DNA of 64,000 nucleotides from an uncultured Eisenbergiella sp. GTDB taxonomy: Bacteria > Bacillota > Clostridia > Lachnospirales > Lachnospiraceae. The notes below the pieces were generated by a model that saw only the letters and a list, made by a program, of their open reading frames with translations, made no database searches and was not told the origin of the DNA. The position numbers and the translations under genes were made by a program. Positions 1 through 64,000 of the stretch are shown piece by piece (within the stretch, counting starts at the first letter, position 1; every line of letters begins with the position of its first letter). The stretch is from positions 1-64,000 of the forward strand of contig CANRGX010000007.1 in assembly GCA_947630215.1 (NCBI GenBank), in the 5' to 3' direction.

Positions 1-517
1 TCAACGAACTCCCCTGCCTGTCCAGCCCGTTCATCGGCTCGTCCAGGATAAGGAACGGCTGATCCTCCATCAGCACCTGTGCAAGTGCAAGCCGCTGTTT
101 CATCCCCAGGGAATATTTCCCGACTCTTTTTTTGTCCGTCGGATCGAGATGCACCAGTTCCATGAAATCCCGCATCTTCTGCCTGTCCTTTCTGTGCCTT
201 AACCGATACAGAAAATCCAGATTCTGCAACCCGCTGTATTCTTCCAGAAACGCCGGTTCCTCTATGGAGCAGGCAATATTGTGGGGCATCCTCTCCCCAA
301 TTCCCACCGGTATATTGTCTATCAGAATTTCTCCCTCACTGACCGCCAGAAATCCGCAGATACATTTAAACAAAACGGTCTTCCCGGAGCCGTTATGCCC
401 AACAAAACCCAGCGCCATCCCTTCCTGCGCCGACAGGGATATTCCGTCAAGCACCTGTCTGGCACCAAAGCGCTTTCCCACGTTTTTGATCTGTAAACTG
501 TGCTTTTCTTCTGCCAT
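1..517 (-). CDS. ABC transporter ATP-binding protein (C-terminus cut by window edge)
   Basis: Reverse-strand translation from ATG at 517 reads MAEEKHSLQIKNVGKRFGARQVLDGISLSAQEGMALGFVGHNGSGKTVLFKCICG...YSLGMKQRLALAQVLMEDQPFLILDEPMNGLD; Walker A, signature and Walker B motifs are present. Not in the ORF track because it is open at the edge. Confidence 0.9.
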   Translation of the reverse strand, partial: MAEEKHSLQIKNVGKRFGARQVLDGISLSAQEGMALGFVGHNGSGKTVLFKCICGFLAVSEGEILIDNIPVGIGERMPHNIACSIEEPAFLEEYSGLQNLDFLYRLRHRKDRQKMRDFMELVHLDPTDKKRVGKYSLGMKQRLALAQVLMEDQPFLILDEPMNGLDRQGSSL

Positions 518-526
518 CTTTTTCTC

Positions 527-2887
527 TTACCCCATTCCCAATGCCAGCCCGATCAGCCGCACAACAAAGGCCGCAATCCAGGCGATGACACACTGTCCGA
601 CGATCACGCCCACCGCCCACTTTCCGCCCAGCTCCCGCCGGATGGAGGCAATGGCCGCCACGCAGGGCGTATAGAGCAGGCTGAATACCAGCAGACTGGC
701 CGCGGCCAGCGGCGTCAGGACGCCGTAGAGCGTTTCCGCGCCGCCAAAGAGCACTGACAGCGTGGATACCACGCTCTCCTTGGCCATAAAGCCCGTCAGC
801 AGCGCCGTACAGATCCTCCAGTCCCCCAGGCCCAGCGGAGAAAGCAGCGGCGCAAGCACCCCGGCCAGAGCCGCCAGCATACTGCCCTGGGAATCCGTTA
901 CCGCGTTCAGCCGGAAATCGAAGGTCTGCAAAAACCAGATGAGAATGGTGGCAATAAAGATCACCGTAAAGGCGCGCTGCAAAAAGTCCCTGGCCTTATC
1001 CCACAGCAGATGTCCCACATTTTTGACCCCCGGCATCCGGTAGTTGGGCAGCTCCATGACAAAGGGCACCGGCTCTCCCTGAAAGGCCGTCCCCTTCAGC
1101 AAAAGCGCCATTCCCACGCCCAGCAGAATCCCCAGCACATACAGTGCGGTCATGATCAGGCCCCCGCGTCCCGGGAAAAACATCGCGGTAAAGAATCCAT
1201 AGATGGGCACCTTGGCGCTGCAGCTCATAAAGGGGGTCAGCAGAATGGTCATCTTCCTGTCCCGCTCGGACGGCAGCGTCCGCGTGGCCATTACGCCGGG
1301 CACGGTACAGCCAAAGCCGATCAGCATGGGCACAATGCTCCTGCCGGAAAGCCCGATCCGACGCAGCAGATTATCCATCACAAAGGCGACCCGGGCGATA
1401 TAACCGCTGTCCTCCAACAGGGAAAGAAAGAAAAACAGCACCACAATGACCGGCAGGAAGCTCAGCACGCTTCCCACGCCGTTAAAAATCCCGTCGAGAA
1501 TCAGAGAATGCAGGATCGGACTGACGCCGGCCGCATCCATGGCCCTGCCCGCCGCCTGCGACAACAGCGAGATACCGCTCTCCAAAAGCCCCTGCAGCCA
1601 CGCGCCAATCACGTTGAAGGTCAGAAAAAAGACCAGCCCCATAATGGCGATAAAGCACGGAATTGCCGTGTACTTTCCGGTCAGAATCCGATCCAGCCGG
1701 GCGCTGCGGGCGTGTTCCCTGCTCTCCCGGGGCCGCACCACAGTAGCCGCGCAGATCTCCCGGATAAACGAGAAACGCATATCCGCAATGGCCGCGGCCC
1801 GATCCATGCCCCTCTCCTTTTCCATCTGGCAGATGATGTGCTCCAGCATCTCCTTTTCGTTCTGATCCAGTTGAAGCGCCTCCAGAATCCGCGTATCTCC
1901 TTCCGCCAGCTTGCCCGCCGCAAAGCGCACCGGAATACCGGCCTGTTTGGCGTGATCCTCGATGAGGTGCATGATGGCGTGCAGACACCGGTGCACCGCG
2001 CCGCCGTTTCTGTCCTCCCGGCAGAAGTCGATACGGCCCGGCCGCTCCTGATATTTCGCCACATGGATCGCATGGCTGACCAGCTCGTCTATTCCTTCGT
2101 TCTTGGCGGCGGAAATGGGCACCACCGGGATCCCCAGCATCTCCTCCATCTCGTTGATCCGGATGGAGCCGCCGTTGCCGCGCACCTCGTCCATCATGTT
2201 GAGCGCCAGCACCATGGGAATATCCAGTTCCATCAGCTGCATGGTCAGATAGAGATTTCGCTCGATGTTGGACGCGTCCACAATATTGATAATGCCTCTG
2301 GGATGCTCTCCCAGCACAAACTGCCGCGTCACTATCTCCTCGCTGGAATAGGGAGACATGGAATATATGCCCGGCAGATCCGTGATCCGCGTATCCGCAT
2401 GTCCTTTGATCACGCCGTCTTTTCTATCCACGGTGACGCCCGGGAAATTGCCCACGTGCTGATTCGCGCCGGTCAGCTGGTTAAACAGCGTCGTCTTTCC
2501 GCAGTTCTGGTTGCCCGCCAGGGCAAAGGTCAGCACGGTGCCGTCCGGCAGCGGGTTTTCCGTGGCCTTCACATGGTATTTTCCGCCCTCGCCCAGGCCC
2601 GGATGGGCCAGATGCTTTCTGTCCGTCCTCTGCGCGCCGTCCTGTTCTTCCTCCGCCCGCTCCCGCACGTCCTCAATTTCTATTTTTTCCGCGTCCGCGA
2701 TGCGCAGCGTCAGGTCATAGCCATGGATCAGAAATTCCATGGGATCTCCCAGCGGCGCAAACTTTACCAGCGTGATCGAAGTCCCCGGTATCACGCCCAT
2801 ATCCAGGAAATGCTGTCTTAACGCCCCTTCGCCGCCCACGGCCACAATGGTCGCGGACTTTCCCACGGGCAATTCCTTTAATGTCAT
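527..2887 (-). CDS. feoB: Ferrous iron transport protein, FeoA-FeoB fusion
   Basis: MTLKELPVGKSATIVAVGGEGALRQHFLDMGVIPGTSITL is FeoA-like; then GNQNCGKTTLFNQLTGANQHVGNFPGVTV (FeoB G1), DLPGIYSMSPYSSEE and a polytopic C-terminus. ATG at 2887 preceded by GGAGAGAT. Confidence 0.93.
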   Translation of the reverse strand: MTLKELPVGKSATIVAVGGEGALRQHFLDMGVIPGTSITLVKFAPLGDPMEFLIHGYDLTLRIADAEKIEIEDVRERAEEEQDGAQRTDRKHLAHPGLGEGGKYHVKATENPLPDGTVLTFALAGNQNCGKTTLFNQLTGANQHVGNFPGVTVDRKDGVIKGHADTRITDLPGIYSMSPYSSEEIVTRQFVLGEHPRGIINIVDASNIERNLYLTMQLMELDIPMVLALNMMDEVRGNGGSIRINEMEEMLGIPVVPISAAKNEGIDELVSHAIHVAKYQERPGRIDFCREDRNGGAVHRCLHAIMHLIEDHAKQAGIPVRFAAGKLAEGDTRILEALQLDQNEKEMLEHIICQMEKERGMDRAAAIADMRFSFIREICAATVVRPRESREHARSARLDRILTGKYTAIPCFIAIMGLVFFLTFNVIGAWLQGLLESGISLLSQAAGRAMDAAGVSPILHSLILDGIFNGVGSVLSFLPVIVVLFFFLSLLEDSGYIARVAFVMDNLLRRIGLSGRSIVPMLIGFGCTVPGVMATRTLPSERDRKMTILLTPFMSCSAKVPIYGFFTAMFFPGRGGLIMTALYVLGILLGVGMALLLKGTAFQGEPVPFVMELPNYRMPGVKNVGHLLWDKARDFLQRAFTVIFIATILIWFLQTFDFRLNAVTDSQGSMLAALAGVLAPLLSPLGLGDWRICTALLTGFMAKESVVSTLSVLFGGAETLYGVLTPLAAASLLVFSLLYTPCVAAIASIRRELGGKWAVGVIVGQCVIAWIAAFVVRLIGLALGMG

Positions 2888-2915
2888 ATGTATCTCTCCT
2901 GTCTGTTTTATCGTG

Positions 2916-3350
2916 TTAATCCGGACTGTCCTCTGGAGGGCTGTCCTGTATCTCATAAATATCCCGGAAGGAAATCCTCCGGCCGTCCGTCAGAAGCACG
3001 AGCCCTCTCTGGGGATCCACCCGTCTGACCCGGCCGGTTACGGTGACATACGCGCCCCCGGGTTTCCTTTCATCGGGCTGAAAGCAGAGAAGCTCCACCC
3101 TGGGACAGGACGTAACCTGCTCCATGATCCGGTGCAGCTGCGCGTCCAGCCGGGCGGCCCGTTCCTCCTCTATCTCTGCCCGTCCCTGGGTGCAGCGGGC
3201 GCTTTCCTCCACGGCCTCGGCATACCCGGTCAGCGCCGCAAACGGAGAAAACTGCGCCGCCCTGTCGTGCAGGGACATATGCGCCCGGACAGCGGACTGG
3301 TGATGGGGAAGGGAAAGAATATCGTCATATGCGTGGCTTTCTGCTCCCAT
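2916..3350 (-). CDS. YolD-like family protein
   Basis: Small protein with HDRAAQFSPFAALTGY and a C-terminal ISFRDIYEI stretch; lies directly downstream of a UmuC-like polymerase, the usual YolD context. Confidence 0.8.
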   Translation of the reverse strand: MGAESHAYDDILSLPHHQSAVRAHMSLHDRAAQFSPFAALTGYAEAVEESARCTQGRAEIEEERAARLDAQLHRIMEQVTSCPRVELLCFQPDERKPGGAYVTVTGRVRRVDPQRGLVLLTDGRRISFRDIYEIQDSPPEDSPD

Positions 3351-3384
3351 CGCATCCTCCTTTTTTCGTTTGCCTTTGCCGCGT

Positions 3385-4893
3385 TTACGCCTTGTGTCCG
3401 CCGATCTGGCGGTTTCTCTCCAGCCCGGTGGCGCCCTCCTCCAGGTTCAGTCCCTTGAAGATGGCGTTTTTCCCATACTTGTTCCGGATGGAAAGCACCG
3501 CCTGCTGCATGCTGCGCTCCCGCGCAAGCTCCGCCTGCCGCGCTTGCTTCTCCCGGGCAAGAGCTTCCTGATCGGTGAACAGATCCAGCTGTTCGTAAAC
3601 CTCCCTGCGGCTGACCTCTCCTTCGGGCATGAGATGCTCCGCCACCACATACATCCGGCGCACCAGCAGATCCTTGCCCACAATGCGGTCATACAGCCGG
3701 GTCACCGCCTCGCCGATCTGCCGTGCGGAAGAAGTGTAGCCGTCCAGATTCACCGATCCGTGCGCGGCCTTGGGCGTCTCCCTGCCGTAGCGATCCCGGG
3801 TCACAGGGCCCTTGTAGCGGCGCCGGATCGCAGGATCGGTCAGGCATTCGGTATCATATCCCACCGTCAGCACCATCTGATCCGTCATCAGCCCTTTTTC
3901 CACCAGACTCAGCACCAGCTGATCCGTCATCTCCTGCACCACCACCCGTCCCTGTGCAAACCGGTAGGGAGACTGCAGCACCTGTCCGGAACTGAGACTG
4001 CTGCTCTCCGGCCGGTAGGCACGGATATCGGCTATCGTACAGGGCTCCCAGCCCCAGGCGTGATCGATCAGAAGCTCCGCGTTGATCCCGAACAGCCGGT
4101 ACAACAGATCCTCATCCTCCACGGAACGCCGGGCCACATCGCCCATGGTAAACATGCCGTTTTCCTCCAGCTTTCTGGCATAGCCGGGCCCGACGCGCCA
4201 GAAATCCGTCAGCGGCCTGTGCCCCCACAGCTTCCTGCGATAGGACTGTTCCGAAAGCTGGGCGATCCGCACCCCGTTTTCATCCGGTTCAATATGCTTG
4301 GCTTCAATATCCATCGCCACCTTGCAAAGGTACAGATTGGGGCCTATCCCCGCCGTGGCCGTGATCCCCGTCTCGGAAAGCACCTCCAGAATCAGCTTCA
4401 TGGCCAGCTCCCGGGCGGTGAGCCCATAGATGCCAAGATACCCCGTCACATCCAGAAACACCTCGTCGATGGAATAAACATGGATATCCTCCGGCGCAAT
4501 ATAACGCAGATAAATCTGGTAAATTTTTGTGCTGTATGCCATGTAAAAGGCCATGCGCGGCCGGGCCACAATATAGTCCAGCGCAAGCCCCGGATCCGCC
4601 TTCAGCTTCGCAGCGTCCCAGGATTTTCCCGCAAAGGAGCGGCCAGGAGCGCGCTCCAGGCGCGCAGCGTTGATTTGCTGTACCTTCTGTACCACCTCGA
4701 ACAGGCGCGCCCGGCCCGGAATCCCATAGGCCTTTAAAGACGGGGAAACCGCCAGGCAGATGGTCTTTTGCGTCCGGCTTTCGTCCGCCACCACCAGGTT
4801 GACGGATACGGGATCCAGCCCCCGTTCCACACATTCCACGGAAGCATAAAAGGACTTGAGATCGATGGCGATATAGGTTTTTTCTTCCTGCAT
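3385..4893 (-). CDS. Y-family DNA polymerase (UmuC/UvrX-like)
   Basis: IAIDLKSFYASVECVERGLDP, VYSIDEVFLDVTGYL and ATAGIGPNLYLCKVAMDIEAKH are Y-family polymerase motifs. Confidence 0.93.
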   Translation of the reverse strand: MQEEKTYIAIDLKSFYASVECVERGLDPVSVNLVVADESRTQKTICLAVSPSLKAYGIPGRARLFEVVQKVQQINAARLERAPGRSFAGKSWDAAKLKADPGLALDYIVARPRMAFYMAYSTKIYQIYLRYIAPEDIHVYSIDEVFLDVTGYLGIYGLTARELAMKLILEVLSETGITATAGIGPNLYLCKVAMDIEAKHIEPDENGVRIAQLSEQSYRRKLWGHRPLTDFWRVGPGYARKLEENGMFTMGDVARRSVEDEDLLYRLFGINAELLIDHAWGWEPCTIADIRAYRPESSSLSSGQVLQSPYRFAQGRVVVQEMTDQLVLSLVEKGLMTDQMVLTVGYDTECLTDPAIRRRYKGPVTRDRYGRETPKAAHGSVNLDGYTSSARQIGEAVTRLYDRIVGKDLLVRRMYVVAEHLMPEGEVSRREVYEQLDLFTDQEALAREKQARQAELARERSMQQAVLSIRNKYGKNAIFKGLNLEEGATGLERNRQIGGHKA

Positions 4894-5024
4894 ACCGGCT
4901 GCCTCCCGCCTTTTCTTCCTGTTTTGTCGCTGCCATTTTCTATTATATCACGTTTTTCCCGGGCGCAACCGGAAATTCACTTTTTTTAGAGAAACCTTTT
5001 TGTCCCCAAAAGGTACCGGCTGCA

Positions 5025-5054
5025 TTGACCGCACGGGCCGCCCCGTGCTAAAAT
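5025..5054 (+). promoter_or_regulatory. Candidate sigma-A promoter for pepF with a palindromic spacer
   Basis: TTGACC (5025-5030), 18-bp spacer GCACGGGCCGCCCCGTGC, TAAAAT (5049-5054). Confidence 0.6.
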
Positions 5055-5092
5055 AACGACAGAACTATGGAAACCAGAAAGGAAAACCTGCC

Positions 5093-6898
5093 ATGGAACC
5101 TCTGAAAAGAAACGAAGTCCCCCTCCCGCTCACCTGGGATCTGTCCGCCCTCTATGCCACAGAAGCGGATATGTACGCGGATGTGGAAAAAATGGAGCGG
5201 CTGTGCCGGGAACTGGAACAGGATTTTAAGGGACAGCTTCATACCCCGGAGCAAATCAACGCCTGTCTGGATCGGCTGCGCGCACTCACCCAAATTGCCA
5301 CGCTGGTCACCCACTATACCGACCTGGCCGTCTCGGTGGACTACTATGACGTCCCCGCCCAGGAACGAAACGACCAGATCGGCCTGAAGGTATCCGGAAT
5401 TTTCAGCCGTCTGAGCTTCATCGACAGTGAAATCTTAGCGCAGGACACCGCCGTGCTGGAAAGCGCCATTTGCCAGGCGAAGGAAAACCGGCTGTATCTG
5501 CAGGATCTGCTTTCCCAAAAACCCCACCGGCTGCACCCGGAGACCGAGCGCGTCCTTTCGGCCCTCTCTCCGGTTTTTGGCGCGCCCTATCAGATCTATA
5601 ATATGGCAAAGCTGGCGGATATGCGCTTCCCTTCCTTTACGGCAGGGGGAAAGGAATATCCTCTGGGATACTCCCTGTTCGAGGACGACTACGAGTACGA
5701 ATCGGATACGCAGGTGCGCCGGGCGGCCTTTGCCGCCTTTTCCGAAAAGATCGGCGCGTATGCCAACGTCACCGCAGCCGCGTATCAGGCCAACCTGCAG
5801 GCGGAAAAAATCCTGTCCTCCCTGCGGGGCTATTCCAGCGTTTTTGACTATCTGCTTTTTGAACAGAAGGTGGATCTCTCCCTCTATCATCGCCAGATCG
5901 ATCTGATTCTGGAGCACCTTGCGCCCCATATGCGCAAATATGCGCGCCTGCTGCAGAAAATCCACGGTCTGGATCGCATGACCTTTGCGGATCTGAAACT
6001 GGCGGTCGACCCGGAATACGATCCGCGGGTAACCATCGAGGAATCCCGGCGCTATATAGAAGAAGGGCTTTCGGTACTGGGAGCCGACTATCAGGAAATG
6101 ATCCGGCAGGCCTATCGGGAGCGGTGGGTGGACTTTGCCAAAAACCAGGGCAAATCCACCGGCGGTTTCTGTGCCAGCCCCTACGGCGCCCACTCCTTTA
6201 TCCTGCTCAACTGGAACGAAAGAATGTCCGATGTGTTCACACTGGCCCACGAGCTGGGACATGCCGGCCATTTCAAGGCCTGCAACCAGGCCCAGTCCAT
6301 TTTCGACACCAATGTGTCCACCTATTTTGTGGAAGCCCCTTCCACCATGAACGAACTGCTCATGGCCCACTATCTGCTCAAGACCAATCCCGACAAACGG
6401 TTCCGCCGCTGGGTGCTTTCCTCCATGATTGGGCACACCTACTACCACAACTTTGTGACCCATCTTCTGGAAGCGGCCTTCCAGCGCGAGGTATACCGGA
6501 TCCTCGACGGCGGCGGCAGCGTACAGGCCGAAACCCTGAGCCGGATCATGCGGGAAACGCTGGAGAAATTCTGGGGCGACGCGGTTGAGATTCTGCCCGG
6601 CGCCGAACTGACCTGGATGCGCCAGCCCCATTACTACATGGGCCTTTATTCCTACACCTACAGCGCGGGCCTGACCATCGCCACCCAGGTATGCGCCCGG
6701 ATCGAGCGGGAGGGACAGCCCGCCGTGGACGACTGGAAGCGGGTGCTTGCCGCCGGAAGCACGGGCACGCCCGTACAGCTGGCCCGCATGGCCGGCGTGG
6801 ACATCACCACCGATGCGCCGCTTTTGGATACCATCCGGCAAATCGGCGAAAACATCGACGAAATCTGCCGCCTGACGCAGGAGTTGGAAGAATCCTGA
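5093..6898 (+). CDS. pepF: Oligoendopeptidase F (M3 family)
   Basis: HELGHAGHFKACNQAQSIFDTNVSTYFVEAPSTMNE contains the HEXXH zinc motif and typical PepF C-terminal sequence. Confidence 0.95.
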   Translation: MEPLKRNEVPLPLTWDLSALYATEADMYADVEKMERLCRELEQDFKGQLHTPEQINACLDRLRALTQIATLVTHYTDLAVSVDYYDVPAQERNDQIGLKVSGIFSRLSFIDSEILAQDTAVLESAICQAKENRLYLQDLLSQKPHRLHPETERVLSALSPVFGAPYQIYNMAKLADMRFPSFTAGGKEYPLGYSLFEDDYEYESDTQVRRAAFAAFSEKIGAYANVTAAAYQANLQAEKILSSLRGYSSVFDYLLFEQKVDLSLYHRQIDLILEHLAPHMRKYARLLQKIHGLDRMTFADLKLAVDPEYDPRVTIEESRRYIEEGLSVLGADYQEMIRQAYRERWVDFAKNQGKSTGGFCASPYGAHSFILLNWNERMSDVFTLAHELGHAGHFKACNQAQSIFDTNVSTYFVEAPSTMNELLMAHYLLKTNPDKRFRRWVLSSMIGHTYYHNFVTHLLEAAFQREVYRILDGGGSVQAETLSRIMRETLEKFWGDAVEILPGAELTWMRQPHYYMGLYSYTYSAGLTIATQVCARIEREGQPAVDDWKRVLAAGSTGTPVQLARMAGVDITTDAPLLDTIRQIGENIDEICRLTQELEES

Positions 6899-6994
6899 AA
6901 AAACAGTGGAAAAACAGCGTCGGATCTAGTAAAATACATACGGTTGCAATTTGACCCAATTCGACAAAATACGTTTTACATAAAAGGGGATGCC

Positions 6995-8842
6995 ATGAAT
7001 CTGTTCAACCTGATTTCTCTGCTGGGCGGCCTCGCCATGTTCCTCTACGGGATGCGCATCATGGGCGACGGCTTAAAGGAAAGCTCCTCCGGCACGCTCA
7101 AAACGGCGCTGGAGCAGCTTACCAATACCCCCTGGAAGGCTTTTTTACTGGGACTTGTGATGACCGCCGCGATTCAGTCCTCCACGGCTACCATCGTCAT
7201 TACCTCCGGTCTGGTGGGCGCCGGCATCATTTCCCTGCACCAGTCCCTGGGCATCATCATCGGCGCCAATGTGGGCACCACGGTCACAGGCCAGATCATC
7301 CGGCTTTTGGATCTGGATGCTTCCGGCACCTCCTTCCTGCAGTTTTTCAGGCCCTCTACCCTGGCCCCGCTGGCTCTCATCGCAGGCATTCTGCTGCTCA
7401 TGGGCTTCCGATCCAAAGGATCGGGGAAGGCCGGGCAGATCATCATCGGTTTTGGCATCCTCTTTTCCGGTCTTTTAAACATGACCGACGCGGTGAGCAC
7501 CCTGGCGGAAAGCGGTATCATCGAACGGCTCTTTTCCAATCTGGGCAGGAATCCCGTGCTGGGCTATGTCATCGGCGCCGGCGTTGCCTTTGTTCTGCAA
7601 AGTTCCTCCGCCACCATCGGCATCCTGCAGGCCTTTTCCACCTCCGGGCTGCTGACCTTTGGCGCCATTTACGCGGTGCTGGTGGGCATCTATCTGGGCG
7701 ACTGCGTCACCACGGCCATCGTCTGCAACATCGGGGCCAGACCGGACGCCAAGCGGGTGGGAATTGTCAATATCCTGTTTAACTTAAGCAAATCGCTGGT
7801 GATTCTGGTCTTTGTCACCCTGGTACATAAGCTGGGCCTGTTAGACGGGCTCTGGGACAGCGTGATCGATTCCGGCGGCATTGCCAACACCAACACGCTG
7901 TTCAATCTCGCCTGCGCCATTGTGCTGTTCCCAACCCTGTCTGTCTATGAAAAACTCAGCCACCGGATCATAAAGGACAAGCCCTCGGAGGACGCCGGGG
8001 AATACGGGGAGCTATTAGACGCCCTCAGCCCCGTGTTCTTCAATACGCCTGCGCTCGCCTTCGGCCGCTGCTATGACGCCTTGGCCGCAATGTTCGATCT
8101 GGCACGGGCCAATATCGAACGCGCCTTTGCCGTGATCCGGCAATATGACGAAAAAACATCCGCCCGGATCCGGGCGGATGAAGATCAGGTGGACACCATG
8201 GCGGATCGGATCAGCAACTATCTGGTGCAGTTCTCCGCCCACGTCACGGCCCCCGACCATTTGGAAATGCTGGATCATTATCACTCTGTCACGACGGAAT
8301 TTGAGCGGCTCAGCGACCACGCCTTAAACATCGCGGAATGCGCGGATACGCTCCATGAGAACCAGACCGACTTTTCCGAAGCGGCCCTGTCGGAGCTGAC
8401 CGTGGTACAGGAGCTGATCGACCGGATCCTGGATCTGGCCGGTCAGAGCTTCAAAAAACGGGATCTGGCCGCCGCCCGTCACATCGAACCGCTGGAAGAA
8501 GTGGTGGACGACATGATCAGCTCCCTGCAGAACAACCATCTGGAACGTCTGAGAAACGGCGCCTGCTCGGTTCTGGCGGGCACGGAATTTCTGAATCTGC
8601 TGTCGGATGTGGAACGCATCTCCGACGTCTGTTCCAACATCGGCGTCGCCGCCATCGCCCGCGCGCTGCCGCAGCTCAAACACCAGGTACACGACTATGT
8701 TTCCCGCCTGCATTCCGGGCGAAACGAGGAATTCAACCAGGAATATCAGCTGGCCCACGACCTGTATTTTGGGAAACTCTCCCCTTTTCAAAACGGAACC
8801 AGTGAAAATCAAAACAGCTTCCCGGCAGAAACACAAACGTAA
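6995..8842 (+). CDS. Na/Pi cotransporter family protein with C-terminal PhoU-like domain
   Basis: MNLFNLISLLGGLAMFLYGMRIMGDGLK...TAAIQSSTATIVITSGLVGAG...ANVGTTVTGQ; second repeat VLQSSSATIGILQAF. ATG at 6995 preceded by AAAGGGG. Confidence 0.93.
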   Translation: MNLFNLISLLGGLAMFLYGMRIMGDGLKESSSGTLKTALEQLTNTPWKAFLLGLVMTAAIQSSTATIVITSGLVGAGIISLHQSLGIIIGANVGTTVTGQIIRLLDLDASGTSFLQFFRPSTLAPLALIAGILLLMGFRSKGSGKAGQIIIGFGILFSGLLNMTDAVSTLAESGIIERLFSNLGRNPVLGYVIGAGVAFVLQSSSATIGILQAFSTSGLLTFGAIYAVLVGIYLGDCVTTAIVCNIGARPDAKRVGIVNILFNLSKSLVILVFVTLVHKLGLLDGLWDSVIDSGGIANTNTLFNLACAIVLFPTLSVYEKLSHRIIKDKPSEDAGEYGELLDALSPVFFNTPALAFGRCYDALAAMFDLARANIERAFAVIRQYDEKTSARIRADEDQVDTMADRISNYLVQFSAHVTAPDHLEMLDHYHSVTTEFERLSDHALNIAECADTLHENQTDFSEAALSELTVVQELIDRILDLAGQSFKKRDLAAARHIEPLEEVVDDMISSLQNNHLERLRNGACSVLAGTEFLNLLSDVERISDVCSNIGVAAIARALPQLKHQVHDYVSRLHSGRNEEFNQEYQLAHDLYFGKLSPFQNGTSENQNSFPAETQT

Positions 8843-11800
8843 CTGTCCCGCGGCCCGTAAAGGGCTCCAGGTCAAAGCGCCGGATTTCGTACGCGCTGCC
8901 GGCCGGAAATTCCAGAATCTGCCGGATTTCTTTCTGTCCGTCTGAGAACAACAGATGGATGGTGTTGGCGGTTTTCTCCGCCCTTCCCTCTATCACAAGC
9001 TGTCCGGGCGCTTCCTGCCCAAAATCCATTTCCGAAAAGACCAACGATACGTTATTTCCGATCTCCTCTACTCCCTCCGGCGTGATCCGGTAGCTGTCCC
9101 CGTATACCCTGTCCGCTTCCCGTGCCGGAAGGGTCGTCCAGGCCTTCTGCACCCGCTCGAAGGAAAATCCTTTGATATGAACCTTCTGATACACCTGAAA
9201 GCTGAGCGAGGTGATTCCCTTTAAGGGACGGCTCAGCGTCCAGCTCTCCGGCTGATACACGTTCCAGATGGACGGTTTATCATAGATCACATCCGCCAAA
9301 AGTTCCCCGCCCTCGCCGGGGACGCCTTCCCAGATCCGAATGGGAAAAGGCTCGCCCGAAAGATCGAAAATGGGGACGGTGATCCGGGCGGATCCGGTAC
9401 TGCCAAAATCCAGCTGATCAAAAGTGACCACCGTTTCTTCGTCCCGGGCCGTGGCAACGCCCCTCTCGTTTCCGCTGGTCGCCTCGCCCCGGACGCGGGT
9501 ATACAGGCTGCCCGCCACAAAGGCATACGGATCCAGATAGGCGGGCCCCAGCCCCTGTACCGAAAACTCCAGCAAAGAGATCACCCGCACCTGATCGGTG
9601 CCGCTTTTGGACAGACAGCGCAGATAGAAGTCCCCGTCGCCCAACGCGGTTAAAAGCACACTATCGCCCTGCTGCTCCAGCTGTACCAGATGGGAGGGCG
9701 CGCCGTTTGCGCTGGCCGCCGCAAAGGTCAGTTCCCGATCCTGCGCTTCTTTGGGCTCTATCCTGGCCTGTACGCGCAGCGTGCGCTTTTCCGGGGAAAA
9801 ATGCTGTCCCTCCGGCGCGGACAAGGTCACCCTGCGCACCGGAATTTCCTCCTTCTGTCCGGTGTAAAGGGGCCGTTCCCGGTTTTCCTCCCCTACAAAG
9901 GCGGCCCCGGTATCCGACTTCCACCGAAACGGCCCCCGATCTACACAGGCCAGACAGGGACAGACCAACCGGGCCCCGGTCAGTCCCATGGCCGAAACCT
10001 CCACGATCACCGGCTCCGGCTCTCTGCCCTCCTGCACGGGATTGGACTGCAGAATAGCCAGCAGCTTCCCGTTGAACATTCTTTTGCTGATGCCTTTATA
10101 GCTGTCCTCGTCGGTACTGTCCCCGTTGTCCAGCCCCACCAGCCTGGCCCCGCCCGTGACGCGTACCTGCACCCGGTCGCAGGCGTTCTCCACCGGCCTG
10201 CCCTGTTCGTCCTGCGCGCCAATCTCCAAAAAGAGCAGATCTTTGCCGTCCGCAATCAGCGTTTCCTTTTCCGGCTTTATGACCAGCCTTTTGGAATTGC
10301 CAAAGCTCCGGCGGCGGGCCGTAGCGATGCTTCTGCCCTCTTTGTCATAGGCCACGGCGGTCAGTTCGCCCTCCTCATAGGGCACCCGGTAGTCCGCGAT
10401 GAGTTTTTTGCCGCTTCCGGGCGCATGGGTCAGTTCCTGCCGCCCCAGGCTTTTTCCGTTTAAGAACAGCTCCGCGCTGTCCGCGTTGGTGCAGACGCGC
10501 ACATCGATCATCTGACCGGGATTAAAGTCCCAATAGGGAAAGATATGGATCATGGGCGCCACGGCCGGATCGGTCCAGGCCGACTGCCACACATAATAGG
10601 AATCCTTGGGAAAGCCCGCCGTATCCACCTGTCCGAAATAGGAGTTTTTGGTATGATAAGGGGTGGGCTCCCCGATATAATCAAAGCCGGACCACAGAAA
10701 CTGCCCCAGGGAAAAAGGCGTGTCCCGATCCACCGCAATACAATCCTCCATCGATTTGGCGCTCCAGCTGGTAGCGCTGTTTCCCAGAGCCGAGCACTGC
10801 CGGTCATCCTCCGCCAGAATCGCCGCCCGCAGCGGAAAATGGTAAACGCCCCTGCTCTGTACGATGGAGGAGGTTTCGCTGCCGTAGATCACCCAGTCCG
10901 GATGCGCCTTATGATGCGCCTCATAAAATTTTTCCGCGTAATTGTAACCGGCAATTTTCAAAATATCCGCGCACTTTTGTGCGTTCTCCCAGGGCATATA
11001 ATTGGAGGCAATCGTGACGGAGGCGTTCCGGTACGGATCGTGGCGTTCCACCAGCTCTTTCAGCCGCCTGGTGATCTCCTGTCCCCGGCCGTCCGCGTGC
11101 GTGTCGTAGATTTCATTGCCGATGCTCCAGAGGATCACGCTGGGATGATTCCGATCCCTTCTGATCCAGCTTTCCACGTCCCTCTCGTGCCATTCCGGGA
11201 AAAAGCGGGCGTAGTCCCATTCCGTCTTGGGGCGTTCCCACATATCAAAGGCCTCCGAAATCAGCAAGATCCCCATTTCATCCGCCAAATCCAAAAGACC
11301 GGGCGCCATCATATTGTGGCTGCCCCGCACCGCGTTGACCCCCATTTTCTTTAAAATACGCAGCTTCCGGGCCATGGCGCAGGAGGAAAAGGCCGCTCCC
11401 AGCGCCCCCAGATCATGATGCTCGCAGACGCCGTTCAGCTTGAGGTGCCTGCCGTTTAAGAAAAAGCCCTCCCGGGGAGAAAAGGAGACGGTGCGAAAAC
11501 CAATCCGGGTTTCCTCCTGCTGACAGAGCCGGTCTTCTTTCCATAACCCGGTGCGCAGCACATACAGCGCAGGGTTTTGGACGTCCCAGCATACCGGGGA
11601 TTTTACCAGATACTCCTGCGCCGTTCCCCGGCTATACAGGGGCGTCAAACCGACTTCCTTCCCGTCAGGATCCAAAAGGCTGTGACACACCCGGTATCCG
11701 GCGTCCTCACCGCCGATCTGCGTTTCGACCCGCAGCACAAAATCGCTGTCCTGCCGGCGGGTGCTGACATAGATCCCGTTTTGCACCAGATAGGTTTCTT

Positions 11801-12224
11801 CCGTCACCTCCAGCCAGACGTTCCGGTAGATCCCGGCGCCGGAATACCAGCGGCTGTTGGGGCTCTGATAGCGGACCCTGACCAGGATCCGGTTTTCCCC
11901 ATTCCTGAGAAAATCCGTGATTTCCAGCGTAAACGACGAATAGCCGTATTTCCATTCGCCGGCCATTCTGCCGTTTACAAAGACGGTACTGTCCATATAG
12001 ACGCCCTCAAAAGAAAGAAAGGCTCTGCGGTTTTCCTCCTCCCAGGAAAATTCCTTCCAATACCAGCCTATGCCGTCTTCATACAGCTTCCGGCTGTCTG
12101 CGATGAGCCAGTCGTGGGGCAGCTGCACCGGCGTAAACGCTTCCTTTCTTTCCAGCGCCGTCTCCGGCTCCACCCCCAGATCGGTGCGCCAAAAACGCCA
12201 TCCGTCATTGAACAGATATTTCAT
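8733..12224 (-). CDS. Glycoside hydrolase family 2 protein (beta-galactosidase-like) with C-terminal accessory domains
   Basis: MKYLFNDGWRFWRTD...QLPHDWLIAD...GVNAVRGSHNMMAPGLLDLADEMGILLISEAFDMW...RDRNHPSVILWSIGNEI; C-terminal carbohydrate-binding-like region ending FDFHWFRFEKG. Confidence 0.92.
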   Translation of the reverse strand: MKYLFNDGWRFWRTDLGVEPETALERKEAFTPVQLPHDWLIADSRKLYEDGIGWYWKEFSWEEENRRAFLSFEGVYMDSTVFVNGRMAGEWKYGYSSFTLEITDFLRNGENRILVRVRYQSPNSRWYSGAGIYRNVWLEVTEETYLVQNGIYVSTRRQDSDFVLRVETQIGGEDAGYRVCHSLLDPDGKEVGLTPLYSRGTAQEYLVKSPVCWDVQNPALYVLRTGLWKEDRLCQQEETRIGFRTVSFSPREGFFLNGRHLKLNGVCEHHDLGALGAAFSSCAMARKLRILKKMGVNAVRGSHNMMAPGLLDLADEMGILLISEAFDMWERPKTEWDYARFFPEWHERDVESWIRRDRNHPSVILWSIGNEIYDTHADGRGQEITRRLKELVERHDPYRNASVTIASNYMPWENAQKCADILKIAGYNYAEKFYEAHHKAHPDWVIYGSETSSIVQSRGVYHFPLRAAILAEDDRQCSALGNSATSWSAKSMEDCIAVDRDTPFSLGQFLWSGFDYIGEPTPYHTKNSYFGQVDTAGFPKDSYYVWQSAWTDPAVAPMIHIFPYWDFNPGQMIDVRVCTNADSAELFLNGKSLGRQELTHAPGSGKKLIADYRVPYEEGELTAVAYDKEGRSIATARRRSFGNSKRLVIKPEKETLIADGKDLLFLEIGAQDEQGRPVENACDRVQVRVTGGARLVGLDNGDSTDEDSYKGISKRMFNGKLLAILQSNPVQEGREPEPVIVEVSAMGLTGARLVCPCLACVDRGPFRWKSDTGAAFVGEENRERPLYTGQKEEIPVRRVTLSAPEGQHFSPEKRTLRVQARIEPKEAQDRELTFAAASANGAPSHLVQLEQQGDSVLLTALGDGDFYLRCLSKSGTDQVRVISLLEFSVQGLGPAYLDPYAFVAGSLYTRVRGEATSGNERGVATARDEETVVTFDQLDFGSTGSARITVPIFDLSGEPFPIRIWEGVPGEGGELLADVIYDKPSIWNVYQPESWTLSRPLKGITSLSFQVYQKVHIKGFSFERVQKAWTTLPAREADRVYGDSYRITPEGVEEIGNNVSLVFSEMDFGQEAPGQLVIEGRAEKTANTIHLLFSDGQKEIRQILEFPAGSAYEIRRFDLEPFTGRGTVTFVFLPGSCFDFHWFRFEKGRVSQNTGRGPADIPG

Positions 12225-14289
12225 TTCCTGTCTCCTTCCCCAAAGCGCCGTACACCGGCCTTCCCTTTTCATCGGCGATCCCGCTCTTGCGGTAAAAATA
12301 AGAATTGACCTGGTCGCGCCATTCCCTGGCGTTTTCCAGCTGTCGTGCGAACCGTTCCCGCACCCGCTCATACGGTTTTGACGGCAGTTTTTCCCGGAGA
12401 CTTTCCCAGACCTCTATCATGCGCTCCACCTCCCGTACGCCCTCAAAATGGCTGTCGTAAATATGCTGGATCAGCGTTTTTCCGGAAGGCAGCACATAGG
12501 AATAGGGCACATGGTGGAAGAAAAGCAAAAGCTCCTGCGGGCACTGTTCCAAACGATTGTAGCGGGAAGCGTTGGGCTCGTGGTACTGTCTCACAAACCC
12601 GGTCCCTACATCCGTCCGATCCACCCCCACGCCCAGATGGTCGGCCCGGTGATAAGTCCCCCACCGGGAATATTCATAGCCGTCCACACTGGGCCCGTAA
12701 TGGGTGGAGGGCGTCACCATCCACCCGATGCCCAGCGGGCTGGTATATTTTTCATAGGTGTCGCGGGATCCCATCAGAAGCGCCACGACAGCGTCCCTTG
12801 TGCCAGGATCGTTGGAAAACGTCAGGCTCGCCCACTCTTTGGCAATTTCCTCTGCCGAAAGGGAGGTGTCAAAGGCCAGCCGCCCAAAGCCGTAAAAATT
12901 GGCGGCGGCCAGATCGTTTCCCGTCCAGTTTTCCTCGTTTCCCGTGTTGCACACGGCGGCCATGCCCCAGCGCGGGCGCGCGGCCCGCTCTTTTTCATCC
13001 TTTTCCCCAAACGTGCGTCCGCTGACAATATCGGCCACCGTATCCTGCTGTTTTGCGCAGTACGTTTGAAAGGAAAGCACCTCCTGAAACAGCGGGATCA
13101 GATAACACAGATCGATCTGCTGCCCCGTGTATTCCTGGGCGATCTGCACCTCCAACATCTGATTGGTCCGGCGCAGTCCGCCGAACAGCGGCGACACAGG
13201 CTCTCGGATCTGAAAATCCATGGGCCCGTTTTTGATCTGGAGGATCACATTTTCATGATACGCCCCGTCCGTCCCGATGAAATTGTCGTACCCGGCGCGG
13301 GCTCGATCCGTCTTGTAATCCCGCCAATCCTGGGTACAGTTATAGACAAAACAGCGCCAGAGGATCACCGCCCCATAGGGTTGGACCAGATCCGCCAGCA
13401 GATTGGCCCCGTCCGCCTGGGTGCGCCCATAGGTAAAGGGGCCGGGTCTGCCCTCCGAATCCGCCTTCACCAAAAAGCCTCCCAGCTTAGGGATGGCGGA
13501 AAATACGATCCGAAAGCGCTCTGCCCACCAGCTTCGCACCTCCTCCGACAGCGGGTCGGCGCTGTCCAGCCCTCCCAGTTCCATCGGCGCGGCATAGTTC
13601 AGACTCAAAAACAGACGGATCCCATATCCGGCAAAGATCTCCGCCATCTTTGCCAACGCGCCAAGATGCTTTTGCGTGATCAGCCAGGTGGCCTCATCCT
13701 TGACATTGACGTTGTTGATCACCACTCCGTTGATGCCCACGCTGGCGGCCAGCCGCGCAAAATCCCGCGTGCGCCCGTTCACAATCACACGGTTTTTCTC
13801 AAAGAAAAAGGAACGGCCCGAATATCCCCTCTCAATACTGCCGTCCATATTGTCCCAGTGGTTTGTCATCCGCAGCAGATTGTCCGGATTGCAGCAGATA
13901 GAAAGTTCCGTAAGGGGCCGCTGCATGGCCACGCATCGGAGCAAATAAAACACCCCATACAAAAGGCCGGTTTCCTCCCCTGCCTCCAGGCAGACCGTCC
14001 CCGCCGCGTCCGCGTGAATGCGGTATCCTCCCAGAATCAGCCCGTCCTCGTTTCTGCGGATCCACAGACCGCCCCGCGCGCCCTCCTTTTGCAGCGTTTC
14101 CCGTTCTGTCAGCTTCGGCGTTATGCCCAGCATCCCGCCGATTCCCCGCCGCCATTCCCGCCAGGCATTTTTTACCACGGGATGCGCCAGGTCAAATCCT
14201 TCCAGCGCTGTGTACCGCACAACGGGGCCGTTTTCGCTCTCCCGGCACGGCCGGTAAGCCAGCCAAAGCTGCGTCCATTTCTTTTCCAT
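12205..14289 (-). CDS. Alpha-glucuronidase (GH67-like)
   Basis: LWLAYRPC...NHWDNMDGSIERGYSGRSFF...GINGVVINNVN...GGFLVKADSEGRPGPFTYGRTQADGANLLA and C-terminal HHVPYSYVLPSGKTLIQHIYDSHFEG are characteristic GH67 sequences. Confidence 0.94.
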   Translation of the reverse strand: MEKKWTQLWLAYRPCRESENGPVVRYTALEGFDLAHPVVKNAWREWRRGIGGMLGITPKLTERETLQKEGARGGLWIRRNEDGLILGGYRIHADAAGTVCLEAGEETGLLYGVFYLLRCVAMQRPLTELSICCNPDNLLRMTNHWDNMDGSIERGYSGRSFFFEKNRVIVNGRTRDFARLAASVGINGVVINNVNVKDEATWLITQKHLGALAKMAEIFAGYGIRLFLSLNYAAPMELGGLDSADPLSEEVRSWWAERFRIVFSAIPKLGGFLVKADSEGRPGPFTYGRTQADGANLLADLVQPYGAVILWRCFVYNCTQDWRDYKTDRARAGYDNFIGTDGAYHENVILQIKNGPMDFQIREPVSPLFGGLRRTNQMLEVQIAQEYTGQQIDLCYLIPLFQEVLSFQTYCAKQQDTVADIVSGRTFGEKDEKERAARPRWGMAAVCNTGNEENWTGNDLAAANFYGFGRLAFDTSLSAEEIAKEWASLTFSNDPGTRDAVVALLMGSRDTYEKYTSPLGIGWMVTPSTHYGPSVDGYEYSRWGTYHRADHLGVGVDRTDVGTGFVRQYHEPNASRYNRLEQCPQELLLFFHHVPYSYVLPSGKTLIQHIYDSHFEGVREVERMIEVWESLREKLPSKPYERVRERFARQLENAREWRDQVNSYFYRKSGIADEKGRPVYGALGKETGNEISVQ

Positions 14290-14313
14290 CTCTTTCCTCC
14301 TGCCCTGCCGCCG

Positions 14314-14670
14314 TCACCGGCCCCTGTAATCAAAAGCGTTTTGGATCCAGTCGATCCGTCCGGCACAGATCGCCACCACGTCGAAGCGCACCGGCTGCTG
14401 CGCCGGGATCCGCTTTTGGTACAAATAGACATCCGCGCAGCGGCAAATCCGCCGCTGTTTGTAAAAGTCCACCGCCTCCCGGGGACTTCCGAACCGTTCG
14501 TCCCGCCGGTATTTCACCTCAAAAAAAACAAGGCAGCCCTGATGATATCCTATCATATCGATCTCACCCTGGCTGCACCTGAAATTCTGTTCCCGGATCC
14601 GGACGCCGTTTCTGCGCAGATACCCGGCGGCCTCGTCCTCCCAGAATTTTCCTTCCTTTCTTGTATTCAT
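14314..14670 (-). CDS. YraN family (UPF0102) nuclease-like protein
   Basis: GKFWEDEAAGYLRRNGVRIREQNFRCSQGEIDMIGYHQGCLVFFEVKYR; next to rnhB as is common. Alternative start at 14685. Confidence 0.88.
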   Translation of the reverse strand: MNTRKEGKFWEDEAAGYLRRNGVRIREQNFRCSQGEIDMIGYHQGCLVFFEVKYRRDERFGSPREAVDFYKQRRICRCADVYLYQKRIPAQQPVRFDVVAICAGRIDWIQNAFDYRGR

Positions 14671-14693
14671 CCTTTTCTCCTGCACAGGATAGT

Positions 14694-15449
14694 TCAGACA
14701 AAATTGCCGATAAAACTCCTCCTGTGGATCGGCGTCGGCCCGTATTTTTTCAGCGCCGCAATGTGCTGGGCCGATCCGTAGCCCTTGTTGGAAGCAAAGC
14801 CGTACTCCGGGAAAATAGCGTCGTACTGTTCCATCAGCCTGTCCCGGGTGACCTTGGCCACAATGCTGGCGGCCGCAATGGAAACGCTCTTTTCGTCCCC
14901 TTTTATGATGGGCACCTGTCGGATGGAAATGCCCGGAATGGTCACCGCGTCGTTTAACAGCACCGCAGGCTCTGTGGTCAGCTTTCCCACGGCCTGCCGC
15001 ATGGCCTCATAGGTGGCGTTTAAAATATTGATCTCGTCGATGCGCTCGGGGCCCACAAATCCCAGCCCCACGGAAACTGCTTTTTCCAGGATCACCTGGT
15101 AGAGTTCCTCCCGTTTTTTGGCGGAAAGCTGTTTGGAATCGTTCAGATAAAGGATTTCACAGTCCCTGGGCAGAATGACCGCGCCCGCCACCACCGGCCC
15201 CGCCAGCGGGCCGCGTCCCACCTCGTCGATGCCGCACAGAAAACCGAACGCCTCATACTGCCGCTCATAGGATTTCATTTGAAAGATCCGCTGTTTTTCC
15301 GCTTCCAGTGCCTCCAGCCTTTTGCCGGCCCGCTGAATCTGCGCCTGTACGCCGGTGCGCCCATCCTCCCGGAAGCGGGCGATCAGCCCCGGCAGTTCCT
15401 CTATGCTGCAGGCGTCGAATGCCGCCTTAATCTCCGCAATCTTATCCAT
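14694..15449 (-). CDS. rnhB: Ribonuclease HII
   Basis: CGIDEVGRGPLAGPVVAGAVILP ... LNDSKQLSAKKREELY ... AAASIVAKVTRDRLM. Confidence 0.96.
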   Translation of the reverse strand: MDKIAEIKAAFDACSIEELPGLIARFREDGRTGVQAQIQRAGKRLEALEAEKQRIFQMKSYERQYEAFGFLCGIDEVGRGPLAGPVVAGAVILPRDCEILYLNDSKQLSAKKREELYQVILEKAVSVGLGFVGPERIDEINILNATYEAMRQAVGKLTTEPAVLLNDAVTIPGISIRQVPIIKGDEKSVSIAAASIVAKVTRDRLMEQYDAIFPEYGFASNKGYGSAQHIAALKKYGPTPIHRRSFIGNFV

Positions 15450-15492
15450 TTGTATGCTCCCGCTGACAGCTGCATGCTGTTCCGTATGTCCG

Positions 15493-16032
15493 TCACTGAT
15501 GCTTTAGCACACCAAATTTGGAAAAGGGCCAGATCCGGACCCACGCCCGGCCCACAATCTGATTCCGCTTTATGTTCCCCACGCTGGGATCCCGGCTGTC
15601 CGAGCTGTTGTTGCGGTTATCCCCCAGCACAAAATACTCGTCTGAGCCCAGGGTGATGGTCTCTGCCGCCCGTCCGGCGGAAAGTATGACTTCCTTGCCG
15701 TAGTTTTCCTGCAGCAGCTCCCCGTTGATAAAAATGCCGCCGTTCTCGTCAATATACACCGTCTCCCCCGGGAGACCGATGATCCGTTTGATATAGAAAA
15801 CGTTCTCCTCATACTGAAAAGGAAATACGATGATATCGTACCGCTCCGGATCATGAAAACGATACGAGATCTTATCCACAATCAGATTGTCCCGGTCGCT
15901 TAGCGTCGGCTCCATGGAGCTGCCCCGCACGCCTGTCCGCTGTCCCACAAAGGCGATGAACAGATAAACGGCCACCAGCACCACCAGAATGTAGAGCACC
16001 GTACTGATCACTTCCCTGATTACGTTCTTCAT
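15493..16032 (-). CDS. lepB: Signal peptidase I (copy A)
   Basis: GSSMEPTLSDRDNLIVDKISYR ... YIKRIIGLPGETVYI ... YFVLGDNRNNSSDSRDPSVG. Confidence 0.95.
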   Translation of the reverse strand: MKNVIREVISTVLYILVVLVAVYLFIAFVGQRTGVRGSSMEPTLSDRDNLIVDKISYRFHDPERYDIIVFPFQYEENVFYIKRIIGLPGETVYIDENGGIFINGELLQENYGKEVILSAGRAAETITLGSDEYFVLGDNRNNSSDSRDPSVGNIKRNQIVGRAWVRIWPFSKFGVLKHQ

Positions 16033-16886
16033 GACGTTTTTCCTCCTTCCGGCGGCCACTCCAGGGAAATGCGTCCCAGACGCCCGCTTCTGAAATCCTC
16101 CAGCAGAATGCCGGCGGCCTTTTCCAGATCCACCTCGCCGCCTTTTTTATAGCATTTCCGGGTTTCCCCAATCTGACACAGCGCCTCTGCGCCTTTTTTT
16201 CCCTCCGTCCGGTAGCGGTTCTGGAGCGCGTCCGGATAAGCCTGCGTCAGAAAGGCAATCAGTTCAACCGCCAGTTCCTCCTTTACCAGGATCTCATCGT
16301 TCATGGAACCGATAAAGGCCATCCTTTTCCCCACCGCCTGATCCGCAAACTTCGGCCAGAGGATCCCCGGCGTATCCAAAAGCTCCAGACCGGCGTTTGT
16401 CCGGATCCACTGCTTTCCCTTGGTAACGCCCGGTTTATTTCCCGTTTTGGTCACGGCCCTTCTGGCAAAGGAATTGATGAAGGTAGACTTGCCTACGTTG
16501 GGCACGCCCGCCACCATGGCCCGCACCGGCCTGTTTTGGATCCCCCGGCGCCGATCCCGCTCCGTTTTTTCCCGGCAGGCTTTCGCCACCATTCCGGTGA
16601 TTTCCTTCATGCCGGCCCCACTTTTGGCGTTGATTGGCAGCGCATAGATCCCCTGTTTTTCAAACCAGGCGCACCAGGCTGCATTGGCGGCCTCATCCGC
16701 CAGATCCGCCTTGTTTAAAAGCACCAGCCGCGCCTTGTTTTTTCCCAGTTTATCGATGTCCGGGTTGCGTGAGGAGAGCGGCATCCTGGCGTCCACCAGC
16801 TCAAGGATCAGGTCGATCAGCCGGATATCCTCCTCCATCTCCCTTCGCGCCCTGGTCATATGTCCCGGATACCATTGATAGATCAT
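16029..16886 (-). CDS. ylqF: Ribosome biogenesis GTPase YlqF/RbgA
   Basis: IYQWYPGHMTRARREMEEDIRLIDLILELVDARMPLSSRNPDI ... GVPNVGKSTFINSFA ... LLDTPGILWPKF (circularly permuted GTPase). Confidence 0.95.
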   Translation of the reverse strand: MIYQWYPGHMTRARREMEEDIRLIDLILELVDARMPLSSRNPDIDKLGKNKARLVLLNKADLADEAANAAWCAWFEKQGIYALPINAKSGAGMKEITGMVAKACREKTERDRRRGIQNRPVRAMVAGVPNVGKSTFINSFARRAVTKTGNKPGVTKGKQWIRTNAGLELLDTPGILWPKFADQAVGKRMAFIGSMNDEILVKEELAVELIAFLTQAYPDALQNRYRTEGKKGAEALCQIGETRKCYKKGGEVDLEKAAGILLEDFRSGRLGRISLEWPPEGGKTS

Positions 16887-16895
16887 CTGTCTCTC

Positions 16896-17480
16896 CTATT
16901 TCACCAGGCCCCATCCGTCTCCGCCGCCGCCGAAATGAAACCACGCCTTTCCGATGATGGCGCTCTTGCGGACCGGCCCGATATTCGCGGAACGGCTGTC
17001 CTCACTGTTATTGAAATTGTCTCCCATCACAAAATACTCGTCGTCGCCCAGACGGATCTCGTTTTCCGCAATCCCCGCCGACGCGATCAGATCCATGCTG
17101 TCGTCGCCGTATCTTTCGCCGTCCACATAGAGGATGCCCCCCTCTATCCGCACCGTCTGTCCCGGCACGGCCACCACGCGCTTCACATAATTGTGCGTGT
17201 TCTCGTTTCCGTTGGGCCAAAAGACCACCACATCCCCTGCTTTCGGGGAAAAAATCTGATAGGTGAACCGGTTCACAAGGATTCCCTGTCCGTTGGACAG
17301 CCCCGGCTCCATGGAAAGACCGATCACATTTGTGCGCAGCCCCACGAACCAGGTCAGCGTAAAGGCAAAAAACGCCGCCACAAACACAACGACAATCCAA
17401 CTGAAAATTTCCCGCATCAGGGTGGCATTGATCCCTTTTTTCTTATGATAAAAATGCAGACCTCTGCGACGTTTCCTCAT
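16896..17480 (-). CDS. lepB: Signal peptidase I (copy B)
   Basis: GLSMEPGLSNGQGILVNRFTYQ ... YVKRVVAVPGQTVRI ... YFVMGDNFNNSEDSRSANIG. Confidence 0.94.
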   Translation of the reverse strand: MRKRRRGLHFYHKKKGINATLMREIFSWIVVVFVAAFFAFTLTWFVGLRTNVIGLSMEPGLSNGQGILVNRFTYQIFSPKAGDVVVFWPNGNENTHNYVKRVVAVPGQTVRIEGGILYVDGERYGDDSMDLIASAGIAENEIRLGDDEYFVMGDNFNNSEDSRSANIGPVRKSAIIGKAWFHFGGGGDGWGLVK

Positions 17481-17497
17481 ATCCCGCCCTTACGTTA

Positions 17498-17536
17498 ACA
17501 AGGAGGGTACAACCACCAAAGTGGCGCCCCTCCTGT
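17498..17536 (-). other. Intergenic RNA hairpin (stem with nested inner hairpin) between rplS and lepB
   Basis: Plus strand ACAAGGAGGG (17498-17507) pairs with CCCTCCTGT (17528-17536); inner CCAC-CAAA-GTGG (17513-17524). No clear U-tract. Confidence 0.45.
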
Positions 17537-17563
17537 ATGCCTGTGATTATCGGGAATCGCTCC

Positions 17564-17911
17564 TTATTTCACAACTTCTTTTACCTTTGCGGCTTTGCCG
17601 ACTCTCTGTCTGAGGTAATTCAGCTTCGCCCGGCGGACCTTACCCCTTCTCACCACTTCCACCTTCTCTACGTTGGGGGAGTGCAGCGGCCAGGTCTTCT
17701 CGACGCCCACGCCGTTGGAGGTCTTTCTCACCGTGAAGGTGGCGCGGTTGCTTCCGCCCTGCTTCTTTAAGACAACCCCTTCAAAAACCTGGATCCTCTC
17801 GCGGTTTCCTTCTTTGATTTTGCCATAGACCCGGACGGTGTCGCCCGTGGAAAACTCCGGCACTTCGGCCTTTAACTGACCGGCTTCGATCTCTCTGATG
17901 ATCTCGTTCAT
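17564..17911 (-). CDS. rplS: 50S ribosomal protein L19
   Basis: [53 protein letters not shown]...[25 protein letters not shown]. Confidence 0.97.
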
Positions 17912-17988
17912 TGCTTTTCCTCCTGTTTCCCGGATGTTCTTAATACGTCTTTTCGTAACAGAGGACCATCTCCTGTTTTCGCAACAGT
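17912..17988 (-). promoter_or_regulatory. Candidate ribosomal protein L19 leader RNA
   Basis: Minus-strand ACTGTTGCGAAAACAGGAGATGGTCCTCTGTTACG... can form alternative CTGTT/AACAG or ACAGGA/TCCTCTGT hairpins directly upstream of rplS; position fits the known L19 leader class. Confidence 0.5.
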
Positions 17989-17991
17989 AAT

Positions 17992-18020
17992 AATATAGCA
18001 TAACCCTGCCGGTATTGCAA
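17992..18020 (-). promoter_or_regulatory. Candidate sigma-A promoter upstream of rplS
   Basis: Minus strand TTGCAA (18015-18020), 17-bp spacer, TATATT (17992-17997). Confidence 0.6.
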
Positions 18021-18058
18021 GGATTATTTTCGGTTTCGGACGCGTCCTGGGCCGGTTA

Positions 18059-19453
18059 TCAGATCCAATACAGCTTTTCCCGGCAAATCCTCATGCCGAC
18101 CGCTTCCGCCAGGGTAAGAGACGGCATATCGTCCGCCCCCATCTGTGCGTAGGGCGTCCAACCCATTTCCAGCGTCCGGTTGATCCCAAAGCGCAAAAGC
18201 GCCTGCCCGATCCCACGTCTGCGGTATGGCGCCAGAACCAGCGGCATCCCGATCCTGCCATCTATACAAAGGCCGATCACGCCCACAGGCCCCTCGTCTC
18301 CGTCTGCAGGACAGACCCCGAAAAGCCGTCCCTCGCGGATCAGACAGTCCGGATCCTCCCCGTGGACGGACGCAAAATGCCGGGGCAGCGCCCCTTCTGG
18401 CTCCGTCCTGTCAAGCGGCCTTACCGCCACGTCTTCCGGCTCCGGGAGCGGCGTTTTTCTGGAATAGACCGCCTGACAGCATTCTCTTACGGTTTCCCTG
18501 CCGAACCGGCCCGCCACGCTTTCCGCCAGAAAACGCTGGTGACAGCAATAGATCGCACCGTCCGGTTTTGTCAGGGACAGCAGCCGTTCCCCCGCGTCCC
18601 GATCCCGGGCCGTGAGCAGATAGACGCTGCTTTTTGGATTCCAAAGCAGCACGCCGCTTTCCGATGCCGCCACTACCCGAACCAGCCTGCGGCGGATATT
18701 TTCTATCATATCCGTATGCCCCAGCCGGTCCTGCCGCAAATATTCCAGGGCCTTTCCCGGCAGATCGTAGCGGGCGTACAGATCCGGACGGCGCAGCCGG
18801 GTGCGCTCCAGGGAACGCTCCTGCCGCCACTTCTCCACCCTGCCATGATCGCCCGAAAGCAAAACCTCAGGCACCTGCCGGCCGCGCCATTCCTCCGGCC
18901 GGGTGTACTGGGGATATTCCAGCAGACCGTCCCCGAACGATTCCGTTTCCCCCGACTCCTCATTTTTTAAAACGCCGGGCACCATCCGGGAAATCGCATC
19001 GATCATAACCATGGCCGGCAGTTCCCCTCCGGTGAGCACATAGTCGCCCAAAGAGACCTGGTCCGTCACGATCTCCTCCAGCACACGTTCGTCCACGCCC
19101 TCATAGTGGCCGCACAGGAAGATCAGTTCCTCCTCCTGCGCCAGCTCCCGGGCCATCTTCTGATCGAAGATCCTGCCCTGGGGCGTCGTATAAATCACCC
19201 GCAACGGACGTTTCGACCGGCAGGCCGACGCCACGGCGCGGTACGCGTCATAAATGGGCTGGGCCTGCATCAGCATCCCCGCGCCGCCGCCGTAGGGATA
19301 GTCGTCCACCCGTCCGTGCCGATCCAGGGTAAAATCCCGGATGTTGACCGCGTGAATGTCGAGAATCCCCTTTTGACAGGCCCGCCCCAGAATACTGGTC
19401 CGCAGGCCGTTCTCCACCATCTCCGGGAACAGAGTCAGGATATGAAACCGCAT
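18059..19453 (-). CDS. trmD: tRNA (guanine-N1)-methyltransferase TrmD with C-terminal GNAT-like acetyltransferase domain
   Basis: MRFHILTLFPEMVENGLRTSILGRACQKG...YGGGAGMLMQAQPIYDA...FLCGHYEGVDERV...SLGDYVLTGGELPAMVMIDA is TrmD. The single ORF continues into LVLAPYRRRGIGQALLRFGINRTLEMGWTPYAQMGADDMPSLTLAEAVGM (GNAT motif). Confidence 0.93.
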   Translation of the reverse strand: MRFHILTLFPEMVENGLRTSILGRACQKGILDIHAVNIRDFTLDRHGRVDDYPYGGGAGMLMQAQPIYDAYRAVASACRSKRPLRVIYTTPQGRIFDQKMARELAQEEELIFLCGHYEGVDERVLEEIVTDQVSLGDYVLTGGELPAMVMIDAISRMVPGVLKNEESGETESFGDGLLEYPQYTRPEEWRGRQVPEVLLSGDHGRVEKWRQERSLERTRLRRPDLYARYDLPGKALEYLRQDRLGHTDMIENIRRRLVRVVAASESGVLLWNPKSSVYLLTARDRDAGERLLSLTKPDGAIYCCHQRFLAESVAGRFGRETVRECCQAVYSRKTPLPEPEDVAVRPLDRTEPEGALPRHFASVHGEDPDCLIREGRLFGVCPADGDEGPVGVIGLCIDGRIGMPLVLAPYRRRGIGQALLRFGINRTLEMGWTPYAQMGADDMPSLTLAEAVGMRICREKLYWI

Positions 19454-19470
19454 CTTTTCGCCCTCTTTGC

Positions 19471-19977
19471 CTATAACAGTCCTTCCAGGATATGCACCTT
19501 CATAAAACCGGCCTGCACGTCCACCTCCAGCACGCACTGCCGGATGGCCGGCAAAAGCAGCTCCCTGCCGTCGTTCAGACGGATCCGGTAGACGTCGTTG
19601 GCTCCCGTGCCAAGAACATCCTCCAGGACGCCGATGGGCTCCCCTGTCTCGTCCTGCACGCTAAGGCCGATCAGATCCGCGATAAAATACTCGTCCTTTT
19701 GCAGCCGGACCGCGTTTTCCCGCGTGACATACAGACTTTTGCCGCGGTACTTTTCCACTGCGTTGATATCGTCAAGTCCCTCGAACTTCACGATCACAAA
19801 CTGCTTGAAATATTTCACGCTCTGCACCGACAGGTTCAAATCTCCCTTTCCCGTATCCAGGATCACTTCTTTGAGCTTCCCGAACCGGCGCACGTCGTCG
19901 GTGGTGGGAAATACCTTCACTTCCCCACGGATGCCGTGGGTGGAGGAAATGATGCCGATCTGAAATCTGCTTTCCAT
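19471..19977 (-). CDS. rimM: 16S rRNA processing protein RimM
   Basis: FQIGIISSTHGIRGEVKVFPTTDDVRRF ... DEYFIADLIGLSVQDETGEPIGVLEDVLGTGANDVYRI. Confidence 0.95.
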   Translation of the reverse strand: MESRFQIGIISSTHGIRGEVKVFPTTDDVRRFGKLKEVILDTGKGDLNLSVQSVKYFKQFVIVKFEGLDDINAVEKYRGKSLYVTRENAVRLQKDEYFIADLIGLSVQDETGEPIGVLEDVLGTGANDVYRIRLNDGRELLLPAIRQCVLEVDVQAGFMKVHILEGLL

Positions 19978-20009
19978 TCTGTCCTCTCCCGTTCCTGCCG
20001 TCCTTACGA

Positions 20010-20042
20010 AAAAAGGCGTCCACCCGAAGGGGAACGCCTTTT
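20010..20042 (-). terminator. Candidate intrinsic terminator between khpA and rimM
   Basis: Minus strand AAAAGGCGTTCCCC-TTCG-GGTGGACGCCTTTTTTCG: stem, TTCG loop and a T6 run immediately after the khpA stop. Confidence 0.75.
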
Positions 20043-20048
20043 GCCGAC

Positions 20049-20279
20049 TCAGACGATATCCACATCGACTCTCCTGTTGTTGTCTTCCATCGCCGCCGCT
20101 TTTACCACGGTGCGGATTGCCTTCGCAATGCGTCCCTGTTTCCCGATAACCTTGCCCATATCGGAAGGAGCGACGTGAAGTTCGAGCGTCAGGTTTCTGC
20201 CGTTTTCCTTTTCCGTGACGACCACTTCATCAGGATTGTCCACAAGCGCTTTCGCGATCACTTCCACCAACGCTTTCAT
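20049..20279 (-). CDS. khpA: KH-domain RNA-binding protein (KhpA/YlqC)
   Basis: MKALVEVIAKALVDNPDEVVVTEKENGRNLTLELHVAPSDMGKVIGKQGRIAKAIRTVVKAAA; gene follows rpsP. Confidence 0.95.
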   Translation of the reverse strand: MKALVEVIAKALVDNPDEVVVTEKENGRNLTLELHVAPSDMGKVIGKQGRIAKAIRTVVKAAAMEDNNRRVDVDIV

Positions 20280-20301
20280 ACTGCACCTCCAAATCCAGTG
20301 G

Positions 20302-20547
20302 TTATTTTCCGATACCCGCTGCCTTCAGGATCTTGCTGACCACTTCGGTAGGCTGCGCGCCGTTACTCAGCCACTTCTTTGCCAGCTCCTCATTCACCTT
20401 GATCGTGCTGGGATCCGTGTTGGGATCGTAGCTGCCGATCTCCTCGATGAAACGTCCGTCTCTGGGAGATCTGGAATCCGCCACGATGATCCGGTAAATC
20501 GGATGCTTCTTGTAACCCATTCTTCTCAGTCTGATCTTTACTGCCAT
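20302..20547 (-). CDS. rpsP: 30S ribosomal protein S16
   Basis: [44 protein letters not shown]. Confidence 0.97.
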
Positions 20548-20604
20548 TTTTCTTACCTCCAGGTTTGCTTGATATTGTTCTCTGCCGCGCCATCGCGCGA
20601 TCTA

Positions 20605-21960
20605 TCAGAAAGGAAATCGGAACTTTCCTTTTCTTCCACCTTTGCTGCCCAGCATACCGGGGAGCTGTTTCATCATTTTCTGGCTCTGCTCGAACTGCTT
20701 GATAAAACGGTTCACGGTGCTGATATCCACTCCCGCCCCCCGCGCAATGCGGTGCTTACGGCTGGGATTTAAAAGTTTGGGATTGCGCCGCTCCTGCGGT
20801 GTCATGCTCAGGACAATGGCCTCCGTGCGGGCAAGCTGTTTTTCGTCCACCATGGATTCCAGATCGCCCATGCCAGGGACGGCGCGGCCGGGGAACATCC
20901 CCAGGATGCCAGACAGACCGCCCATATTGCGCATCTGCTTCATGCTCTCCAGGTAGTCGTCAAAGTCGAACTTCCCCTTCTTCATCTTTGCGGCCATCTC
21001 TTTTTCCCGGTCCGCATCGATGTCCAGGTTGGCCGAAACCTTATCGATCAGGGTGAGCACGTCCCCCATGCCCAGAATCCGGCTGGCCATGCGGTCAGGA
21101 TAAAACTGTTCCAGATCGGACAGCTTCTCTCCCACGCTCACATACAGAATCGGCTTTCCCGTTACGGCCTTGATGGAAAGCGCCGCGCCGCCTCTGGTAT
21201 CGCCGTCCATCTTGGAAAGGATGACGCCGTCCACGCCCACCTTTTCGTCAAACTCCCTGGCCACATTTACGGCGTCCTGTCCGGTCATGGCGTCCACCAC
21301 CAGCAGGGTCTGATGCACCGTCACATTCTCCTTGATCTCCGAAAGTTCGGCCATCATTTCCTCGTCGATGTGCAGCCGCCCCGCCGTATCCAGAATCAGG
21401 ATATTGCAGCCGTTCTTTCCGGCGTGCTCCACTGCCGCCCTGGCGATGTTTACGGGCTTGTGGCCCGTTCCCATGGAAAAGACCTCTGTGCCCTGCTTCT
21501 CACCGTTTCGCTGGAGCTGTTCTATGGCGGCCGGCCGATAGACATCGCAGGCGGCCAGCAGTACCTTTTTGCCCTTTTGCTGGAACTTGCCGGCCAGCTT
21601 GGCCGCAGCCGTGGTTTTGCCAGCGCCCTGCAGACCGCACAGCAGGATCACAGTCAATGCCTTGCCCGGCTGCAGCGCGATTTCCGTAGTCTCAGAGCCC
21701 ATCAGCGCGGTCATTTCCTCGTTGACGATCTTAATGACCATCTGCCCCGGATTGAGACCGTTCATCACATCCTGGCCGATGGCCCGCTCCTCCACGGACT
21801 TCACAAACTGCTTCACTACCCGGAAGTTCACGTCCGCTTCCAGCAGCGCCATGCGCACTTCCTTCAGAGCGGCCCTGACATCGTCCTGTGTCAGCCGTCC
21901 CTTGCTGCGCAGGTTCTTAAAAACATTCTGCAATTTGTCGGTTAAGCTCTCAAATGCCAT
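20605..21960 (-). CDS. ffh: Signal recognition particle protein Ffh
   Basis: MAFESLTDKLQNVFKNLRSKGRLTQDDV ... GLQGAGKTTAAAKLA ... DTAGRLHIDEEMM and a C-terminal M domain. Confidence 0.97.
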   Translation of the reverse strand: MAFESLTDKLQNVFKNLRSKGRLTQDDVRAALKEVRMALLEADVNFRVVKQFVKSVEERAIGQDVMNGLNPGQMVIKIVNEEMTALMGSETTEIALQPGKALTVILLCGLQGAGKTTAAAKLAGKFQQKGKKVLLAACDVYRPAAIEQLQRNGEKQGTEVFSMGTGHKPVNIARAAVEHAGKNGCNILILDTAGRLHIDEEMMAELSEIKENVTVHQTLLVVDAMTGQDAVNVAREFDEKVGVDGVILSKMDGDTRGGAALSIKAVTGKPILYVSVGEKLSDLEQFYPDRMASRILGMGDVLTLIDKVSANLDIDADREKEMAAKMKKGKFDFDDYLESMKQMRNMGGLSGILGMFPGRAVPGMGDLESMVDEKQLARTEAIVLSMTPQERRNPKLLNPSRKHRIARGAGVDISTVNRFIKQFEQSQKMMKQLPGMLGSKGGRKGKFRFPF

Positions 21961-21994
21961 CTATCCTCTCCCGGAAACGGCGCCGGGCACGCTC

Positions 21995-22309
21995 TCACAG
22001 TTCTTCCAGAATCTGCTGCGCCAGCAGTCTTACGCTCTCCTCCGAACTCGTCCGCTCGATCTGCGCTATCGTGTCCTTTACGCGGTTGAACTTCTCCAAC
22101 AGGTGCAGCCGTTCCTCATATCCGGCCAGGATCCTGTCGCAGCGCCGGATCAAATCGTGGACGCCCTGCCGGCTGATGCCCTGTTCCTGGGCGATTTCAC
22201 TCAGGGACATATCGTGGATGACCACATCCTCATAGACCCGCCGCTGATGCTCGGTCAGCAGCTCCCCGTAAAAGTCATATAGCAGTCCCTGCTCCACGAT
22301 CTTTTCCAT
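21995..22309 (-). CDS. ylxM: YlxM/UPF0122 family DNA-binding protein
   Basis: LYDFYGELLTEHQRRVYEDVVIHDMSLSEIAQEQGISRQGVHDLIRRCDRIL; upstream of ffh. Confidence 0.93.
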   Translation of the reverse strand: MEKIVEQGLLYDFYGELLTEHQRRVYEDVVIHDMSLSEIAQEQGISRQGVHDLIRRCDRILAGYEERLHLLEKFNRVKDTIAQIERTSSEESVRLLAQQILEEL

Positions 22310-22330
22310 GACGGACACCTCACTTTGGGT

Positions 22331-22359
22331 ATCATACACGATTGCGGGAGTGCTGTCAA
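22331..22359 (-). promoter_or_regulatory. Candidate sigma-A promoter for ylxM-ffh operon
   Basis: Minus strand TTGACA (22354-22359), 17-bp spacer GCACTCCCGCAATCGTG, TATGAT (22331-22336). Confidence 0.75.
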
Positions 22360-22378
22360 GTATTTTTTCTTTACAGAG

Positions 22379-22431
22379 CAAATTTGCCGGGTATATTTGC
22401 GGGCATATTTGCGGGCAAATTTGCCCGGCAT
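22379..22431 (-). repeat. Four imperfect tandem 12-13 bp repeats with palindromic cores
   Basis: Minus strand GCCGGGCAAATTT / GCCCGCAAATAT / GCCCGCAAATAT / ACCCGGCAAATTT / GC; contains the 14-bp palindrome GGGCAAATTTGCCC. Confidence 0.8.
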
Positions 22432-22443
22432 ATATACCTTCGG

Positions 22444-23670
22444 TCAGATATTCGTGCGCACCACCTTCGGCTGATAGCCGCTTTCCTCCAGCGCCTGGAG
22501 AATCTCGTTCTTATGCTGCGTCCCGAAGGCTTCCATGGTGATACGCAGCTCCACCGCCGTATTGCGGTTGATGGAGACAAACTGGTTGTGGGCCAGCCGG
22601 ATGACATTGCCGTTGGCCTTTGCCACAATGCCGGAAACCTTGCACAGCTCTCCCGGCTTGTCGGGCAGAAGGACGGATACCGTGAAAATCCGATCCCGCA
22701 GAATCAGTCCCTGCTGCACCACGGAGGACATGGTGATCACATCCATGTTGCCGCCGCTTAGGATGGCGACCGCCTTTTTCCCCTTCAGCTCCAGATGCTT
22801 TAAGGCGGCCACGGTCAGCAGACCGGAGTTTTCCACGATCATTTTATGGTTTTCCACCATATCCAGAAACGCCACCACCAGTTCCTCGTCTTCCACGGTC
22901 ACGATGTCGTCCAGATTTTCCTGCAGATAGGGAAAAATCTTTTCTCCCGGCGTCTTGACCGCCGTGCCGTCCGCAATGGTATTGACCTTGGGCAGAGTGG
23001 TCACTTTCCCGTTCTGTATGGAGACCTGCAGGCAGTTGGCGTTGGCGGGTTCCACGCCGATGACCTTGATCTTGGGATTCAGCAGCTTGGCCAGCACGGA
23101 TACGCCGGTGGCCAGTCCGCCGCCGCCCACAGGCACCAGAATATCATCCACCAGCGGAAGCTCCTTCACAATTTCCATGGCGATGGTGCCCTGTCCGGTG
23201 GCCACGGCAGGATCGTCAAAGGGATGCACGAAGGTATAGCCATATTCCCGGGCCAGCTCATAGGCCTTATCGCACGCTTCGTCATACACATCCCCGTACA
23301 GAATCACCTCCGCGCCGTATCCCTTGGTGCGGTTCACCTTGATGAGCGGCGTGGTGGTGGGCATGACGATGGTGGCTTTCACCCCGTAGCACTTGGCCGC
23401 ATAGGCCACGCCCTGGGCATGGTTCCCGGCGGAAGCTGTGATCACGCCCCGCTGCCTTTCCTCCTCGGACAGGGTGCTCATCTTATAGTAGGCGCCGCGC
23501 ACCTTATAGGCGCCGGTAAACTGCATATTCTCCGGCTTCAGATAAATTTTGCCGCCGGTCATTTCACTGAAGTAATCGCTGTATACCAGCTTGGTCTCCA
23601 GCGTCACCCTTTTGACCACCTCGGTGGCTTCCTCAAATTTTTCCAGCGTCAGCATCTTCTCCTCTGTCAT
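22444..23670 (-). CDS. ilvA: Threonine ammonia-lyase with C-terminal ACT domain
   Basis: YLKPENMQFTGAYKVRGAYYKMSTL ... SAGNHAQGVAYAAKCYGVKATIVMP ... VPVGGGGLATGVSVLAK ... ILSGGNMD; C-terminal ACT-like region. Confidence 0.94.
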   Translation of the reverse strand: MTEEKMLTLEKFEEATEVVKRVTLETKLVYSDYFSEMTGGKIYLKPENMQFTGAYKVRGAYYKMSTLSEEERQRGVITASAGNHAQGVAYAAKCYGVKATIVMPTTTPLIKVNRTKGYGAEVILYGDVYDEACDKAYELAREYGYTFVHPFDDPAVATGQGTIAMEIVKELPLVDDILVPVGGGGLATGVSVLAKLLNPKIKVIGVEPANANCLQVSIQNGKVTTLPKVNTIADGTAVKTPGEKIFPYLQENLDDIVTVEDEELVVAFLDMVENHKMIVENSGLLTVAALKHLELKGKKAVAILSGGNMDVITMSSVVQQGLILRDRIFTVSVLLPDKPGELCKVSGIVAKANGNVIRLAHNQFVSINRNTAVELRITMEAFGTQHKNEILQALEESGYQPKVVRTNI

Positions 23671-24629
23671 GGTTCTTCTATCCGGCCTCCTTCTTCTTCC
23701 TCTTTTCTGTCAAACAGCGCGTTCACAAACTGATCCGCGTCGAATTTCTGAAGATCCTCCATCCGTTCTCCCACCCCGATGTATTTCACCGGAATGCCCA
23801 GCTCCGACTGTACCGCCACGGCAATGCCGCCCTTGGCCGTACCGTCCATTTTGGTCAGGATAATACCGGTCAGATCCGTCACTTTGGCAAACTCCCTCGC
23901 CTGCACCAGGGCGTTCTGTCCTGTGGTGCCGTCCAGCACCACCAGGTTCTCCCGGTGCGCGCCGGGAAACTCCCGGTCGAGGATGCGGTTCATTTTCTTT
24001 AGTTCTTCCATGAGATTCTTTTTATTGTGCAGCCGTCCCGCCGTATCGCACAGCAGTACGTCGATGTGGCGCGCCTTTGCCGCATTGACCGCGTCAAAAA
24101 TCACACTGGAAGGATCGGAACCTTCCCGGCCGCCGATCACATCCACTCCGGCCCGGTTCGCCCACTCTGAAAGCTGTTCGCCGGCCGCGGCGCGGAAGGT
24201 GTCCGCGGCCGCAATCAGCACCCGGCGGCCCTGCGCTTTTAACATCCCCGCCAGCTTGCCTACGGAAGTGGTCTTTCCCACGCCGTTGACGCCGATCACA
24301 AACACCACGGACTGCTCTTGTTCAAAATCATAGGCCGTCTCGCCCACATGCATCTGTTCTTTGATGCTGTCCGTCAAAAGCTGGCGGCAGTCTTCCGGTT
24401 TCCGGATCCCTTGCTCCTTCACCTGCCTGCGCAGCCGATCCAGAATTTCCTCCGTCGCGCCAACGCCCAGATCGCCCATGATCAGGACTTCTTCCAGTTC
24501 CTCATAAAACGCCTCGTCGATGGAGGAAAACCCGGAAAAAACCGAATCGATCCCGTGGACGATATTTGCCCTGGTCTTGGAAAGCCCGTCCCGAAGCCGG
24601 GCAAAAAACCCTCTCTTTTCCTCGCTCAT
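23667..24629 (-). CDS. ftsY: Signal recognition particle receptor FtsY
   Basis: VIGVNGVGKTTSVGKLAGMLKAQGRRVLIAAADTFRAAAGEQL ... DTAGRLHNKKNLMEEL. Confidence 0.96.
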   Translation of the reverse strand: MSEEKRGFFARLRDGLSKTRANIVHGIDSVFSGFSSIDEAFYEELEEVLIMGDLGVGATEEILDRLRRQVKEQGIRKPEDCRQLLTDSIKEQMHVGETAYDFEQEQSVVFVIGVNGVGKTTSVGKLAGMLKAQGRRVLIAAADTFRAAAGEQLSEWANRAGVDVIGGREGSDPSSVIFDAVNAAKARHIDVLLCDTAGRLHNKKNLMEELKKMNRILDREFPGAHRENLVVLDGTTGQNALVQAREFAKVTDLTGIILTKMDGTAKGGIAVAVQSELGIPVKYIGVGERMEDLQKFDADQFVNALFDRKEEEEGGRIEEP

Positions 24630-24630
24630 A

Positions 24631-27600
24631 TCAATCCGTCAGCTCCTTGTCAATGAGATTTACACTGACCAGCGTAGATACGCCCTTTTCCTGCATCGTA
24701 ATGCCGTACAGCCGGTCTGCCGCTTCCATTGTGCCTCTCCTGTGGGTGATGACAATGAACTGGGTATGGCTGGTCAGCTTGTGCAGATACCTGGCGTACC
24801 GTCCCACGTTGCTGTCGTCCAGCGCCGCCTCTATTTCGTCCAGCAGGCAGAAGGGCGACGGCTTGAGATTCTGAATCGCAAACAGCAGGGCGATGGCGGT
24901 CAGCGCCTTTTCTCCGCCGGAAAGCTGCATCATGTTCTGCAGCTTCTTCCCGGGCGGCTGGGCGATGATACGGATGCCCGCTTCCAGAATGTCTTCGTCC
25001 TCTATCAGCTCCAGCGTTCCCCTTCCTCCGCCGAACAGTTCCCGGAACACACGGTCAAATTCCCTGCTGATTTCAGAAAACTTCTCCTTAAACTGCCGGC
25101 GCATGGCCTCGTCCAGTTCCAGGATGATGTTGGTCAGCGTCTTCTCCGCCTCCGTCAGATCCTCGTGCTGGGTTTTTAAGAACGTATAGCGCTCCATCAG
25201 ATTTTTGTAATCCTCGATGGCGTTGACGTTCACATCCCCCAGTTTCCGGATGTCGTCCTTCACCGAAGCCGCCTGCCGTTTCATTTCTGCCAGATCCGTC
25301 AGGGCACTGTCCCGCAAGGTCTCCGCGCTCCCCGGCGTGATCTCGTACTCCTCCCACATATAATTGATCTGGTTCTCCAGGTTCTCCTCCAGACGCTCCT
25401 TCTGGGCGCCAAGACGGTACACCTCCTTATCCAGTGCGTTCATGCGGCCGGACAGCTCCTCCCGGGCGGCGAAAAAGTTCTTCTGCTTCGCCGAAAGCTG
25501 CTCCTTTTTCTTTGTGTCCTCCTCCAGCTTTTGCTGGGTGTCATCCTGCGCCCGGTGGGAAGCCTGAATGGTCTTTTCTATCTCCTCAATATTATGTTCC
25601 TTCTGCGCGATACCTTCCTGGCCGGCTGCAATTCCCTCCTGCACCTCGGCCAATTCCGCGCGGTAGCGTTCCATTTCGCTTTCGATTCGATCCAGGTTGG
25701 CCTGGACAAAGCCCGTCTGCTGACGCAGCTTCTCCACCTCCAGATCCCGCTCTCCCAGCAGCGCGGTACAGTCGGACTCCTCCCGTCTTTTCTGCTCCAG
25801 TTCCTCCTGCAGGACAGCGATTTTCTCCTCCGTCTCTTTCTCAAAACGTTCCGAGGACTCCAGCTCTTTGCCGATGGCTTCCTTGTCCGTCCGGATCTGC
25901 TGTATCTGCTTCTCGATTTCCGCTTCCTCCAGCTTCAGGGAATCGACTCCCGCTTCCGCCTGGGAATGCTTTTCCTGGGCCGCCAGCACGTTGAGTCTGG
26001 CCGTATTCTGCCGGAGAAAGGCCTGCTGCAGACCGGCCTTTGTCTCCTCCAGTTCCAGCCGGAGACGGTTGCGCCGCTGCTTCGTCTGTTCGATCCCGTC
26101 CAGCAGCTCGTCCACCTGCTGCAGCCGTTTCTTGACCTGTTCCTCCAATTCCTCGATTTCCCGGCGCCGCCCCAGCAGATTGCTGCTGTTTTTAAAAGCG
26201 CCGCCGCTGATGGCGCCGCCGGGCACCAACAGTTCGCCCTCCAGCGTGACGATGCGGAAGGCATAGCCGTATTTTCTGGCCAGACGCACCGCGTTGTCCA
26301 CGTTATCCGCCACCACAATACGGCCCAGCAGGGATTTTGCCACATCGGCATAGCTGCTTTTTGTCTTTACCAGGGTATGGGCCAGACCCAGCACCCCTTT
26401 TTCCGCCAGCACCTCTTTCTGTTTCAGTTCCTGGGCGTTTTTTACGGCGGTCAGCGGCAGAAAGGTGGCGCGCCCGCCCTTGGTCTGCTTTAGGTAGGCG
26501 ATCATGGCCTTGGCCGTTTCCTCGTCCCGGGTCACCACATTCTGAATGTTTCCTCCCAGTGCGGTCTCGATAGCGGTCTCATACTTTTTTTCTGTCTGTA
26601 TGATGTCCGCTACCACCCCGATGATGCCCGGATTGCCCTCCTTTTGCTCCATGACGCGCTTGACGCTGCCGCCGTAGCCTTCGTAGCGTTCCGTCAGATT
26701 GTTCAGCGCCTCCAGTCGGGACTTATCCTGATGATACAGGATCTGGGTATCCCGCAGCTTCCGATCCTTCTCTGCCAGTTCCTCCCGCATACCGCCCAGC
26801 TTTTCTTCCAGGGAATCCTGCGTATGACGGATGTTTTCAATCTCCTGGCTGACCTCCTGAAACGCGGCTTCCAGATCCCGGATCGTCTCCGCCTGTTCCA
26901 CTTCGTCGGATTTCACCTGCAGCAGGCGGGAATTGAGTTCTGCCCGCCGGATCTGGATCTGCTCCAGCATGGCGTCGTGGCTTCCCATACGGGAACGAAT
27001 GGCCGCCCTGTCGTTTAAGGTATGGATAATGTCGTTTTTCTTCGTCTCGATCTGATCGTTGAGTTGTGCGATCCGATCCTGTACCGTTTCCAGCGCGGCG
27101 GCCGCCTCGTCGCGGCTTTGCGCAAGCTGGGCAAAGCGCTGGTCGTACTGCGCCTTTTCCTCCAGGATCCCATCCTTTTGGCCCTGGCGCTGCGAAATTT
27201 CTTCCTCCAGCGTCTTTTTCCGGTTCTGCAGATGTTCCTCGCTGCCGTGCGCCGAATGGATCTGCTCCCTTAGAACCGCGATCTCCTTTTCCAGCTTTCC
27301 CCGCAGGACCGAGGTGTCCGTCAGCTGCGCCCTGGCCTGATCCATCTGCTTTTCCAGTTCCTCAATCCCGGCCTGTATCCGCTCGTATTCTTCCCGGATC
27401 CCCTGGTATTCCTCCGTTGTGGTGCGCAAATCGTCCGACGCAATGCGGTGTTTTTCTTCCACGGAAGACAGCTGGGTGCGTATCCGCTCGCTTTCCAGCA
27501 GAAAAACGTTCACATCCAGCGATTTTAATTCTTCCCGTTTTTTCAGATAGACCTTCGCCTTTTCCGACTGCTTCTCCAGCGGGCCCACCTGTTTTTCCAG

Positions 27601-28191
27601 TTCCGTCAGAATGTCCGTGACGCGCAGCAGATTCTGCTTCTCGGATTCCAGCCGCTTTACCGCCGCGTCCTTGCGATGCTTGAATTTGACAATACCGGCG
27701 GCCTCGTCGAACAGTTCCCTGCGCTCCTCCGGTTTTCCGCTGAGGATCTTATCGATCTGTCCCTGTCCAATGATGGAATAGCCCTCTTTGCCGATGCCCG
27801 TGTCAAAAAACAGTTCGTTGACGTCCTTTAAGCGGCAGACCGTTCCGTTGAGCAGATATTCGCTCTCCCCGGAACGGTAGAGCCTGCGGGCCACCGTCAC
27901 CTCATCGTAATCGACGGCCAGCGAATGATCCCGGTTGTCCAGTGTGATGGCCACATAGGCATACCCCAGCGGTTTTCTCAGTTCGGTACCGGAAAAAATA
28001 ACGTCCTGCATGGATGCGCCCCGCAGCTGCTTGATGCGCTGCTCGCCCAGCACCCATCGCACCGCGTCCGCCACGTTACTCTTTCCGCTGCCGTTGGGTC
28101 CCACAATCGCGGTAATACCGTTGTGAAACTGGAAGTGGATTCGGTTCGCAAAAGACTTAAACCCGTGTACCTCAATACTCTTTAAATACAT
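24631..28191 (-). CDS. smc: Chromosome segregation protein SMC
   Basis: [51 protein letters not shown] ... [48 protein letters not shown]. Confidence 0.97.
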   Translation of the reverse strand: [1186 protein letters not shown]

Positions 28192-28218
28192 GAAAGCGAA
28201 AACTCCTTCTTCTTACGC

Positions 28219-28911
28219 TCACTGCCGGCGCAGGCGCAAAAGCGCTTCATAGGCGGCCTGCTGCTCCGCCGCTTTTTTGGTCCGGCCCCGCCCGCTCCCC
28301 ATCACCTTTCCGTCGATGGATACCTCCACCAGAAACTCCTTGTCGTGATCCGGCCCCGTCTCTCCCGTAAGCTCGTAGGAAAGGACGCTGCCTTCCGTTG
28401 CCTGTACGGTTTCCTGCAGCACGGTCTTACTGTCATAAAACAGGATTTTATGTTCCAGATCCGACAGCACAAAACGGTGAATGAAGTTGTGCGCCGCCGC
28501 AAAACCGCCGTCCAGATAGAGGGCGCCGATCAGAGCCTCCATCACATCCGAGGTGATGGAATCCCGCTTCCGCCCGCCGGCGGCCTCCTCGCCCCTGCCC
28601 AGCAGAATATATTCCCCCAGCGTCAGCTCCCTGGCGCAGTAAGCCAGCGCCGGCTCGCACACCATGGAGGAACGCAGCTTGGTGAGCTTGCCCTCCGGCA
28701 TCTGCGGGTTCTCATGGAACAAAAAATCGCTGGAGACCAGCTCCAACACCGCATCCCCGAGAAACTCCAGCCGTTCATAATCCGGATACCGGTTGATCTT
28801 TTGCTCATTGGCAAAGGAGCTGTGGGTCAACGCCTGCCGCAGCAGTCCTCTGTCCCGGAAACGGTATCCGATTTTCTGTTCCAGTTCTTCCATCCGGTTT
28901 TCCGCAATCAT
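28219..28911 (-). CDS. rnc: Ribonuclease III
   Basis: LTHSSFANE...YERLEFLGDAVLELVSSDFLF ... DVMEALIGALYLDGGF plus C-terminal dsRBD. Confidence 0.96.
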   Translation of the reverse strand: MIAENRMEELEQKIGYRFRDRGLLRQALTHSSFANEQKINRYPDYERLEFLGDAVLELVSSDFLFHENPQMPEGKLTKLRSSMVCEPALAYCARELTLGEYILLGRGEEAAGGRKRDSITSDVMEALIGALYLDGGFAAAHNFIHRFVLSDLEHKILFYDSKTVLQETVQATEGSVLSYELTGETGPDHDKEFLVEVSIDGKVMGSGRGRTKKAAEQQAAYEALLRLRRQ

Positions 28912-28966
28912 CTTCCTCTGCCCTCACGCCGGCGGCCGCCATACGCCGCAAAACATCCTTACGCGA

Positions 28967-28993
28967 AAAGTGTGCGCGCCGCTGCACGCACAC
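28967..28993 (-). terminator. Weak candidate terminator or hairpin between acpP and rnc
   Basis: Minus strand GTGTGCGTGC-AGCG-GCGCGCACAC followed by TTTTCGC. Confidence 0.4.
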
Positions 28994-29024
28994 CTCCTCC
29001 CAAACCGCTTTCCCGTCCGGCGCC

Positions 29025-29252
29025 TTATACGCTCCTGCGGATCAGCGCCACTGCCTCGCCCACCGTTTTGATCCGGAGAACATCCTCCTCTGCAATATCG
29101 ATGTCAAAGGTCTCCTCTATTCCAATAACGATCTGATAGACATCCAGGGAATCCGCGCACAGATCCTCCACAAACCGGGTTTCTTCCGTCACCTCACGCG
29201 GATCCACGCTCAAAACCTCTGCAATAATTTCTTTCAGCTTTTCCAGTTCCAT
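29025..29252 (-). CDS. acpP: Acyl carrier protein
   Basis: MELEKLKEIIAEVLSVDPREVTEETRFVEDLCADSLDVYQIVIGIEETFDIDI (DSL phosphopantetheine site). Confidence 0.95.
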   Translation of the reverse strand: MELEKLKEIIAEVLSVDPREVTEETRFVEDLCADSLDVYQIVIGIEETFDIDIAEEDVLRIKTVGEAVALIRRSV

Positions 29253-29254
29253 AC

Positions 29255-30295
29255 TCAGTTGCCTTCTTCCTTTGCCGTCCCTGATGCAGCTTTTGCTATG
29301 CTCGACTGGATCTTTCCAATGATATCCTGCTGGCCAAACGTCACGCACTGCAGAATGGTATTGCGAATTTCCACCGGGCCGGAGCTGCCGTGGGTCTTGA
29401 CCACAAGCCCTTTGAGTCCCAGCAGCGGAGCGCCGCCGTACTCCTCCAGATCAAACGCCTTCAACGTCTCCTTTAAGGCAGGCTTTACGAGAAGCGCACC
29501 GATCTTGCTGCGCAGAGAGGTCATCATGCCTGCCTTCACTTTCCGGATCAGGGTGCCCCCCACGCCCTCGTAGAGCTTGAGGATCACATTCCCCACAAAG
29601 GCCTCGCAGACCACCACGTCCGCATAGCCCGCCGGAATGTCCCGCGCCTCTATACTGCCGATGAAGTGAATATCCTGACATTCCTTGAGCAGCGGGAACG
29701 TCTCCTTGACGAGCGCGTTGCCCTTCTCCTCCTCTGCCCCGATGTTCACGATGGCCACCCGCGGGTTTTTCACCCCCATCACGTTTTCCATATAAATCGA
29801 TCCCATTCTGGCAAACTGCACCAGATGAGAGGGACGGGCGTCCACGTTGGCGCCGCAGTCGATCAGAAGCGCTGCGCCCTTCTCTGTGGGGATCAGCGGC
29901 GCCAGCGGCGGCCGTTCCACGCCCTTGGCCCTTCCCACCAGAACCTGTCCGCCCACCAGGACGGCTCCCGTGCTCCCGGCGGACACAAAGGCGTCGCACT
30001 CGCCCGCCTTTACCAGCATCAGCCCTTTGACAATGGAGGAATCCTTCTTCTTGCGGATCGCGTTGACCGGCGGCTCTGCTGTCTCGATGACCTCCGAAGC
30101 GTGCACAATCTCCACCCGGTGCTCAGGATAAGGGCCCAAAGCAGAAAGCGCTTCCCCAATCCTGTCCTGATCGCCGACCAGATATACCTTCACCCGCCCG
30201 TCTGCGCGCACCGCCTCTATAGCGCCCTGTACGATCTGGGACGGAGCGTTGTCCCCGCCCATGGCGTCCAGCGCGACCTTCACCAATTCCGACAT
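29255..30295 (-). CDS. plsX: Phosphate acyltransferase PlsX
   Basis: VKVALDAMGGDNAPSQIVQGAIEAV ... CDAFVSAGSTGAVLVGG ... NIGAEEEKGNALVKETF. Confidence 0.96.
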   Translation of the reverse strand: MSELVKVALDAMGGDNAPSQIVQGAIEAVRADGRVKVYLVGDQDRIGEALSALGPYPEHRVEIVHASEVIETAEPPVNAIRKKKDSSIVKGLMLVKAGECDAFVSAGSTGAVLVGGQVLVGRAKGVERPPLAPLIPTEKGAALLIDCGANVDARPSHLVQFARMGSIYMENVMGVKNPRVAIVNIGAEEEKGNALVKETFPLLKECQDIHFIGSIEARDIPAGYADVVVCEAFVGNVILKLYEGVGGTLIRKVKAGMMTSLRSKIGALLVKPALKETLKAFDLEEYGGAPLLGLKGLVVKTHGSSGPVEIRNTILQCVTFGQQDIIGKIQSSIAKAASGTAKEEGN

Positions 30296-30384
30296 ATCCT
30301 GCTCCATTCTGCCCCGGCAGGGGAAACCGCGCTCCGGCAGCGGCCCCATTTTCCGCGGCATCCGATTCTTTCATAACATAATTT

Positions 30385-30413
30385 ACTATACTAAACTCGG
30401 CCGTAAAAATCAA
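30385..30413 (-). promoter_or_regulatory. Candidate sigma-A promoter for plsX operon
   Basis: Minus strand TTGATT (30408-30413), 17-bp spacer, TATAGT (30385-30390). Confidence 0.65.
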
Positions 30414-30462
30414 GCGTCAGTTCTGCATGCCCTCTTGCTTTATCCGTTTGATACAGGGACAG

Positions 30463-31806
30463 TTACAACGCCAATACCAGCAGGATGACAAAAATCGGAG
30501 AACTGATCGGCTGAAAGCCATAGAAAAAGCTTTGAAATAAAAACAGTGCCGAAAGCATCAAATATACCTTATCCAGCCCGCAGGCCGCTTTCTTCCACCC
30601 CTTTGCGATCATCATGGCCAGCACGGCAAGCACCAGGCCCAGAACGATCTCTCCCACAATACCGTAATCCGCTAAAATATTCTCAATCATATTCTGATTT
30701 ATTTCCACTGACTGCCGGATTTCCTCACTGAACGCAGATAAAACAGGAGAGGAAGCACCCCCGCCCTCCTCTACGAAAAGGCAGCTGATAACTAATATTC
30801 CTACGGTAGACAACGCATAGACAAATCCGCGCCGGAACCGTGTCATAAGGATTCGTTTGGGATCCCCTTTGGGCACTCTCTCCCAGTATTTCAGTACCAA
30901 TAAGCCGGCAATTACGAGAAATACGTCCAGATAAACGCTGTATTCCAGCGTAAAACGCATTGTCTCCCGATACCCCTTCACATATTGGACCAACGGGATA
31001 TTACTCAAAAGAATCAGAAAAACAAAAGACAAGAGCAAAACCCGCTTTACCAGATAAGCAGTTGCCGGCAGTATTAGAGGAAGCATAAGCAGGAAAAACG
31101 CCGTAATACAAATTGCCACGGGATCCTGATAGAAAAAGAGAACCAGATAACTGATCGCAGCCGCAGCCAGGCAAAAGATACTTGCCCGTTCCCCCTCCTC
31201 CACACAATACATACCGGACGCAACGCAGGCTGCAAGAATCAGCCAGGAAGCGGTTCCTTCCGGCTGCGCCAGCAGAAGTCTGATATCGGTATTTTCCGTA
31301 AAGGAAAAATAATATGCTAAAATTTCCGCATCTAAAACCAGTCCGGCCGCCATAAGCAGCCCCAGATAGTATGCGCTTCTCCCGGGAGCAAAGCGCAGCA
31401 GGAAATAGGTTCCAATCAGACAGCAAAGAAAAACAGCGCTTTCAAATTCCATGCTTCCCCGTAAAACCGTCCCGGCCGTCCAAAGGACAAGCAGAATTGC
31501 CGCCATGAGCAAAATCAGCTCGGACTTCACGATTTGGACCCGGCACAAGACCCGCCCTCTGGAAACAAGAAGGATAAAGATTACAGCCGTCACACAGGTC
31601 ATCAGTACATATAGGAGCGTCTTCTCTGTAAGATTCCCCAATATTTGTTCAGAAGCCAGAAACAGCGGAAACAAAAACAACATGATGCGAATGTAGTAAT
31701 CCAGCACGATCCTGCCGTCCCGGGCCAGTTCCGGAAAGCATATTTCTCTCATTTGTTTCAGAAAGGTTTTTTTCCTTTCCACTTTTTCCCCTTCTTCCCG
31801 CTTCAT
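30463..31806 (-). CDS. Polytopic membrane protein, possible O-antigen polymerase/ligase-like (Wzy candidate)
   Basis: Many hydrophobic segments, last gene of the polysaccharide locus; ATGA overlap with the upstream flippase stop (31803-31806). Confidence 0.6.
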   Translation of the reverse strand: MKREEGEKVERKKTFLKQMREICFPELARDGRIVLDYYIRIMLFLFPLFLASEQILGNLTEKTLLYVLMTCVTAVIFILLVSRGRVLCRVQIVKSELILLMAAILLVLWTAGTVLRGSMEFESAVFLCCLIGTYFLLRFAPGRSAYYLGLLMAAGLVLDAEILAYYFSFTENTDIRLLLAQPEGTASWLILAACVASGMYCVEEGERASIFCLAAAAISYLVLFFYQDPVAICITAFFLLMLPLILPATAYLVKRVLLLSFVFLILLSNIPLVQYVKGYRETMRFTLEYSVYLDVFLVIAGLLVLKYWERVPKGDPKRILMTRFRRGFVYALSTVGILVISCLFVEEGGGASSPVLSAFSEEIRQSVEINQNMIENILADYGIVGEIVLGLVLAVLAMMIAKGWKKAACGLDKVYLMLSALFLFQSFFYGFQPISSPIFVILLVLAL

Positions 31807-33245
31807 TTACCCCTCAACCTTCCTTTCAGTCGTTTTGTTCCATTCGTAAGAACCGGATTTTTAAAAGCAATTAAAACAGAAAAATAAACAGCCGCACCGA
31901 TACCGCAGCAGATAAAAAAACCTGCCCCGTTATTTCCCATACCCCTTTTTAACGCCGTCAGGGTAATGCCAAAGATAACACAGCCCGCAGCCCAGGACGA
32001 GAGATACCCCTTTTCAAATCGGAGACGAAACTCCCGTTTCGATTGAAGCAAATAAAAAAACAGTACCGACAATTCGCTGATCACCGATGCGAACGCCGCC
32101 CCGGCAGTCCCATACGCCGGGATCAGCACAAGGTTCAGCGCCACGCTGAGTACGGCTCCCGCGGCCATGGCATGAAGCTGATATTTCTCTTTTCCGGAAG
32201 CAATCAACACACTTTGCCCCAACAGCCCGCAGGACGATATAATCAGAACCAACGGCGCCAAAATGCGCAAAAGGGCGGCAGACTCCAGATATTGCCCTCC
32301 AAACAGCGCGGCGGTCATCATCTCCGGGATCAACAGCAGCCCTATCGTACAGGGAGCGGCAAACAAAAGAATTATTTCATATGTATCAGACACCCACCGG
32401 GAGAATTCTTCCCGCCGTTTTTGCGCATGACACAGACTCAGTCTCGGCAGCACCGCCATGCCGGCTGTCACGGCAATCATACATAACGCCCGGATGGGAC
32501 GGACAGCATAGGTATATACCGCAACGTCCTCCGCACTTCCCCGGATGCCCAGCATTGTCGTATCCACCTTTACATAAATGTCATTGGCAATGATGGAACC
32601 AAGAAGCAGCATAACCGGTGCAAAATGCCGCCTGCAGTCAAGTTTTCTAACCGAAATCCTGACATCTTTCAGCAGATGCAGCGCATTCCATACAAAATAT
32701 CCGACCGTGGCGGCACTGCAGACAAGGGCATACGGCAGGCCATCAAAACGATCCCGGACAGAAAAGATCAGGACAAGCATACACAGCAGCTTTGTCAGTC
32801 CGTTCCGCCGCGCAATTTCCCGATAAGCTTCCTGTCCTGCATAAAACCAATCCAAATTACCGATGTTGGCAAAAAGGGGCAATGCCACCGCCAGATATAC
32901 CGTAAGTCTCTCCCGGAAATACGGTACGGCAAAAATCATTCCCAGATACAGCAGACTGCAGACCACCGTAGAAAACAGGTTGATAACAAACAGCTCCGAA
33001 AAAATCTTTTCCCTTTCTCTTTTGTCTTCCAGATGACAGGCGATCTCCCGAATACCGTACTTGGGGATCCCCAAAGAAGCAAACGTGAGGAAATACGAAA
33101 CAATATTCTGCGCGAACGCGATCTGTCCCACATCCTCCTTCAGCAGGATTCTTGCTACATATACAGAAGAAATCAGAGGAAACGCCGCATTCCATAAAGC
33201 ATAAATGACATTGAATATAATATTCCCGGATATTGACTTCTTCAA
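31803..33245 (-). CDS. Oligosaccharide flippase (Wzx-like) 1
   Basis: NIIFNVIYALWNAAFPLISSVYVARILLKEDVGQIAFAQNIVSYFLTFASLGIPKYGIREIA is typical of the polysaccharide transporter family. Confidence 0.9.
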   Translation of the reverse strand: MKKSISGNIIFNVIYALWNAAFPLISSVYVARILLKEDVGQIAFAQNIVSYFLTFASLGIPKYGIREIACHLEDKREREKIFSELFVINLFSTVVCSLLYLGMIFAVPYFRERLTVYLAVALPLFANIGNLDWFYAGQEAYREIARRNGLTKLLCMLVLIFSVRDRFDGLPYALVCSAATVGYFVWNALHLLKDVRISVRKLDCRRHFAPVMLLLGSIIANDIYVKVDTTMLGIRGSAEDVAVYTYAVRPIRALCMIAVTAGMAVLPRLSLCHAQKRREEFSRWVSDTYEIILLFAAPCTIGLLLIPEMMTAALFGGQYLESAALLRILAPLVLIISSCGLLGQSVLIASGKEKYQLHAMAAGAVLSVALNLVLIPAYGTAGAAFASVISELSVLFFYLLQSKREFRLRFEKGYLSSWAAGCVIFGITLTALKRGMGNNGAGFFICCGIGAAVYFSVLIAFKNPVLTNGTKRLKGRLRGK

Positions 33246-33274
33246 TCCTGCTCCTCCGATTCTCCGTTTTTATA

Positions 33275-35221
33275 TCAGCGGACCAGGACGGCGGTATAAT
33301 AAGTGATAGCTCCGCCGAAGCTGTCTGCCTGAAATTTTTTCACATCCTTATAATGCTCAAACAAAGTCTGCTGGCTCTCCTGACCGACCCGGCCATCGTT
33401 GAAAGCGGTTTCCAAAAAAATCGCTTTATCCTTTAAAAGGCCCTTTTCATATGCCCCCTGCAAACCCGGATCTTCTGCGGATTCGTAAACGGACAGTTCC
33501 AACGTGCCGGGCTCCTCAAGCATTCGCCAGTCTCCTGCCTGTATGTTCCATCCCCGGCCGCCGCTTCCCAGAGCAATGCCGCGGTTGCTTCCAAGAACAA
33601 TAATATCTGTCTCTGCGTCTGCCCCGGCCGTCCGGAAAGCATCCCGGATACACCTGTCCAGATAGGTATACTGATAATTATAGATCAGATAATCCCCTTT
33701 CCAGCTCCCCTCCTCATTGCAGGTAACCAACGGCATCGAACCCGTATCTACATTTCGGTACACTGTCAGCATCACCGGATCGACGGTCACGTAAGCCTGC
33801 AGGATATAGAGCAGAGACACCGACAAACAAAGGAATCCGGTCAGTTTTTCCCTTCCTCCATAGCTGCCGGCGAAAACGGTCGAAGACAGTATGACAAGCG
33901 CCGTCTGAATCGGCAGATTATACCGCGGGATAGGATAGGTGACGACCAGGCAGGAGCAGAAAAAATAAATAAGCGAAGCGCCGGCGATACCGGAACACAG
34001 CACAGCAAATCGCTCCGAAAAGAGACGGCGGTCTCTTTCCCGGCCTTTGCGCTTTGCAAGAAACCGCCTGACGCCCCCCAGTCCCGCCAGTAATAAGGAC
34101 AACCAGCCGAAATTCACACACCAGCACTGTCCAAATTTATCTAATATATACCGGCCGTCAAACCCAAGGTACCCTCTGGCACTTCCCCCCAGATATTCGG
34201 CCTGACCCTGAAGTATTTTCCCTCCTCCCAGCCATCCCATGGACGGGCCGAACAGATAAAACAACACTCCTATTCCACCCAACAGGCACAGCACAGCCAG
34301 AACCGCATTCTCCGTCCGCCGCAGCGTCCGCGCCGCCCGCCCAAACAGCGGCCCTTTTTCCACGAAGATGACTTCATAAAATACGACGCCTGCGAAGAAG
34401 CCGCACAGAAGCGCAATTCCAAATTCCTTACTGAAAACCAGAATCAGAGAACCGAAAATCAACAAAAGCAGCTTCTTGCGGAAGAAGGCCCAAAGGACAA
34501 AGCAAAAAAACACCGTGCATCCGAAGTCAAGCTGTAGATAACTGTCCAAACCAAGGAACATGGGACAGCATCCGGTCAGAAGCCCGATCCAAAACGCCCC
34601 CTTCTCTCCTATCCTTTTCTGTTCCCGCACAATATCATAGACACAAAAAATTGCGCCAAGAGAAAGCGCCGTCTGTATAAGCCAGATATTTTCAAATCTG
34701 CCGGGCCGGAAAAATTCCGCAACGGCAAGAAGCGCCGCATAACCGTAGGACGGATGTGCAGCGAGCCGGAAGCTGGAAAGGAAATAAGAGAGATCAAAAG
34801 TAAAATTTTTACAGGCGCGATACAAAGCAGCATAATAAGCGGCGCTGTCATTGCGCACCATCGTCTCCATCTGCGGCAGACGCAGCAACAGAGAAACCGA
34901 CAGGAGAAAAAGAAGGCCGCCTTTCGCCCGCAGCCAGACGACCGGCCCTGTTTTCCCCGTCTTATATTCCAACCGGCATTTGCCCGCGTTCCATACGAGC
35001 AGAAATATCAGAAGAAACAGCGCCAGGTATACGCCGAAAGAAATCGTTTCCCCATTCCTCCGAACCGCCGTCATACCGCCCAAAAGGAAAAGCAGAACGG
35101 GAATTTCTGCTATCAGCAGCTGCTCATAGAAAACAGGGGAAAGCGAAAACATCTTTTTCGGTTTTGTTGTCATGTTATGTTGATTCTTATCCATCATAAA
35201 TAAGTCAGCGGCATTCACCAA
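33275..35221 (-). CDS. Large polytopic membrane protein, possible GT-C-like glycosyltransferase
   Basis: Multiple TM segments plus soluble C-terminal region, inside polysaccharide locus; family not recognised with certainty. Confidence 0.55.
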   Translation of the reverse strand: MVNAADLFMMDKNQHNMTTKPKKMFSLSPVFYEQLLIAEIPVLLFLLGGMTAVRRNGETISFGVYLALFLLIFLLVWNAGKCRLEYKTGKTGPVVWLRAKGGLLFLLSVSLLLRLPQMETMVRNDSAAYYAALYRACKNFTFDLSYFLSSFRLAAHPSYGYAALLAVAEFFRPGRFENIWLIQTALSLGAIFCVYDIVREQKRIGEKGAFWIGLLTGCCPMFLGLDSYLQLDFGCTVFFCFVLWAFFRKKLLLLIFGSLILVFSKEFGIALLCGFFAGVVFYEVIFVEKGPLFGRAARTLRRTENAVLAVLCLLGGIGVLFYLFGPSMGWLGGGKILQGQAEYLGGSARGYLGFDGRYILDKFGQCWCVNFGWLSLLLAGLGGVRRFLAKRKGRERDRRLFSERFAVLCSGIAGASLIYFFCSCLVVTYPIPRYNLPIQTALVILSSTVFAGSYGGREKLTGFLCLSVSLLYILQAYVTVDPVMLTVYRNVDTGSMPLVTCNEEGSWKGDYLIYNYQYTYLDRCIRDAFRTAGADAETDIIVLGSNRGIALGSGGRGWNIQAGDWRMLEEPGTLELSVYESAEDPGLQGAYEKGLLKDKAIFLETAFNDGRVGQESQQTLFEHYKDVKKFQADSFGGAITYYTAVLVR

Positions 35222-35241
35222 CGTCTACTTGTTAAAGAAGG

Positions 35242-36295
35242 TCATATTTTTCTGCTGCTCCCTGACAGTTCATCGGAACATTTCTTCTTCCTTGCGACCA
35301 CCAGCATTTGATCCGCGTATCCCGCCTCATCAATAACCGGCTGAATCCGATTGCTTATATTCATCAAACTGACATATAATTCCGATTCCTCCAAACCGCC
35401 AAGAATCATCGCATTGTTAATAAGATCCGTATACCCCTGCCCGAACTCCCATTTCCCGATGATTTCCAACTGTTCGCCCAAAAGGTATATAAGGGATTTT
35501 TCACTGAACACCTGCAGATGAATCGGCGGTACGATATGACGGTACACCGCGTTAGGGCAGGTCTGGTTTGCAAATGAGGCCAGCGAAGGGTGCCTGGGAA
35601 CTTCAAACACAAAAACGCTGCCGGCTTTCATTCTGTCACAGATATATTTAACGAACCGTACCGGTTCTTCAACGTGCTCAATCACATTGATACATGAAAT
35701 AATATCGCTTGTGCTTATCAGATCATTGATTTCTTTTTCTTCCTTTGTCAAATCAATATAATAATGATATACCCTCAAACCGTGCTCGGAAGCAAAACGC
35801 ACTTCATCCGGGTCCGATTCGATTCCCACCGCTTCAATCTTTGTGTTTTTCAGATATGTAAGGATTTCCCCGCCGCCGCATCCGATATCCAGCCATTGGC
35901 GGACAGGACACCCGTCTTGTTCGCATGCTTCCAGAACAAACCGTACCTTTGGCTCCGATATCAGCCTTACTCTCTGCATATAAACAGACTCGTCTATATA
36001 AAAACTGCCATTTGCGGTGTGATCCGATGCGTACAGTTTTTTAATGTCCGGGAGATTATGAAGAAAAACCGCGCCGCATGTTTTGCACAAATAATAATGA
36101 TATTTTCCCCAGACCGATACAAATAAATCTGAATACCCCCCCCCCGCATATACGGCACCGGGGCGCGTCCCCCTCCATCGGTTCCTTATAACATTCTTCC
36201 GACCGTTTCCTATCCTCGTCAATCATATTCCGAATGGTTCCCAAATTTCTGGAAATCTTTCTCATTTGCATCGGCTTTCCATATTTAATTAACAT
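35242..36295 (-). CDS. Class I SAM methyltransferase with N-terminal zinc ribbon, frameshifted at a G10 tract
   Basis: N-terminal frame (36295 start) MLIKYGKPMQM...APRCRICGGG and downstream frame YSDLFVSVWGKYHYYLCKTCGAVFLHNLP...WLDIGCGGGEILTYLKNTKIEAVGIESD join in frame if the G tract is 9 or 12 nt. Confidence 0.8.
36136..36145 (-). repeat. Homopolymer G10 (C10 on plus strand)
   Basis: gaata-CCCCCCCCCC-gcata on plus strand at the frame break of the methyltransferase. Confidence 0.95.
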
Positions 36296-36986
36296 ATTTT
36301 CCCTCTCCTTTATTTTCTAACAAGGCTTCCAGTACAAGTAAATCCCGCTGCTCATCTATATCCAGATCAAATTCCGAGGGCATTTCGTACCCGTATAAAT
36401 TGTCGTTCAAACTGGTTTCGGCGGTCAAATCCCGGATTCTGTTAATATAAATCGCACCGTTCACAACATAATAATCCGGGAAATCCTGCCTTCGTACCGT
36501 GCTTTGACAGGGAAGCATAGACGTCAGCTTCCCCTCCTGATCCATCCGCCTCAGTAACAGCGGATGGTTTCTTGCGGGAGAGATACTCAACAGAGACGGA
36601 TATTGATTGTCAATCATCAGCTCCAGCGCTTCATCAATATGCAACGCGGTTCTCAACGGCTGTGTCGGCTGCAGCAAAACCAGATAATCAAAGCATTCAC
36701 CCATTTTTTCAACAACGTGGAGCAACACATCAATCGTCCTGCTGGTATCCTGCGCAAGCTCCTTCGGACGGTTCAACACTTCGGCTCCTTCCCGCAATGC
36801 GACCTCCCCGATGGAACTGTCATCTGTGCTGACAATTATCTTATCAATATATTTTGAGGCTCTCGCCGCATCAAGGGTATAGGTTATCAGTTCCTTTCCC
36901 TTTACCTTCACAATATTTTTATGGGGAATCCCCCGGCTGCCGCCCCTTGCCGGAACAACTGCCAGGATCTTATAATTTTTATACAT
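36285..36986 (-). CDS. neuA: Acylneuraminate cytidylyltransferase (CMP-sialic acid synthetase type)
   Basis: ILAVVPARGGSRGIPHKNIVKVKGKELITYTLDAA ... VLLQPTQPLRTALHIDEAL. Confidence 0.92.
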   Translation of the reverse strand: MYKNYKILAVVPARGGSRGIPHKNIVKVKGKELITYTLDAARASKYIDKIIVSTDDSSIGEVALREGAEVLNRPKELAQDTSRTIDVLLHVVEKMGECFDYLVLLQPTQPLRTALHIDEALELMIDNQYPSLLSISPARNHPLLLRRMDQEGKLTSMLPCQSTVRRQDFPDYYVVNGAIYINRIRDLTAETSLNDNLYGYEMPSEFDLDIDEQRDLLVLEALLENKGEGKYVN

Positions 36987-37000
36987 TTTGAACCTTCCCT

Positions 37001-38146
37001 TTAGTCATTTGACCATTTGAGATCAATAAATTTCTTCTGAATATCGAACTTCCAGATTTCATCCTGATGAAGGATATCCAAAAACATCCGCGTACTATTT
37101 CCCATTCCGAAATGTTTCCCGGAAAAACGATATTGCTCCACCTTCCTTATCGCATTTTTAATATCCTCTTTATCTTCTTTTACATGCTGTATATTTTTTA
37201 TCGCATTCTCATCATATCTTCCGCTTTGCCGGCTCCCTATATCAATAGACGGGATGCCGTATATCTCGCTTTCCCTGATCCCTGCGCTTGAATTTCCGAT
37301 AATAAATTTTGCATTTTTCAATAAAGTAAGAAAATATTCAAACCGGATACTGGGAAATACACGAAAGCGTTTACTGTTGCTAAATTTTTTGTATTCTTCC
37401 AATATAATCTCGGAGCCCAAATCATTATTCGGATAAATGACAATATAGTTTTCACCCGATTCAAGGACCGCACCGACAACCCGGCTGATTCTATCGGATA
37501 TAGATTCGTATTCCGTGGTCACCGGATGGTACATCAAAATACCGTACTCCTCAAACGGAATGTCATAGCGCTTTTTACACATGGGAAAAGCAGGCAGATG
37601 AGGGGACAACATGATATCAATATCCGGAGAACCGATAACATATATTCTTGCTTCCTCCTCTCCCAACTGAATCAGCCTGTTTCTGGCCTCGTTGTTACAG
37701 ACCATATGTATATGGGCAAACTTGGATATGGCATGACGGATAGACTCATCAATGGTCCCTGAAAGCTCTCCGCCCTCGATATGAATCACCCGTACATTCT
37801 TTAACGCACCGACAATGGCGCCGGCAAGGGCCTCTATGCGGTCCCCGTGAACAACGATCATATCAATCCCTACTTTTTGTATATAACCGCTCAGTTCACA
37901 GATTACATCTCCCAGATTGTAACTCATATCATTTGTCAGCGCCAAGCCAAATGCCAGATATATATTTTCATAATGGTCCTTTTCGATTTCCCGAAACGTA
38001 TTACCAAACTGCGGAAGCAGATGCATACCGGATACAAAAACAAAAACTTCAAAATCCTCATCTTCATCCACAGCACGAAGCAGACTCTTTATTTTCCCGT
38101 AATCCGCACGGGTGCCGGTTATAAATAATACCTTTTTTCGCATCAT
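37001..38146 (-). CDS. neuC: UDP-N-acetylglucosamine 2-epimerase, hydrolysing (NeuC type)
   Basis: KVLFITGTRADYGKIKSLLRAV ... VIHIEGGELSGTIDESIRHAISKFAHIHMVCN ... IIGNSSAGIRESEIYGIPSIDIGSRQSGR. Confidence 0.93.
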   Translation of the reverse strand: MMRKKVLFITGTRADYGKIKSLLRAVDEDEDFEVFVFVSGMHLLPQFGNTFREIEKDHYENIYLAFGLALTNDMSYNLGDVICELSGYIQKVGIDMIVVHGDRIEALAGAIVGALKNVRVIHIEGGELSGTIDESIRHAISKFAHIHMVCNNEARNRLIQLGEEEARIYVIGSPDIDIMLSPHLPAFPMCKKRYDIPFEEYGILMYHPVTTEYESISDRISRVVGAVLESGENYIVIYPNNDLGSEIILEEYKKFSNSKRFRVFPSIRFEYFLTLLKNAKFIIGNSSAGIRESEIYGIPSIDIGSRQSGRYDENAIKNIQHVKEDKEDIKNAIRKVEQYRFSGKHFGMGNSTRMFLDILHQDEIWKFDIQKKFIDLKWSND

Positions 38147-38153
38147 ACCCCCG

Positions 38154-39200
38154 TTACTCTGCCTTTATCATAGAATATTGCAGCTGTATATCCCGTTCGA
38201 TATCACAGGCCGCGCGCCGCCCAAGTATACTTTCATATTCTTCCGCCAGGATCCCTCCGACACCCGGCCGCTTTACCCATAAATTCTCCCTTGTGAAAGG
38301 TTCCCCGGCTTTTACCGGTTCAATGGTAACAACAGATGCAAAGGCAAAGTCCTCCGTCACTTTTTCTTCTCGAATAGCTTTTTTCTCTCCGTTGAGCATA
38401 AGCGGGATCTCGTCTGCCGCAGCAACAAGCTCCCTCAATCTCTGCTCATCCATAGAACACACGATATCCGGGCCGGTTCGTTCCATTTTATCTGTAAAAT
38501 GCCGTTCCACCAGACATGCGCCCAGAGCCATTGCTGCAATGCAGGCATTGTTATTCAGCGTGTGATCGGAAAGCCCAATCGGAGTATCCGGAAATTCCCG
38601 CATCATTTCCTGCATGGCCCCGAGTCTGACCCATTCCGGCCTGGTCGGATATAAATTGGTCGTATGCATAAGCGCATATGCGACGCCATGCTTTTCCAAT
38701 ATGTTTACCGCCTTAGCAATACTTTTGATATCATTCATCCCTGTAGATACAATCATCGGTTTATGAAACTGCGCCACATATTCGACCAAAGGATAATTGT
38801 TTAGCTCCCCGGATCCAATTTTATATGCCTGTACGCCAAATCTCTCAAGACGTTCGGCCGCTGCTCTGGAAAACGGCGTGCTTAAAAAAAGCATCCCCAG
38901 AGATTCTGTGTATCGCTTCAGTTCTTTTTCATCCTCCTCCGATAAAGCGCACCTTTTCATAATCTCATAAATCGACACATCGGAATTCCCCGGAATAACG
39001 GACTTTGCCGCATGGCTCATTTCATCGTCTACAATATGTGTCTGATGCTTGATCAATTTCGCGCCCGCCCTATGTGCCGCATCCACCATCAGCTTGGCAA
39101 CCTCAAGGCTGCCCTCGTGATTGATTCCAATCTCCGGAATTACCAAAGGCGTGCATCCTATTCCGACTTCAACAGATCCGATAAAAAATTTTTTTTGCAC
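38154..39200 (-). CDS. neuB: N-acetylneuraminate synthase with C-terminal SAF domain
   Basis: [45 protein letters not shown] ... [17 protein letters not shown] ... STGMND; C-terminal [18 protein letters not shown]. Confidence 0.94.
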
Positions 39201-40570
39201 TTTATTTTCCTCCCAAACATAACAGTCAAAACAGAAACGTAGGAAACCAGGACCAAATATCGAACGATTGTATGGCTATATAAAAATGCGCATATGCCGG
39301 AGGCCGCAAAACCAAGTACAACCGTTAATAACACCTTTTTATAACTGTATACCCCTGCATATCCCAGTCGGGCAACCAGAACCATATGAATCACCAAAAG
39401 CCACAAATAACCGGCCAGAGTCGTATAGGCGGCGGCGGTGTACCCGAATCTGGGAATGAAAACATAATTCAGTATCAAATTCAACAGCGCAGCAGATACG
39501 CTGGCAAATGCCATCCCCACTGTTTTCTTCTTGCATTGCTCTACGTTTACGAACATGGTATATAAGAATTGGCACACACACCCAAGCATTACCGGCGGCA
39601 TAACATATACGGCTTCCATATAGGAACGTCCGCCCATGATCCACAGGATTTCCGGAGCAATCAACATAACGGCTAAACTGCAGCAGGCAAAAACGTCTAT
39701 ATATTTAAAGGAAAAAAGCCGAATTTGATCATACTCCTCATTGGCAAGTTTTTCTGCAAGCCATGGGCTATATGCCATATTGCATGCCGTCAGTAATAAC
39801 ATCATGATAAGTCCGCAGTTGTATGCGAGACCGTATAAAGCGGTTTTCTCTGTTCCGCAAAAAAAGGTAATCATCAGTCTGTCCGTTGAATGAAGCACAA
39901 TCAACGATAAGGAATGCGGAATATACGGCAGCCCGATTTGTAACGCATATTTCCAACTGGACAGATAAATTCTCTTTTTTCTATGTGCAAAAAACAGGAA
40001 TAGCGCTCCGCCCAAAAAAATTGTTCCGACGGCCATTCCCAGAATAACGGCAGTCAGTTTATTTTCCAGAATAAGGGAAAATATAAGCGGGAAAATCAAA
40101 CTGCATACAGAGACAATTATACTGATCAGCGCATTCTTTTTATATGCAAAGCAGAATCTTTCCCTTGCCTGGAACAAATCCACCGCAGGGGAAAAAAGCA
40201 GATACAACATCATGATATTCAGATGCTGCCTTTCAATTCCAAAAAAAGGTTCCAGATATTCCCAAAAAATATTGAAAAAAACGGTCCATCCTGCTACGGA
40301 CATGAAACTGAGCAATAATACAGAAAAAATATAACTGTCAAACGTATCTGCGTAATCATACTTAGCACAGACCATTGTTGAAGATAGATTTAACGTAACA
40401 AGGATCGTCAAAATAGCCAACAGAGAAGTATAATTATTGTAGATTCCATATGATTGTTTGGTCAGGATACGCGTAAAAATCGGAATCGTCAAGTAACTGA
40501 TCCCGCGTACTAAAACATAAGAAAGCGTATACCATACTCCCGATTTTAAAGCTTTTATATTATTGTTCAT
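39158..40570 (-). CDS. Oligosaccharide flippase (Wzx-like) 2
   Basis: [46 protein letters not shown] is typical of polysaccharide flippases. Confidence 0.9.
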
Positions 40571-40603
40571 AGTTTTCCTGTCTTTATAATACTCTTTCCT
40601 TTG

Positions 40604-42670
40604 CTAACTTAATTTTACAATAATCACTTCTTCATTCTCATACACAATACTTGAGGCTTCTAAAATATTTAAAATTGTTTCTTTATTTTCCGCAAAGGTC
40701 AAAAAGTAATCCACATCCTCATCGATCAACACTTCTATAGCCTGTTCATCTCCCTGTGCCGCGTCCATGATAATTTGATTATCTTTTTTCCAAATGCGGC
40801 GCTCTCCTATAATCCCAAAAGGATATTGGTAAAACATGGTGTCTTTTTGTAAATTTGCAGTAATTATGGCATAGTCCTCTGTATTCGACTTAATCCATAA
40901 TGCCGCTTCATATTCTTTCTCTGTAATAAGAATATTACCGTTCTCGTACGATGGCAGATCCGCGATCAGATCACATCTCGGCTCGCTATGATTATAAACC
41001 ATATATTTTGTCTGGTTTCTTTCTCCGCTGATTACCGATATTATTTTTGTGAGGCCCGACTCCATCGGGTAAAAAAAAGAATTGGAGCATACAAAATACC
41101 AGCTTCCAATCAAAAGGAGCAGCATAGCTCCAATCGGCTGTATCCTTTTCATTTTAGAATGTGCTTTTAAGAAATCACCCTCCATAAATTCTTCTATAAC
41201 TTTTAAAGAGAAACCTATTCCATACGGAATACCGGCCATTATAAAATACATTTGCGAATAGCCGCCCAGTTTTAATGCTCTTGTCAATATTACTCCGGTT
41301 ATAAATCCACAGAGTGTAATGATATCGACAACATCCGTTTTCCTATAATTAACCGCCAGGAGTACAACTGCAGCACAGAATAAGACAAATACTGCCGGCT
41401 GCGCCTTTAATACATAAAACAGCGAAAAAACAAATTCTCCAACAATGGGCAACTTGCTTGTAACCGAATAAACAGAAATCAACTCCGGTCTATCAGCCAA
41501 AAGCGATCTCCCCGTCCCTCCTCCCACAAAAGAGGCCGCTTTTGAAGCTGCTCCGCCTATAGGGCCGCTGACAACAAGGATATATAGCTTCAGGAAAAGC
41601 GAAAGCAAAACGCTTCCATATACGAATCCGCCAACAAGATTTCTTTTTTTCGGAATCAATACCCAACATACGCATGTTATGCCTATCATCAGCAATACGA
41701 TTGCTGCAATCGGTCCCTTGGTGCCAACACAGGTGAAGAAGCATATCAGTATGGCGGCAAATAATCTCCAGTTGAACCTGACTTCCTTAATCTGCTTCAT
41801 CCAGAAAGCCATTGTCAGCAGCCCGAATGCCGTACCTACATCGTAACCAAAGGGAGAGGTAAACAGATGGGAAATTATCGTCACCCTGACAAGCTGTTCG
41901 TCTCCTGTCGTAAACAACGCAAGAATCATTCCAAACGCAATATATGAGGGTTTTCTCAATACTGTCTTAAAAAAGCAATATGCTGCGCACACCAGCAATA
42001 TCGCTGACTGAACAAATGAAAACCCAAACACAAAACCATTAATGGGAATGCCCGTACACATACACACGACAGCTCCCTGCATACTGGAGAAATAATGGTA
42101 ATAATACGGGGCACCGATAATTCTGTAGTCTTCCGGGGGAAATTTCTTTGATAAACTGACAATATCTCCTGCCCAATAGAAAGAATCCCGATAATATGTA
42201 TTAAATCCCAGCAGCCCGGGACTCATATTATTTGCAGCGGAAACAAAAAACTGAAACAGTAAAACAAAAAGCAAGAAAAGATAGACAAAATTCTTCTTCT
42301 TTCTATCCAGTCTGCAAATTTGTTTCAAATGACCCGACTTAATCAAATATATAAAAGACAAAATACTGATGCAGTATAAGGATATTATCAGAGGTGTTTT
42401 TCCATAGAGGGGAAAAACAATCAAATAAAGAATTATATTAAAAGCATATCCAAATGCGTACGATATACCGAAGGTTTCCCAAAAATCCAAATTTTCAATA
42501 TCAATCAATTTGAGTACGGCATACCCAACGGTTAAAATCCCGAACGTTTGAAACAGGAGAAAAATAAGCGCATAAACTACGGAAATTTCTTGAAAAAAGG
42601 CGCTGATTCCACAATACACCAATAAAAGCAAAACGCTTATCATAACAGGGATTCTCAACCTGGCTTTCAT
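40604..42670 (-). CDS. Large polytopic membrane protein of polysaccharide locus (function uncertain)
   Basis: Long hydrophobic N-terminal two thirds with soluble C-terminus; genomic context. Confidence 0.55.
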   Translation of the reverse strand: MKARLRIPVMISVLLLLVYCGISAFFQEISVVYALIFLLFQTFGILTVGYAVLKLIDIENLDFWETFGISYAFGYAFNIILYLIVFPLYGKTPLIISLYCISILSFIYLIKSGHLKQICRLDRKKKNFVYLFLLFVLLFQFFVSAANNMSPGLLGFNTYYRDSFYWAGDIVSLSKKFPPEDYRIIGAPYYYHYFSSMQGAVVCMCTGIPINGFVFGFSFVQSAILLVCAAYCFFKTVLRKPSYIAFGMILALFTTGDEQLVRVTIISHLFTSPFGYDVGTAFGLLTMAFWMKQIKEVRFNWRLFAAILICFFTCVGTKGPIAAIVLLMIGITCVCWVLIPKKRNLVGGFVYGSVLLSLFLKLYILVVSGPIGGAASKAASFVGGGTGRSLLADRPELISVYSVTSKLPIVGEFVFSLFYVLKAQPAVFVLFCAAVVLLAVNYRKTDVVDIITLCGFITGVILTRALKLGGYSQMYFIMAGIPYGIGFSLKVIEEFMEGDFLKAHSKMKRIQPIGAMLLLLIGSWYFVCSNSFFYPMESGLTKIISVISGERNQTKYMVYNHSEPRCDLIADLPSYENGNILITEKEYEAALWIKSNTEDYAIITANLQKDTMFYQYPFGIIGERRIWKKDNQIIMDAAQGDEQAIEVLIDEDVDYFLTFAENKETILNILEASSIVYENEEVIIVKLS

Positions 42671-42683
42671 GCTTCTCTCCTAT

Positions 42684-43814
42684 TTACGTATCTATTACGA
42701 TCCAGTTTTCTTCCTGCAGTTCCATGATCTTACTTGTCCAGTTCAAAACGCTGTGATATGACTTTGATTGAATATTTTTAAAATACACTACTTTGAATTG
42801 ACGGTTCTCTCTGCATGCTTTCAGCAACAAGGTAGATACAGATAAAAATAACAACGGCGTTTCCGGAAATAAATCAAGAACCTCCTCTCCAGATATCGAC
42901 ATATAATCTGCCTTGACATTCAAATCGTCCCATTGATAAGGATATTCTTCTCTCGGGTGCGGTTTTATCAGGATGGCCTTATCTGCATATTCTTTTTTTA
43001 ACCATTTATGCAAAAATTCATAGATATAGTCTGCATGATAGTTTTCAACGAACGGCGCAGAGAAAATAATAAGGTCATATTTCTTTTCCGCTTCCCTTAT
43101 TCCTGCTTCCGGTTTTTGTTTCCTTTCCGTTTCATCTGCAAATAACTGTTTTATTTTCTTATAATTTCTATATTTCAGTTTGTCAGGAAGGCTGCTGTAT
43201 TTTATTATGCTGGAATCGCACTTCATTCTATATTGATACCCGTGGCTCACGAAATTCATAATATTCAGCTTGGCCAGGATGAAATAGAGTATCTGTTCCC
43301 AATTCACAACATTCCGTATATGAAAAAGCGGAGCATAGTCAGATAGTCCTTCTTCCATACATATTAGAATTTTTTTCGTCCCAATTCCAATGTTGATAAA
43401 TGTGTTTTCAATACTATTGCACCTTGAATGCACGATGATTTTTTTGTAATCCGTTTTTCCCGTAATACTCTCAATCAGTTTTTTGTCATAAAGATCACGC
43501 TTCCGGAAAAGATTCAGGAAAAAATAATTTACTACAATCTTTATTTTCTCTAACACCGGCAAATCCATTCTTCCATTTTCAACAACATATACATTCGAAA
43601 AAAAACCGCACTTCAAGCATTCGTTATACATTATATTTACTATTCTTTTTCCGGTGTTCCCAACGGTAAACGGAATGATTACAGCCTCCCATATCCCCTC
43701 CGGGTACATAGAATGATACCATTTTGTTTGAAAAAGCATATATTGGTTAGGAATGGCCACTAAAACTCTGTCTTCCTTTCCGATTTTTTCTTCATCTATC
43801 CCGTTTACACGCAT
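42684..43814 (-). CDS. Putative sialyltransferase/polysialyltransferase-like GT-B protein
   Basis: ILICMEEGLSDYAP resembles the D/E-D/E-G motif and ILIKPHPREEYP the HP motif of bacterial sialyltransferases; later SVSTLLLKA. Adjacent to the neuB/C/A genes. Confidence 0.7.
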   Translation of the reverse strand: MRVNGIDEEKIGKEDRVLVAIPNQYMLFQTKWYHSMYPEGIWEAVIIPFTVGNTGKRIVNIMYNECLKCGFFSNVYVVENGRMDLPVLEKIKIVVNYFFLNLFRKRDLYDKKLIESITGKTDYKKIIVHSRCNSIENTFINIGIGTKKILICMEEGLSDYAPLFHIRNVVNWEQILYFILAKLNIMNFVSHGYQYRMKCDSSIIKYSSLPDKLKYRNYKKIKQLFADETERKQKPEAGIREAEKKYDLIIFSAPFVENYHADYIYEFLHKWLKKEYADKAILIKPHPREEYPYQWDDLNVKADYMSISGEEVLDLFPETPLLFLSVSTLLLKACRENRQFKVVYFKNIQSKSYHSVLNWTSKIMELQEENWIVIDT

Positions 43815-43857
43815 AATGACTCCTATATATGAAATACCGGCATATGCTGGCTCAAAA

Positions 43858-44886
43858 TTACATCTCCACCAGTTGATAGATCAGGGCCGTCAGTTTATAC
43901 AATTTAAAACGGCTGTATCTTAATAATTGAATACACAAATTTTCATTTGCGTAATAAACATCTGCTGACTGCATCTTCAGTTTTTGATCATACGCTATCA
44001 TTTCTTCCTTTTTCACTTTGTTATTGTAACTTAATAAAACTGCATAAATCCCCTGAATATGGTTATTGATGTATCGTACATAAAACCTACATTGGTTTTC
44101 TGTCAATTTATCCTTATTCTGATTGTAATATGCGACCAGCCAATCTGCGACATCCATATACTGGCCATGGTTTTTCCGCCGGCTCTCCATAGCCACGCTC
44201 TGTCCGTCCCTTCCCAGCCAATATCGGCATATCGTCCAGTCCACATAGGTAACCGTTTTGGCATACCACAAAGAATAGAGGACATACTCTGTATCAATAT
44301 AAAAATGATGACAGTGGCACCGCACATTTGCCTTTTGTAAAACAGTATTCCTTATAAAATAATTGTGCATTCCAAACAGCGGGATCTGCTTTCCAAGATA
44401 GTCGTCCAATAATACTTCCCGGAAGCTTGGCAAGTTCTTAATTTTCCCTGCGTCTACTACTTTTTTCCCTTTTAATCCCTTAATTCCCCCGCCCTGAAGC
44501 ACCTTATCATCGGAATCTACTGTAACCATATCTGCGACGATCAAATCCGATTCGCATTTTTTCATATATTGTATAAGTTTGACATAATTCTCCGTATCCA
44601 CCCAATCATCAGCATCGGAAAGATATACATACTTTCCCGTTACCGCCTGTATACAGCTATTGATAGCGGAACCATGGCCCCCGTTTTCCTGGTGTATTAC
44701 TTTGACGACATCCGGATATCCGCTTTTATAATCATCCGCAATTTGGGCAGTACCGTCCGTCGAACCGTCGTCAACAATAATGATTTCTACGTCGTCTAAA
44801 ATCCGTTTATCCAATAATGTGGTCATGATTTTATTTAAATACTTTTCTGCGTTATAGGCCGCAATTCCTACGCTCAATATCTTCAT
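43858..44886 (-). CDS. Glycosyltransferase family 2 protein
   Basis: ILSVGIAAYNAEKYLNKIMTTLLDKRILDDVEIIIVDDGSTDGTAQIADDY ... LSDADDWVD. Confidence 0.92.
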   Translation of the reverse strand: MKILSVGIAAYNAEKYLNKIMTTLLDKRILDDVEIIIVDDGSTDGTAQIADDYKSGYPDVVKVIHQENGGHGSAINSCIQAVTGKYVYLSDADDWVDTENYVKLIQYMKKCESDLIVADMVTVDSDDKVLQGGGIKGLKGKKVVDAGKIKNLPSFREVLLDDYLGKQIPLFGMHNYFIRNTVLQKANVRCHCHHFYIDTEYVLYSLWYAKTVTYVDWTICRYWLGRDGQSVAMESRRKNHGQYMDVADWLVAYYNQNKDKLTENQCRFYVRYINNHIQGIYAVLLSYNNKVKKEEMIAYDQKLKMQSADVYYANENLCIQLLRYSRFKLYKLTALIYQLVEM

Positions 44887-44914
44887 GTTCTTTCTCCTGT
44901 CTGCAATCATCCTT

Positions 44915-45820
44915 CTACTCTCCAAATGAATACATTTCCAGCTGCTTTCTAAAGCCTGCATTGGTATGATATTCATTCAGATAATATTCCCACAGCCGTT
45001 CTATGCCGCCGGTAAGATCGGTAAATGTAAATTCTCCTATTTCTGCAAGCAGCCTTGTGTTATCACCCGTATATGGCAGCTTATCCCCCCCTTGGCGTAT
45101 GCGGACGGGAAATCCTCTCCCGCACCTTTGTCCTATCAAATCCGCTATCTTGGAAAGTCTGACGGCACTTCCCGTACACACATTATAATCATGATATTCA
45201 GGGGTATGTTCAATATACCAAATCATAAGCCGGCGCAAATCATCGATATACAGATAATCAAATTCCATATCCTGATAAATGGAAATCGGAAACCCTCTTA
45301 ATATTCGGCACATATTATTCGAGATAAACCGCCGGTTCCATTCCTCATATTTCCCATATACGCCAAAGAGACGCAGATTATATATATTTTCTGACTTTCT
45401 TGCACTCTGGTTCATAATATATTTGGAAAACCCATAGGCATCCTGCGGAATGTGTGTCCCAAAGTATCCTTCCGACATATTGGGGATATAGTGCTGCGTA
45501 TCAAATTCTGCCCCCGAGCCAAAATAGTACAGCTTTTTATAGAGCTGGCTGCACCGTGCAAGATTCCAATACATTCTCAAATTTCCGTACAAAATGTCAT
45601 ACGGATTTACATTCTCTTTATTGATTCTGGTATTATTTGTATTGGCACAGTGAATTACCGTATCAAAAGAATGTTCCTCCAAATACTGTGCGGTCTTTTC
45701 CGTGTCCAGCAGATCCAGTTCATAACGGGACGGCGCGTATACCTGATACTGCTCTTTCAGACCTTCCGCCAGATTCCTGCCAATGAATCCACCGCCGCCT
45801 GTTACTAAAATCTTTTGCAT
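44915..45820 (-). CDS. NAD-dependent epimerase/dehydratase/reductase (extended SDR)
   Basis: MQKILVTGGGGFIGRNLAEGLKEQY ... YGFSKYIMNQ (YxxxK) ... NLRLFGVYGKYE. Confidence 0.9.
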   Translation of the reverse strand: MQKILVTGGGGFIGRNLAEGLKEQYQVYAPSRYELDLLDTEKTAQYLEEHSFDTVIHCANTNNTRINKENVNPYDILYGNLRMYWNLARCSQLYKKLYYFGSGAEFDTQHYIPNMSEGYFGTHIPQDAYGFSKYIMNQSARKSENIYNLRLFGVYGKYEEWNRRFISNNMCRILRGFPISIYQDMEFDYLYIDDLRRLMIWYIEHTPEYHDYNVCTGSAVRLSKIADLIGQRCGRGFPVRIRQGGDKLPYTGDNTRLLAEIGEFTFTDLTGGIERLWEYYLNEYHTNAGFRKQLEMYSFGE

Positions 45821-45862
45821 TCTTTTCCCCTTAAAACCGTCCGCCATACTGTAAAATTCCCG

Positions 45863-46822
45863 TCAGATACCGGCCGAATCTTCCGTTTCAAAATTGATTT
45901 CTTCCGTTGTAACCACATCAGGCAATGTGGACACCCGGTTCAATACTTCTCCCACATATTCCCCCAGGATCCCCAAAATAAAAATCTGTACGGATCCCAG
46001 GAAAAACATGCCGATCAATATCGGCGCAGTTCCCGCTTGAAAGCTGTGCCACCAGATCAGTTTTAGGACCAGGTAAACCAGCCCGATCACAAAACTAAAA
46101 AAGGAAAGTCCCAATCCCACAACTGTCATAATACGAATAGGCGCGGTTGAAGTGGTAACGAGAGAATTGACGGCAAAACTCAGATACCTCCATACATTAT
46201 AAGAGGATTTCCCACTTTTCCTCTTTTTCTGCGCGTAGGGGATCAGCTTCACCTCACATCCCATGTCTGCAATAGCAAACCGTAATTGAAAATCATAGTC
46301 TGTTTTCATATACCTTTCCAGAATATCTCTGTCGCAAAGAGTAATGCCTGATATATGCTCATATTGCGGTACATTGGATAAATTTTTTATAATCCTATAA
46401 TAAAAATGACGAAGGGCATATTTTATTTTTCCTTCCTCAGAACTGGTCTTCTGTCCGCAAACAATCTTATACCCTTCTTCCCAGCATTTTAAAAAATCAG
46501 GGATCAGCTCCGGCGGATCCTGAAAATCACAGGCAATAATAACCAGGACGTCACCGGTTACATATCTTGAGGCATTTTTGAAGGATCTGCCGTCTGTTCC
46601 GTAATTCCTGCTGTTCATCAGGACCTTAATATGCCTATCCTGAGACGCAAGTTCACGTAAAATTTCCTTTGTGCCATCGGTAGAACAGTTATCGGTAAAT
46701 ATTATCTCATACTCGTATGGGAGCTTTTGCATAATATCAGTCAGGGTTTCTGCCATATCCCGAACATTTCCCACTTCATTATAGCAGGGAACGGATATAC
46801 TTACTTTTTTCATAACCATCAT
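45863..46822 (-). CDS. Membrane-anchored family 2 glycosyltransferase (GtrB/DPMS-like)
   Basis: VSISVPCYNEVGNVRDMAETLTDIM ... FTDNCSTDGTKEIL ... IACDFQDPPELIPDF, with two C-terminal TM segments. Confidence 0.92.
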   Translation of the reverse strand: MMVMKKVSISVPCYNEVGNVRDMAETLTDIMQKLPYEYEIIFTDNCSTDGTKEILRELASQDRHIKVLMNSRNYGTDGRSFKNASRYVTGDVLVIIACDFQDPPELIPDFLKCWEEGYKIVCGQKTSSEEGKIKYALRHFYYRIIKNLSNVPQYEHISGITLCDRDILERYMKTDYDFQLRFAIADMGCEVKLIPYAQKKRKSGKSSYNVWRYLSFAVNSLVTTSTAPIRIMTVVGLGLSFFSFVIGLVYLVLKLIWWHSFQAGTAPILIGMFFLGSVQIFILGILGEYVGEVLNRVSTLPDVVTTEEINFETEDSAGI

Positions 46823-46881
46823 CTCCTGTATAAGATACCAATAGAACTGTGTGCTCCATAGTCCCGGCGTATCATGGATCC

Positions 46882-48054
46882 TTATAGCTGCTCTCCTACG
46901 GCAACATATTCCTGATTCAACGCTCCCTCACCTTTACACCGGTCGCAGAAAGCAATATATCCATTTTCAAAAGCATTTTCTACATCAAATCTTAGCAGCT
47001 CCCGCAGCATCTCCTGCCTGCTTAACCGATTGAAAACATCAAGCTGTATAATTTCATCCTTAGCGCATTCCTTTACCGAAGCAATTCCCGCAATATATGC
47101 GTTCCCCAACTGTCCGCAGGGAAAGATCATTCCATCTATGAGGGATCTGCGATCTAATTTACAATCCTCATAACGCTCAATCAGCTGTTCTTTTGTTAAG
47201 CCCGAAGGCTGCAGGGGATTTCCCAAATCAATCCACCTAAGAGTTCTGCTGAACACATATTTTATTTTGCTGTTATCCAGTACTTTCCTCAATTTATCAT
47301 ATTGCGTATCAGACGTTAACGGATGCCCGCAGGAGGAATAATCACTGATAAAAAAGTTCACATGATAGCGCACCAGCGTTTTTTGCAGTTCCTCCGTTGG
47401 AATAACAGTGCCGTTTGTCACAAGAGTAAATTCCCCAATCTTCTGTCTGTAATTTTCCCCAATATACTCTACCAACTCCTTCAATCGGGGATATAAAAGC
47501 GGCTCTCCCCCTACAAGCCTGAACCGCGCGGTCCAGTCGATATTGCAAAAATACCTTTCAAGATCTGCTTTTAAGCTTTCCAGTAAACGGTTTTTACGGT
47601 TTAACGCATAAGGCATATACGCCGCGCATTTTTTGCATCTTAACGTACATAATGTGGTAATTGGCATTTCCATATAGGGAACGGCCAGCTTCTGTTGGTA
47701 TTCCCAGCCCCAATAAGAAATAAAATACTGGTAATATGAGAAATCCGTATTTTCTTGATAGCCCATGCGCTTTAATTCTTCACAGATCGCATTTCTTGTG
47801 ACAGGATAATGATTGGTTATTATGATTTTGTGTCTCCGATCACTTAATAATTGTTTGACACTTTTTACTTCGTACCCCGCGAAAGATTTTCCGCATATCT
47901 GCTCATTTCTGTCAACAATATAAGCGATTTTCATAATATCACCGATGGATGCAATCAACGACTCCGCAAATTCTGTGCACCCCCAAAGAACATAGGTTTC
48001 TTCTCTGTTAAAAATAGTCATCCAATCGGCTATTTGCCTTGTCTCCTGCCTCAT
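46882..48054 (-). CDS. Radical SAM protein with N-terminal Rossmann-like domain and C-terminal cysteine-rich region
   Basis: TTLCTLRCKKCAAYMPY (CX3CX2C), RLVGGEPLLYPRLKEL, TNGT; N-terminal VLWGCTEFAESLI...IVDRNEQICGKSFAGYEV; C-terminal EDCKLDRRS, FPCGQ, FCDRCKG. Confidence 0.88.
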   Translation of the reverse strand: MRQETRQIADWMTIFNREETYVLWGCTEFAESLIASIGDIMKIAYIVDRNEQICGKSFAGYEVKSVKQLLSDRRHKIIITNHYPVTRNAICEELKRMGYQENTDFSYYQYFISYWGWEYQQKLAVPYMEMPITTLCTLRCKKCAAYMPYALNRKNRLLESLKADLERYFCNIDWTARFRLVGGEPLLYPRLKELVEYIGENYRQKIGEFTLVTNGTVIPTEELQKTLVRYHVNFFISDYSSCGHPLTSDTQYDKLRKVLDNSKIKYVFSRTLRWIDLGNPLQPSGLTKEQLIERYEDCKLDRRSLIDGMIFPCGQLGNAYIAGIASVKECAKDEIIQLDVFNRLSRQEMLRELLRFDVENAFENGYIAFCDRCKGEGALNQEYVAVGEQL

Positions 48055-48103
48055 CGTCTTGTTTCTCCTTTATCCAAATATGCAGGAAAATTGCGGCACA
48101 AAT

Positions 48104-49876
48104 TTATTCATTTTCATACGGCCACATTTTTTCCAGGGGGCCCGAAGTCATTTTCCCGTCTTCTCCTACGATTGCTTTTACTCTTGGGGAGACAGTTTCT
48201 TCCGGCAGTACCATCAATTCGCACAACATAGGTTCATCATCTGCCAGCAGCTTTGGCAGCAGCTTATCCAACTCCGTATTATTATGTATCTGATATGTCC
48301 GAAACCCATACGCTTCTGCGACTTTTGAAATCTCCGGCATAGTCAGCCCGCTGTTTTTGTCACTCGCCACATAATGTCCCGAAAAGTTATTGCGCTGCAT
48401 GGCCCGGATACTGGCATACCCGTCGTTATTCCAGATAAACATCTTGACGGGCAGTCCCAGCCGGTGCAGCGTCTCCAGTTCCTGAATATTTAATTGAAAG
48501 GCCCCGTCCCCGTTGATCAATACGGTTCTTCTTCTGTCATTCGCAATACAGGAACCAATCGCATAGGGCAGACCGAATCCCATGGAACCCAGGCCGGCCG
48601 CATTCTTCATCTTCTGTCCTTTTTTGAGTTGAAACGCCTGATATGTAATTTCACCCGCTCCTCCGGAGCTCTCCGGTACAATCACATCGTCCTCTCTCAA
48701 AAGCTCACACAGCTTTCCGATAAAGTAATAGGCGCTGACATAGCCGTTTACGTCCTTATGTTCTTTTGTAATAACAGGATATTTCTTTCTGATATTCCTG
48801 CAATATTCAATCCATTCCTTTCGTTCTGCCCGGATCCTGTCCGACCATACATCCGCAGCGTTTTCTTTCACCGCCTCCAACAGACCGTCCAGGAAATATC
48901 CCGCGTCGCATACGGCGTATGCCTCCTTTTCCATATCCATTCTGGCAATTTCGTTGGGATCAATATCGATAATAATTTTTTTTGCGCATTTTCCAAAGTT
49001 TCTGTCATTAAACGCCGTCACGCTCGTATCCAGGCGGCAGCCTATGGACAAAATAAAGTCGGCAGTCTGCAGGATAAGATTGGCTCCCCTGTCGCCCATA
49101 ATACCCGGATGCCCCACATATAAACCGTCCGTCTCAGCAAACATATCGATGGTCTTCCAGGTGGTTTCCACCGGCAAACCCAACTGTTCTACTAACTGAT
49201 AAAGCTTATCTTCCGCCCCGGATAATTTAATGCCGTTTCCGGCCAGAACAAGCGGTCTTTTACTTGTCTTTAACAGAAAAACCGTCCTGGCGATTGCTTC
49301 CCGGATATCCGGTTTCTCTGCCGCAGGATACTCAAAGCCCCGCAATAATGTCTCGTCCAGCAAAGCCGCCTGCACATCCAGCGGAATATCCAGCCAGACA
49401 GGCCCCGGCCTTCCGCTGGTAGCTTCGTAATATGCCCTTTCAAGGTGATAACGGATTTCCTCCGGGTTTAAAATCTGTACGGCATATTTTGTGATTCCCT
49501 TCACCATGGGAACGATCTGGACTTCCTGTGACCCGATCTGGCGCACTCCCTTATCGCCGACAAGATCGGCGCGTTTAGACTGCCCGGAAATAATGATCAT
49601 AGGGGTAGAATCAATCCATCCCGCCGTAACGCCGGTGATCGTATTCGTTGCACCGGGGCCGGACGTCACCAGAACCAGCCCGGGCGTATTGGTATGCTGA
49701 GCATAGGCCTCCGCGGCAATCGCAGCGCCCTGCTCATGTAAAAAGCAGACGTATTGGATTCCCGATTTTCCAATGGAATCATCCAGGTGCATCGCGCCTC
49801 CTCCCGGAAGCATAAACGCATGCCGGATCCCCTTCTCCTCCAAAAAACGAAATACGTAATCAGATAATTTTATCAT
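48104..49876 (-). CDS. Thiamine diphosphate-dependent enzyme, acetolactate synthase large subunit-like
   Basis: FMLPGGGAMHLDDSIGKSGIQYVCFLHEQGAAIAAEAYAQ ... LVTSGPGATNTITGV ... INGDGAFQLNIQELETLHRLGLPVKMFIWNNDGYASI. Confidence 0.93.
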   Translation of the reverse strand: MIKLSDYVFRFLEEKGIRHAFMLPGGGAMHLDDSIGKSGIQYVCFLHEQGAAIAAEAYAQHTNTPGLVLVTSGPGATNTITGVTAGWIDSTPMIIISGQSKRADLVGDKGVRQIGSQEVQIVPMVKGITKYAVQILNPEEIRYHLERAYYEATSGRPGPVWLDIPLDVQAALLDETLLRGFEYPAAEKPDIREAIARTVFLLKTSKRPLVLAGNGIKLSGAEDKLYQLVEQLGLPVETTWKTIDMFAETDGLYVGHPGIMGDRGANLILQTADFILSIGCRLDTSVTAFNDRNFGKCAKKIIIDIDPNEIARMDMEKEAYAVCDAGYFLDGLLEAVKENAADVWSDRIRAERKEWIEYCRNIRKKYPVITKEHKDVNGYVSAYYFIGKLCELLREDDVIVPESSGGAGEITYQAFQLKKGQKMKNAAGLGSMGFGLPYAIGSCIANDRRRTVLINGDGAFQLNIQELETLHRLGLPVKMFIWNNDGYASIRAMQRNNFSGHYVASDKNSGLTMPEISKVAEAYGFRTYQIHNNTELDKLLPKLLADDEPMLCELMVLPEETVSPRVKAIVGEDGKMTSGPLEKMWPYENE

Positions 49877-49885
49877 GCTTTTCCT

Positions 49886-50944
49886 TCAATCCTGTTTTTC
49901 AAACATTTTATATTCCACATACTCTGCAATTACATGCCCTATAAATATGTGTGCCTCCTGAATCCTCGGTGTCACCAATGACGGTACTTGAATCATATAA
50001 TCTGCCACATGGTTCAGCTCCGGGGTCTCAAATCCTCCCATAAGCAAAACCGATACGATCCCGTTCTGTCTGGCGTAGCGCAGCGCTTCCAGTACATTTT
50101 TGCTTGTCCCGCTGGTGGAAAGTCCGATTAACATATCCCCCTCGCGCGCCTTTGCCTCTAATTGCCTTGCGAACACCCTTTCAAAACTATAGTCATTTCC
50201 GATTGCGGTCAGCGTGGAGGTGTTGACTGACAGAGCTTCCGCATTCAGTCCGGGACGTTCTCTGTAAAACCGACTGATAAATTCCGTTGCGATATGCTGC
50301 GCATCCGCGGCGCTTCCGCCATTGCCGCACAGATAAATACATCCGCCTTTTCTCAGAACCGAAACCATCCTCTCTCCGACCGCCATAACTTTGTCTGTCA
50401 ATTCCTGATCGGATGCAAGTGTTTTAAATATATTCGTGTGTTCCTCGATTTTCTGATAAAAAAAATGCTGCGTGCAGTTTTCGTTGTTATATCTCTCCAA
50501 TATGGAAATAATTTCCCAAATACATCCTTTTCCGCCATCATTATGCAGAATCATATCCGCAGCGTTTTTCGCCGCGTCGATAGCGTTGGCCGGACATATG
50601 CCAAGCCCCGCATAGGAAAGCGGCTCCACGTCATATTTTCCATCGCCGATATAACAGATTCTTTCTCTGCCGATGCCGGTGTTCTTTTCGATCCGCTGCA
50701 GAGTTTCTTTTTTTGATTTATTGCCGCGGTAAAAAGAATGCCAGGGAAACCTTTTTTCAAAATAATTCACAATGTCCGTGTCCTCGCCGGTAATGGCGAC
50801 GAGCTTATATCCCCTGCGATGCAGTTCAAAAATAGCATCTATATCTTTTAGATTAACCAGCTTTTGTTCTTTCCCGTCAGAATCAACGATGACGGAACCG
50901 TCCGTTATAACGCCATCAATATCCAATACGATTAATTCGATCAT
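49886..50944 (-). CDS. Fusion of HAD phosphatase (KdsC-like) and SIS domain (GmhA-like)
   Basis: IELIVLDIDGVITDGSVIVDSDGKEQKLVNLKDIDAI ... CYIGDGKYDVEPL (KdsC-like), then GGCIYLCGNGGSAADAQHIATEFISRFYRERPGLNAEALSVNTSTLTAIGNDY (GmhA-like). Confidence 0.92.
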   Translation of the reverse strand: MIELIVLDIDGVITDGSVIVDSDGKEQKLVNLKDIDAIFELHRRGYKLVAITGEDTDIVNYFEKRFPWHSFYRGNKSKKETLQRIEKNTGIGRERICYIGDGKYDVEPLSYAGLGICPANAIDAAKNAADMILHNDGGKGCIWEIISILERYNNENCTQHFFYQKIEEHTNIFKTLASDQELTDKVMAVGERMVSVLRKGGCIYLCGNGGSAADAQHIATEFISRFYRERPGLNAEALSVNTSTLTAIGNDYSFERVFARQLEAKAREGDMLIGLSTSGTSKNVLEALRYARQNGIVSVLLMGGFETPELNHVADYMIQVPSLVTPRIQEAHIFIGHVIAEYVEYKMFEKQD

Positions 50945-50948
50945 AAAA

Positions 50949-51773
50949 TCAACCTCTGAGTTTTTTCTTTACTTCTTCTTCGGCGGCGGTCAGAACTTTT
51001 TCTCCCGTACCCATAATCTTTTCCGTCTTACGAATATCCCGAACCAATCCGCACAGCTCATGGGGCTCAATGGATGCTTTCTGATCGGAACCGTACATAT
51101 TCTTATCCAGTGTAATATGACGCTCGATGGAGGCCGCGCCTGCCGCAACCGCACAGATACTTACAAATATCCCTTTTTCATGTCCGCTGTATCCGACCTG
51201 GCAATGATATTTGTCTGCGAGTACCCGTATCAGCTTTAGATTTGCATCTTCCTCAGGCATAGGATAGGTACTGTTACAGTGCATCAGTTCAAAAGGACAG
51301 TTATGTTTCCTGAATATTTCCACCGCATGGTCAATCTCGGCATATGTACTCATGCCGGTGGCAATAAAGGTATACTTCCCCTCTCCGGCAATCTCCTCTA
51401 AAAGTTCATCGTTAACCAACATAGCGGAAGCTACCTTGTTAAATTTACAGTCGTACTGACGCAAAAATCTCTGGGAGTCCACATCCCATGCGGAGGCAAA
51501 CCATGCGATTCCTTTTTCCCTGCAATACCGGTTTATTTCATCGTACTCCTCCTTGCCAAACTCCAGCCCCTCCTTCTGGGCACGCTGAGTATTTCCCCAG
51601 GGGCTTTGCCTCGGGCTGTCCAGATACTCTTTGGAATACACCTTGTCCACAGTGCGCTTCTGAAATTTTACGGCATCACATCCTGCCGCTGCTGCGGCGT
51701 CGATCAGCTTTTTTGCAAGAGCCAAATCCCCGTTGTGGTTAATTCCGATTTCTGCAATAATCGTCGTTTTCAC
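50949..51773 (-). CDS. N-acetylneuraminate synthase-family protein lacking a SAF domain
   Basis: TTIIAEIGINHNGDLALAKKLIDAAAAAGCDAVKFQKRTVDKVYS ... ATGMSTYAEIDHAV ... LMHCNSTYPMPEEDANL ... GYSGHEKG; ends before any SAF domain. Confidence 0.92.
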   Translation of the reverse strand: MKTTIIAEIGINHNGDLALAKKLIDAAAAAGCDAVKFQKRTVDKVYSKEYLDSPRQSPWGNTQRAQKEGLEFGKEEYDEINRYCREKGIAWFASAWDVDSQRFLRQYDCKFNKVASAMLVNDELLEEIAGEGKYTFIATGMSTYAEIDHAVEIFRKHNCPFELMHCNSTYPMPEEDANLKLIRVLADKYHCQVGYSGHEKGIFVSICAVAAGAASIERHITLDKNMYGSDQKASIEPHELCGLVRDIRKTEKIMGTGEKVLTAAEEEVKKKLRG

Positions 51774-53125
51774 AATGCTTCTCCTTTAGTGCTGTTTACA
51801 ATCATTTTCACCATATAATCGATCCTGTCGTCTGTCATTCCCGGATATACCCCTACCCAAAAGCTGTCCCTCATGATCCGATCCGTATTTTCCAGAGAAC
51901 CGGCGACACGATACCCTTGTCCGCTCTTTCTCATTTCATCAAAGCAGGGGTGCTTGAGCAAATTGCCGGCAAAAAGCATTCTCGTCTGAATCCCTTTCGC
52001 CTCAATATTTCTCACAACACGGTTCCGATCCGTTCCTTCCTTACAGGTAATAAGAAATCCGAACCAGCTAGGCTCGGCGTTCTCACAGGCCTCCGGAAGA
52101 ATAAAAGCATTTTCCGTTCCCTTCAATCCCTCTTTCAAACGGTTAAAATTGTGCTTCCTGCGCTCCGTGAACCACGGTATTTTATCCACCTGCGCGCAGC
52201 CGACCGCGGCCTGCAGATCGGTGGCCTTCAGATTATAGCCAAAATGAGAATAAACATATTTATGGTCATATCCTGCCGGCAGTTCTCCATACTGCCCGTC
52301 AAACCGGTGTCCGCACAAATTATCCGTTCCGGACGGACAGATACAGTCACGTCCCCAATCCCGGAAGGAACGAAGTATCTTATGCAGTAACGGATTATCC
52401 GTATATACCGCTCCGCCCTCCCCTGTTGTCATATGATGCGGAGGATAAAAGCTCGACGTCCCGATATCGCCAATCGTTCCCGTATACTTTTGTGTACCGT
52501 CTATTGTATACTTCGATCCCAGCGCATCACAGTTATCTTCAATCAGCCACAATCCGTTTTCCTCACAAAACCGGCGCACATAAGCCAGATCGAACGGATT
52601 CCCCAAGGTATGCGCGAGCATGACCGCTTTTGTTTTCTCCGATAAGGCTTCCTTCAGCCTTGAGATGTCCACATTGTATTGCGGGATCGTCACATCCACG
52701 AACACCGGAACTGCCCCATACTGCAATATGGGGGTTACGGTAGTAGGAAACCCGGCGGCCACCGTGATCACTTCGTCGCCTCGTTTGATCCTCCTTTCTC
52801 CAAGCAGCGGAGAGGTAAGCGCCATAAAAGCAAGCAAATTGGCCGACGAGCCGGAATTAACCAGAGAGCAGAACCGAACGCACAGATAATCGGAAAGTTT
52901 TTTTTCTAATAAATCCGTAAATCTGCCGGAGGTAAGCCAAAAATCCAATAGAGCATCTGTCAGATTGAGCATTTCCTGTTCATCGTAAACTCTGGAAGCG
53001 TAAGGTATTCTATCGCCTTCCTTGAACGCTTTGAGCTGCTCCGGTTTCTTAAAATCGTTATAATAGTTTAGAATCAGTTCCTTGATCTGTTCTCTTGCTT
53101 GTGTCTCACTGTTCCATTTTCTCAT
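51770..53125 (-). CDS. rfbH: CDP-4-keto-6-deoxyglucose 3-dehydratase (E1/RfbH-like)
   Basis: LVNSGSSANLLAFMAL ... SSFYPPHHMTTGEGGAV (His in place of PLP lysine) ... RDWGRDCICPSGTDNLCGHRFDGQYGELPAGYDHKYVYSHFGYNLKATDLQAAVG. Confidence 0.95.
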   Translation of the reverse strand: MRKWNSETQAREQIKELILNYYNDFKKPEQLKAFKEGDRIPYASRVYDEQEMLNLTDALLDFWLTSGRFTDLLEKKLSDYLCVRFCSLVNSGSSANLLAFMALTSPLLGERRIKRGDEVITVAAGFPTTVTPILQYGAVPVFVDVTIPQYNVDISRLKEALSEKTKAVMLAHTLGNPFDLAYVRRFCEENGLWLIEDNCDALGSKYTIDGTQKYTGTIGDIGTSSFYPPHHMTTGEGGAVYTDNPLLHKILRSFRDWGRDCICPSGTDNLCGHRFDGQYGELPAGYDHKYVYSHFGYNLKATDLQAAVGCAQVDKIPWFTERRKHNFNRLKEGLKGTENAFILPEACENAEPSWFGFLITCKEGTDRNRVVRNIEAKGIQTRMLFAGNLLKHPCFDEMRKSGQGYRVAGSLENTDRIMRDSFWVGVYPGMTDDRIDYMVKMIVNSTKGEAL

Positions 53126-53164
53126 TTTTCTATCCCTTGTATTTGATAGCTTCTTAAAGTCCCT

Positions 53165-54235
53165 TCATCCGGTTTCATCCGTTTTGCGTATATACTCTCC
53201 TATTTCCCTCTCCATCTCCCGGGCAATATCCCCTTTTTCCAGATACACACGGGTGAACCGGCAAGTCTGCTCGACGGCTTTAGCAATATGCCAGCGCGGG
53301 ATCCAGCCGATTTTCTGTTTGATTTTTGAGCAGTCGAGCTTCAGAAAATTGGCCTCATGCGGCCCGCCTGCGTCTTGGGCCTCCCAGCTCTGTTCCTTCC
53401 CCCACTCTTTGCAGAATAAGGCGACCAGGTCGCCTGTTGTCACACAGTCCTCCTCGTTTGGCCCGACATTGTAGCAGCCGGCATACGATATATCTTCATA
53501 CTGCGCTCTGGCAATCATCAAGTAGGCAAAAAGCGGCTCCAGTACATGCTGATACGGTCTGATAGAGGAAGGATTTCTCACAATAATCGGCCGTCCCTGC
53601 AGAGCGGCCCTGACACAATCGGGAATAATCCTGTCCTGCGCAAAGTCTCCGCCGCCAATCACATTCCCGGCGCGCGCTGTAGAAACCGCAGTATTGCGCT
53701 GTGTCAGAAATGAGTCCCTATAACAATGCGTGATCAGTTCCGAGCAGGATTTGCTGTTGGAATATGGATCATATCCGTCCAGCGGTTCATATTCCCGATA
53801 CCCCCAGGCCCATTCCCGGTTCAGATATACCTTATCGGTTGTCACATTCAGAAACGATCTGACGCCCCCGTTGTTTCGGATACATTCACACAGATTGACC
53901 GTTCCCATGACGTTTGTCTCGAAGGTGCCGGCAGGATCCTGATAAGACCGTCGGACAATCGGCTGTGCGGCCAGATGAAATACAATTTCCGGCCGTGCTT
54001 CCTCAAAAGCCCTCCGCAGTCTGTCACGATCCCGCACATCGCCAAACACGCTGTGCAGCTTACCGGCCGTTCCGCTCAGATCATATAAATTGGGGCCTTC
54101 AGGCGGCGCCAGCGCGTATCCGGTCACGTCAGCGCCGGCATCCGTCAGCAGCTTGCACAGCCATGACCCTTTAAAGCCGGTGTGCCCGGTAACGAACACT
54201 TTTTTGCCCCGGTAAAACTCCAACGTTTCCTTCAT
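53165..54235 (-). CDS. rfbG: CDP-glucose 4,6-dehydratase
   Basis: FYRGKKVFVTGHTGFKGSWLCKLLTDAGADVTGYALAPPEGPNLY ... FHLAAQPIVRRSYQDPAGTFETNVMGTVNL ... TTDKVY. Confidence 0.96.
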   Translation of the reverse strand: MKETLEFYRGKKVFVTGHTGFKGSWLCKLLTDAGADVTGYALAPPEGPNLYDLSGTAGKLHSVFGDVRDRDRLRRAFEEARPEIVFHLAAQPIVRRSYQDPAGTFETNVMGTVNLCECIRNNGGVRSFLNVTTDKVYLNREWAWGYREYEPLDGYDPYSNSKSCSELITHCYRDSFLTQRNTAVSTARAGNVIGGGDFAQDRIIPDCVRAALQGRPIIVRNPSSIRPYQHVLEPLFAYLMIARAQYEDISYAGCYNVGPNEEDCVTTGDLVALFCKEWGKEQSWEAQDAGGPHEANFLKLDCSKIKQKIGWIPRWHIAKAVEQTCRFTRVYLEKGDIAREMEREIGEYIRKTDETG

Positions 54236-55008
54236 GTATCCCATACCTTCCACGGCGCTTCTCCGCTTTCCCACAAATCTTCCAATCTTTCCTTTTCCCG
54301 CAGCGTATCCATACATTGCCAGAAACCAGTATGCGTATAAGCCATAAGCTGGCCGTCTCGGATCATTTGATTGATCGGTTCCTTCTCAAATACAGTGTCA
54401 TCGCCTTTTAAGTACTGAAATATCGTCGGTTCACACACCATGAAGCCAACATTGATCACACTGCCGTCGGATTTATCCTTCTCCCGGAACCCCTCTATCC
54501 GATTATCCTTATCTATTTCCAGTACGCCGAACCGCTGTCCCACATTCATTGCCGTCACAGTGCAGCACCTTCCGTGCGACCGGTGAAATCTTACCAGTTT
54601 TTCTATGTTAATATCAGAAACACCGTCTCCGTAAGTCAGCAAAAACGGTTCCCCTCCGACATATTTTTCTATCCGTTTAATTCTTCCGCCTGTCATAGTA
54701 TCCAGTCCGGTATCTATTACAGACACCCGCCACGATTCAGAATGACTGGAATGTACTTCCATACGGTTTGCCTTCAAATCAAACGTTACATCAGAATTGT
54801 GGAGATAATAATTGGCAAACCACTCCTTAATCACCTGCTGCCTATACCCTGCGCATATAATAAAATCATTAAATCCGTAATACCCGTACAGCTTCATAAT
54901 GTGCCACAGGATCGGTTTCCCGCCTATTTCGATCATGGGCTTGGGCTTAAACATACTTTCTTCGCTGATTCTTGTCCCATAGCCTCCCGCGAGGATTACT
55001 ACCTTCAT
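54232..55008 (-). CDS. rfbF: Glucose-1-phosphate cytidylyltransferase
   Basis: MKVVILAGGYGTRISEESMFKPKPMIEIGGKPILWHIMKLYGYYGFNDFIICAGYRQQVIKEWFANYYLHNSDVTFD. Confidence 0.97.
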   Translation of the reverse strand: MKVVILAGGYGTRISEESMFKPKPMIEIGGKPILWHIMKLYGYYGFNDFIICAGYRQQVIKEWFANYYLHNSDVTFDLKANRMEVHSSHSESWRVSVIDTGLDTMTGGRIKRIEKYVGGEPFLLTYGDGVSDINIEKLVRFHRSHGRCCTVTAMNVGQRFGVLEIDKDNRIEGFREKDKSDGSVINVGFMVCEPTIFQYLKGDDTVFEKEPINQMIRDGQLMAYTHTGFWQCMDTLREKERLEDLWESGEAPWKVWDT

Positions 55009-55826
55009 TTTGATTTCTCCCGTTCTCCATCTGTAAACGCGGCGTATCTGTGCTTCAGATATATTTTTTCCAGCCATAACCGCCCGCTGTTCGGCACGAT
55101 CCTAGCGCATACCTCTTTGCCGTATGCCAGCAGAAGCCCCGCAAAACGTCCCGGTCCCGCTTTTGGCTGCAGACCATGCTTTCGCCTCACCGCTTCCGTT
55201 TCCCGATAGCGCAGCACGAACCGGGTAGAGGAAACACCCTGCAGGCAAAAGACGGCTATCAGCCTGTCCACATACAGAAACCGGGCCCCTTTTTCGTACA
55301 GCGTCAATAGATTGTCATAATCTGCGGCAATCCGATACTGCAAATCGAACGGAGTCTGCTTCAGTAATTCCCGCCGGATCAGACACGCCTGATGACAAAA
55401 CGGCATTTTCCGATTGATTGACGGAAAATCCGCCTTCCATACTGCCTGTCCCGCCTTTGCGCTTACGATGGCATCCCCGTACAGCACATCGGCCTTTTGC
55501 ACATCCTTCTTTCCGAAAATATCGGCCAATACATGGGGAGAGACAAACAAATCCCCGCTGTTCATAAAGAGGATCCATTCTCCCCGGCAGATGGCGACAG
55601 CCTGATTCATCGCATCGTATATGCCTCCATCCGGCGTATCCACATACCGAATCCTTCTGTCGGGATACTGTCTTATGACGGAATCGACGATTTCCGGTGT
55701 GGCATCCTTGGATCTGCCTCCTTTAATCACATACTCTAAGTCCCCATATTGCTGATCCAAAACGGAACACATGGTTTCCTCAATATGTGCCGCATCATTT
55801 TTCACCACAGTGATGACAGATACCAT
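55005..55826 (-). CDS. Glycosyltransferase family 2 protein
   Basis: MVSVITVVKNDAAHIEETMCSVLDQQYGDLEYVIKGGRSKDATPEIV ... DGGIYDAMNQAVAICRGEWILFMNSGD. Confidence 0.9.
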   Translation of the reverse strand: MVSVITVVKNDAAHIEETMCSVLDQQYGDLEYVIKGGRSKDATPEIVDSVIRQYPDRRIRYVDTPDGGIYDAMNQAVAICRGEWILFMNSGDLFVSPHVLADIFGKKDVQKADVLYGDAIVSAKAGQAVWKADFPSINRKMPFCHQACLIRRELLKQTPFDLQYRIAADYDNLLTLYEKGARFLYVDRLIAVFCLQGVSSTRFVLRYRETEAVRRKHGLQPKAGPGRFAGLLLAYGKEVCARIVPNSGRLWLEKIYLKHRYAAFTDGEREKSK

Positions 55827-55878
55827 GCGTTCTCACCCGTTCCCCAAAAACAGAGTTTCCAGCCGCCTGCACCGGCCT

Positions 55879-57063
55879 TCACAGAACGATGCGATCCAAA
55901 AGCTCCAGGTACCGTCCCGCCAAAATAGAATAATCATAATCCCGGACGCTTTGATACGCTTTCTCTCTGATCGCATCAGAAAGGGCGTCCTCCTTTAAGA
56001 TACGGTTAATGGCATCGGCAAGCTGCCGTACATTTTTTTCCTCACACAGCAGGCCGTTCTCTCCGTCGCGTATTAACTGTCGAATGCCCCCCGAATCGTT
56101 TGCGACCACCGGGACTCCGGAGGACATCGCTTCCAGCACAACCAGGCCGAGTCCTTCCACATCTCCGTCCCTGGCCGTTATGGAAGGAACCACAAATACG
56201 TCCGCCGATGCGTAAATCGCTTTTAATTCCTCATGAGATTTTGGCCCAAGGAACCGGACCCTGTCCCCCATTTCCTTCGCCTGTTCCTTCAGGCTTCTCT
56301 CCAAAGGGCCCTCTCCTACGACGACAAGCATGGCATCGACCTGCTTCATCGCCTCAATCAGATAAGAGACGCCCTTTTTCTCGGCTAACCTGCCAACAAA
56401 TAATACAACCTTCGCTTTCCCCTGCCCAAAGAAATTCTCCCGGTAATACCGCCTGCTGAACCGTTCTTTTTCCACCCCCATGGGAAGGACGAGCGCTTCG
56501 GTCCGGGGCGAAAGCTCTCGGATCCGTTCCTTCAGATAGTCGGAAACCACCGTAACATATACGGCTTTCTCTATGCAGCGGCATTTTAATTTTCTGAGCA
56601 GTCTTTTGTTTAACGAGGTCACATCCCCGCCGTGCCCCGTGACGATATACGGCGTTCCAAAAAAAGACTGTATGATCCCCTGCGGAATCAGCCAATGCGC
56701 ATGTACCACGTCATAATCCGGCAAAAGCCGGAACAGATTCCAAAACAAGGCAAGAACAAGAAAGGGAACCTGCAGAACCCTGACTTTTTTTTCTTTTATT
56801 CTCGAGACGATGGCGCCGGGATAACACAGGGTTTCCCATCTGTGGATCGGAAGATAATGATAACGCAGAACCCTGACGCGACCGCCGGATTCCCCGTACA
56901 TGTATTCCTGCTCCGCCGCTCCGGGCGCCGCCGGGGCGAGCACCGTCACCTCATACTGCTTCGACAAATGAAGGGACATGTCCAAAACAAATCTGGGTTC
57001 CGTATCGTTTTCCCACCGCGGAAAGGTGGAGGAAGTCACCAGCAATTTTTCTTTATTCTTCAT
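55879..57063 (-). CDS. Glycosyltransferase family 4 protein
   Basis: KVVLFVGRLAEKKGVSYLIEAMKQVDAMLVVVGEGPLERSL ... PSITARDGDVEGLGLVVLEAMSSGVPVVANDSGGI. Confidence 0.93.
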   Translation of the reverse strand: MKNKEKLLVTSSTFPRWENDTEPRFVLDMSLHLSKQYEVTVLAPAAPGAAEQEYMYGESGGRVRVLRYHYLPIHRWETLCYPGAIVSRIKEKKVRVLQVPFLVLALFWNLFRLLPDYDVVHAHWLIPQGIIQSFFGTPYIVTGHGGDVTSLNKRLLRKLKCRCIEKAVYVTVVSDYLKERIRELSPRTEALVLPMGVEKERFSRRYYRENFFGQGKAKVVLFVGRLAEKKGVSYLIEAMKQVDAMLVVVGEGPLERSLKEQAKEMGDRVRFLGPKSHEELKAIYASADVFVVPSITARDGDVEGLGLVVLEAMSSGVPVVANDSGGIRQLIRDGENGLLCEEKNVRQLADAINRILKEDALSDAIREKAYQSVRDYDYSILAGRYLELLDRIVL

Positions 57064-57577
57064 TCTTTTTCAAGGCGGATACCACTCCTGTCACAAAAAT
57101 AGCAAGAATCAACCCAAGGATCACGAAGCGCCATATTTTTGACCGGCGGATAGCATCCTTCTGCATTTCAAATGACTCAACCCAGGATTTCCCGTTATCC
57201 TCAGCCTGCTTCAGCTCATCGTTTAGGGAATCCAGATCAATCTGAATGTCTGAAACCGCATCCGATTTTACATAAGCGGTCTTCCCCTGATAGTAGATCT
57301 CGCACCAGCCGTCCCCTCGATCCTGTGTGACAAATACCGTGTTCCCGGACTCCAGTCCCACTACAACAGCAGCATCCTCCCTGGGCTCCTCGCGTGCCTG
57401 TACCCGCTTCGAGATGACCATCGGCGTTCCTTCCACTCCGTCAGCTGCAGCTGCCCGGGCCTGTAAGGGGTGCAGGAAACAAAACAGAAAGAAGCCTGCC
57501 GCCAGCAAAATAATGTATTTTCTTATCATCCTCAGCCGTTCATCCTTCTCGATTCCCATGCTCCGCATCCTTTCCAT
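57053..57577 (-). CDS. SH3-like domain protein with N-terminal signal/TM and C-terminal TM (start uncertain)
   Basis: IILLAAGFFLFCFLHPLQARAAAADG ... VQAREEPREDAAVVVGLESGNTVFVTQDRGDGWCEIYYQGKTAYVKSDAV ... IWRFVILGLILAIFVTGVVSALKKNEE. Confidence 0.8.
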   Translation of the reverse strand: MERMRSMGIEKDERLRMIRKYIILLAAGFFLFCFLHPLQARAAAADGVEGTPMVISKRVQAREEPREDAAVVVGLESGNTVFVTQDRGDGWCEIYYQGKTAYVKSDAVSDIQIDLDSLNDELKQAEDNGKSWVESFEMQKDAIRRSKIWRFVILGLILAIFVTGVVSALKKNEE

Positions 57578-57583
57578 CTCTTT

Positions 57584-59410
57584 TTATGACCGATCATCTT
57601 TTCCCGATTCCAAAGACGGTTCGTTGTAATACAGGCTGAAATGTCCTTCCGTCTGGGAACTGTTATATTTTCCCCTGAGTATTTCGTTCCACTGGCTGTC
57701 ACAGTCAACCAAAACCTTATCTTCCGCTCTCAGTTCTTCTGCCTTTGCTTCCCGCTTTGCAACATCCAAAATTTCGATGCGCAATTCCCTCAACCGGAAC
57801 TGGATCCGTGAGATATAAGGTAACTCACCTTCATAAATACAGATAACTTTTCCGGTTCCGTCCGTTCCGTTCAAAGACTCCTTCTGCAAAATTTCCTGCA
57901 GCTCCTGCGCCATTCGGAGATCCAGATAAGCATATGTGTTCCCCGTATAAACATAATGCTCGCAGACATGAATTCCTCCGAGGATCTGAACCGCCAGGAG
58001 AATGGCCAGAAAACATTTGGCATACGCAAACTTCCGATAACAGCAAACAATCAGGATATAAAAGAAAATCATGATACTCCCGAGCACCCATGTCCGCAGC
58101 AGAAAGGACTCCGGCACAAACGCGGCATCCTCTATCAGGTAACTGAGACTCGGAATAAAATAACCGTTCACCTGTGTCAGGGAAAGCTTCTGCGCGATAT
58201 GGGCCGCTATAACGGAAAACACACCGGTGCAGCACGTCAGGAGCAGTCCCTGCGTCCAGAGCCTCCGACCGCGTTTTTCTCCGATCATTTGATAAAGTCC
58301 TGCCGCTATGAGAATCGGAAAAACAAACTCGTCGTATCTTCCGTGGACAAACATATCAAATCTGTCGTTTTCTTCCCTGACCCCTCCGAGCGTATATACA
58401 ACTGCCACAAATAATTGGGCCATAGAAGACAAAAACACAAACAGCCAAAACAAATCCCCGTCTCCGTCTTCCCCACGGAACATCCGGCGAATCAGACGTA
58501 CAGAACGGGAACCGGAATAAACAAGGCCCCTGGCGGCCAATCCGGCAGTGGCCAGCGTCAGATATAATAGCTTTCCAATCCATCCCAGCAAAAAATCCCG
58601 CATTCCGTCCAACGTCAGGAGATAGCGGAATTTTCCCATATGACCTGCGTAATCATTCATCCGCAGCATTTCGGCGGAAGAACCGGCATACAGAGTTTCC
58701 ATCAGATACTGTTTTATCCATGCCCCTGCCAGGAAAAGGAGAACAAATTCCGCAAGCGCCAGAAGGATCTCTCTCTTTTCTTTCTTCCCATCCCGACTGA
58801 AAAAAAGGAAAAGGAACATTCCTGCGCCTACAGCCAATACGCCGACACAGCGCATATGCACATAATACAGATAAACAAAAGCTGCAGACAGTCCCAATGC
58901 CGTTATCAGCCGGAAATTCCTCAGAAGCCTCCAGAACAAATAACAGCATAAAAGATAGGTAAAGAAAAGGAGCCCTTCAGACAGCGTCGTCTGCGTATAA
59001 AAAATCCACGTAGGATAAATAACGGCTATGCCGGCAATAAAAACCGCGTCCCTGCCGCTGCGTTCTTCAACCGCCTCCTTCACAATCCGATAAAGCATCC
59101 AAAGCCCCACGCACATCAGGCCTGCGTTTACCAGAACAGCGGCCCGGTACGCCATGACGGAATCTTTAAAAAAAAACAGAATCGGCGTGAGGATCAAACT
59201 GTATCCAAAAGAGTAATAAGAGCCGACAGAACAGATTTCAGACCAGTCCCATCCCAGTCTCTGTGCGGCCGGCGCCCAGTATCCAAATTCATCCGGGAAA
59301 AAGGAAAACCCGAATATACGCCGCAGCCCGTAAAAACATATACATATACACAGGAGCATCTCTGCCGCCAGAAAGAAAGCAGTCCTGTTCTCAGTTCTTT
59401 TCAAATACAT
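57584..59410 (-). CDS. Large polytopic membrane protein, possible GT-C-like/glycosyltransferase-39-like
   Basis: N-terminal FGFSFFPDEFGYWAPAAQRLG resembles the first-loop acidic region of GT-C enzymes; many TM segments. Confidence 0.55.
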   Translation of the reverse strand: MYLKRTENRTAFFLAAEMLLCICICFYGLRRIFGFSFFPDEFGYWAPAAQRLGWDWSEICSVGSYYSFGYSLILTPILFFFKDSVMAYRAAVLVNAGLMCVGLWMLYRIVKEAVEERSGRDAVFIAGIAVIYPTWIFYTQTTLSEGLLFFTYLLCCYLFWRLLRNFRLITALGLSAAFVYLYYVHMRCVGVLAVGAGMFLFLFFSRDGKKEKREILLALAEFVLLFLAGAWIKQYLMETLYAGSSAEMLRMNDYAGHMGKFRYLLTLDGMRDFLLGWIGKLLYLTLATAGLAARGLVYSGSRSVRLIRRMFRGEDGDGDLFWLFVFLSSMAQLFVAVVYTLGGVREENDRFDMFVHGRYDEFVFPILIAAGLYQMIGEKRGRRLWTQGLLLTCCTGVFSVIAAHIAQKLSLTQVNGYFIPSLSYLIEDAAFVPESFLLRTWVLGSIMIFFYILIVCCYRKFAYAKCFLAILLAVQILGGIHVCEHYVYTGNTYAYLDLRMAQELQEILQKESLNGTDGTGKVICIYEGELPYISRIQFRLRELRIEILDVAKREAKAEELRAEDKVLVDCDSQWNEILRGKYNSSQTEGHFSLYYNEPSLESGKDDRS

Positions 59411-59425
59411 AACCCTTACAGTAAT

Positions 59426-59468
59426 ACTGGGAAACGAACTTTGGGAATCCCGCAGTTCATCTCCCAGT
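59426..59468 (-). promoter_or_regulatory. 43-nt nested hairpin upstream of the 57584-59410 CDS
   Basis: Plus strand ACTGGGA AAC GAACT TT GGG AAT CCC GC AGTTC ATC TCCCAGT: outer ACTGGGA/TCCCAGT, middle GAACT/AGTTC, inner GGG/CCC; no U-tract. Confidence 0.7.
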
Positions 59469-59494
59469 CATCTGACCATTTTAGATTGCTGCAA

Positions 59495-60139
59495 TCAATA
59501 AACAACGATTGCGTATGCGCCAAGGCCTCCGGTCGTATCGAACGTTACCGTGTTGGGATCGTCATCCAGATCAGGCAATACCTCGAATACTCCGCCGGGG
59601 CGTACACAGATGATAGCATATGTACTGCCAGCGGAAAGAGCCTTCTTCGGAATGGCAAAGCTGATATTGATAGGCGTGCCATCCTGAGACAGCAGGGTAA
59701 ACCTGCTATTCAGAATGCTTCCCAGCTCCAGGTTCACGCTGGCAATCACTCTGGCACCGATAGAATCCGCAACTGCATTGATGCTGGCGTATGCCGCAGG
59801 GCTCTGCTTTTCAGAAATATCATACACCCTCACGTAAGGCTTTGCACCGGACTCCAGAGCATAGCCCTGGCTGATTGCAGCCATACCGGTTGTCACAGCC
59901 ACCCCCGGAACCGTATTGCTCAGATACGCACCGGAAACAGTGGTTGCAACGACTTTCCCGTCTACCGTAACGGAACTGGTAGTCGGTACTGCCGCCGCTT
60001 CCTCCGCCGTCACTGTAGAATTGGACGTTCCTTCTCCCCCATCATCGCCGGTCGCATTTACACAAATGGCCGGAGTAGTGACGAGAACAAACGCCAAAGC
60101 AGCGGAAAGCAACTTCTTGATTGTTCCTGATTTGATCAT
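59495..60139 (-). CDS. Secreted protein of unknown function
   Basis: MIKSGTIKKLLSAALAFVLVTTPAICVNATGDDGG signal peptide; strong RBS GGAGGAGATAAA; no recognised domain. Confidence 0.8.
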   Translation of the reverse strand: MIKSGTIKKLLSAALAFVLVTTPAICVNATGDDGGEGTSNSTVTAEEAAAVPTTSSVTVDGKVVATTVSGAYLSNTVPGVAVTTGMAAISQGYALESGAKPYVRVYDISEKQSPAAYASINAVADSIGARVIASVNLELGSILNSRFTLLSQDGTPINISFAIPKKALSAGSTYAIICVRPGGVFEVLPDLDDDPNTVTFDTTGGLGAYAIVVY

Positions 60140-60223
60140 TTTATCTCCTCCTTACATACTTTTCTCCCATCCGGAGCAAGCTCCAAACGGAAGGGCATTG
60201 ACCAATCTGCCCTCTTACAGTCA

Positions 60224-60252
60224 ACTATAAAGGATAAATCCGATTATGTCAA
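60224..60252 (-). promoter_or_regulatory. Strong candidate sigma-A promoter
   Basis: Minus strand TTGACA (60247-60252), 17-bp spacer TAATCGGATTTATCCTT, TATAGT (60224-60229). Confidence 0.8.
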
Positions 60253-60469
60253 CACATTTTACTAACTTTTTTTCATTTCTTTGTTGAAAATATTCATAAT
60301 TATGTCTGTATATATGACTGGGAATTATATATTTATCACAATTTTGTTTTGGTATATTCTTACATCCCGTGACGTTCGATCACGTTTATTTATGAGAATT
60401 ATAACAAAACACAACGCAAGTTTCCATCAATCATTTTTTCCACTTTTTCCAATTACTCCCCCGAAAAGG

Positions 60470-60508
60470 ATAAAATACAAAAGGAAGCCCCCGCTTTCCG
60501 GGAGCTTC
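60470..60508 (-). terminator. Intrinsic terminator downstream of rpmF
   Basis: Minus strand GAAGCTCCC-GGAAAGC-GGGGGCTTC then CTTTTGTATTTT. Confidence 0.8.
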
Positions 60509-60536
60509 TCTGTCATTCTGTATTTCTTTGCTGTGC

Positions 60537-60719
60537 TCAATCCTCAACCTTGATGATCTCGCGTTTGTTATAAGAACCGCAGGCCTTACATACTCTGTGG
60601 GGCACCATCAGAGCGCCGCATTTGCTGCACTTCACCAGAGTGGGCGCGCTCATTTTCCAGTTCGCCCTTCTCTTATCCCTTCTGGACTTTGAAGTCTTAT
60701 TCTTAGGACAGATAGACAT
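60537..60719 (-). CDS. rpmF: 50S ribosomal protein L32
   Basis: MSICPKNKTSKSRRDKRRANWKMSAPTLVKCSKCGALMVPHRVCKACGSYNKREII. Confidence 0.96.
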   Translation of the reverse strand: MSICPKNKTSKSRRDKRRANWKMSAPTLVKCSKCGALMVPHRVCKACGSYNKREIIKVED

Positions 60720-60721
60720 CG

Positions 60722-61246
60722 TTACACCTCCTTGTTTTCGTGAAAGACATCCGCAATCGCCGCCATTCTCGGATCGGGAACGAAAGTATCGCAGCCGCAA
60801 GCTCCCGCGTTCAGATCCTTTCCGCAAACGGGGCAGAGCCCTTTGCAGTCCGGCCTGCACAACACCTTCATAGGCCAGCTCATCACAATCTCATCTTCAA
60901 TCAGGCTATCTATATTCAGCTCATAACCTTCCATGAAAGCCGCCTGCTCATCCAGTTCCTCTGCGTTTGCAAATTCCGGCCGGACAACCGGCCTGACCGC
61001 ATGTAGATCAAAGGCGTACTCCACTTCTCTCAGGCACCTGTCGCAGGGTATCAGCACCGCCATCCTGAGCCTGGCCTCTGCCAGCGCCTTTCCCTGCGCC
61101 GTATGGGAAGCCCGGAAGGAAACCGTACCGCACTCCTTCACCGGATACGAAACGCCCTCATGGATGACCGTCGTGGCTTCATAAGGACACGTCGTCTCGA
61201 TGACCTTGCCGTCGGATGTAAAGACATCTGTTAAATTCACTAACAT
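60722..61246 (-). CDS. yceD: YceD/DUF177 family protein
   Basis: MLVNLTDVFTSDGKV ... PCDRCLREVEYAFDL ... RPDCKGLCPVCGKDLNAGACGCD; directly upstream of rpmF. Confidence 0.93.
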   Translation of the reverse strand: MLVNLTDVFTSDGKVIETTCPYEATTVIHEGVSYPVKECGTVSFRASHTAQGKALAEARLRMAVLIPCDRCLREVEYAFDLHAVRPVVRPEFANAEELDEQAAFMEGYELNIDSLIEDEIVMSWPMKVLCRPDCKGLCPVCGKDLNAGACGCDTFVPDPRMAAIADVFHENKEV

Positions 61247-61396
61247 AGTATCTCCTAATGGGCAGACAAAGCCCCTGCGGACTTCATCCACACTCTATGA
61301 ATTATACCGACAGCCCCTGTGTTTGTCAAGAACTATTTTCACCTGTTTTCGCGCTGCGCATTTGCGTTGCGCAAACGGACCGGCCGGACTGCCGTC

Positions 61397-61570
61397 TTAC
61401 ATCTGATGACGCACAATGCGGTACTCGTCGTCAACCTGGTAGTAGGGACAGTCGTCAAAGGAGCTTTTTAAGAACCGGTACATTTCATCCTCGTCCAAAT
61501 CCATGTCGCAGAAGCAGCACTCCTCCTCGTCGTCGTATACGTAATGGATACAGGTATCGCAGTTACTCAT
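61397..61570 (-). CDS. Small cysteine-rich acidic protein (57 aa; DUF6472-like)
   Basis: Read by hand, shorter than the ORF-track cutoff: MSNCDTCIHYVYDDEEECCFCDMDLDEDEMYRFLKSSFDDCPYYQVDDEYRIVRHQM*. Confidence 0.85.
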   Translation of the reverse strand: MSNCDTCIHYVYDDEEECCFCDMDLDEDEMYRFLKSSFDDCPYYQVDDEYRIVRHQM

Positions 61571-61585
61571 AACGCCTCCGCGTAT

Positions 61586-62872
61586 TTATTTGGTTTCCAG
61601 TATTTTCTCCACACTCACCAGCTTCACGCACAGGATGAACAGCTCCGTTGCCTGGATCAGTTCTTCGATGGGCGGGAAGGAAGGCGCGATCCGGATGTTG
61701 GAATCGTGAGGATCCTTCCCATAGGGGAACGTAGCGCCTGCGCCTGTCATCACCACGCCGGCCTCCTTCGCCTTTGCCACAATGGCCTTGGCGCAGCCGT
61801 CCAGCGCGTCAAAAGAAATGAAATAGCCGCCGTGGGGCTTGGTCCAGGTGCCGATTTTTAAGCCGTCCAGTTCCTTTTCCAGCATCCCCAGCACCGCCTC
61901 GAACTTGGGCCGCATGATGTCGGCGTGCTTTTTCATCTGCTTCTCAATGCCTTCTATGCTCTTGAAATAACGGACATGGCGAAGCTGGTTCACCTTGTCA
62001 TGACCGATGGTCTGCACCTTCAGCTGTTTGCGCAGATCCGCCAGATTCGCCTGGGAAGCGGACAGGGCGGCCACCCCGGATCCCGGGAATGAAATCTTGC
62101 TGGTGGAACTGAATTTATAAACCATATCCGGATTCCCGGCCTTTTCGCATTCATGCAAAAGCTCCAGGATCACGTCCTGCGGCTCGTCGTAAAGATGGTG
62201 TACGTTGTAGGCGTTATCCCAGAAAATGCGGAAGTCCTTCGCGGCGGGTCTGAGGTTGGCAAAGCGGCGCACCGTCTCGTCGGAATAAGTATACCCCTGA
62301 GGGTTGGAATATTTGGGCACGCACCAGATGCCCTTGATCGCCTCGTCCTGGCTCACCAGCCTTTCCACCATATCCATATCGGGCCCGTCCGGCGTCATGG
62401 GAACGTTGATCATCTCGATGCCGAAATATTCGGTGATGGAAAAATGCCTGTCGTAACCGGGCACGGGACAGAGGAATTTCACCTTGTCCAGCTTACACCA
62501 GGGCGTCATGCCCATCACGCCGTGTGTGTACGCGTGGGACACCACATCGAACATCACGTTTAAGCTGGAGTTGCCGTAGATGATAATGTGATCCGCCGGC
62601 ACCTCGATCAGCTCTCCCAGCAGGCGCTTGGCCTCCGGAATGCCGTCCATCACGCCGTAATTGCGGCAGTCAATCCCGTCCTCACATTTGAGGTCGGTGA
62701 AATTGTCCAGCACACACATCATGCCCATGGACAGATCCAGCTGTTCCGCGCTGGGCTTCCCGCGGGACATATCCAGCTTCAGCCCCTTCTCCTTAAATTT
62801 TTCATACGCAGCCTGCAGTTCTTCCCTGATCTGCAGCAGCTCCTCCCTGCTTTTGTCCTGATATGCCGTCAT
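61586..62872 (-). CDS. Aminotransferase class I/II-fold PLP-dependent enzyme
   Basis: MTAYQDKSREELLQIREELQAAYEKFKEKGLKLDMSRGKPSAEQLDLSMGM ... KFSSTSKISFPGSGVAALSAS (PLP lysine region). Confidence 0.92.
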   Translation of the reverse strand: MTAYQDKSREELLQIREELQAAYEKFKEKGLKLDMSRGKPSAEQLDLSMGMMCVLDNFTDLKCEDGIDCRNYGVMDGIPEAKRLLGELIEVPADHIIIYGNSSLNVMFDVVSHAYTHGVMGMTPWCKLDKVKFLCPVPGYDRHFSITEYFGIEMINVPMTPDGPDMDMVERLVSQDEAIKGIWCVPKYSNPQGYTYSDETVRRFANLRPAAKDFRIFWDNAYNVHHLYDEPQDVILELLHECEKAGNPDMVYKFSSTSKISFPGSGVAALSASQANLADLRKQLKVQTIGHDKVNQLRHVRYFKSIEGIEKQMKKHADIMRPKFEAVLGMLEKELDGLKIGTWTKPHGGYFISFDALDGCAKAIVAKAKEAGVVMTGAGATFPYGKDPHDSNIRIAPSFPPIEELIQATELFILCVKLVSVEKILETK

Positions 62873-62990
62873 TTTCCTCTCTCCTTTTGTATGGATTGTG
62901 CAGCGTCCGGCGGATCCGGATCTTTTCATAAGAAAAGCGACAGATGTTACCTCCATCAGCCGCTTCGCCCATTCGTATGCTTACAACCAA

Positions 62991-63062
62991 GCCGGGAAAG
63001 GGACTCGAACCCTCGACCTACTGATTACGAATCAGTTGCGCTACCGACTGCGCTATCCCGGC
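62991..63062 (-). tRNA. tRNA-Thr (anticodon CGT)
   Basis: Reverse complement GCCGGGATAGCGCAGTCGGTAGCGCAACTGATTCGTAATCAGTAGGTCGAGGGTTCGAGTCCCTTTCCCGGC folds as a cloverleaf: acceptor GCCGGGA/TCCCGGC, anticodon loop TTCGTAA, TTCGAGT T-loop. Confidence 0.93.
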
Positions 63063-63149
63063 AAACCCTCAGCAATGGATATTATAACCGTTAAAGGGAC
63101 ATTTGGCAAGCATTTTTTTTCAATTCCTTCCGGGCCTTTCCTGCCGCCG

Positions 63150-63989
63150 TCAGCGCTCCAGGCGCACCTCCATCTGCGGGAACGGGATCCGGATCCCTTC
63201 CTCGTCAAAGCCGTATTTGACGGCTTCCATCATCTCACAGCGGGCCTGCCAGAAATCTTCCCTTTTCGCCCAGAACCGTATGCCCAGCACCACGCTGCTT
63301 TCCCCGAAGCTGTCGAGGAATACGGAAACCTCCCGGTCGTCAAGCACCAGCGGGTGCTCTTTGGCCAGGCGCTGTACCACCTGCCGGGCCTTACGGATAT
63401 CGGAATCGTAGGAAATTCCCACGGTAAAATCGATCCGCCGGAACGGTTCGTTGGTGGCGTTGGTGATCCCGGCGTTTGCCAGCGCGCCGTTGGGAATCAG
63501 GACAATCCGATTGTCCAGCGTGGCCAGCTTCGTATAGAAAATGGAAATTTCCTGTACGATGCCCTCATTTTTGTAAGTATCCTCCACGATATAGTCCCCC
63601 ACCTGAAAGGGCCGCAGGATCAAAATGAGGATACCGCCGATGCAGTTACTGAGGCTTCCCTGAATGGCGAGGCCCACCGTCACACCCACGGATCCGATGA
63701 CGGTGGCGATGCTGGCCGCTTCCAGGCCGAAAATCTGCAGGATCCAGAAAATCAGCACCACATACAATAGCGTCTTGACCGCCGAATCCAGAAACTGTCC
63801 CGCTTCCACCGAAGCGCCGGTCTTCTTCAGCGCCCGCCCAATCAGCCGCCTGAGCAGGGCAATGCCCCGGCCGCCCAGTACAAACACTGCCAGCGCCAGC
63901 AGTGCGTGCGCGCCCAGCGTCAGCAGCCTGTCCGGCAGCGCAGCCAGATACCGCCCCATGACGCCGGCTTCTTTTCCCATCTCCTGCAC
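63150..63989 (-). CDS. Small-conductance mechanosensitive channel (MscS family)
   Basis: VIGSVGVTVGLAIQGSLSNCIGGILILILRPFQVGDYIVEDTYKNEGIVQEISIFYTKLATLDNRIVLIPNGALANAGITN. Confidence 0.95.
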   Translation of the reverse strand: MQEMGKEAGVMGRYLAALPDRLLTLGAHALLALAVFVLGGRGIALLRRLIGRALKKTGASVEAGQFLDSAVKTLLYVVLIFWILQIFGLEAASIATVIGSVGVTVGLAIQGSLSNCIGGILILILRPFQVGDYIVEDTYKNEGIVQEISIFYTKLATLDNRIVLIPNGALANAGITNATNEPFRRIDFTVGISYDSDIRKARQVVQRLAKEHPLVLDDREVSVFLDSFGESSVVLGIRFWAKREDFWQARCEMMEAVKYGFDEEGIRIPFPQMEVRLER

Positions 63990-64000
63990 CGCCTCTGTCA

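Follow-up and report, generated by a model that had tools for sequence, protein, structure and literature searches.

A run of ten guanines divides a zinc-ribbon methyltransferase gene in a nonulosonate locus of an uncultured Eisenbergiella: a candidate phase-variable switch

An interrupted methyltransferase gene and its genetic setting

The window analyzed here, a 64,000-nucleotide stretch of DNA from an uncultured Eisenbergiella sp., includes a polysaccharide locus that encodes both flippases and glycosyltransferases. Within it, a minus-strand series of ORFs encodes a polysaccharide flippase of the Wzx type (39158..40570; PF01943), a NeuB-type nonulosonate synthase (38154..39200; PF03102, 1e-69; TIGR03569, 383 bits against a cut-off of 400), the hydrolysing UDP-GlcNAc 2-epimerase NeuC (37001..38146; TIGR03568, 399 bits against a cut-off of 236) and a CMP-nonulosonate cytidylyltransferase of the NeuA type (36285..36986; PF02348, 4e-23). 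NeuC scores above its NCBI cut-off and NeuB falls slightly below; with synthase and cytidylyltransferase types adjoining a NeuC that passes, the glycan locus recognized in the original prediction can be specified as one that makes a nonulosonic (sialic-like) acid. Downstream of these neuB-neuC-neuA-type genes lies a methyltransferase gene whose ATG at 36295 sits 11 nt inside the neuA-type gene, a stop/start overlap that had been noted earlier as fitting translational coupling. A good ribosome-binding site, AAGGAGAGGG (36301..36310, minus strand), places GGAG nine bases before this ATG.

The methyltransferase gene is divided by an exact homopolymer of ten G (36136..36145, minus strand). Read directly, the minus strand runs ...CCG TAT ATG C, then the ten G (36145-36136), then TATTCAGAT... 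No other G/C run in the window reaches eight, and the 2.57 Mb genome from which the window derives has three runs of at least nine, of which this is the longest. The ORF opening at 36295 comprises 79 codons and ends at a stop at 36058-36056. Its product (36056..36295, minus strand) begins MLIKYGKPMQMRKISRNLG..., with an N-terminus that aligns with homologues, and includes the first zinc knuckle, C47-R-I-C50 (36146..36157), immediately upstream of the run; it then reads ...CRICGGG-VFRFIC... into out-of-frame residues. In this way the tract uncouples the reading frame of the first 53 codons from that of the rest, a zinc-ribbon/SAM methyltransferase some 300 residues long. That remainder (35242..36135, minus strand) occupies the +1 frame beyond the tract, YSDLFVSVWGKYHYYLCKTCGAVF..., open to 35242, and contains the second zinc knuckle, C70-K-T-C73 (36076..36087), the SAM-binding domain (Methyltransf_23) with SAM motif I, DIGCGGGE (35866..35889; assigned from Pfam and the homologue alignment), and the C-terminus. 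Removing one G, or adding two, yields a single frame of 350 codons with the paired cysteines C47-x2-C50 and C70-x2-C73, so that the predicted division of the ORF by ten G, and its rejoining at nine or 12, are both borne out at the sequence level. The gene accordingly has one trait of contingency genes, a homopolymer inside an ORF in which a change of a single G shifts the frame. An alternative start at TTG 36222, from which a mechanical ORF list derives a 326-residue product, is implausible because that product begins with out-of-frame residues.

Two other features of the window may be noted. A second cluster of nonulosonate type (49886-51773) pairs a NeuB-like synthase with a fusion of HAD-phosphatase and SIS-isomerase, and the same pair recurs in another genome of the genus (G007; L116). 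In the same glycan locus as the methyltransferase, an NAD-epimerase-like gene (44915-45847) has a G7 run in its coding strand (45085-45091).

Conservation, predicted fold and homologues of the methyltransferase

An intact homologue, 57% identical over its full length, is present in G007 (contig CANQVD010000019, 'uncultured Eisenbergiella sp.'; L006/L035). Across the tract region its sequence, CRICGSENAELFVSVWGKYHYYECRQCG, aligns with the nine-G reading of the interrupted gene, CRICGGGYSDLFVSVWGKYHYYLCKTCG, with no gap. The four zinc-ribbon cysteines (C47, C50, C70 and C73) are invariant in an alignment of six homologues, and in the nine-G frame the interrupted gene keeps 66 of the 67 columns that are invariant in five homologues. 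From the gapless alignment and these retained columns, the G10 run is the only visible lesion in a gene that is otherwise intact on both sides.

The SAM domain is identified by Pfam (PF13489, 3e-14) and qualifies as class I SAM-binding, and Pfam returned no match in the methyltransferase to PF08421, the zinc-binding domain of TylCIII/TcaB9/MtmC type. The fold of the intact homologue was predicted with a pLDDT of 71 from a seven-sequence alignment (36 from the single sequence), and its best matches in the PDB are MtmC, KijD1 and TcaB9 (E 7e-13 to 1e-11, TM about 0.5). These are TDP-sugar C-methyltransferases that likewise combine a zinc-binding N-terminal part with a SAM domain; together with the invariant cysteines, they uphold the suggestion that the layout is one known from sugar methyltransferases. 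They differ in sharing only 15-19% identity with the present protein, in which PF08421 is missing and whose substrate is probably nonulosonate-linked. As the PF08421 model fails to match despite the match in fold, we have not filed the protein in the sugar C-methyltransferase family. By gene setting alone it may also be likened to PtmH, a legionaminic acid N-methyltransferase encoded beside nonulosonate biosynthesis genes (PMC13317340).

Close homologues also adjoin neuA and neuB (L006, L036), and in Epulopiscium genomes (L007/L038/L039) NeuB is fused to a member of the same methyltransferase family, a fusion that supports a nonulosonate role for the family. The simplest reading, we infer, is that the enzyme methylates the nonulosonic acid or the glycan containing it, which would be displayed on the cell surface.

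A homologue on a mouse Lachnospiraceae contig (L036; 54% identical) follows the same neuB-neuC-neuA order, accompanied by a polysialyltransferase-like gene, in a short-read MEGAHIT assembly. It too is frameshifted, at a G7 run some 11 codons upstream of the site of the G10 tract, and the two breaks call for opposite corrections: one G added in the L036 gene, one G removed here. Beside the broken L036 homologue, a TylF-type methyltransferase gene contains a G8 run (L036:4176-4183), so that this neu operon contains two methyltransferase genes with tracts. Runs of G7 to G10 occur in four of the seven close homologues, at four different codons (51, 40, 140 and 128), the gene with the run at codon 128 having a G+C content of just 31%. 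Five more distant homologues showed no such run. The proposition that would count against a switch, namely that homologues are non-repetitive and lack length variation, is borne out only partially: no run occupies this site in the closest intact homologue, which does, however, contain an in-frame G8 at a different codon, and another homologue is broken at its G7.

These comparisons bear on two alternative accounts of the broken frame. One is that a single indel in the run inactivated the gene, leaving a fixed pseudogene now in decay, for which one may cite the breaks here and in L036 and the lack of the gene from most genomes of the genus. Decay of this kind seems improbable for a sequence that retains its conserved columns and 350 codons free of any other lesion, when the frame has been broken twice independently, each time in a poly-G run; nor would random decay explain why glycan-decorating genes have an excess of such runs, as described below. 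The other is that programmed ribosomal frameshifting or transcriptional slippage yields some full-length protein from DNA of fixed length. Ten G could support polymerase slippage, and a low level of full-length product is conceivable. Yet the opposite shifts, at different positions, in the two broken homologues are unlike a conserved programmed signal, and we reject programmed frameshifting on this ground. The local RNA fold is no stabler than that of shuffled sequences (z = 0.13), and no slippery heptamer with downstream structure was seen around the tract. Expression by either route at fixed length is, in our estimate, the least probable of the accounts considered.

Searches for further copies of the methyltransferase gene revealed no second copy in genome contigs (one genome per species) or in a flanking-pattern scan of viral contigs, and no match among plasmids. 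Besides the gene itself, 397 Lachnospiraceae genomes contained distant homologues only.

Poly-G tracts in the genus and a proposed switch

Among 13 genomes of the genus we counted 225 runs of G7, 48 of G8 and 44 of G9 or more, where about 9 of the last class would be expected by extrapolating the decay from G7 to G8. The excess pertains both to G007 (19 runs of at least nine G against 2.7 expected, P about 1e-10) and to the genus outside it (25 against 6.6, P about 4e-8). In the genome of the window the excess is mild (three runs in 2.57 Mb against about 0.6 expected, P = 0.02); this raw count is not extreme, and the significance of the G10 tract derives from the placement of the run and from comparative evidence. 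A candidate further tract in this genome is an in-frame G9 (L002:1501-1509; C1:83569) in a gene that encodes a DUF2142 membrane protein and directly precedes a WecG/TagA-like gene.

Glycan-decorating functions account for 18 of the 21 same-genus genes with runs of at least nine G and a Pfam match; among genes with G7 runs the figure is one of 12 (Fisher P about 2e-5), the categories having been assigned by hand by the analyst and the G7 controls, mostly housekeeping genes, coming from two genomes of the genus that differ from the sources of most tract genes. Counting all genes, including eight tract genes that lack a Pfam match, the proportions are 18/29 and 1/20 (P about 6e-5). The glycan-decorating set comprises FkbM methyltransferases, Acyl_transf_3 acyltransferases, MBOAT O-acyltransferases, an epimerase, Bac_transf and GtrII; the few other tract genes encode a LacI regulator, an ion channel and DUF2142. 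A second trait of contingency genes, enrichment of repeats with a bias toward surface and glycan genes, is consequently present across the genus. In G007 the runs cluster in glycan loci, where about 33 runs of at least eight G (L112-L118) accompany FkbM, Acyl_transf_3 and MBOAT genes.

Several of these genes are split, with long open frames on either side of the run. Two MBOAT O-acyltransferase genes (L091, L105), from different genomes of the genus, are divided by G10 at slightly different codons, as is an epimerase gene (L082) by G10; an ion-channel gene is split at G11 (L093) and a GtrII-type glucosyltransferase gene at G9 (L106:1553-1561). Variability is a classic feature of genes for GtrII-like serotype-converting enzymes. 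Of same-genus runs of at least ten G within genes, five are broken and two open, close to the 2:1 that random phase would give. Every G10 break requires the loss of one G, in a sample too small to infer that the ON state is always nine G. The expectation of poly-G in glycan-decorating genes, on the pattern of Campylobacter-type contingency loci, is in this manner realized in relatives, some of them frameshifted.

An error of sequencing or assembly, with a true length of nine G and a gene that is always on, has also to be weighed. Homopolymers of about ten are prone to error, and for G-tracts of Bifidobacterium the lengths in databases differ from those measured (PMC9187656). Against this stand the poly-G frame breaks in several independent genomes, apparent short-read assemblies among them, as judged by contig names suggestive of SPAdes (NODE style, G007) and MEGAHIT (L036), and the functional bias of the tract genes, which errors would not be expected to produce. 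A true tract of nine G would, in any event, remain a candidate site of slippage. We consider error an unlikely explanation, if a somewhat stronger contender than a fixed pseudogene.

We favor, with a probability of roughly three in four, the interpretation that the G10 tract is a slipped-strand, phase-variable switch of the methyltransferase, captured in its OFF state; this assessment draws on sequence comparisons throughout. DNA polymerase would lose or gain G within the tract and so move the gene between open and closed frames, a change that would be reversible, the tract differing in length from cell to cell. At nine or 12 G the full zinc-ribbon methyltransferase of 350 residues would be made and the glycan methylated; at ten or 11 a short N-terminal peptide would result and the glycan would stay unmethylated. 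The assembly would represent the closed state, and the tract would belong with the other poly-G tracts of glycan-decorating genes in the genus.

Relation to known systems and occurrence in Lachnospiraceae

The proposed switch most resembles the poly-G genes of Campylobacter jejuni, in which a coding tract of about 9-10 G in a glycan-modifying gene turns expression ON or OFF by frameshift. Examples are cgtB, of LOS synthesis, with truncation at its poly-G (PMC6437147), and Cj1295, a homopolymeric-tract gene of flagellin glycosylation (PMC13317340). They differ in belonging to a Gram-negative member of the Campylobacterota with measured variation, whereas the present tract is that of a Lachnospiraceae genome, known from sequence alone. 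In a Gram-positive gut commensal, Bifidobacterium breve, G-tracts of bbr_0113 and bbr_1889 similarly split one ORF in two, forming a pilus switch with mixed tract lengths measured (PMC9187656); there the controlled product is a sortase pilus rather than a glycan-modifying enzyme, and the gene is unrelated and from another phylum. In Mediterraneibacter gnavus, one study concluded that capsule genes are not detectably phase-variable (PMC13121745). The open-access papers searched contain no account of homopolymer switches in Lachnospiraceae; the slipped-strand mechanism is known, and its spread through glycan-decorating genes of this family appears to be undescribed in those papers.

Across the 397 Lachnospiraceae genomes, 249 lack any G10 run and a minority have many. 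One genus (g61) includes genomes with 28 (G072) and 37 (G436) tracts of at least ten G. About half of the g61 tracts inspected lie outside long ORFs, and coding tracts of at least ten are in frame in 19 cases and broken in two, so that a long G run alone does not imply random switching. Several of the g61 tracts, of 10-11 G, separate near-perfect -35 and -10 promoter boxes, as in TTGACA-18-TATAAT (L190), TTGACA-18-TAGAAT (L165) and TTGACA-19-TAGAAT (L147), and in another genus (L142) a poly-G spacer lies within TTGACA-19-TATCAT. From their layout these four are candidate phase-variable promoters, switched by spacer length. On balance we lean toward the view that part of the Lachnospiraceae, including the source genus, exploits poly-G contingency as Campylobacter does, with many independent switches, in coding sequences and in promoter spacers, generating combinatorial variation of surface glycans.

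The binding of gut bacteria by phages, antibodies and lectins depends on surface-glycan variation, which in gut Bacteroides arises by DNA inversions. Should the tracts described here indeed switch, counting G-tract lengths in ordinary deep sequencing would give a readout of strain-level glycan heterogeneity in Lachnospiraceae.

Two genomes with very high poly-G counts (G215, G263) were set aside as possible artefacts, given a G74 run near contig ends and flanks of G-rich repeats. A contig labelled as part of a Methanobrevibacter MAG (L040), possibly misbinned, carries a Lachnospiraceae/Clostridia-like methyltransferase together with poly-G runs.
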